From positions 1-33,803 of the forward strand of contig JABGPV010000017.1 of the NCBI GenBank assembly GCA_018644785.1: a stretch of DNA of 33,803 nt. Direction: 5' to 3'. The DNA comes from Deltaproteobacteria bacterium (lineage in GTDB: Bacteria > Desulfobacterota > DSM-4660 > Desulfatiglandales > Desulfatiglandaceae). Positions 1-33,803 of this stretch are shown here, one piece after another (positions within the stretch are counted from its first letter, which is position 1; each line of letters begins with the position of its first letter). The translations under genes and the position numbers were made by a program. The notes under the pieces are model-generated. The model was not told where the DNA came from and made no database searches. It worked only from the letters and a program-made list of their open reading frames with translations.

Positions 1-738
1 CAGACAGGGCAGTATGAGAAGGCTCCATTTGAGGGTCCCCACCAATTCAAGCGGGACCAGGACCATCCTTTCCCTCGTGGAAAAGGTTTTCTTTCGCATC
101 TCAGGCGTTGCCTTGAGTCCGGCATCCAAGAAATGAGGCAGGTCGGTTGATTCAATCGGGCCATAAATGATCTTAAAACCGGAAAGTTTCTTTACCAGGT
201 GGGCCGCAATACCAGGGCCGGACAATTGCGGCAGGATCAACTCCCGGTGGGCAACGATCTGTGCCAGATTGCTGAACTCAATACGCCGGACCAGTTCCTC
301 TGTACCGAACGTCCCCTTCCCTGCGGCACACCAAACATTGATGCCGTTGGTGTCCAATACCAGAATCCATGCATCGCGGGCCGCAAGCGCCTCACGAAGC
401 CGGTCAAAGCTCATCTTGTAATTGGCGGTCACGAATACGCTGGTCTTCTCATCAGGATTTCCGAGGGCATACAAACCGGGATCAACCGTGAATTTCATAC
501 GTCTCACACCCCAACGGGCCTTGATACTTCCGAAGCGATCCGCCCACGTTAACGTGGAGGAAACCCGGGGGACACGCCCCACTTTGCTCTCAACATATCC
601 TTCCACAAATGGCTGCTCCGGGCTCGGCAGGCTCAACTGAGCCGTTCCGCCCTTGGGTCAGCAGCCGGTTGTGGGGGATTGAACCGTTTGAAAATCTACG
701 GTTTTCAGAATCATAAGGTCATCTTTTCCCTGGTTCAT
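1..738 (-). CDS. hgcA: HgcA, mercury-methylating corrinoid protein, candidate selenoprotein (3' end outside window)
   Basis: HgcA transfers a methyl group from a corrinoid cofactor to Hg(II); family proteins have a cytoplasmic cobalamin-binding domain followed by membrane helices. Visible are 246 codons. The hallmark motif NVWCAAGK is at residues 134-141, and Cys137 would be the cobalt ligand; GTFGTEELVRR follows. Residues about 235-246 start the first membrane segment before the window edge. Conserved family sequence extends upstream of the first post-TGA ATG (498), so that ATG is internal. The frame runs back through an in-frame TGA (660-658, codon 27) to ATG 738, which has a GGAG nine bases upstream. 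An in-frame ATG at 765 is another possible start. The alternative to readthrough is a GTG start at 606, also with GGAG nine bases upstream, which would lose the conserved Pro-Phe before it. HgcA identity is near certain; selenocysteine is likely but unproven. It lies 65 bp after arsR; hgcB would be expected just outside. Confidence 0.93.
620..652 (-). promoter_or_regulatory. SECIS-like stem-loop just after the hgcA UGA
   Basis: Five bases after the UGA a hairpin begins. GGGC (652-649) pairs with GCCC (623-620), and GG (648-647) pairs with CC (627-626) with a GA bulge. After a small internal loop, GGCUC (643-639) pairs with GAGCC (634-630) around the tetraloop AGUU. The apical loop starts 19 bases after the UGA and has G in its second position. 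Both match the published description of bacterial SECIS elements (apical loop roughly 16-37 bases from UGA, G in the first two loop positions). The pairing was found by eye; no folding energy was computed. Confidence 0.6.
658..660 (-). other. In-frame UGA, candidate selenocysteine codon 27 of hgcA
   Basis: The TGA directly follows a Cys codon (TTGC then TGA), giving a Cys-Sec pair in a short N-terminal leader. The distance from the TGA to the family-conserved downstream frame is exactly 54 codons to ATG 498, so no frameshift is needed. Upstream coding has a good ribosome site and no other stop. A single-base error turning a second Cys codon (TGC) into TGA, or a start downstream of the TGA, are the competing explanations. 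Confidence 0.65.
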
Positions 739-803
739 ATTTAAGGGCTCCTTTATCCGGTCCATGTAAGGACCTCGGCAAAAAATAATTAAGTTTGTCT
801 TTA

Positions 804-1160
804 TCAGACGTTTAACGATCTCTGAAGGAGGGCCATATAATACGCCATAATCCCCTCGACCGTGCAATAACAGACACGCGGACCATCGACCTCCCCCTGT
901 ATCCAACCGGTTTTTTTCAAGACCTTCAGGTGTTGAGAGACACTGGATTGCGCCAAAGGAAGGGCATCCACAATATCCCCGCAAACACACCTTTCCGCTT
1001 GAGGCTTATTAACCAGAATGCGAATAATCTCCACCCTGGCTGGATGGCCAAGTCCTTTCGATAGTTCGGCCAACCTCTCTTTGCACACCTCCGCAGGGAG
1101 CGTCTCTATTTCCGTCGGATTCACCGGATGACCGTCACCCCAATGATATATTTCTTTCAT
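804..1160 (-). CDS. ArsR/SmtB-family metal(loid)-responsive repressor
   Basis: A winged-helix regulator of 118 residues, the usual ArsR length. The metal-site motif CVCGD is at residues 58-62 (Cys58, Cys60) at the start of the alpha-3 helix, as in ArsR-type sensors. The recognition helix reads QSSVSQHLKVLKKTG (71-85). Extra cysteines at 26, 97 and 99 could complete a thiolate site. Such proteins dimerise on a palindromic operator and release it on binding As(III), Cd(II), Hg(II) or similar. It is first in an operon with hgcA, behind a promoter whose -10 is overlapped by a perfect inverted repeat, so autoregulation and control of hgcA are likely. The inducer cannot be told from sequence. Confidence 0.92.
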   Translation of the reverse strand: MKEIYHWGDGHPVNPTEIETLPAEVCKERLAELSKGLGHPARVEIIRILVNKPQAERCVCGDIVDALPLAQSSVSQHLKVLKKTGWIQGEVDGPRVCYCTVEGIMAYYMALLQRSLNV

Positions 1161-1198
1161 AAAGAAATTTCTTTATCTCTCATGCTCGAGATCGGTTG

Positions 1199-1221
1199 AT
1201 CGTTTATCGTAGATAAACGAT
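1199..1221. promoter_or_regulatory. Palindromic operator overlapping the arsR -10
   Basis: Perfect inverted repeat with 10-base arms, ATCGTTTATC (1199-1208) and GATAAACGAT (1212-1221), spacer GTA. It begins inside the -10 and covers the likely transcription start, the expected place for an ArsR-family repressor to block RNA polymerase. A second perfect palindrome, AAAGAAATTTCTTT, lies immediately before the arsR start codon (1161-1174). Confidence 0.75.
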
Positions 1222-1248
1222 TATAAAGATGCAGGACCTTCCTGTCAA
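1220..1248 (-). promoter_or_regulatory. Consensus sigma70 promoter of arsR-hgcA
   Basis: On the minus strand the -35 TTGACA (1248-1243) and -10 TATAAT (1225-1220) are both perfect matches, separated by 17 bases. The arsR start codon lies about 60 bases downstream. So strong a core promoter is typical of genes held off by a repressor. Confidence 0.85.
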
Positions 1249-1295
1249 GATCTTAATTTATTAGCGGTATTATGTCCCCAGAATTTTATTCAGCC

Positions 1296-2963
1296 TCAAA
1301 AATCAGAAAGATTCTGATAAAACATAACCGTTGCCGGGCTTGTGACCGTGGGGTCCGTCACCACATTAATGCAGGCCGGCTTCCCGGATTCAATGGCCCG
1401 ATTTAAGGCTGGGATGATATCTTCATCCTTCGTCACCAGTTCTCCGTATCCCCCCAGGCCCTCCACCATCTTTTCATAATGCCGCATGCCGAGCTCCGCG
1501 CACGTGCACCGGTCTTTTCCGATGCTCATGGCTTGTGAATGCTTGATCATCCCCCAGGCACAGTCATTGTTGACCACACAGATAATGGGGATATCATGTC
1601 TGACCGCCGTATCAAATTCCATGCTATTGAAACCGAATGATCCATCTCCATTCAAAACCACCACGGGCTTGTCCGGATGTGCCAGCTTGCCGGCAAGGGC
1701 AAAGGGGATTCCCGTTCCCAGACATCCCAGAAGCGCACCGGCAGGAATCAGGACCCCAGCCTCATGTGACGACGTGAAGCCGGCCAGACCATAATAACTG
1801 GTGTCCCCGCCGTCAGCCACATAGAATGCATCCTCTCCGAAAACCGCCATGATCTGTGCCACCAACCGATTGGGATGAATGGGATTTGACGGGGTTTTGC
1901 GCTGTTCCAGCTCCGTGGTCAAGAAGGCGGCATAGACGTTTTTCAGTTTTTTGAGCCACTGGCCATGATCCCGCTTGTCAACCATTGGGGAAAGCTGGCT
2001 CAGCACATACCCGCAGTCCCCCACAAGACCGACTTCTGAAGATCGGTTCCGGTCAATTTCATCCTCCCGGATATCAATCCTGACGACCTTAGCGTCCGGA
2101 AACATCTTGGTGGCCTGCATCACCCAGTTGAAACGAACCCCGGCGGCCACGATAACATCCGCTTGCGGCGCGCCCGTCATAATGCCCGTAAAACCGCCGT
2201 CATTGATTGACAGGGGGTGACTGTCCGGCAGCCCCCCCCTCCCGTTATTTAACAACACAAAGGGAAATCCGGTCTTTTCAATAAATGTCTTAAGGACATC
2301 CTGGCACGCGCTCATCCGCACACCGCTTCCGCCAATAAACAATGGTTTTTGAGCGTTGTTGATAATCTTTGCAGCTTCTTTAAGTTCTGATTCATCGGGA
2401 TGGGCGGATGATTTATGGACCCTTCGGACCGGCATATTTACGGTTTTGTCATCCACCGGAACAAACAGGATATCCGGGGGCAGCTCCAGGAATACCGGTC
2501 CCGGCCTGCCCATGGTGGCCTGGCGGAAAGCAATCGAAAGATATTCCGGAATCCGTTTGGTATCATAACAGGTGGCGCACCATTTGGTCACGGGTTTCAC
2601 CATATCAATCTGATTCATTTCCTGCAAAGCCCCGGTCAGATCATCCCGTAGCGGGTGTCTGCCACAAAGCACGACCAGGGGCACATTATCCAGAAACGCA
2701 TTGGCAATGCCTGTCAGGGCATTGGTGAATCCCGGACCGGCGGTCACCAGACACACACCGGGTTCCTTTTTATAAATGGACCATGCGTGGGCCATCATTG
2801 CCCCCGCCTGCTCATGACGGACGTCAATGGTTCGAATTCCGTATTCCGTAAACCCATCCAGAATATTTTCAATATGCCCCCCCGAGATGGTAAATACCAT
2901 GCTGACATGTTCCACTTCCTTTAAATATTTTGCCACCAGGTGACCGCCGAATATTTCAGTCAT
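1296..2963 (-). CDS. ThDP-dependent acetolactate synthase-like / 2-hydroxyacyl-CoA lyase-like enzyme
   Basis: A 555-residue protein with the three-domain layout of the acetolactate synthase/oxalyl-CoA decarboxylase superfamily. The N-terminal pyrimidine-binding domain has the catalytic Glu51 in DVRHEQAGAMMAHA. The C-terminal domain has the ThDP/Mg motif, starting NGDGSFGFNSMEF and ending VVNND. Members make or break C-C bonds next to a carbonyl. The family cannot be narrowed by eye: no regulatory subunit or ilv genes are nearby, which argues against branched-chain synthesis. It is last in an operon with an alcohol dehydrogenase and an SCP2-like protein, 15 bp after the latter, and has a strong GGAGG site. 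The context suggests aldehyde, hydroxy-acid or acyl-CoA catabolism (inference). Confidence 0.85.
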   Translation of the reverse strand: MTEIFGGHLVAKYLKEVEHVSMVFTISGGHIENILDGFTEYGIRTIDVRHEQAGAMMAHAWSIYKKEPGVCLVTAGPGFTNALTGIANAFLDNVPLVVLCGRHPLRDDLTGALQEMNQIDMVKPVTKWCATCYDTKRIPEYLSIAFRQATMGRPGPVFLELPPDILFVPVDDKTVNMPVRRVHKSSAHPDESELKEAAKIINNAQKPLFIGGSGVRMSACQDVLKTFIEKTGFPFVLLNNGRGGLPDSHPLSINDGGFTGIMTGAPQADVIVAAGVRFNWVMQATKMFPDAKVVRIDIREDEIDRNRSSEVGLVGDCGYVLSQLSPMVDKRDHGQWLKKLKNVYAAFLTTELEQRKTPSNPIHPNRLVAQIMAVFGEDAFYVADGGDTSYYGLAGFTSSHEAGVLIPAGALLGCLGTGIPFALAGKLAHPDKPVVVLNGDGSFGFNSMEFDTAVRHDIPIICVVNNDCAWGMIKHSQAMSIGKDRCTCAELGMRHYEKMVEGLGGYGELVTKDEDIIPALNRAIESGKPACINVVTDPTVTSPATVMFYQNLSDF

Positions 2964-2978
2964 ACGTTCCTCCTTATA

Positions 2979-3335
2979 CTACATTACCAGATTAACACCG
3001 TCTTCAAACCACTGGGCATAAACGGCCATTCCCAATACTTTCAGTTTGCCTTCGGCAGCCGCATTAAATGACGCATCCTTTTTCTTGCTTATCATCACGG
3101 AAAAACCAGTGGCCGCGTCTTTCCAGACCAGGGCCGCATCGAAATCTTTCTGATCACCGGTTACGGACGACAGTCTGCCCTTATCAAAAACGAACAATCT
3201 GGCCCGCTCACCGTCTTCCGTTTTTATCAGGATTCTTGCACGGGTCTTGCTGATATATTTCTTGAACGCCTTGTTTGTCATGGAAGCGATTTTCAAAATG
3301 ATAGACAGCGTTAACAACAACAGTGAAAATCTCAT
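2979..3335 (-). CDS. Small membrane-anchored protein, SCP2-like
   Basis: 118 residues. Residues 1-17 are a hydrophobic helix (signal anchor); the rest is a compact alpha/beta domain. The C-terminal half (DAALVWKDAATGF, then AAAEGKLKVLGMAVYAQWF) resembles SCP2 sterol-carrier/lipid-binding domains, a weak similarity judged by eye. GGAG precedes the ATG. It lies between the alcohol dehydrogenase (30 bp upstream) and the ThDP enzyme (15 bp downstream), so it is part of that operon and may bind a hydrophobic substrate. It could also be an unrelated family. Confidence 0.7.
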   Translation of the reverse strand: MRFSLLLLTLSIILKIASMTNKAFKKYISKTRARILIKTEDGERARLFVFDKGRLSSVTGDQKDFDAALVWKDAATGFSVMISKKKDASFNAAAEGKLKVLGMAVYAQWFEDGVNLVM

Positions 3336-3365
3336 AGGTATCTCCTCACAAAATGCAAAATGGGA

Positions 3366-4583
3366 TCAAAATGCCATCACCGTTTTCATAGCCCGGTGTT
3401 TTTCCTTGTTTAAATTCACCTCGATCATTTGTGCATAGTCTTTCAGGCCAAATTTGTGGGTGACCAAGGCATCGGCCTTTATTTCACCTTTTTTCATCAA
3501 GTCCATGGCAATCTCAAACACATGCTCTCTTCTGCCGTTAAACTGGACATGCCCATAGGCATACACCCCTTTGATGGTCTGCAGTTTCAGCCATAGTGGT
3601 GTCAAATCCAGCTTAACATCCCCACCGATCCCCACCACGCTCAGTGTCCCCATGGCCTTCATCAGCCGCATGCTCAGATTCAGGGTGGTGCCGATCCCCA
3701 CGGTGTCATACACCCGGTCGAATCCGCCCATGGGAATCTTCATACCGAGCATGGGTTTATAAACCCTGGCACCCGTAATGCGGGAAGTCCGGACAAACAG
3801 ATCTTTTGAAGAAATCACCTCGTCCGCCCCCGCGTTTTTTGCCAGATCACCGGCAAATGAAGAGGGCTCAACAACAAAGACGCGGCACCCGGGGGCCAGG
3901 GCACGGATAGACTGGATGATCAGGTTTCCAATCACCCCGCCGCCAAACACCAGCACCTTTTCATCGGCTTCCGGCATGTTGTCAAATAGGGTCTGCAGTG
4001 CCACGGCCACCGGTTCCGTCATTACTGCGGACTCAAGGCTCAGAACTTCAGGGACCTTGAAAAGCTGAGACTGATGGGCGGCCAGATAGGGGGCGAACCC
4101 ACCGTTAACACCGCTGTTGATGCCTAAAAACATACCCGGCGGCAAGCTCCCTTCAGCAAAATTTTCACAATTGCTGGAACGGCCGGCGCTGCATGGCCCA
4201 CATATGGGGACAATTCCCCGGGCTTCACATGTCAGACCCGGATTGATCGCAACCGAATCGCCTTTTTGAAACCCCTTTACACCGGTTCCGAGTTCAACGA
4301 TTTCACCGACAATTTCATGTCCGATCACGCAGGGAAAAGAGGTAAAAGGGGATGCACTGGGAGAATCATGCAACGTGATCAGGTTCAGGTCGCTGCCGCA
4401 AAAACCGCAGTACAGGGTTTTGATCTTTACCCAATCCTGCGCGAACAGTCTGGGTTCCGGTACTTCGGCAAGCTGAACAGTTTTAACCGGCCCTTTGTGA
4501 AACACCCGGGCGCCGAAAAAGATCCGGAGTATTTTGGCAACGATAAATCTGGGAACATTGACGTTAAACTGTAAAGCTTTCAT
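3366..4583 (-). CDS. Zinc-dependent medium-chain alcohol dehydrogenase
   Basis: 405 residues, MDR family. The GroES-like domain has the catalytic-zinc residues in YCGFCGSDL and GHEIVGE. A Cys-rich lobe (CEARGIVPICGPCSAGRSSN) would hold the structural zinc. The Rossmann domain has VLVFGGGVIGNLI for NAD(P)H. It oxidises an alcohol or reduces an aldehyde; the substrate is unknown. The first 30 residues are a hydrophobic extension relative to typical members. First gene of the ADH/SCP2-like/ThDP operon, with GGAGG four bases before the ATG. Confidence 0.9.
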   Translation of the reverse strand: MKALQFNVNVPRFIVAKILRIFFGARVFHKGPVKTVQLAEVPEPRLFAQDWVKIKTLYCGFCGSDLNLITLHDSPSASPFTSFPCVIGHEIVGEIVELGTGVKGFQKGDSVAINPGLTCEARGIVPICGPCSAGRSSNCENFAEGSLPPGMFLGINSGVNGGFAPYLAAHQSQLFKVPEVLSLESAVMTEPVAVALQTLFDNMPEADEKVLVFGGGVIGNLIIQSIRALAPGCRVFVVEPSSFAGDLAKNAGADEVISSKDLFVRTSRITGARVYKPMLGMKIPMGGFDRVYDTVGIGTTLNLSMRLMKAMGTLSVVGIGGDVKLDLTPLWLKLQTIKGVYAYGHVQFNGRREHVFEIAMDLMKKGEIKADALVTHKFGLKDYAQMIEVNLNKEKHRAMKTVMAF

Positions 4584-4643
4584 AAGCCCTCCAGGTTAAA
4601 CCCGCGTTTATCAACAATATGGGCCCCTCCAAGCTGCAGTATC

Positions 4644-4673
4644 ATCGTAGGGAGAGTTTGCCGATTTTGTCAA
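4644..4673 (-). promoter_or_regulatory. Possible sigma70 promoter of the alcohol dehydrogenase operon
   Basis: On the minus strand a perfect -35 TTGACA (4673-4668) is followed after 18 bases by TACGAT (4649-4644), four of six matches to the -10. It lies about 60 bp upstream of the gene start. Confidence 0.5.
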
Positions 4674-4827
4674 GCCTTATCACTTTAACAATTCTGTTCA
4701 TGCAATTCTTGACTAAAATAAACCGAAACGGTACGGTTCATCCAGGGATTGATTTTGAGTTAAGACTGTCCATGTGTTTCAGAGACTGACCGCCACTCAC
4801 GAACCTGATACGGAAAGGAGATAAAAA

Positions 4828-5331
4828 ATGGATGTAAAAAAAACAATCGAGAGAAAACACGTCCTTATTGTGGACGACGAACAGGATATGCTCGACAGCC
4901 TTGTGGAACTCCTGGATATCTGCCGACTGGATACGGCCCTCTCCTTTGATGAGGGGAAGCGTTTGATGGAAAAAAACGATTATGATGTGGCGATCCTGGA
5001 TATCATGGGGGTGGACGGCTTCAAGCTTCTGGAAATCGCCAACCAGCGGAACATCCCGGCCCTGATGCTCACGGCCCATGCGCTTTCCGAGGAAAGCCTG
5101 AAACAATCCGCCGAAAAGGGCGCAGCCTATTACGCCCCCAAGGATGAAATCGGGCGCATAGATCTCTTCGTTGCGGATGTCATTGAAGCGAGGGAGGAAA
5201 AGAAAAATGTCTGGCTTAAATGGTTTGAAAGGCTGGGCAGCTACTACGATTCCCGTTTCACCGGATCCAACTGGCGAGAGAAGGACAAGGCTTTCTGGGA
5301 CAAAAAGCTGAAGGAGACGCCCTATTACTAA
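4828..5331 (+). CDS. Stand-alone response-regulator receiver protein
   Basis: 167 residues. CheY-like receiver at 10-120 with the acidic pair Asp16-Asp17, phospho-acceptor Asp58 (AILDIMG), Thr82 (LMLTAHA) and Lys105, all intact. After the receiver, about 45 residues rich in Trp, Tyr and charge form a tail with no DNA-binding or enzyme domain I recognise. It is probably phosphorylated by a kinase encoded elsewhere and acts by protein contact. AAGGAG lies eight bases before the ATG. Monocistronic, convergent with the flavoprotein gene. Confidence 0.88.
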   Translation: MDVKKTIERKHVLIVDDEQDMLDSLVELLDICRLDTALSFDEGKRLMEKNDYDVAILDIMGVDGFKLLEIANQRNIPALMLTAHALSEESLKQSAEKGAAYYAPKDEIGRIDLFVADVIEAREEKKNVWLKWFERLGSYYDSRFTGSNWREKDKAFWDKKLKETPYY

Positions 5332-5346
5332 GGCGGCAAGCCGCAG

Positions 5347-5381
5347 TTTCAGGTTTAAAGTTTAAAGTTTCAGGTTTAAAG
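5347..5381. repeat. Short intergenic direct repeat
   Basis: Two copies of TTTCAGGTTTAAAG (5347-5360 and 5368-5381) separated by TTTAAAG, itself part of the unit. It fills the gap between two convergent genes. No function is evident. Confidence 0.7.
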
Positions 5382-5383
5382 TT

Positions 5384-7015
5384 TTATGAGAGTCTGCTTT
5401 CGCTGTAGGTCAGACCTGTTTCCCCCTTCTTGACCACGATATTCTTGAGCCAGCGGTCGTTTTCCTCCTCCGGGAAATCCGTACGGTAGTGGGACCCCCG
5501 GCTCTCGTCTCGCAACAATGCCGCCTGGCACACCACTTCAGAGAGCAGCAGCATATTTTCGAGTTCAAGGCATCGGACAAGATCAGAGATCTTCCCCACG
5601 GAAGCCGCTACAACCCCGGACCGAAGTTCCGATATTTTTTTAAGGGCTTCGGTTAGACCTTTCGGGTCACGCAGGATACCGGCCTTGAGCCACATGATCT
5701 CCTTGAGCGATCGACACAAAACCTTCGGGTTCTCTCCATTTCCCCCAAACCGTAATTGCAGACGGGCTTTTTCATGGTCGATCATTTCACCCGGTGGATC
5801 CACGGGACCCATCTCCTTCGCCCCGGCAGCTGCCCTTTTCCCCGCAATTCTCCCAAAGGTAAAAATCTCACACAGGGCATTGCCTCCCAGGCGGTTGGCG
5901 CCGTGGACCCCCGCAGTCGTCTCTCCCGCTGCAAAGAGACCCGCCAGGGGTGTTTCCGCATTTTTGTCAATCACGATGCCACCCATGCAGAAATGGGTCG
6001 TGGGGCCGACAACCAGGGTTTTCTGATCGGGATGCCATGCGGAGGGCAGAAGCGTCGCCAACGGCGCCAATCGCTCTTCAGCAATGGGGCTGAGATCCAT
6101 AATGATCCCGCCATCCACCCCCCTGCCCGCCAGGAGTTCTCGCATAATGGCCTGGGCCAGTCGGTCCCGTGTCAGTTGCATGGGATCATTGAGCCCGTGC
6201 TTAATAGCGATATCCTCACCCGCCCTGTTCCTGAGGATCGCCCCTTCAGCCATGACCAGAACTTCAGAAAGGATGAGTCGATTCCCGAACCTGCCCGCGG
6301 CCGTGGGATAAAATTGAACAAACTCCATGTCTTTCAGGGGAAGGCCTAAGTGTAGGGCCAGGGCCTGGCCATCGCCGGTAATTCCCGCAGCATTGTTTGT
6401 GTGCAGATACACCTGCCCGAACCCGCCGGTGGTCAGAATCACACTCCCGGCCGTAAAAACCAGGAACCGCCCATCATGGGAAACCCCTGAAGCGGCGGCG
6501 ACGCGATTGCCCGACGAAAAAAGGCGGGTAATAAATACCCGATCGACAAACCGCACACCGATCTTTTCCGCATACTGCCTTAGCGGCAGAATCAAATCAC
6601 TGCCGGTTCGATGTTGTCCGCGAATTTGCCTGGGGAAACGGTGTCCGGCGATTTGCTCGATTTCGAAGCGCCCCTCTTTTTTCGCAAAAACCACCCCGCA
6701 TTTTTCCAGAAAGGAGATCTCGGTCTTGGCCGCCTCTACCATTGCGGACACCAACTCCGGATCATTCAAAAAACGTCCGCCCTTGACCGTGTCCTCCAGA
6801 TGAGCCCGGCCCCCGTCGCGCTGATCACCCCAACCGGAAACAGCAATAATTGCTTTGGCAATATAGGTGTTATTGGCGTATCCCACCTTTGCCTTGGAAA
6901 CCAGGAGCACATCGGCGCCCGACGCTCTTGCTTCAATGGCCGCCCGCAGACCGGCCCCGCCACCGCCGATGATCAGCACGTCACAATTCATCTCTGTAAT
7001 CCCATCGAATTTCAT
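5384..7015 (-). CDS. FAD flavoprotein, fumarate reductase/succinate dehydrogenase A-like
   Basis: 543 residues. Dinucleotide-binding motif VLIIGGGGAGLRAA near residue 14. The middle has HTNNAAGITGDG and the C-terminal FAD-binding stretch LFAAGETTAGVHGANRLGGN. A helical C-terminal domain ends with the SDH/Frd signature ESRGSHYRTDFPE. Relatives are succinate dehydrogenase/fumarate reductase A, L-aspartate oxidase and adenylylsulfate reductase A. No iron-sulfur or membrane subunit is adjacent, so it may be a soluble reductase or oxidase, or pair with a partner elsewhere. Substrate uncertain. Confidence 0.85.
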   Translation of the reverse strand: MKFDGITEMNCDVLIIGGGGAGLRAAIEARASGADVLLVSKAKVGYANNTYIAKAIIAVSGWGDQRDGGRAHLEDTVKGGRFLNDPELVSAMVEAAKTEISFLEKCGVVFAKKEGRFEIEQIAGHRFPRQIRGQHRTGSDLILPLRQYAEKIGVRFVDRVFITRLFSSGNRVAAASGVSHDGRFLVFTAGSVILTTGGFGQVYLHTNNAAGITGDGQALALHLGLPLKDMEFVQFYPTAAGRFGNRLILSEVLVMAEGAILRNRAGEDIAIKHGLNDPMQLTRDRLAQAIMRELLAGRGVDGGIIMDLSPIAEERLAPLATLLPSAWHPDQKTLVVGPTTHFCMGGIVIDKNAETPLAGLFAAGETTAGVHGANRLGGNALCEIFTFGRIAGKRAAAGAKEMGPVDPPGEMIDHEKARLQLRFGGNGENPKVLCRSLKEIMWLKAGILRDPKGLTEALKKISELRSGVVAASVGKISDLVRCLELENMLLLSEVVCQAALLRDESRGSHYRTDFPEEENDRWLKNIVVKKGETGLTYSESRLS

Positions 7016-7251
7016 CTCTTAATTCACCTTTCCATGATCCGCATGCTTTAACAAAATATACTGATCAACCGGGGATTGAGAATATCAACAGTTCAAACAA
7101 CTTGCAAATCAAATCGTTCCAGATTAAAAAATCACTTTTTCATGTTGCACCGGCGTCAATGTTTACAGTAAGAATAAAGAAGCGCAAAATAGACCCGAAG
7201 ACCCTGCTGCCCTTTAGTCGTTTGGCTGGGATTTGATTTTAAAGCGCCATA

Positions 7252-9240
7252 ATGGCTCCGTCTCCCGGAATAGGAATTTCTGTAACGTCAATGCCGTCCA
7301 GATTAAAATGTTACCTTGTGATTCCCCTATCCCCCGGGTACAAACTTCACGAATTGCCTTCCTGCTCCCGGCAACTGCTGGCCGCAGCCATCAGGCAGGC
7401 CGAAGGGTTTATCCGCCTGCCCGTTTTGCCGATCGGTGTTATCAGACCCCGTGGAGAATGTATTCATCTGCACACAAAAAAACATTTGAACATCGGCACT
7501 TTCTTTAAACGGGGAACCCACCTGTTCATAAACGTGGGTCTTCTGGCCTCGGACGCGCCCCCGATTGAGCAACTGGTTCAATGTGCTAACCAGGGCGAAT
7601 GGGCCTGGTCCGGACAGGCCGGCAGCAACTCCCTTCATGCCATGGCGTTTTACGTTCAGGGGTTTCTACGAAAAACCAGCATTGTCCCTTCCCATGACAA
7701 ACTTCGGTGGGCACTCTTGCAACTGACCGTTTGCCTAAACGAAAGCCCTTCACTCAATAAACCCGGTCAACCCAATAGCTTTCCAGGCAAACTGATACCA
7801 CCCAATACCGCGGGCATAGATCGTTCACCGGCAATGGAGAGTATTGGCGAGGGTAAACGCCGACCCGCAGCTCTTGACCCCCGTTTCCTGAATACAGCCT
7901 TTATGGAAATTGTCTCCAAGCCCGTTACCGGAAGCGTGGCGTGTGAAGAGACAGATGCCATGGCATGCGCACTGTTGAAGCACAGAGATCAGTCTGCCGT
8001 CCCCTGGATTTTTAACGCATGGGTCAATGAAATAGAATATCGAAAAGGTTCAACCATTCCAAAAGCCTTTCCTCCTGATATCCACCTTTCGACCACCGGC
8101 ATATGCAACATCAATTGCCGATTCTGCAATTATGAACATGGTATCGCCAGAGATGATTACGTTCAACCGGAACAGATCCGGAAAATGACCTATCTTCACC
8201 ATGCACAGACACTTCGTCTCTCAAGCGGACTCGGTGAACCCTCCTTAAATCCCCACTTGTCCGAAATCATTCGTGTCGTTTCAAAAGCTTTTCCACACCT
8301 TCAAATGGGCTTTTTCAGCAACGGCTTTGCTTTGAATCAAAACGGATTGCTGGAGGCCATTGTGGGAAATGTAAACTGGATACATGTTTCACTTAATGCC
8401 GCATCTCCCGAATCATATCGGGCGCAGTGCGGAATGAATGGATTTGACCAGATATCCAGCAACCTGTCTCGCCTGCATGCGGCAAAAAAAGAACGTAAGA
8501 ACCTGATGCCGCTGACCATGGGCTCCATGGTATTGAACCGGAAGAATCTGGACGACCTGCCCAGGATGCCTGCACTCTGTCGCCAACTGGGCATCGATAG
8601 GCTGACCGTCTTTCCCTTTTTCGCACTGGGCTCACATGATCCTGCCAAATTCGGACCTGATGATACCCTTGCAGCCTGTATGCCCCCATATGAACGCCTC
8701 TATGAGAAAACCGTGAGGGCCTCGGAACGACACCGGGTTACGCTGGAAATCCCGTCTCCCAACTCCCAGTCGACATCGTCTTTCGGAATGCCTCAGAGAA
8801 AACTTTATGATTTTGCGCAAATTGAGTCCAATGAATGGCCCCTGGGACGTTTTCTAACGGGTTTGAAATTTGAAAATCCCGAAGGAAGTTACTGTGATTT
8901 CCTATGGCGCTATGCCGCTATCGGCAGCACCAACAATACCGGACACAGCCCCAATGAAACCCATTTTCTCTATCCGTGTGTGGGCCCGCTTTCCAACGTA
9001 GACCTGTCCAGGAGAACCGCTTTTCGCTTTCAGGACGAAAAAGGGTTTTTAAATCTCTGGCAACACCCGGTTTTAAACCTTCTGCGAGAAGCTCAGCACA
9101 GGTCCGGCGTTTGCAGCGTCTGTGATTTGTGCCGGAACAACGACGTGCGGAATCCAAAACATTTCCGATCCTTAGAGGAGGAGGTCGCCCGTTTTGCGGC
9201 GTCTCACCGAAAGGCTGAAAGAAATACGGAACAAGAATAA
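7252..9240 (+). CDS. Radical SAM protein with SPASM-like C-terminal cysteines and a novel N-terminal region
   Basis: Up to 662 residues. The radical SAM cluster motif CNINCRFC is at Cys285, Cys289 and Cys292, followed by a glycine-rich SAM motif (LSSGLGEPSLNPHLSEI). C-terminal cysteines at 621, 624 and 627 (CSVCDLC) suggest an auxiliary Fe-S cluster as in SPASM/twitch proteins. The first 270 residues are not recognised; they contain an alpha/beta-like stretch (CYLVIPLSPGYKLHE). Start uncertain: ATG 7252 has no clear ribosome site and ATG 7294 is an alternative. The gene ends four bases from the convergent aminotransferase gene. The product may modify a peptide or small molecule; nothing here defines the substrate. 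Confidence 0.85.
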   Translation: MAPSPGIGISVTSMPSRLKCYLVIPLSPGYKLHELPSCSRQLLAAAIRQAEGFIRLPVLPIGVIRPRGECIHLHTKKHLNIGTFFKRGTHLFINVGLLASDAPPIEQLVQCANQGEWAWSGQAGSNSLHAMAFYVQGFLRKTSIVPSHDKLRWALLQLTVCLNESPSLNKPGQPNSFPGKLIPPNTAGIDRSPAMESIGEGKRRPAALDPRFLNTAFMEIVSKPVTGSVACEETDAMACALLKHRDQSAVPWIFNAWVNEIEYRKGSTIPKAFPPDIHLSTTGICNINCRFCNYEHGIARDDYVQPEQIRKMTYLHHAQTLRLSSGLGEPSLNPHLSEIIRVVSKAFPHLQMGFFSNGFALNQNGLLEAIVGNVNWIHVSLNAASPESYRAQCGMNGFDQISSNLSRLHAAKKERKNLMPLTMGSMVLNRKNLDDLPRMPALCRQLGIDRLTVFPFFALGSHDPAKFGPDDTLAACMPPYERLYEKTVRASERHRVTLEIPSPNSQSTSSFGMPQRKLYDFAQIESNEWPLGRFLTGLKFENPEGSYCDFLWRYAAIGSTNNTGHSPNETHFLYPCVGPLSNVDLSRRTAFRFQDEKGFLNLWQHPVLNLLREAQHRSGVCSVCDLCRNNDVRNPKHFRSLEEEVARFAASHRKAERNTEQE

Positions 9241-9244
9241 AACC

Positions 9245-10984
9245 CTACAATATGGGAATTTCCAGATAACGCTCAAAATTATTCTGTTTTTCAGCGTGAG
9301 CAATTCGTTCGAGGGTTTCCCCCATGGCTTCAAGGGTCTTCTCCATAATCAGATCATCATGGGCATACGATGGCAACATAATACCGTTGTAGGTGGTGAT
9401 GCCCCGTTTCAGAAGCTCCTGAATATAGAGGGTCCGTTTCAATCTCAACCGGTCGGCGTCTGATTCATGAAAGATCAACGCCGTTCGAAAGGGCGGACCT
9501 TTGCAACCGGCATTCACCCCGGTCGTGGCGCAGAGGCTGTTTAACCCGTTTTTCAGTCTTGTTCCATAGTCCCAGATCGTCTCGGCAACCGGTTCGGAAC
9601 GGTAAATTTGAATAGCGGCTTTGGCCGCGGCAAAAGAATAGACTTCGCCCTTGAAGGTGGGTCCATAATGAGTCCGCTCCATGCACTGCTCGAAAATGTG
9701 AGTCTTTCCCACCAAAGCGGCCAGGGGCATTCCCGATCCGATGGCTTTTCCCAGGCAGGCGAGATCCGGCACGATTCCTGTTGCTTTCTGCACACTGCCG
9801 GTCGGATATCGATACCCCGTAATAATCTCGTCGAAAACCAGGAGCGCACCCTCAGACCGTGTCGCCTCGGCAATGGTTGCCAGAAAATCTTTGTCCGCAT
9901 CCTGCTCAGGCCCCTGGATGCTCTCCCCGGGCCCTGAAGGCTCAAGCATAACAGCGGCCAGATCCCCCTTAAAACGCTTAAAAAGACGGAAGAAATCATC
10001 CCGGTCGTTAAAACGGAATCGATGGATAAGCGGTTCCGGCCTGTCCGGCACGCCGGTAACACCAAAACCATCCGCCTCAACCCAGAAATCCTGCCAGCCA
10101 TGGTATCCACTGCACAGAATAACCCGTTTTCCCGTATGAAGCCGCGCCAATCTTGCGGCAACCGTACATACATCGGAACCGTTTTTCCCGAAAACCACCA
10201 TTTCAGCGCAAGGGATGTCTTCCGTCAACATCCGTGCCACATCCATTTCCAGGTAACTTGGAAACGGCATCAGCGGCGGCATTTCAAGAACGTCGCCGAT
10301 GGCCGCCTGAATGCGATCATCCGCATAGCCCAGAATCGTACTGCCCCAGGCCATAATATAGTCAATATAACGGCGACCCGCCTGGTCCCACAAATGACAT
10401 CCCTTGGCTTTAGACACAAACAGAGGGAAGGTCATTCCCTCGCCGCTTCGCTCAATTCCCCCGGTAGGCCGATAATGCCATGGGTTCACGGATCTGGAAA
10501 CTTCAAGCGGGTCATCGGATGAAGAACCTTTGGAAGCATCGGAATTCAATGTCATCTTCAGCGGCGAAACACCTCGCTCGCTGAACCAGGCAGCGCCTTG
10601 GTCTACGAGTTCAAGCGAAACCGGGTGCTCTCCTTCCTGATGGGGAACGTTCAAAGGAAAACAAACCGTCGTCTGCTCGCCCGGTTTAATCATACTTCTC
10701 GGCATCTGATAGGTTCCGACCACCCGGCCATCCAACCTCAACACCAGATCAATACGACTTCCCCCGGGATCATCCCGGCGCCAGGTAAAGTCCCCACTGT
10801 TTTCCAGGGTGATCCTGGCCCCATAAATACTGCCGGCCATCAATTGATCGGGAATGTTATGGCTGACATAAACAACACCGTAAATTCTGCCGTCCCCGGG
10901 TGTTTCCCTCAGAAAACCAACCGTCGATGAAAACCTCATTTTTTGATTTTTAATTCGGTGCCACAGGAGCCGACTTTTGGTCAT
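9245..10984 (-). CDS. Class III aminotransferase (GSA aminomutase-like) with N-terminal beta-sandwich domain
   Basis: 579 residues. Residues about 170-579 form a class III PLP aminotransferase of the glutamate-1-semialdehyde aminomutase type, with FDEIITGYR around Asp385 and the Schiff-base lysine in ACLGKAIGSGMP (Lys413). Residues about 35-147 are an added Ig-like beta-sandwich (ITLENSGDFTW, VLRLDGRVVG), not part of HemL, so it is unlikely to be the tetrapyrrole enzyme. A similar module ends the upstream aldo/keto reductase-like protein, 31 bp away in the same operon. The enzyme probably moves an amino group on a sugar or semialdehyde substrate; pathway unknown. Confidence 0.87.
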   Translation of the reverse strand: MTKSRLLWHRIKNQKMRFSSTVGFLRETPGDGRIYGVVYVSHNIPDQLMAGSIYGARITLENSGDFTWRRDDPGGSRIDLVLRLDGRVVGTYQMPRSMIKPGEQTTVCFPLNVPHQEGEHPVSLELVDQGAAWFSERGVSPLKMTLNSDASKGSSSDDPLEVSRSVNPWHYRPTGGIERSGEGMTFPLFVSKAKGCHLWDQAGRRYIDYIMAWGSTILGYADDRIQAAIGDVLEMPPLMPFPSYLEMDVARMLTEDIPCAEMVVFGKNGSDVCTVAARLARLHTGKRVILCSGYHGWQDFWVEADGFGVTGVPDRPEPLIHRFRFNDRDDFFRLFKRFKGDLAAVMLEPSGPGESIQGPEQDADKDFLATIAEATRSEGALLVFDEIITGYRYPTGSVQKATGIVPDLACLGKAIGSGMPLAALVGKTHIFEQCMERTHYGPTFKGEVYSFAAAKAAIQIYRSEPVAETIWDYGTRLKNGLNSLCATTGVNAGCKGPPFRTALIFHESDADRLRLKRTLYIQELLKRGITTYNGIMLPSYAHDDLIMEKTLEAMGETLERIAHAEKQNNFERYLEIPIL

Positions 10985-11015
10985 GGGTTGTTCTCTTTAT
11001 GGATTCAAAAATGTT

Positions 11016-12590
11016 TTATCCTCGAAACCATGCGGATACACCGCCCTTTAAAACTTCCAGCTCGGAATCAAATAAAAATGTCTGAGCGTTATCAAACGAT
11101 GATTTTCCTTCGCGGGTCAGATGAAACTGCAAACGGCGCAGGCCTGCGCGGAAGGGCGCTTTCAGGTTAAAGACAATATGGGTCCGGTCCTCCGGGGGCA
11201 CGTTTCGCCTCAACGGGACTTTTTTCCACAATTTTCCATCCAGGGAAACAGACAGCACCACCGGGTTGCCATTGGGGTCCCCGGAGGCAGAGGGCCAGAC
11301 AAGCTTCCCCGCGTTCATCAAAAAGACCCGGCAGACTTCTCGTTCCCCCATGCGAATGGATGTGGGAATTTCTTTTCGGAGAATCCGCACGGGGAGTGAC
11401 CCTCGTCTCAGGCTGACCGGATCCGTGGCATCCAGGGGCAGTCGCTTTTCGGCCTGAAGCGCCAACATCCTTTCGTGTACCTGGATCAAGGCATTGGGGA
11501 TATCAATGCCGTGCGGACAACGACATGTCTTGTCATTACAGGTTCTGCACGCGGCTGCGGGCCAGGGATGGATATGGAAATACTGCAAACCATCGATGGT
11601 TTCAAATGTTTCCGATGGATAATTGGATATATAGGCATCCCGAAACAACCAGGAAACCGGCAGGTTTCGACTGCAAAGGCGCTCACAAAAGCCACAGCGG
11701 TTGCAAAGCCCTTTTTGAAGCGTTTTTAATGCATCCCGAATTTGGTGAGCCGATTTGTTTTCAACATCGTTAAGGCCATGTCCGGCCCGGGCATTTTCAT
11801 CCGCCTCCGCCACCGAGGCGGTTCCCGGAACAACGGCAGTGACCGCCGGGTTTTCCAATATGGCTTGCAATTGATCGCCGGCTGAAACCGCCTTGGAAGG
11901 GGTTGCAAACACGTGGTAGGGCGGAAAAGCCATGCTTTTTGAAACAAGCCCGCCGGCCAGCGGCTTCATAATCAGCAGGCTGACATCCTGTTTCAAGGCA
12001 AGGGGGAAAACCTTTCTCTTGTTCAGGGAGATATTTTCAATCTTTTTGTGATCCGTCGGGCAGTACGAAAGCAGGTGAAAACCCAGAAGGTTGTAGGCCA
12101 TCATCACCGCATCGAACCTGCCGGAGCCAATCAAACGGGAAACATATTCGGCCGTCCCATGGGTGCTGCAGAAAATGCCACCCAGCCGACCCTCCGCCTT
12201 TTTCTTCTCAAGATACGCCACCATACCGGTGGGGCCCCATACATCTTCCCCGAGATATTCCCGGTCGTCGATACAGGCGATACCGAACATTTCCAGCCGG
12301 CTTTTTCCCAACACCCGGCATGTGTTCTCAAAAAGGTACTCAAAGTGCGCCATATCCCCGTACCCTTGAGAGAGCATCGTGACATCTTTTCCATATTCCC
12401 GAATCGCTCCGGCCACCAGATTTTGGGTTCCATCATAATCAGGCGCTACATGTACCCAGTTGACACCCAGGTGAAACCCCCGTTTCAAGATTTCCATTGC
12501 CTGTCGCTCCGGTACAAGTCGCAACTGGCATGTACCAAATCCCACAGCGCTCAGATAAACATCCGTTTTTGCGACTCGGTTATATTTCAT
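11016..12590 (-). CDS. Aldo/keto reductase-like protein with two Fe-S clusters and C-terminal beta-sandwich
   Basis: About 524 residues from ATG 12590, chosen because MKYNRVAKTDVYLSAVGFG aligns with family starts; ATGs at 12620 and 12665 are also open, the latter overlapping cobO. The TIM-barrel part is AKR-like, but the catalytic tetrad appears altered: the usual Asp is His (NWVHVAPDY), the Lys is Gln (MLSQGYG) and the His is Cys (FGIACIDD); only Tyr remains. A ferredoxin-like segment follows with CNRCGFCERLC and CRTCNDKTCRCP, enough for two [4Fe-4S] clusters. The last 120 residues are an Ig-like sandwich like that on the neighbouring aminotransferase. A redox or binding role other than ordinary carbonyl reduction is likely. 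Confidence 0.85.
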   Translation of the reverse strand: MKYNRVAKTDVYLSAVGFGTCQLRLVPERQAMEILKRGFHLGVNWVHVAPDYDGTQNLVAGAIREYGKDVTMLSQGYGDMAHFEYLFENTCRVLGKSRLEMFGIACIDDREYLGEDVWGPTGMVAYLEKKKAEGRLGGIFCSTHGTAEYVSRLIGSGRFDAVMMAYNLLGFHLLSYCPTDHKKIENISLNKRKVFPLALKQDVSLLIMKPLAGGLVSKSMAFPPYHVFATPSKAVSAGDQLQAILENPAVTAVVPGTASVAEADENARAGHGLNDVENKSAHQIRDALKTLQKGLCNRCGFCERLCSRNLPVSWLFRDAYISNYPSETFETIDGLQYFHIHPWPAAACRTCNDKTCRCPHGIDIPNALIQVHERMLALQAEKRLPLDATDPVSLRRGSLPVRILRKEIPTSIRMGEREVCRVFLMNAGKLVWPSASGDPNGNPVVLSVSLDGKLWKKVPLRRNVPPEDRTHIVFNLKAPFRAGLRRLQFHLTREGKSSFDNAQTFLFDSELEVLKGGVSAWFRG

Positions 12591-12630
12591 TTCGGTCGAT
12601 TCGGCTCGCTTCAGGCGCATAATGGAAAAA

Positions 12631-13665
12631 TCAGAATTCAATCCCCTTTCTCGCGCCGATGCCATTCTTAAAGGGATGTTTAACCTCTTTCATCTCCATG
12701 ACAACCGTTGCGTGTTTCATCACGTCGGTCTTTGCGTAACGCCCGCCCAGCATAAGATGTACGCCTTTTGGTTTTTTCAAAAGCAAGTTCCGTACCTCAT
12801 CGGGGTGAATGAAACCATAATTAACAGCGATATTGATTTCATCCAGCACCACCAATCCATAACGGGAGGAGAACACAATCTCCTTCGCACGCTCCCATGC
12901 TTCCCTTGCCGCTTTTTTATGATTTGGGTCCGCATCAGGATTTTCTTTGTCCACAAATCCCTCCCCCATAGTCTCAATCTCCACCATGGGCAAATTTTCA
13001 ATGGCCATGACCTCCCCATAAAGCCGGGGAGACTTAATGACCTGAAGGATAAAGGCGGGCATACCCATACTGCTCATGAGCAGGGCCTTGCCCAGACAAT
13101 AAGTGGTCTTTCCCTTACCCTTGCCGGTCACCACTTCGATGGGGCTTTGATGTTCATTCGGGGACGGTGCCTGAACCGCCATTTCCGTTACAAGATCGGC
13201 TTTGCCCATAATTCCATCCGAAGCCTCGGATCCTGTCAGGAGCAACTCCACATGGGCCGCTTTTTCCCGCATCAGTTCCAGGATTTCGTTCACCGGAATC
13301 AAGCCATTTGAAACCGGTTCCAGAACACCATCTAAGACCACCAAATCATAAGTGCCGGACAAAGCAGCCTCCACCGCACTTTGAAAGGCCTCTTTTGCCG
13401 CCCCACCGACCATGCCCGGATCCTTTTTTGAACCCTTCAAGGCTGAAGCGTCAATCACCAGGTTCGGCGCCAGGGATGCGGCGGCCGTCTTTTCCCCACC
13501 CTCCAGATCATGGTGAACAAAACGGGTGATGAGTGAGCGAAGCCCATAACCTGAGGCGCGAAGCGCCAGCCCAAAAGGTGCAAAATTGGCTTTTCCCGAT
13601 GGGCTTGTGTAAACCTGTATCAATCCCGTTTCCTGATTGGTTGATGATATCTTCTTGTTTTTCAT
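12631..13665 (-). CDS. cobO: Cob(I)yrinic acid a,c-diamide adenosyltransferase, duplicated (CobO/CobA/BtuR type)
   Basis: Transfers the adenosyl group of ATP to Co(I) corrinoid, making adenosylcobamide. 344 residues, nearly double the roughly 180-200 of the family. The C-terminal half is a full CobO with P-loop TGKGKGKTT (180-188), VVLDEINIAVNYG and LMLGGRYA. The N-terminal half repeats the same fold with a broken P-loop (TSPSGKAN, 20-27) and matching landmarks YDLVVLDGVLEPVSNG and LLLTGSEA, so it is a degenerate tandem copy. It lies between moeA and the AKR-like gene in one operon. Confidence 0.9.
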   Translation of the reverse strand: MKNKKISSTNQETGLIQVYTSPSGKANFAPFGLALRASGYGLRSLITRFVHHDLEGGEKTAAASLAPNLVIDASALKGSKKDPGMVGGAAKEAFQSAVEAALSGTYDLVVLDGVLEPVSNGLIPVNEILELMREKAAHVELLLTGSEASDGIMGKADLVTEMAVQAPSPNEHQSPIEVVTGKGKGKTTYCLGKALLMSSMGMPAFILQVIKSPRLYGEVMAIENLPMVEIETMGEGFVDKENPDADPNHKKAAREAWERAKEIVFSSRYGLVVLDEINIAVNYGFIHPDEVRNLLLKKPKGVHLMLGGRYAKTDVMKHATVVMEMKEVKHPFKNGIGARKGIEF

Positions 13666-13680
13666 GGTAGTTTAAGACTT

Positions 13681-14895
13681 TCAGAAAAGTATTTGCACGT
13701 CAATAATATTGCCCGGTGTCAGACATTGCACCCCTTCGGGAATCCGGATCAGGGCCTGGGCCCGGGCCTGGGACTGAATCCGGCTTTTCATGTGATGCGG
13801 GATAGCCCACCACTCCCCTCCCCGCTTTTCCAGGCTCGCCTGGAAGAACTGGGTCCATGTGACATCCCCACGCACCTCCTCTGCCAGCCGTACTTTTTTC
13901 AATGGAAACGGCGTGTTAGGTTTTCCCGCCATCTGAAGGAGTCCGGGCAGGGCAATCTGAAGAAATGCCATCTCATTAGACGGGGGCCCGCCGGGAAGGC
14001 AGAAAATGGGTTTGCCATCCAAAATCCCCAGCGCCACAGCCTTTCCCGGACCGAGCCGGACCCGGTGGAAAAGCATCTCCCAACCCATTTCATCCAGGAT
14101 TCTAGTGGTCAGATCCCGCTCGCTCTTCCACGCGCCGCCGCTGGTCAGCAGGGCATCATTTTTTGAAAGGAGTTTTTGGAAAGTCTTTTCGAGTTCATGG
14201 GGATGATCCCGAACAACGGACGTTTCCCCCGACATGCCGAAATAACGCAACCACGAATAAAGCGTCACCATATTGCTGGCATACAACTGGCCGGGCTTAA
14301 GGGAGTGCCCGGGCGCAATCACCTCATCCCCGGTAGCCACAATGCCAACACGAGGGTGCGGACATACCTTCACCCGGTCCAGACCACCGGCAGCCAAGAG
14401 CCCGGTCAGGGCTGGCGTCAAGGCCTGCCCCCGTTTCACAATGAGACCCTCTTTTGCCACATCACTGCCTTGAAACAGGAGATTGCATCCGGACGGCGCA
14501 TCCCGGAAACAGATCACCTTGTCGCCGCGCCGTTCCGTGAATTCAACGGATACAACCGCATCGGCGCCTTTGGGTATCACAGCGCCGGTCAGTATTTCAA
14601 CCGTCTCACCGGGCTGAACGGTCTTCAGGGTGGGGTCCCCGGCAGCCAGGGTACCGGAAATTCTGAGCGGAATGCCGTTTTCACGCGACGCTTGGGTGAT
14701 ATCCGATGAAACCACTGCGAACCCGTCCCGCAGGGAAGACGTGGCCGATGGACAATCCACCACCGCCCTCAGATCCTCTGCCGCCACAAGACCACACACC
14801 TCATGAACGGGCATTGGCGCCGGCTTCAGGGTCCGAATGGCATCGAAAGTCAGGGAAAGCGCCTCTTTCAATCCGATATCATAGGTTCGAGCCAT
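13681..14895 (-). CDS. moeA: Molybdopterin molybdenumtransferase MoeA
   Basis: Inserts molybdenum (or tungsten) into adenylylated molybdopterin, the last step of the basic cofactor. 404 residues, normal length. Signatures in order: LRDGFAV near residue 57, ILTGAVIPKGADAVV, GIVATGDEV in the MPT-binding domain, LTSGGAWKSERD and FCLPGGPPSNEMAF, then a C-terminal beta domain. In LTSGGAW a Trp stands where most MoeA proteins have the Val/Ser of SGGVS. The start overlaps the nitrilase gene by 17 bases, implying translational coupling. Confidence 0.92.
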   Translation of the reverse strand: MARTYDIGLKEALSLTFDAIRTLKPAPMPVHEVCGLVAAEDLRAVVDCPSATSSLRDGFAVVSSDITQASRENGIPLRISGTLAAGDPTLKTVQPGETVEILTGAVIPKGADAVVSVEFTERRGDKVICFRDAPSGCNLLFQGSDVAKEGLIVKRGQALTPALTGLLAAGGLDRVKVCPHPRVGIVATGDEVIAPGHSLKPGQLYASNMVTLYSWLRYFGMSGETSVVRDHPHELEKTFQKLLSKNDALLTSGGAWKSERDLTTRILDEMGWEMLFHRVRLGPGKAVALGILDGKPIFCLPGGPPSNEMAFLQIALPGLLQMAGKPNTPFPLKKVRLAEEVRGDVTWTQFFQASLEKRGGEWWAIPHHMKSRIQSQARAQALIRIPEGVQCLTPGNIIDVQILF

Positions 14896-15685
14896 GTGAA
14901 TATCCCTCGTTTGATTGAAGCAAAACCCGGTCGTTTAAGGCCGAAAATGTTTTACGCACAACGCGAACCCGCTCAGGATCAATATCAGCTGAAACATAAC
15001 ATGCCCCTTCCCCACCTTCAGCCAGAACCTCTCCGCCAGGGTCAACGATCATGCTGTGACCGGCAAAGGCCTTACCGTCACTGGTTCCGGCACAGTTACA
15101 GGAAAAAAGATAAGAGAGGTTTTCGTGTGCTCTGGCCCGGTTAAACAGGCGCCAGGCATCCAGTCGCGCCAGGGGCCAGGCCGAGGGCACCAGAAAAATC
15201 GAAGCCCCCTGATCCACCATGAGTCGATAAAGCTCGGGAAAGCGCAAATCATAGCAGGTGGTAATCCCCGCTTTGCCCCATGGCAGATCCACGACCACCG
15301 ACTTTTTACCCGCCTTCAACAGCTTCCGCTCTTCCGACTGGTATCCAAAAAGGTGAATCTTCCGATATTGGGCCATAATCCCGCCGTCAGGTCCCAGAAG
15401 AAGGGCAGCGTTGAACAAGTCGTCGTCCTCTCGCAACACCAGGCTGCCCATCAGGATATGAATCCCCATAGCCGAGGCCCTTTCTCTCAAAGCTGACACT
15501 GTGGGGCCGTCAATGGGTTCACTCTCCTTTCGGTACCGATGAAACGAAAAATAACCGCAAGGCCACAATTCCGGCAGCAGTATCAAATCGCTTGGCGGCG
15601 CCTGGTCCAGCAGATCCAATGCTGCTTCAATATTTTCTTCTTTACGCCCGTCTTTAATTTCCATCTGAATGCTGGTAACACGCAT
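14879..15685 (-). CDS. Carbon-nitrogen hydrolase (nitrilase superfamily amidase)
   Basis: 268 residues from ATG 15685, which has AAGGA eight bases upstream; the frame also opens at TTG 15703. The catalytic triad is intact: Glu39 (LLPELWPCG), Lys109 (QYRKIHLFG) and Cys144 (GITTCYDLRFPELYR). The Lys and Cys motifs resemble the NIT2/omega-amidase and deaminated-glutathione amidase branch, so small amides are likely substrates. First gene of the operon with moeA, divergent from hisHF. Confidence 0.88.
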   Translation of the reverse strand: MRVTSIQMEIKDGRKEENIEAALDLLDQAPPSDLILLPELWPCGYFSFHRYRKESEPIDGPTVSALRERASAMGIHILMGSLVLREDDDLFNAALLLGPDGGIMAQYRKIHLFGYQSEERKLLKAGKKSVVVDLPWGKAGITTCYDLRFPELYRLMVDQGASIFLVPSAWPLARLDAWRLFNRARAHENLSYLFSCNCAGTSDGKAFAGHSMIVDPGGEVLAEGGEGACYVSADIDPERVRVVRKTFSALNDRVLLQSNEGYSHGSNL

Positions 15686-15786
15686 ATTGGCGATCCTTTC
15701 CAAACTTTACATTCAAAGCTGTATTTTGTATAACCCAAACCCTTACGATTAGGCAACCCCCCATATAGAGAACAAAGGAACAGCCC

Positions 15787-17358
15787 ATGATCACGTTGCT
15801 GGATTACGGCGCAGGAAACGTCAGAAGCGTCATCAACGCCATCGAAAGTCTCGGCGAACAAGTCCATCTTGTTAAAACTGAAAATGATATCCTTTCCGCC
15901 GAAAAGCTGGTCTTTCCCGGGGTTGGCGCCTTCGGCAACATGATGAAAATTCTGCACCGAAAAAATTTTATCGCACCACTACTGGATTATCTCAAAGCCG
16001 ATCGTCCCTTCCTGGGCATCTGCCTGGGGCTCCAGGCCTTGTTTGAAAAGAGTGAGGAAGCACCGAACATTCCGGGGTTGGGGTTTATCCCGGGCGAGGT
16101 GCAACGCTTTTCCACTGACCTTTCAGTTCCCCACATCGGCTGGAACGGACTGAATATTCAACAACCATCCAGACTGTTCGCCGGTCTTGAAGGTAACGAA
16201 AAATTCTACTTTGTCCATTCCTACCACGTTAAACCCAGCACGGATGCCACCGTACTGACCACCACTGATTACGGCTATGGGTTTGTCAGCGCCATCCAGA
16301 AAGGAGACGTGACCGCCACCCAGTTTCACCCTGAAAAAAGCGGAAAATCAGGGCTTCGCATACTGGAAAACTTCATTAGGAAAGAGGGTAAAATGGCAAT
16401 GCCCCCGGAAATATCAAGTCGTACTTGCCTGGCCAAACGCATCATTGCCTGTCTGGATGTTCGCACCAACGACCGGGGAGATCTGGTGGTGACCAAAGGG
16501 GATCGGTATGATGTCAGGGAAAATGGCGATGTTCGGAACCTGGGCAAACCGGTGGATCTGGCACGGAGGTACTACCAGGAAGGCGCCGACGAAATCACCT
16601 TCCTCAACATCACCGGATTCAGGGATTTTCCGCTGGAAGATATGCCCATGCTTGACGTGCTGAGACAAACTTCCAAAAACGTCTTCGTCCCCCTCACCAT
16701 CGGCGGCGGCATTCGGGATTACACGGACAAGGACGGCAGAACCTATACAGCCCTGGAGGTCGCCGCAAAATATTTCAGGTCCGGCGCGGATAAAATATCC
16801 ATCGGCAGTGATGCCGTCCTGGTTGTTGAAGCCCATCTTAAAACTGGCCTGAAAACCGGCCGGAGCGCCATTGAAGAGATCGCCCGGGTCTATGGAAACC
16901 AGGCCGTGGTCATTTCCATCGATCCGAGGCGGGTATACGTGGAAAACCCTGAAGACGTCCAGCACCGGGTGATCAAAACGGACATCCCCGGGCCCAACGG
17001 CGAATCCTATTGCTGGTATCAATGCACCATCAAGGGAGGCCGGGAGGGTCGAGATCTTGATGCGGTCACGCTGGCACAGGTTTGTGAAACATTGGGTGCG
17101 GGTGAAATCCTGTTGAACTGTATTGACCGGGACGGCACCTCCTTGGGGTTTGACCTGGAACTCATCAATGCGGTCAAAGAGGCCGTTTCCATCCCCGTTA
17201 TTGCATCCAGCGGCGCCGGGTGCCCGGAGCACTTTCTGGAAGTCTTCAAAAAAACTGACGCCGAATCAGCCCTGGCCGCCGGAATCTTTCACCGCAAAGA
17301 AGTGCCCATCGGACAGGTGAAGAGCGAGTTGAAGAGTGAGGTGGAAATCAGAGTTTAA
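15787..17358 (+). CDS. Bifunctional imidazole glycerol phosphate synthase, HisH-HisF fusion
   Basis: 523 residues in one frame. Residues 1-205 are the class I glutaminase HisH with nucleophile Cys79 (GICLGLQ) and His181/Glu183 (QFHPEKSG). Residues 216-523 are the cyclase HisF with IIACLDV (Asp224), the second catalytic Asp in ISIDPRRV, TIGGGIRD and DRDGTSLGFD. Ammonia from glutamine is passed to PRFAR to give imidazole glycerol phosphate and AICAR in histidine synthesis. Bacteria normally encode two proteins; the single-chain order and the insert-rich HisF resemble fungal/plant HIS7. AAGGA precedes the ATG. No other his gene adjoins. Confidence 0.94.
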   Translation: MITLLDYGAGNVRSVINAIESLGEQVHLVKTENDILSAEKLVFPGVGAFGNMMKILHRKNFIAPLLDYLKADRPFLGICLGLQALFEKSEEAPNIPGLGFIPGEVQRFSTDLSVPHIGWNGLNIQQPSRLFAGLEGNEKFYFVHSYHVKPSTDATVLTTTDYGYGFVSAIQKGDVTATQFHPEKSGKSGLRILENFIRKEGKMAMPPEISSRTCLAKRIIACLDVRTNDRGDLVVTKGDRYDVRENGDVRNLGKPVDLARRYYQEGADEITFLNITGFRDFPLEDMPMLDVLRQTSKNVFVPLTIGGGIRDYTDKDGRTYTALEVAAKYFRSGADKISIGSDAVLVVEAHLKTGLKTGRSAIEEIARVYGNQAVVISIDPRRVYVENPEDVQHRVIKTDIPGPNGESYCWYQCTIKGGREGRDLDAVTLAQVCETLGAGEILLNCIDRDGTSLGFDLELINAVKEAVSIPVIASSGAGCPEHFLEVFKKTDAESALAAGIFHRKEVPIGQVKSELKSEVEIRV

Positions 17359-17487
17359 ATTCTGATACAATCACTTTGAGAGTTCATCTCTCACATTTAT
17401 AACACGTTGCAGTTGCAGGTTTTTTTGGGCTACAGATATATGTCGTTACAGAACAGACCCATGCCGACTACAAGGTTTCTTCTTTCT

Positions 17488-17785
17488 GTCCCGTAGGGAC
17501 GTATGAAAATAGCCCGGCAATTCATTGCCGGGATTTGTTCATGTAACCGTAATTAGTCCCGTAGGGACGGCAGAGCTTGAAAGCTCCATTCTTCAAACCC
17601 AGATATATCGATCATTATAAAAGACCTCGTTTTTCTTCAAAAAATCAAGGTATTCTTCTTTAAATGTGAAGGCTGATATGGGAATTTCCCACTCGTGATT
17701 TCTTTTCCGGCTATTTTCTGTCGTCCCGATGGGACTAAAAAATTCCGTGGTCATCAAACCCGGCAATGAATTGCCGGGCTATTTC
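17488..17785. repeat. Pair of inverted REP-like palindromes
   Basis: Palindrome CCCGGCAATTCATTGCCGGG (17513-17532) recurs in inverted orientation at 17759-17778, each with an adjacent ATAGC/GCTAT flank. GTCCCGTAGGGAC occurs at 17488-17500 and 17556-17568, and the variant GTCCCGATGGGAC at 17723-17735. The layout, with a transposase-like relic between them, fits a decayed REP/REPtron-type element. Confidence 0.7.
17593..17718 (-). pseudogene. C-terminal relic of a transposase-like protein (possibly Y1/REP-associated)
   Basis: An open frame ends at the TGA 17595-17593 and reads back through residues such as NHEWEIPISAFTFKEEY and FLKKNEVFYNDRYIWV, which look like the C-terminus of small transposases linked to REP sequences. 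No start or N-terminal catalytic part is present; upstream it merges into the second REP palindrome. Family assignment is from memory of similar tails and is tentative. Confidence 0.4.
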
Positions 17786-18712
17786 CATTTGAACCGCAGA
17801 ATATCGAATTGCGCCATCGGCGTGATCGAATTATGAAGTTCTCTCTAAATTTTGTTTGGCGATGCTTACACTTTTTGTAATAATTGAAATCAGTTGGTTG
17901 TTTTAAACAACAGACCAATAGCGGGTATGATGGGACCGTTCATGTTCACTACTGCGGAATCAAAGGTCTGTTTCCCAATAAAAATTAACCCGTTGCTCTC
18001 CAAGGAAGGTGGCAGGCCGTGCTGATAGTCCAACAACAGGGCGACTGCAAGATGTCGCGGCATTTAATCGTAACCGGAACGTCGCATTGTGCCATGTTCA
18101 AATGAAATATTGAGCTCATCTACCTACCCAGCACTACTTGATATATCTGAAATATTTACAGGTTCTCGCCTCTTGAATTCCACGTGTATCGTGGCCAGCG
18201 GTCCATCATCTGAACGAGGATATCACAGAGTTTGCTCGGGTTGTGTTTGATAGCAGTTATGTTGCGTGTATGATTATGTTGCGAGAGTGTTTATTCCCTT
18301 CACCGGAAGAGTGCCAGATCTATTCTTCTGTGGGCAAAAAATTACTTGACGGAACTATAATATAGGCAGACTTCCGTCACATAACGACAGTCTACAGATA
18401 AAGCGACCACAACATGTTGGGGGTCTCAAGCATTGCTCGGAGGCCTTTTTGAAATATTCACCGGTGGTGAGTTGTGTTTCATCTACCAACACCCTGCCCA
18501 CCTACTGTATCTAGAGGTATTTCCAAATCTCGGAGTATCAAAGAAATCGTTCAAAGACCCGAACGAAAAGGCCTAAAACCATGCATAATGCTCAGACTTC
18601 TTCAATCAAAACCCAGCAACCCGATGGCTTATCTCACTGTTTGGGTTAAACTTGAGGAAAGCCTTTCCCCACTATCCTGGTTCGCGACAATCAGAAAATT
18701 CCTACATCGGAC

Positions 18713-18790
18713 GCTCCGGCCAGCAGGCAGGGCCTTCGCGCTTCGCCTGCTTCAGCCCTTTGCCTGCGGCCCCCGCTCCCTGCGCTGAAA
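18713..18790 (-). repeat. GC-rich segment downstream of the first FGE gene, shared with the second
   Basis: Read on the minus strand it contains GCAGGCAAAGGGC and CCCTGCCTGCTGGCCGGAGC. The segment after the second FGE gene (about 24519-24580) has GCGGGCAAAGGGC and CCCTGCCAGCTGGCCGGAAC in the same order. Conservation outside the coding region suggests the two 3' ends share an origin or function; in diversity-generating retroelements such a segment follows the variable region. Confidence 0.55.
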
Positions 18791-18847
18791 ACCCGATGCC
18801 CATGGCGCTGACGCGCTCCAAAATGTAAAAAGGTGAAAACTCAAAAA

Positions 18848-20950
18848 CTACTGCGCCCTTGCGAGGCGGAAGCCCAGGTCGTTGCCGCTGACCCCAGGCT
18901 CACCCCTGAAGCGATTCGCCGTCCGGCAGTCCTTGGCGCCGTCAAACCAGCTACCGCCACGATAAACGCGATCACCACCTGAAGAAGATCCTGCTGGGTC
19001 GGTTACGGAACCTGATGGGAATCCCCCATACCTATCCTGACACCACTCCCACACGTTCCCGTGCATGTCATAAAGTCCCCACTTGTTGGGAGAAAATGTA
19101 CCCGCCGGGGTTGTTTTCATCCGATAATTCCCTTTCTTGCAATCCTTGCCGGGATAGTTCCCATTGTAATTCGCCTGCTTGGTGGTAAGGCAGTCACCCG
19201 TATAGAAGGGTGTCTTCGCACCAGCTCTTAACGCATACTCCCATTCGGCCTCAGTGGGCAGACGGTATTTGTTGGTCCTTTCCATCTGGTTGAGCTTTCG
19301 GATAAAGGTCTGCGCATCATTCCATGACACTTTTTCTACCGGACAATCATTTCCGCAGTTCTTGAAACCTGAGGGATTAATCCCCATGACCCGCTCCCAT
19401 TGCCCCTGGGTCACCTCCGTAGTCTGCATAAAAAATCCCCGGGTTAGGGTCACCCGATGCTGCGGGTGCTCATCTTGATAATATTTTTCCATGCCGCCAT
19501 ACTGACTTGCAACTTTCGATGGATCGATGGCGCTCCCCATCAGAAAGTTCCCCTGCGGAATATACACGAATTCCATCCCCAGGCTGTTACGCACCTTTCG
19601 CTCAATCGTCGACTGCATCGCCGCAAGCCGGATGTTTATGTTCTCATCCTTCCTCGCTGACAAAGTTACCCAACGTTTTTCCGTTTCATATCCTTCCGCA
19701 GAAACCTCCAAATGATACCGTCCCGGTTTCAATTCCATTCCCTGGTAAAATACCGGAGCAATGTTCAAAACCCGCACCCGGGCATCTTCAGGCACCGCCT
19801 CTATAAAGAGTCTCCCTTGACTCGGCATGGCCTCAATCAACTCCACATAAACGCTCATGCCACGTCCCGATTCCAGTCTAACCCGCTTTTCATAAGAATC
19901 ATAACCATCCGCCGCAATCAGTAACCGATGGCTCCCCGGTGAAACCGAAATATCATTCAACGGCGTCTTTCCCACCGGTCGGCCGTCTACCAGCACTCGG
20001 GCACCGGTCACATTGGCACTCACCGACAGGGTCGTGCGGCTTTCAGCCGGGAACGTGGCCGATACTGTAGCGCCGCGCGTTGCCAGTCGGAATACAAAAT
20101 CCCCTTTGTCCAAACGGATGTCTTTGATTTTACCGTACTGGGGGTGCTGCGCGGGGTTGTACTCGGGCACCTTGTTCTTTAGATAAAGCCCCAGCTCCTC
20201 CCCGGTAATATAGCCATCGGGAATGGGTTCTCTGTCTCGGCCTTCCAGAAGATCTAGGAAGGCCACTTTGAAGATACTGTGATCCGGCACCGGCTCATTG
20301 GCGCGGCCGGCGGTAATGAACTGCCGCACCGGTAGTTTGATGCTTTCAGAGATGTTCTGAGGAACCACACGTTCCCGCAGATTGAGAACAGATCCAGAGA
20401 AGCAGCTGTCAAACATAAACAGGACATGACGCGCCTTGACCTTCTTGGCCCAAGTCATCATGGTCTGCATATCAACACTTGACAGCTCAAAACCCATCGG
20501 ATCCGTTTCAGGCGACGGTGCGTCCACCATTACGAGATAACCCAGATCCTCGTTTGTGGCCATTTTCTCGGTATGGCCATGTCCGGCATAGTAAAAGAGA
20601 AGGCGGTTGTTCCTGTTCCTACCGTATTTGTAGCAAAAGCGGCCAAAGACCTCATTGAATGAACCCCGGGTCAGGTTTTTTTTGAGGGTCACCTTGAATC
20701 CGTTCCTTTTGAGGGCTTTCGCCACATCGTCCACGTCTCTTAAGGCGCCCGGAAGGGGGTCCCAGCCATTGCTGTAATTTCCGTTCCCCAGCACCAGGGC
20801 GTAGGAGTTGTTGTAGAGATGGATCTCTTTTCCTTCCGGCGTGGTGGCAACGACGCGTACCGCCCAGGCGGAAGTTGCGGCCCACAGGAGCGCGCACAGC
20901 ACAAGAACAAGAGAAGTGATGGCTTGCGATATGATCCCGGGGTGTTTCAT
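18848..20950 (-). CDS. Secreted caspase-like protease fused to PEGA repeats and an FGE-sulfatase domain
   Basis: 700 residues from ATG 20950, chosen for its GGAGA site and the signal peptide that follows; the frame stays open to 21070. Order: signal peptide (about 1-30); peptidase C14 caspase fold with catalytic His (FYYAGHGHTE) and Cys (LFMFDSCFSGS) intact; two PEGA-type beta domains (about 295-440); and an FGE-sulfatase/C-type-lectin-like domain to the end. That last domain lacks an obvious catalytic Cys pair, so it is probably a binding fold. The C-terminal stretch RGGSWFDGAKDCRTANRF to LGFRLARA matches the variable end of retroelement-diversified FGE proteins. Probably acts outside the cytoplasm. 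Confidence 0.87.
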   Translation of the reverse strand: MKHPGIISQAITSLVLVLCALLWAATSAWAVRVVATTPEGKEIHLYNNSYALVLGNGNYSNGWDPLPGALRDVDDVAKALKRNGFKVTLKKNLTRGSFNEVFGRFCYKYGRNRNNRLLFYYAGHGHTEKMATNEDLGYLVMVDAPSPETDPMGFELSSVDMQTMMTWAKKVKARHVLFMFDSCFSGSVLNLRERVVPQNISESIKLPVRQFITAGRANEPVPDHSIFKVAFLDLLEGRDREPIPDGYITGEELGLYLKNKVPEYNPAQHPQYGKIKDIRLDKGDFVFRLATRGATVSATFPAESRTTLSVSANVTGARVLVDGRPVGKTPLNDISVSPGSHRLLIAADGYDSYEKRVRLESGRGMSVYVELIEAMPSQGRLFIEAVPEDARVRVLNIAPVFYQGMELKPGRYHLEVSAEGYETEKRWVTLSARKDENINIRLAAMQSTIERKVRNSLGMEFVYIPQGNFLMGSAIDPSKVASQYGGMEKYYQDEHPQHRVTLTRGFFMQTTEVTQGQWERVMGINPSGFKNCGNDCPVEKVSWNDAQTFIRKLNQMERTNKYRLPTEAEWEYALRAGAKTPFYTGDCLTTKQANYNGNYPGKDCKKGNYRMKTTPAGTFSPNKWGLYDMHGNVWEWCQDRYGGFPSGSVTDPAGSSSGGDRVYRGGSWFDGAKDCRTANRFRGEPGVSGNDLGFRLARAQ

Positions 20951-20971
20951 GGGTCTCTCCTTAATCATATG

Positions 20972-20997
20972 CGTTCCCACGCGGGAGCGTGGGAACG
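20972..20997. repeat. REP-type perfect hairpin
   Basis: CGTTCCCACGC and GCGTGGGAACG form an 11-base perfect stem around GGGA, in the gap between the DUF4384 and caspase-FGE genes. It may lower readthrough or stabilise mRNA ends. Confidence 0.75.
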
Positions 20998-21005
20998 AGG
21001 GGTGG

Positions 21006-22205
21006 TTACGGGGTGGTGGTGAATTTCCAGACGGCCTCATAAAACCCGGTCCCTGAATCTGGGCTATCACTCACCGGCACCACCTTGATGGCACGCGTGT
21101 CCCGCGACAGTTGTTCCTGGGTTCCCCCGTACCCCCGCAGCCCCGAGCCCGCCGACCGGGTCTCCACCCGGCCCAAAGGGGTTTCGCTTGCGTAGACCAC
21201 AATCTGTTCTTCCCCGTAATTATTCATGACCTTGATGGCGAAACGGTCCCCCTCGCCGGGGACCCGGTAAAGCGTTCCCCCGGCAAACCGGCCGTTGCTT
21301 CTATAATCGTTGGGGAGGAGCTGGGTAATGGTCCCTTCCGAATCCACATTCATGATCCGGGCGTAAAAATCACGGTTGCCCATCATATGGACCACCACCT
21401 TCTGACCCTTGTGGTATGCTTTCTGCGGGGTCCAGACTTTCACGGTCAGGGGTCCTTGGGCAAACAGGGTCTGAGGGGCCTCTTTTTGTTCTTCAGACGG
21501 CTTGAGATCGTATTTCACCTCGGCCCTGATCCACACATGATACCGGCTGTCCTTGAGCCCGTGATCCTTTTGCGCCAGCACCGTGACAACCCCTTCCGCG
21601 CCGCTCTTGATGAAATCGTATTCCAGTTTTCCGTTTTTGATCAACGAGTTGGATTCAAGGCGCACGCGGGCCATTTCAAGGGCCTGCCTTTTGGCAATGG
21701 AAAAGGCCTCGGTCCGTACCTGCCGGGGGGTGGTGTCCTCCCCGAGATAGGCGTAGCTGTTCACTTCATGGATGGAGGAGCGCTTTTCCTCATCCGGAAC
21801 CACCTGGAGTTGCCGCAACGGAATTCCCGCCAATTTCTGACCGGAGGTCTTGCGGGCCGTTACATTCTGAAGCAAGGGGTATTGATCTTTCGGCTTCAAG
21901 ATTTTTCCGTCAAATGAAACCAGACCCGAGGAATCAAGGAAAACCTCCCCGGGGCCGACTGCTCGGTAGGTTTTGATGCCGTCGAGGGTAGAAAGCAGGA
22001 TGTTCGCTTCAGGCAGGAGCCGATATTTGTGGCCCGGTTGAAGATAGTCGTATTCTTCCAGCGGTCTACCGGCCGAATCGAGGAACTGTCCCTCAATAGC
22101 GATAACCTGCAGCCCCTGGGGGTTCTTTCCCGCAACCGGTGCAGCGCATAAAACAACCGAAATCAAAAACAGAACCATACAAATTGAACGTAACGAGGAC
22201 CACAT
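21006..22205 (-). CDS. Secreted DUF4384 domain protein
   Basis: 399 residues. Signal peptide to about residue 26 (ICMVLFLISVVLCAAPVAG). The middle has an alpha/beta region with IAKRQALEMARVRLESNSL. A DUF4384-like domain at about 255-350 reads LTVKVWTPQKAYHKGQ, RIMNVDSEGTITQLLPND and FAIKVMNNYGEEQIVVYAS. DUF4384 is a beta-rich domain of unknown function often found near kinases and caspase-like proteins. It lies 55 bp upstream of the caspase-FGE gene on the same strand, so the two are probably co-transcribed. Confidence 0.83.
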   Translation of the reverse strand: MWSSLRSICMVLFLISVVLCAAPVAGKNPQGLQVIAIEGQFLDSAGRPLEEYDYLQPGHKYRLLPEANILLSTLDGIKTYRAVGPGEVFLDSSGLVSFDGKILKPKDQYPLLQNVTARKTSGQKLAGIPLRQLQVVPDEEKRSSIHEVNSYAYLGEDTTPRQVRTEAFSIAKRQALEMARVRLESNSLIKNGKLEYDFIKSGAEGVVTVLAQKDHGLKDSRYHVWIRAEVKYDLKPSEEQKEAPQTLFAQGPLTVKVWTPQKAYHKGQKVVVHMMGNRDFYARIMNVDSEGTITQLLPNDYRSNGRFAGGTLYRVPGEGDRFAIKVMNNYGEEQIVVYASETPLGRVETRSAGSGLRGYGGTQEQLSRDTRAIKVVPVSDSPDSGTGFYEAVWKFTTTP

Positions 22206-22262
22206 GGTTTCCCGCCTTTTCGGATGGAACCGATGATGAATGTTGGTGAGAATAAATTGACA

Positions 22263-23972
22263 TCATACCACTGCAAAAATGTCAATCTTTTTCGTCTTTC
22301 CTTTGATCGGGGTGGGCGGCAGCTGTTTGACGGGGATATCTTTATCGATTCCCGCTAATGTCCGGTCACTGATGATAATTTCGGTGTCAAATTGCTTATT
22401 GAGGCCCTGGAGGCGTGAAGCCATGTTGACGGTATCGCCTACGAGCGAATAGGTTACCCTGTCTCCACCCCCGATGTTACCCGCCAGCACAGTCCCTGTG
22501 TGAATGCCGATGCCGTGTTTGAGTGGGGCATATCCCTGTCGGGCTAATCTCCGGTTCACGATTTTGAGCCGACTGCGCATACTGACGGCCGCCCTCACAG
22601 CCTGGCGCCTGTGATCCGGAACCGGAACGGGGGCCCCGAAAACCGCCTCAATTTCATCCCCTATATATTGCAACACAAGCCCTTTCCGCTCCCGGATCGC
22701 CGCAGACATCTCCACGAAATAACTATTCATGATCTTGACCACCTCTTTCGGGGGGAGTGCTTCAACCATTGGCGTGAAACCCCTGAGGTCGGCGAAAAGC
22801 ATGGTCACTTCCCGCATCTCCCCATTCAGGGGAATCTGGCCGGAGAGGATCTTGTCTCTCACTTCCCGGCTCACATAGCGGCCAAATGTATCCTTGACGC
22901 TCAAATAGCCCTGAAAAACCCTGGCTGAACAAACGACTGTCACGCCGATCATCGCAGCTGAGGGCCTGAGCACAAACCCTCCGGCCAGGCAGAGAATCAT
23001 CAGTGCCATCGTCCCCGTTATCATCCCCGCTCCCCATATGACAACCCGCAATGAAGAAGCCCTCCCTGTCAGAAGCAGCGTCAGCAATACCATCAGGACA
23101 GCCGGCGCCAGGAGGGAATAAGCCTGGTAAGGCACCGAGAGAAGCCTTCCGCTTCTCAGGGCCTCCACGACCCGGGCCTGGAAAACCACGCCCGCCTCAT
23201 CTTTAACCGACGTAGGCGTGAGGTGGCGGTCTTCAAAGTCAAAATCAATACCGATAACAACAATTCTGTCGGTGAATGTGGCTGGATCAGTTTTCAATGC
23301 CTGTTGGAAAGTCAATGTGGGAATACGCGCGGGGTTGCGCCAGTCAGGAATTGCCTCCGCGGGAGGCGGACCCCTTTTCCCCGACAGAAGCCAGGAAAAT
23401 GAATAGAGTTTTTTGTCTCCCTTTTTCGACGGGAAGGTCAAAGCCTGTTTGCGGCAAACACCGTCCGGGTCAGGCGTGATATTGAGATATCCGTACCCGC
23501 TCGGACCCAGGATCCTCTGATAAAGCACGAAGGGTCCCTTAATTCGACCGTTCCGGGAAATACCGTAACCGGAAATCAGACGACAACGCTTTGAGATCCC
23601 ATTGAGGGTTTTAAATACCTTTTTGTCATGATCCTTGTCGATTCGGTTCAAGGGGAACTGGGGAAGAATCATGTCCAACCCAATGGCCTCAGGCCGGCCC
23701 TGCTCAATCCTTTTAAGCAGCGGTACAAGGTGGGTCCCCCATAAGGCCAGAGGGGTTTGGGCGGTTGAATAATCGCTTTCTCCGATTAAAATAACCACCG
23801 GGTCGAGAACCTCCCGGGGCGTTCCGAGAAGCGGGGCTATTTTATCAAAGCACAGACCGTCCAGGTCTTTTCCAAAATCGGTGGCAGAAAAAATAACTCC
23901 TGACATCACGGCGAAAAAGAGGATAATGATGAACCACCACGCACTTTTGGCCTTTTCCGTTCTCAATTGCAT
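22263..23972 (-). CDS. CHASE2-domain class III adenylate/guanylate cyclase
   Basis: 569 residues from ATG 23972 (TTG 24002 also open). An N-terminal membrane helix, an extracytoplasmic CHASE2 sensor (about 25-290; GESDYSTAQTPLALWG, IVVIGIDFDFEDRH), three membrane helices, then a class III cyclase domain (about 380-569). Both metal-binding Asp motifs are present (LFADLRGFTPMV and YIGDEIEAVFG), as is the Asn/Arg motif VGDTVNMASRL. The position that usually holds the purine-reading Lys before IGD is Gln here (VLQYIGD), so nucleotide specificity is unclear. It stands 57 bp upstream of the DUF4384 gene and may sense the envelope for this island. Confidence 0.9.
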   Translation of the reverse strand: MQLRTEKAKSAWWFIIILFFAVMSGVIFSATDFGKDLDGLCFDKIAPLLGTPREVLDPVVILIGESDYSTAQTPLALWGTHLVPLLKRIEQGRPEAIGLDMILPQFPLNRIDKDHDKKVFKTLNGISKRCRLISGYGISRNGRIKGPFVLYQRILGPSGYGYLNITPDPDGVCRKQALTFPSKKGDKKLYSFSWLLSGKRGPPPAEAIPDWRNPARIPTLTFQQALKTDPATFTDRIVVIGIDFDFEDRHLTPTSVKDEAGVVFQARVVEALRSGRLLSVPYQAYSLLAPAVLMVLLTLLLTGRASSLRVVIWGAGMITGTMALMILCLAGGFVLRPSAAMIGVTVVCSARVFQGYLSVKDTFGRYVSREVRDKILSGQIPLNGEMREVTMLFADLRGFTPMVEALPPKEVVKIMNSYFVEMSAAIRERKGLVLQYIGDEIEAVFGAPVPVPDHRRQAVRAAVSMRSRLKIVNRRLARQGYAPLKHGIGIHTGTVLAGNIGGGDRVTYSLVGDTVNMASRLQGLNKQFDTEIIISDRTLAGIDKDIPVKQLPPTPIKGKTKKIDIFAVV

Positions 23973-24597
23973 CTTAATTCGGATGAAAAAATGAATTTCC
24001 AAAAACTTTGTCGATACATCAGTCTATCATATTCAGTATGAGTTTCAGTCCAAAACCAGACAATGTTGTCATTGACATCCACCCATAATGTCCCATATTC
24101 GCGACTCGCACGTACAGTCAGTATTTTGCAAGTTTCTTGAATTGGAGTAATAGATGACGAGGATCCAATTTTAGCAAATCAAAAATTTGTGCGCCTGCTG
24201 CTGAATCCCACGGGGAAGTGTTTTATTAGGAACGTCAGAAGCTCGAAGATGTGTGGTGAATCATAACCGTGTCGTCTGGCCCTGATGATGCTCAGCAAAC
24301 GCTTGATTCGACAATTTATCCAATACATCCCGCCCCCACCGCCTTTCTTTTTTCTCCACGCGCTTCATAGATTTTAGCCAAACGGTTCCCGAAAACTGGC
24401 GCAAAGACTGAGATAAAACCGAAGAGATTGCCGTTTTTCAAGGTCGGCAAAGAACTCAAAGAGCGGGTTGATTACCCTTGATACCCATCGCTCCGGGAAC
24501 GGACTGCAAAAGCCCGTTCCGGCCAGCTGGCAGGGCTACGCGCGCCCTTTGCCCGCGACCTCCGCTTAATGCAGAGGGTTAAAAGGGCCAAGGGGAA
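23973..24597. other. Non-coding region between the second FGE gene and the cyclase gene
   Basis: No gene is seen. It holds a hairpin GGAACGG (24496-24502)/CCGTTCC (24514-24520) and, from 24519 to 24580, the GC-rich segment shared with the other FGE gene. The rest (23973-24480) is AT-richer and shows nothing recognisable. The cyclase promoter must lie here. Confidence 0.6.
24496..24580 (-). repeat. Hairpin and GC-rich segment after the second FGE gene
   Basis: On the minus strand, after the FGE stop codon, comes GCGGGCAAAGGGC, then CCCTGCCAGCTGGCCGG, then a hairpin with seven-base arms (24514-24520 and 24496-24502) and an 11-base loop. Retroelement target genes commonly have a GC-rich homing sequence and a hairpin after the variable region. 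No template copy of the variable region is found in the window. Confidence 0.5.
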
Positions 24598-27480
24598 CTA
24601 AGGCTGCCTCGTGAGGCGGAACCCGAGGTGGATGTACCTGGCGGTGGGGCTGTAGTAGTTGCGAAAGGCTGACCGGGAGTACCCCGCGGTGCTGTACCAA
24701 CTGCCGCCCCGATTCACCCGATTTGAGCCTGATGATGGCCCCGCAGGATCGGTCGATGGGCTCGAATCGTAGTAACTGCTGCTATACCAATCCTGGCACC
24801 ATTCCCACACATTCCCGGTCATGTCGTACAGCCCCCATGCGTTTGGGGTTTTCTGGGCCACTGGGTGGGTTTCAGAACCCGAATTATAAGTGTACCAGCC
24901 GATGGCATCCAGGTTGGGGTCATATCCGCTCCCCGTCTCAGTGATGCCCCCGTTATAAAACGCCGTGATGCTCCCCGCCCGGGCAGCATAACCCCACTGG
25001 GCTTCAGTGGGAAGATCGTAGGTCCCTTCCCCGCGGGCGTTCATATACCCGAGAAATACCTGTACGTCATCCCAAGATACTTTCTCAACCGGACAGGTGG
25101 GGCACCCTGAAAAATAGGACGGGCTGCTCCCCATCACAGCCTCCCACTGGGCCTGGGTCACCTCCGTCTGCTGCATGTAAAAGGGCTGGGTGAGCGTCAC
25201 CTGGTGCTGGGGCCATTCGTCTTCGTCGCTGTCCGCTCCCGGTTCATCAGATGGAGACCCCATGGTGAATGTGCCGGCCGGGAGGAGGATAAAGGTCATA
25301 CCAAGGCTGTTGGTGTAGGTGGAAGGTAACTTCCCCGAAACTGAAACCGACATGGTCTTCGAGAAGCCGCCGCTGTCAAAGTACGTGATGGTTGCGGAAC
25401 CCGACGATACACCCGTCACCGAAAGGGTGCTACCGTCTATACCCACTGTCGCAACGGCCGTATTTTCGGAGCGGGCTCCATACGCCCCTACTCCGCTGGT
25501 AAGGGTGCAGAAACCCGTCTGGCCCACCGAAAGGCTCAGGCTTACAGGGTTTACCAGGAGACCAACATATACACTTCCAACCCAAACCGACATGGTCCTC
25601 CAGTCTCCGCCGCTGTCAAAATACGTCACCGTCGTTGTACCGTCGGACACCCCTATGACTGTAAGGGTATTGCCGCTCAAATATGTGGTGGCAACACTTG
25701 TGTTTTCGGAGCGGGCTCCATACACCTCTGTGCCGCCGGTAAGGGTGCAGAAACCCGTCTGGCCCACCAAAAAGCTCAGACTGCTGGGGCTCACTGCCAG
25801 GTCACCTGAACCTGAATCTGAACCTCCAACCGAAATCGCCATCGTCCCCCAGTCTCCGCCGTTGTCAAAATACGTCACCGTCGCAGATCCCGACGATACA
25901 CCCGTCACCGAAATGGTGCTACCGTTCAAACCAATCGTCGCAATTCCCGTGTTCTCCGAGCGTGCACCGTAAACTCCCGTTCCGCCACTCAGTGTACACG
26001 TACCCGTTTGACCCTCCGATAGGCTCAGGCTACTGGGGCTCACTGCCAGGTCACCTGAACCTGAATCTGAACCTCCAACCGAAATCGCCATCGTCCCCCA
26101 GTCTCCGCCGTTGTCAAAATACGTCACCGTCGCAGATCCCGACGATACACCCGTCACCGAAATGGTGCTACCGTTCAAACCAATCGTCGCAATTCCCGTG
26201 TTCTCCGAGCGTGCACCGTAAACTCCCGTTCCGCCACTCAGTGTACACGTACCCGTCTGACCCTCCGATAGGCTCAGGCTACTGGGGCTCACTGTCAGGG
26301 GACCTGATGCTACAACCGTAACCGCCACCGTCCCCGAGTCTCCGCCAGTGTCAGAATACGTCACCGTCACAGATCCCGACGATACACCCGTCACCGATAG
26401 GGTGCTCCCGTTCAATCCCACCGTCGCAACAGCGGTGTTTCCCGAGCGCGCACTGTAGACTCCCGTTCCACCGCTCAGTGTGCAGGTCCCCGTCTGACCC
26501 TCCGATAGGCTCAGGCTGCTGGGGCTCACTGATAGCGGTGGGCCTGAATATGATTCGGCAACCGTAACCGACATTGTCCCCCATTCCCCGCCGCTGTCAG
26601 AGTACGTGATGGTTGCGGAACCCGCCGATACACCCGTCACTGATAGGGTGCTCCCGTTCAATCCCACCGTCGCAACAGCGGTGTTTCCCGAGCGCGCGCT
26701 GTAGACTCCCGTTCCACCGCTCAGTGTGCAGGTCCCCGTTTGACCCTCCGATAGGCTCAGGCTACTGGGGCTCACCATCAGGGGGGCCTCCTGCAGTTCA
26801 TAGGTGCCGCCGGGGCGAATCATCTTCACCCAGCCAATACCATGGGCCAGATAGTACGTATAGGAGACGGTCCCAAGGGCACCAGTGCTGGCCTGCCACT
26901 CGTTCACCATGACCAATTGATAGGTCGTAAAGGTCCCAGCCGGTACGGTTGTGGTGTGGGGACCTGTGACCGTGATGGTATAAGAGTCGCTACCCATGCC
27001 TACATACTCGTCATCCTTGTATTCATCCCGCTGCCAGCTCTGAGTATAGGTTTTACCCACCTCCAAGACTGGCGGCAGGAAATCCTGCGCACCAGAAGCA
27101 ACATAGACCCATTTCACAATAGTCAACACCTGGAAATCACGCTCACCAGAAGTAACATAGGCAAAGCTCTCATCGACTATGCTTTCATAAAACACGGCTC
27201 CATAATACTTCAAGTTCCCTGAATAATCATAATTGAAAAACTGATGAGTGTTCCCCTTTTCATCAGGCCAGTCAACAGTGAAGACATCTTCCATAATATA
27301 GGGACTGTAGGGCCCATAGGATACGACGACCTGACCATTGTTCGTAAAATCCTCAATGTATCCATCATTCAAGGCCCAATAATCCTGGGTATTGATGGTT
27401 TCTGCCAGGGCGATGGATTTACCAGCCAAGCCAAGGACCGCAAAAAAAGCCAGCAAACTCAAAAAAAATCTAGTCTTCAT
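24598..27480 (-). CDS. Secreted protein with six Ig-like repeats and a C-terminal FGE-sulfatase domain
   Basis: 960 residues from ATG 27480, which has GGAGG six bases upstream and begins the signal peptide (MKTRFFLSLLAFFAVLG). Residues about 27-240 are an unrecognised beta-rich domain. Six tandem bacterial Ig-like repeats of about 82 residues follow (core SLSLSEGQTGTCTLSGGTG), two of them identical. The last 240 residues are an FGE-sulfatase-like domain (SLGMTFILLPAGTFTMGS, TEVTQAQWEAVMG, NVWEWCQDW). Its end, RGGSWYSTAGYSRSAFRN to YIHLGFRLTR, looks like a retroelement variable region. Probably a surface binding protein displayed on an Ig stalk, in one operon with the caspase gene 69 bp upstream. 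Confidence 0.87.
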   Translation of the reverse strand: MKTRFFLSLLAFFAVLGLAGKSIALAETINTQDYWALNDGYIEDFTNNGQVVVSYGPYSPYIMEDVFTVDWPDEKGNTHQFFNYDYSGNLKYYGAVFYESIVDESFAYVTSGERDFQVLTIVKWVYVASGAQDFLPPVLEVGKTYTQSWQRDEYKDDEYVGMGSDSYTITVTGPHTTTVPAGTFTTYQLVMVNEWQASTGALGTVSYTYYLAHGIGWVKMIRPGGTYELQEAPLMVSPSSLSLSEGQTGTCTLSGGTGVYSARSGNTAVATVGLNGSTLSVTGVSAGSATITYSDSGGEWGTMSVTVAESYSGPPLSVSPSSLSLSEGQTGTCTLSGGTGVYSARSGNTAVATVGLNGSTLSVTGVSSGSVTVTYSDTGGDSGTVAVTVVASGPLTVSPSSLSLSEGQTGTCTLSGGTGVYGARSENTGIATIGLNGSTISVTGVSSGSATVTYFDNGGDWGTMAISVGGSDSGSGDLAVSPSSLSLSEGQTGTCTLSGGTGVYGARSENTGIATIGLNGSTISVTGVSSGSATVTYFDNGGDWGTMAISVGGSDSGSGDLAVSPSSLSFLVGQTGFCTLTGGTEVYGARSENTSVATTYLSGNTLTVIGVSDGTTTVTYFDSGGDWRTMSVWVGSVYVGLLVNPVSLSLSVGQTGFCTLTSGVGAYGARSENTAVATVGIDGSTLSVTGVSSGSATITYFDSGGFSKTMSVSVSGKLPSTYTNSLGMTFILLPAGTFTMGSPSDEPGADSDEDEWPQHQVTLTQPFYMQQTEVTQAQWEAVMGSSPSYFSGCPTCPVEKVSWDDVQVFLGYMNARGEGTYDLPTEAQWGYAARAGSITAFYNGGITETGSGYDPNLDAIGWYTYNSGSETHPVAQKTPNAWGLYDMTGNVWEWCQDWYSSSYYDSSPSTDPAGPSSGSNRVNRGGSWYSTAGYSRSAFRNYYSPTARYIHLGFRLTRQP
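25321..26790 (-). repeat. Six tandem Ig-domain coding repeats, two nearly identical
   Basis: Units of about 245 bases. Units starting near 25801 and 26050 are offset by 249 bases and encode the same 83 residues, so a recent duplication or gene conversion is likely. The other units have diverged. The array is in frame throughout. Confidence 0.85.
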
Positions 27481-27549
27481 CTTTTTCCTCCAAAACGGAT
27501 TTTTCCCGGACAACTGAACAAGATACCCAATGTTTTCGATAGCACGGCG

Positions 27550-29289
27550 CTATCCGCCACCGCCGCCACCGCCGCCACCGCCGCCACCGCCACCAGTGCC
27601 GTGATCTTTATCACCAGTTTCAGACATATTCTTATAAAGCGTCACATCCAATTCGAAGGTTTCGCCAGGGCTGATATTGATGATTCTTACTTCTTCCAGG
27701 TATTCGTCTTCATACACCCTTATCTCATGCCTGCCCGGGGCAATATCCTGCGCTCTGAAAGGCGCCGTGCCCCGGTAAATCCAAGCTTCTTCACGGTCCG
27801 CCCAGAAGGATATTTCCTTCTTGTCGATATAAACTTTAGCATCTTTGATGTTGCTGGTGACGATCAAAAGGGCGGCTTCTTTTGCAGGTTTTACTTTAGG
27901 CACATGAAGAGACGCGGTTTTAAGCGGTTCACCGGGTGAGGCCTCGGGAGACGCGGTAGTGGTTGCCTGTACTTTTGGTTTTTGCACCTTTACGGCCGCT
28001 GTCTGGACGGTCACTTTATGGGCCTTCGCTTCTCTTTCCCGCCTCAGGTTTTCGGCTTCCTGTTTGAGCCTTTCCTTTTCAAGCCGGACCCGCTCCAATT
28101 CCGCTTCAAGGGCCTGTCTCTTTTGCGCTTCCCGGTCAACCAGTTCCTTTGAATTGGAGAGTCTGGCTTCGTATTCTTTCACACGGATATCGGCCAGTTT
28201 CGCTACGGTCTCCCGTTCTTTTCCCAGTTGCGCGATCTGGTTCTCCAGCGCCTTCTTTTCCTTCAGCGTCTTTGTCCCCTGCTGTTGGGCCTGTTGCTGC
28301 TGTTGAAGCAATTGTTTCATTTCCTTGAGCAACTGGTGTGTCTCTTCACGTTCGGTGCGCAGGTTCCGAATGTCCTTGAGGAGATCCTGCCGTTGGGATG
28401 TGAGCTGTTTCCGCTGCTGTTGTTTTGCCAGGGTTTTCAGCGGCACAAAGATAAAGTCCCCCTGGTCCAGGTCCGGATTGTTGATTTTGCCGTACTGGGG
28501 GTGCTGCTGTCTGCGGGTGTAGTTGACCACATTATCTGCCAGGTACATACCCATTTCGGAGCCAGTAATGTAGCCGTCACCAGTCCTGTCGGCGGCCCCC
28601 TTCAAACCGATCAAGAAACATCGCTTGAACATGCTCTTGTCCGGCACCTGCTCGTCTTCACGACCGGCAGTGATATACTGCCGCACAGGAAGAGTGCTCT
28701 TCTCTGTAATGCCACTGGGTGCCGCCCGTACGAGGGAAAACAGGGCCCCTGAAAAACAGGAGTCAAACAGCATCAACACATGTTTGGCCCGTATCCTGAG
28801 GGATGCTGACTCAATATCCCGCATGCTCACGGCCCGGGACGCAAACCCCATGGGGTTTTTCGCAAGCATGGGACAGTCACTAGGAATAAGGTAGCCCATC
28901 TTGGCGCCGTCTGCCATGATTTCAGTTTCGCCGTGACCGGCGTAATAAAAAAGCACTGCCCGGTTCTTTTTGCGGCCCATGCGGTAGGTCATTTCGTTGA
29001 TGGCAGTCTTCAATTTTTGGGAATCAGGATTGGTCACGAGATTTGCGGAAAATCCCATTTCCCCCAACAGTTTCGCCACTTCTTCTGCGTCACTCACAGC
29101 ATAGGGCAAATCCGGCCACTGTTGATAATCGCTGATGCCCACTACCAGAGCATGGTAACTATCGTAGATAGGCATGTTCAAGCCTTTGGCTGAAACAATT
29201 GCGGTCCCTCGGTTGGCGGAATACAGAACTGCTGGAACCAAAAGAGATAGTGTGAAGATAGCAAAGATAAGAATTGCGATTTTTTTCAT
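27550..29289 (-). CDS. Secreted caspase-like protease with coiled coil, PEGA-like domain and polyglycine tail
   Basis: 579 residues. Signal peptide (about 1-25); peptidase C14 domain with catalytic His (FYYAGHGETE) and Cys (LMLFDSCFSGA) intact; a long Gln/Glu/Lys-rich coiled coil (about 295-440); a PEGA-like beta domain (about 480-560); and about 14 consecutive glycines at the C-terminus before TAG. The caspase part closely parallels the caspase-FGE fusion at 18848, so the two are paralogues with different C-terminal halves. An AGAGG site precedes the ATG. It is first of two genes with the Ig-FGE protein. Confidence 0.87.
   Translation of the reverse strand: MKKIAILIFAIFTLSLLVPAVLYSANRGTAIVSAKGLNMPIYDSYHALVVGISDYQQWPDLPYAVSDAEEVAKLLGEMGFSANLVTNPDSQKLKTAINEMTYRMGRKKNRAVLFYYAGHGETEIMADGAKMGYLIPSDCPMLAKNPMGFASRAVSMRDIESASLRIRAKHVLMLFDSCFSGALFSLVRAAPSGITEKSTLPVRQYITAGREDEQVPDKSMFKRCFLIGLKGAADRTGDGYITGSEMGMYLADNVVNYTRRQQHPQYGKINNPDLDQGDFIFVPLKTLAKQQQRKQLTSQRQDLLKDIRNLRTEREETHQLLKEMKQLLQQQQQAQQQGTKTLKEKKALENQIAQLGKERETVAKLADIRVKEYEARLSNSKELVDREAQKRQALEAELERVRLEKERLKQEAENLRREREAKAHKVTVQTAAVKVQKPKVQATTTASPEASPGEPLKTASLHVPKVKPAKEAALLIVTSNIKDAKVYIDKKEISFWADREEAWIYRGTAPFRAQDIAPGRHEIRVYEDEYLEEVRIINISPGETFELDVTLYKNMSETGDKDHGTGGGGGGGGGGGGGG
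27553..27596 (-). repeat. GGTGGCGGC microsatellite encoding the polyglycine tail
   Basis: Nearly four units of the nonamer GGTGGCGGC end four bases before the TAG stop. Unit gain or loss changes tail length by three glycines without shifting frame. The stop codon lies inside a short hairpin (GATAGC 27538-27543 with GCTATC 27549-27554). Confidence 0.8.
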
Positions 29290-30132
29290 AAGCTGCCTCT
29301 GTTGGGATTCCCTTTGTGCCTAGCAAACAAAAAAGCCAAGAAGGTATCCCAGAGAAAGTTCTCATGAATAAGTAATCATTTTTATGCCTAGCAAAGTGGA
29401 TTTCGGATGTCAATATTATTTTTATCGAAGAACAAAAATAAATTCTGGAATAGCGGACGCAAAGTCCATTTGTGGGACTTGAAAAATTAGATATCTTCAA
29501 AGGCAGTCAATACAACATAAACAAACTGACAACATAACGTGCATGATCTTTCCGTAGCATAGCGGTCAAAATTTCGCAAGATTGGAAGATGTATCCTCAC
29601 ATTCAGCTGGGACTATCTTGACAAAGCCTGGAAGTATTGGCAGGCAAAAAACCTTGTGAATATCTGGATCGAACGGATTTGCTGATATTGAATTAATCGC
29701 CAAGAAGCGCCACTGAAATATGTTGGGTTTCCATAAAAAAATCCAAAATATCAGTGTCATTCCAAACCTGGCATAAGCCTTACATATCCACGAATGTGGC
29801 CAGGTTTTTGAAGGCAAGTTGGATGTGTTTACAAGCACAACGCATGGAAGCTGAGCAATTTTATGCTCATCTCGTCGCGGGAGAATGTTTCTGGTGTCGG
29901 CCAATGTCCGGCTGTTTTGGGAAATTGTGGTGCAAAAAAATCGTCCCGCCTGTGCGGATAAATCCGCACCTACAGTTCTACCGATAGCACAACATGGCCG
30001 AAAAGATGATCAAGGCCTCATCAATAAAACGGTCTTCAAGATCAAACGCTGAATTTCCCTTCGATATTCCTTGTTCGATATTCGACATTTGTCTTTTCTA
30101 AAATTTCAAATCTCTTTGGCCAGGATCTCACG
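29290..30132. other. Non-coding region between the caspase and Nudix genes
   Basis: No gene is supported; open frames here have no protein-like features. It contains a palindrome GTGCGGAT-AA-ATCCGCAC at 29952-29969 (REP-like) and two copies of TTCGATATTC at 30060-30069 and 30074-30083. The promoter of the caspase operon should lie near 29300-29420, which is AT-rich, but I could not single out boxes. Confidence 0.55.
29952..29969. repeat. REP-like palindrome
   Basis: GTGCGGAT and ATCCGCAC form an eight-base perfect inverted repeat with a two-base spacer in non-coding DNA. Confidence 0.65.
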
Positions 30133-30969
30133 TTATGAACCATTCCGGTAATATTTTTCATCAATAACCCCATCCACCACCTCCAACCCATCCATCCCGG
30201 GCTCTTTGAACCCGAATATCAACTCCAAAAAAACCATGATAATCCGGTAGGTGGCGCCCCAGAGCACATCTGTGCCCACCATGGTCCGGTGCAGGAAGCA
30301 GGGGAAATGTTGAAACCCGCCACCTTTCTCCGGCCCTTTCGGCGCGTTGAAAAGCAGCTTGTATTGCGCATAGTTGTCTTTATTCAGAAGCTCCCGCAAG
30401 GGGATGTGAACAATTTTTTCAACTTCCCGGTTGATAAAAAAGCGCCCCTGACTGCGAATCCAGCCCACAAAGGGAAAGATCTCCCGCCGAAACATCACCA
30501 GGCGCTGGGGCGGTAACGGCCCGAGAAATTGAACACCCAAAGGGTTCAACGCCATCTCCTCGAAACTCTCCCTGATGCTGGTGGCAAAAAGAAGCGACAA
30601 TCGCCTGGCCTGTCTGGGCCTTTCCTTCTGCCATTTGGACCAATAGGGCCAGCGGTAAAGGGGGAAAAAAGGAAGCCTCATGAATTGTGCCAGCTTCGGG
30701 TCCAGGCCATGGGAAATGGCACCGCCCGGGAAACAAAGGTCTCCCGGTTGTTTAACCACCCGGGAGCGCTTATTGAGAACCAGACAGGGGGTATGGGATA
30801 AACCGGAATTCGGGCATTTCCCACTGAGCGGGAAAAGAACGGCCGATGCCCCCGGGGATTCAGCCACCCCTCGGGGGAAAAGGCGTTCCCCCATGCTCTG
30901 CTCCTGGAGGATTTCCTGAATATGACTAGTTAAACGGGAAGAATCCTCCAGTAGATTTTCCCTTTCCAT
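30133..30969 (-). CDS. Nudix hydrolase, CoA pyrophosphatase-like
   Basis: 278 residues from ATG 30969, which has GGAG six bases upstream; the frame stays open to 31083 but would run into the divergent transporter. Nudix landmarks: QPGDLCFPGGAI, then SIRESFEEMALNP with the REx2EE metal-binding core. About 45 residues separate the two halves where the classical box has about 12, so there is an insertion rich in Trp, Arg and Pro (PLYRWPYWSKWQKERP). Members cleave CoA or other nucleoside diphosphate derivatives. Substrate not determined. Confidence 0.82.
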   Translation of the reverse strand: MERENLLEDSSRLTSHIQEILQEQSMGERLFPRGVAESPGASAVLFPLSGKCPNSGLSHTPCLVLNKRSRVVKQPGDLCFPGGAISHGLDPKLAQFMRLPFFPLYRWPYWSKWQKERPRQARRLSLLFATSIRESFEEMALNPLGVQFLGPLPPQRLVMFRREIFPFVGWIRSQGRFFINREVEKIVHIPLRELLNKDNYAQYKLLFNAPKGPEKGGGFQHFPCFLHRTMVGTDVLWGATYRIIMVFLELIFGFKEPGMDGLEVVDGVIDEKYYRNGS

Positions 30970-31090
30970 CAAAAACTCCTGTAATAAGCGTGCAGGGTGA
31001 TAATTGACATCTCTTTGGAATTTACGTACTCTCAGAGCCTCGACAAACGAGCAACTGCTACTGATAAAGAGGACCGTAAACAAAGCCCTG

Positions 31091-32533
31091 ATGCCAGCCC
31101 TGCCCTACAAGTGGAAAGCCCTGATCACCGTGGCCATGGGAACCATGATGGCCACCATGGACGTCAGCATCACCACCATCGCTTTCCCCGAACTGACCCG
31201 TGTATTTCAAACGGATCTTGCCACGATCATGTGGATTGTTGTGGCCTACATCCTGGTCAGCAGCAGCCTGATGCTCGTTTTCGGAAAAATAAGCGATTTT
31301 ATCGGCAGGAGCCGGATTTATACCGCAGGCATGGCGGTCTTTACATTGGGTATGGTTGCCTGCGCCCTGGCCCAGAATGTGGAACAGATCATCATCTTCC
31401 GGATTGTCCAGGCCCTGGGAGCGGCCATGTCCATTGCCTGCGGAACAGCCATCGTCACCGAAGCCTTTCCCGCCAATGAAACCGGGAAAGGGTTGGGGAT
31501 GCTCAGCATGTCCGTCTCCGCGGGATTTATAATGGGTCCCATTATCGGCGGTTTTCTTCTGGAATGGCTGGATTGGCGATCTCTGTTTTACACGAGAGCC
31601 CCCATCGGCATCTGCACATTTTTGATGGCCATGGCCCTGCTCAAGAAAGATGTGGTCCGGTCCGGTAAAATCAAGCTCGACATTGTGGGAACCCTGACCT
31701 CTTCCGCCGGTCTTTTCTGTCTGATCTTCGGCATGTCCCATATCAAAAATCACGGCTTTCAAGCACCCATCGTTCTTCTTTTGGTTGGGAGCGGACTCGT
31801 CATATTGTTTCTCTTTATCCTGGTGGAACGTCGGGCAACGGATCCCATCGTCGATTTGGCGCTTTTTAAGAATCGCACTTTTTCATATGCCATGGCCGGC
31901 CTTCTGCTCTTTTTCCTGGCCGTACCCCCCTACATTCTTATCATGCCCTTTTACCTCATGGAAGGCATCAATCTCTCTCCACTGGAATCGGGGATGCTGA
32001 TGGCCGTGGTCTCCATGGTCACCATGGTCGCCAGTCCACTCAGCGGTACCCTTTCCGACCGTTTCGGACCGGTCTGGCCGTCGGCATTCGGCGCGGGCGC
32101 CACCGCCGCTGCCTTTTTCTGCATGCTCGGGTTTGACCTTCAAACGGAAATTGCCACCATCATTCCCATCCTGATCCTGCTGGGCCTGGGTGTGGGCGCT
32201 TTTCAGCCGCCTAACAACAGCACCATCATGGGTGCTGTAGAGCGAAGAAGACTGGGTTCTGCATCAGCCCTTATTGCCACTGAACGACAGGTGGGTATTT
32301 CACTTGGAATGGCCATGTCAGGGGCCATTTTTTCCGCCAGGCAAACCATGTATCAGGGCGTACTGAGTCTTGAAGGATGGAGTAATGCGCAAGCCCTCAG
32401 GCGCGCCATACCTCCCGCCTATCAGGAAGTGCTCCTCATATCCGTATTTCTGGCATTTGGCGCCATGGCTTTCGCCCTGATGTCTGCCGGGGGGAAAACC
32501 AAAAAAAAGCCGAAAAGGGTCCTTCCCACTTGA
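31091..32533 (+). CDS. MFS drug transporter, DHA2 (EmrB/QacA) family
   Basis: 480 residues from ATG 31091; a TTG at 31004 is in frame but adds a hydrophilic leader. About 14 membrane helices. The first helix carries MATMDVSITTIAFPEL (the DHA2 motif D region), and the first loop has motif A, GKISDFIGRSRIY. Proton-driven export of lipophilic compounds is the family role. No membrane-fusion (EmrA) partner is adjacent. The last codons overlap the terminator of fabH on the other strand. Divergent from the Nudix gene. Confidence 0.9.
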   Translation: MPALPYKWKALITVAMGTMMATMDVSITTIAFPELTRVFQTDLATIMWIVVAYILVSSSLMLVFGKISDFIGRSRIYTAGMAVFTLGMVACALAQNVEQIIIFRIVQALGAAMSIACGTAIVTEAFPANETGKGLGMLSMSVSAGFIMGPIIGGFLLEWLDWRSLFYTRAPIGICTFLMAMALLKKDVVRSGKIKLDIVGTLTSSAGLFCLIFGMSHIKNHGFQAPIVLLLVGSGLVILFLFILVERRATDPIVDLALFKNRTFSYAMAGLLLFFLAVPPYILIMPFYLMEGINLSPLESGMLMAVVSMVTMVASPLSGTLSDRFGPVWPSAFGAGATAAAFFCMLGFDLQTEIATIIPILILLGLGVGAFQPPNNSTIMGAVERRRLGSASALIATERQVGISLGMAMSGAIFSARQTMYQGVLSLEGWSNAQALRRAIPPAYQEVLLISVFLAFGAMAFALMSAGGKTKKKPKRVLPT

Positions 32534-32554
32534 GATAAACCATCCTTTTCGGCT
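32500..32554 (-). terminator. Rho-independent terminator of fabH
   Basis: Reading leftwards after the fabH stop: AGCCGAAAAGG (32554-32544) pairs perfectly with CCTTTTCGGCT (32518-32508), then eight T residues (32507-32500). The 11-base stem has a 25-base loop. It overlaps the 3' end of the transporter gene; on the plus strand the hairpin lacks a good T tract. Confidence 0.85.
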
Positions 32555-32571
32555 TCAGGCAAATCTGTTGA

Positions 32572-33573
32572 TTATATGGACCACTTTAACAACGAGGCGC
32601 CCCAGGTCAACCCAGCCCCGAAACTCACCAGGAGGACATTGGCGCCGGGCGCCAACCGCCCCTCTCCATAGGCCTCATCCATGGCAAGGGGAATGGAGGC
32701 TGAAGACGTGTTCCCATACCGCTGAATATTGGTATAAACCTTATCCATGGGGAGTTTCAAATTCTTGGCCGTAGCCTGAATAATGCGAATATTGGCCTGA
32801 TGGGGAATCATGATATCCACATCTGCTTCTTCCATATCATTATGGGTGAGCGCCTCCCTGGCAATGGATGTCAAGCAATTGATAGCCCGTTTAAAAAGAC
32901 GATTCCCCTCCATTCGAAGGTGAAAAGATTTTTGATCAACGCAACTCAAGATCTCCGGAAGACTTAATTTTCCTTCTGATGAATACAGAAGATCTCCGAG
33001 ACGGCCGTCAGACTTCAAATGGGTGGACAATATCCCGCCATCGCCTTTTTCCGCGGTTAACACCACGGCGCCCGCTCCGTCCCCGAGGAGTACGCAGGTC
33101 CCGCGGTCTTCCCAGTTCAAAATGGTGGAAAGCCGCTCCACCCCCATAACAAGCGCCGTTTTACAGGTGCCGCATTGAATCGCGTTGTTGGCCATTGAGA
33201 GAGAATACAAAAACCCCGAACATCCGGCTGAAACATCGAAAGCCGCAGCGTTTGAAGCACCCAGGGCCTCCTGCACCATACAGGCGGCAGAGGGAAACTG
33301 TCGGTCCGGTGTGACCGTTCCCGCCACGATCATATCCAGTTTGTCAGGTGAGATGCCTGCCATATCCAGAGCATTTCGTGACGCCCGGGCCGCAAGATCC
33401 GTAGTGGTTTCATTCAGGTCTTTTGATGAAATACGCCGCTCTTCAATACCGCTTCGCCGTACAATCCATTCATTATTGGTATCTACAATGCCCTCAAGGT
33501 CCGCATTGGACAATATCCTTTTTGGCGCCGCTGAACCGGTCCCAACAATCCTTCCTCTTGGCATACTTGCCAT
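32572..33573 (-). CDS. fabH: 3-oxoacyl-ACP synthase III (KAS III)
   Basis: Condenses acetyl-CoA (or another acyl-CoA) with malonyl-ACP to start fatty acid synthesis. 333 residues, full length. The catalytic triad is present: Cys in FDVSAGCSGFLYSL, His in IPHQANIRII and Asn in YGNTSSASIP. The N-terminus (GRIVGTGSAAPKRILSN, TNNEWIVRRSGIEERR) is typical. GGAAGGA lies ten bases before ATG 33573; an in-frame ATG at 33564 is possible. No other fab genes adjoin, so it could instead serve a specialised starter unit. Confidence 0.93.
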   Translation of the reverse strand: MASMPRGRIVGTGSAAPKRILSNADLEGIVDTNNEWIVRRSGIEERRISSKDLNETTTDLAARASRNALDMAGISPDKLDMIVAGTVTPDRQFPSAACMVQEALGASNAAAFDVSAGCSGFLYSLSMANNAIQCGTCKTALVMGVERLSTILNWEDRGTCVLLGDGAGAVVLTAEKGDGGILSTHLKSDGRLGDLLYSSEGKLSLPEILSCVDQKSFHLRMEGNRLFKRAINCLTSIAREALTHNDMEEADVDIMIPHQANIRIIQATAKNLKLPMDKVYTNIQRYGNTSSASIPLAMDEAYGEGRLAPGANVLLVSFGAGLTWGASLLKWSI

Positions 33574-33660
33574 CTTACATATATCCTTCCAGAACCAATA
33601 ATTTTCGATCTGTGACTGTTGGAACGGCTAATCCCAAAGGTGCAAATGTTTTCAGAAGGG

Positions 33661-33803
33661 TTACATTCGCGTCACATTTGACGCGGAAAGACCTTTCTCA
33701 CCTTCTTCGATGTCAAAGGTCACCGTTTCACCTTCCTGAAGGGTTTTGAAGCCTTCCCCGTTAATGGCGGAATGATGAACAAACACATCAGAGCCACCTT
33801 CCT
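33661..33803 (-). CDS. Cold-shock protein, CspA family (5' end outside window)
   Basis: The C-terminal 47 residues of an OB-fold nucleic-acid chaperone. The RNP2 motif DVFVHHSAI is visible, followed by [21 protein letters not shown] and the usual ending SASNVTRM before TAA. It lies 87 bp upstream of fabH on the same strand. Confidence 0.93.

Follow-up and report, generated by a model that had tools for sequence, protein, structure and literature searches.

An in-frame TGA codon in hgcA of a Desulfobacterota bacterium very probably encodes the selenocysteine of an N-terminal Cys-Sec pair

HgcA is required for the methylmercury that enters food webs, and the locus described here raises the question whether a TGA codon close to the beginning of an hgcA gene terminates a short frame or is read as selenocysteine (Sec). 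The window, i.e. the whole stretch of 33,803 nucleotides that was analysed (contig JABGPV010000017.1 of assembly GCA_018644785.1, Deltaproteobacteria bacterium), begins inside this gene (Table 1). The frame that opens at ATG 738-736 runs through TGC and TGA and stays open up to the window start on the minus strand. Its read-through product was identified as HgcA by the NF040863 model, with 312.1 bits over model positions 1-190 of 325, which exceeds the cut-off of 275 although the window start cuts the gene. The product also matched PF03599 (41.8 bits) and contains NVWCAAGK, which we take to be the HgcA cap-helix motif N(V/I)WCA(A/G)GK. A start with a ribosome site, an in-frame TGA following a Cys codon and HgcA beyond it had been described in a first-pass annotation made from the letters alone, and all three were confirmed in the sequence. 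The annotation had further placed the beginning of conserved sequence ahead of the next ATG; indeed, TTG 636 and GTG 606 fall within a stretch that is common to the relatives. A structure search for HgcA returned four distant corrinoid proteins and nothing closer.

Table 1. Coordinates of the features of the window considered in this work
Feature	Position	Strand	Remarks	Basis
hgcA coding sequence, read through TGA	1..738	minus	246 codons; 3' part outside the window	NF040863, PF03599
Predicted N-terminal tail, residues 1-34	637..738	minus	predicted to be unordered	model of relative L002
AAAGGAG, ribosome-site-like	748..754	minus	9 bases before ATG 738	sequence reading
Cys26 codon and predicted Sec27 codon	658..663	minus	TGC 663-661, TGA 660-658	column comparison
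Predicted SECIS hairpin, conserved core	629..644	minus	stem 644-639 with 634-629, loop AGTT 638-635	
Predicted whole stem-loop, lower stem included	612..662	minus	conservation assessed for the core alone	minimum-energy fold
ArsR-family regulator gene	804..1160	minus	same direction, 65 bases before hgcA	PF01022, 38.8 bits
ATP:corrinoid adenosyltransferase	12631-13665	minus	matched in two stretches; hgcA lies about 12 kb away	PF02572
Acido-Lenti-1 RNA	17487-17532	minus		48.1 bits (gathering score 37)
Caspase-domain protein	27550-29289	minus	PEGA domain, long terminal glycine run	PF00656

The position of the TGA was compared in two samples of hgcA genes. A scan with one genome per species gave 301 candidates, the best 80 of which were made into loci (74 parsed, six unparsable). 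Together with the window this near-relative set comprised 75 genes, scored for TGA or Cys within the 25 residues before the conserved PFV stretch: 41 with TGA, 27 with Cys and seven with neither or cut off, the TGA share among such nearest relatives being no fair estimate. A less biased sample was obtained by drawing 297 genomes evenly across the phylum to which the closest relative belongs. HgcA over the cut-off was present in 83 of them, and the 84 matches divided into 32 with TGA, 32 with Cys, nine with another residue, seven short or cut, two without a tail and two unparsed. Merging of eight duplicates resulted in a pooled set of 149 distinct genes including that of the window, with the unparsable six of 80 loci and two of 84 matches remaining outside. 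The pair column of this pooled set holds TGA in 70 genes, Cys in 51 and another residue in 17, nine genes being cut or short and two lacking the tail. L125 and L126, which start after the TGA, are not counted among the 70, nor is the cut gene L151 among the 51; L130 is a doubtful member of the latter, as its Cys may precede the start.

The annotation had suggested looking for a cysteine at the TGA position in homologues, and such a cysteine was found both in these 51 of 149 genes and in database proteins. Among the best 120 of 7996 database relatives, 13 have at least 360 residues, and nine of the 13 (P0003, P0005, P0007, P0008, P0009, P0052, P0089, P0102, and P0112) carry CC at the place of the pair. 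The Cys-type proteins with N-terminal CC, such as P0003 and P0008, represent the same protein with the same tail as in the window, with Cys replacing the predicted Sec: the close relative P0003 reads SCCPGGGKVQLSPPSLDQ, the window GCUPKGGTAQLSLPSPEQ. The pair itself varies. The Cys directly before Sec is absent in six of the 41 TGA genes of the near-relative set, a few TGA genes have no Cys beside Sec at all, and in L114, L137, and L107 the Sec codon precedes the Cys codon (TGA TGC or TGA TGT; UC, not CU). About half of the 17 genes with neither Cys nor Sec at the column retain one Cys beside it.

If the TGA were a true stop, HgcA would start at TTG 636 or GTG 606 and the frame upstream would be a leftover. 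This is where gene callers place the start: the remaining 107 of the best 120 database relatives fall short of 360 residues (335-353), and 105 of them have no Cys within the first 25 residues. However, short proteins are expected if the software took TGA as a stop, the underlying DNA lying outside this comparison. Moreover, a true stop is at odds with the Cys found at the same column in relatives, with the upstream reading frame, which is kept in relatives (MNQGKD.. in L001-L003 and L069), and with a hairpin that is retained against synonymous expectation, as described below. We therefore consider a true stop very improbable.

The hairpin behind the TGA has the geometry claimed for it in the annotation, the loop AGTT having its first base at +20 after the TGA and a G in second place. 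In the folding that had been proposed as a check the hairpin appears in the minimum-energy fold, but energy alone is weak evidence, with unremarkable z values of -1.09 (64 bases), -1.72 (53 bases), and -2.87 (101 bases). In the window the outermost of the six core pairs would be C-T and stays open, and no Rfam match to a SECIS was obtained at this hairpin.

Comparison across relatives was more informative. For the main hairpin type, the stretch of 45 bases that follows the TGA was aligned without gaps in 50 TGA genes, which were picked by loop position, so that the figures describe this type and not all 70 TGA genes. In these genes a six-pair stem encloses four loop bases (+20 to +23), which read AGGT or AGTT in 37 of the 50. 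Of the 300 cells, 92.7% are paired, compared with 28-60% in slid controls. Both sides have changed in four of the six stem pairs, the covariation score is 0.240 vs. 0.167 in shuffles, and three of five stem measures exceed all 500 shuffles. The number of pairs with a change on both sides is not beyond the shuffles (matched by 22 of 500), nor is that of further pair types (matched by 103 of 500). All five inner pairs are present in 49 of the 50 genes, L138 being the exception, whereas in 1000 synonymous shuffles with the genes' own codon use they formed in a mean of 0.9 and a maximum of four of 50. Among the other 20 of the 70 TGA genes, the hairpin is displaced in four (L005, L037, L067, and L080) and differs in sequence in 16. 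The latter hairpins sit at about the same place, as in L114 (GGGTCCCC-GGGC-GGGGACCC) and L137, where the hairpin is likewise of unrelated sequence. The best hairpin has a G as its first or second loop base in 39 of 41 and 30 of 32 TGA genes (two sets that overlap by three genes), but in only 10 of 27 Cys genes. Pairs formed at that place average 1.7 of six in the 27 Cys genes and 5.3 of six in the 41 TGA genes. At the level of sequence, this comparison provides strong evidence for a hairpin that is kept beyond what the protein sequence demands.

The exchange of TGA and Cys at one column and the conserved hairpin support the annotation's central proposal, a Cys-Sec pair with an in-frame Sec codon in HgcA. 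From these data we infer selenium insertion, and the in-frame TGA of the window's hgcA almost certainly codes for Sec.

Of the selenocysteine machinery, SelB and tRNA-Sec were searched for in genomes of relatives with a TGA-type hgcA. SelB was over the cut-off in 12 of the 12 genomes examined and a tRNA-Sec match of 70-75 bits was found in 10, G001, the genome of the closest relative L001, having both. No tRNA-Sec over the cut-off of 47 was detected in the other two (G007 and G011). Since the tRNA-Sec model rings in all 14 control genomes, in five of them over the cut-off, only matches of 70-75 bits were counted. Within the window, no Rfam match to tRNA-Sec was found. In the phylum draw, SelB (E up to 1e-60) was present in 78 of 83 HgcA genomes, namely in 32 of 32 with TGA-type HgcA vs. 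46 of 51 others, and the five genomes without it carry non-TGA HgcA. SelB thus agrees with Sec but hardly tests it, as 46 of the 51 other genomes possess it as well; given its presence in 78 of 83 genomes, it was dropped as a discriminating test.

The distribution of the TGA was followed on a tree computed with FastTree from 146 of the 149 genes (the window gene, L162, and L163 were too short and were left out). The TGA state requires 16 changes on this tree vs. a minimum of 36 in 500 shuffles; it is inherited within clades, yet it appears to have switched repeatedly. Several non-TGA genes have the look of a decayed SECIS: L013 and L064, which encode CC, L033 and L086, which read TGC AGA, as well as L028 and L032. 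The TGC AGA of L033, L086, and L141 is one base away from TGC TGA and the hairpin is partly kept, which, judged by these codons, looks like a recent one-base loss of Sec. L141 is identical to L033 over the compared stretch. In its genome SelB went unmatched at E up to 1e-60; the genome of L086 gave a match.

The annotation's remark that no Sec-containing HgcA had been described did not hold. The available text of PMC13188914 tabulates a selenoprotein HgcA (NF040863, motif CU), credited there to Haft and Gwadz (2023), its reference 63, and to reference 61, and Sec-HgcA is mentioned in that of PMC11588087. As Sec-HgcA is already in print, the window gene adds one more member to a class that has been published, of the same family and with the same Cys-Sec motif; to what extent our counts overlap with those of Haft and Gwadz (2023) is uncertain. 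The same portion of PMC13188914 lists an HgcB with GVGU, credited to its reference 63, and the SaoL and SaoC proteins of the SAO system. These also have CU motifs and are assigned to organometal chemistry, but they represent families different from HgcA, set apart here by name alone. In the accessible part of PMC9312934 the gamma subunit of CO dehydrogenase/acetyl-CoA synthase appears among the selenoproteins, which may be HgcA under its older name. Among papers cited for Sec-HgcA, by term search, neither HgcA nor its older name was found in the main text of the 2008 GOS paper (PMC2398784), and HgcA was not found in PMC5029168 and PMC12013277. The frequency of the Sec form, the Sec-Cys order, the repeated switches and the decayed SECIS remnants were not met in the available portions of the literature on Sec-HgcA, and may be published elsewhere.

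For the surroundings of the pair we used an AlphaFold model of L002, a relative with 387 residues; the model was built from 65 aligned sequences with Sec entered as Cys. The mean pLDDT of the model is 88.4 and it is confident from about residue 40, while residues 1-34, including C26 and U27, are below 50. According to the model, the tail with Cys26-Sec27 is probably flexible. The L002 model also shows long helices at the C-terminus, and an HgcB frame adjoins its gene; the window gene is cut before this region. The HgcA of ND132 is a well-studied enzyme that methylates mercury. L002 has Cys137 where ND132 has Cys93 (numbering as in the available text of PMC11588087 and PMC7305189), and on this numbering, assuming no gaps, the annotated ND132 protein seems to begin about 17 residues downstream of the Sec position.

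With the TGA read as Sec, HgcA would carry a Cys26-Sec27 pair in a flexible N-terminal tail. This pair could bind Hg(II) and pass it on to the methyl-corrinoid centre or to HgcB; it would then act as a metal ligand in the manner of the terminal Cys pair of HgcB, and the selenolate might make the exchange of Hg(II) tighter or faster. Taken as a whole, Sec pair, flexible tail and Hg(II) hand-over form the explanation that we regard as likely, with the hand-over, considered by itself, as its tentative part. Forms of HgcA without the pair exist, so the pair is dispensable in some.

It is conceivable, if rather unlikely, that Sec is inserted and the pair is a redox couple, i.e. an electron or thiol relay for the corrinoid or HgcB and no mercury ligand. 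Sec is best known from redox enzymes, and the pair has been exchanged with Cys many times (the 16 changes on the tree), both of which would suit such a role; its predicted location in an unordered tail that forms no fold by itself argues against it. Another soft metal or metalloid, such as arsenic or selenium species, could also be the ligand of the pair, in connection with the adjoining ArsR-type regulator. In the window an ArsR-family gene lies directly upstream of hgcA, and ArsR control of hgcAB together with an arsenic response has been described for ND132 (available text of PMC10349881). However, a search with the window ArsR as single query, which may miss distant ones, located an ArsR gene no more than 900 bases upstream at only 11 of 96 loci (8/51 Sec, 3/45 other). 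This implies no general link to the pair; we consider this role improbable. A linkage of ArsR to the Sec forms was likewise rejected at 11 of 96 loci.

Binding of Hg(II) by the pair is proposed by likeness to HgcB. The C-terminal Cys94-Cys95 of HgcB has been published (PMC7305189; PMC11588087) on a tail described as disordered (PMC7305189), and C73, C94, and C95 appear crucial for activity (PMC11588087), as far as the available text of these papers goes. In our data, CC lies among the six C-terminal residues of the HgcB found beside HgcA at 51 of 62 Sec loci and at 62 of 74 other loci. In both proteins of the complex a vicinal pair would thus sit on a disordered tail, although in HgcB it belongs to another protein and to the other end, and it is this likeness on which we base the proposal of a mercury-carrying arm on HgcA.

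If the reading is correct, almost two fifths of the phylum's HgcA genes (32 of 84 matches) encode a selenoprotein, the tail is missing from database entries whose start lies beyond the TGA, and selenium would act directly on mercury methylation, as a factor that can be tested. A more far-reaching and speculative picture, which we think unlikely to hold in full, is that a selenoenzyme carries out mercury methylation in a large part of the Desulfobacterota, where a swinging Cys-Sec or Sec-Cys arm on HgcA would load Hg(II) and trade it with the Cys-Cys arm of HgcB, that selenium supply would directly set methylmercury formation, and that the trait has come and gone repeatedly, with decayed SECIS remnants left behind.

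Sec was also sought in HgcB. The GVGC place is free of Sec in all 136 HgcB detected among 157 genes. A Cys-Sec tail on HgcB was considered for five proteins with a single terminal Cys followed by TGA and was rejected, the downstream fold being no better than that of HgcB with CC followed by TGA. The hgcB of L041 ends with SSC, TGA and another stop, where most end with CC, and no convincing SECIS follows.
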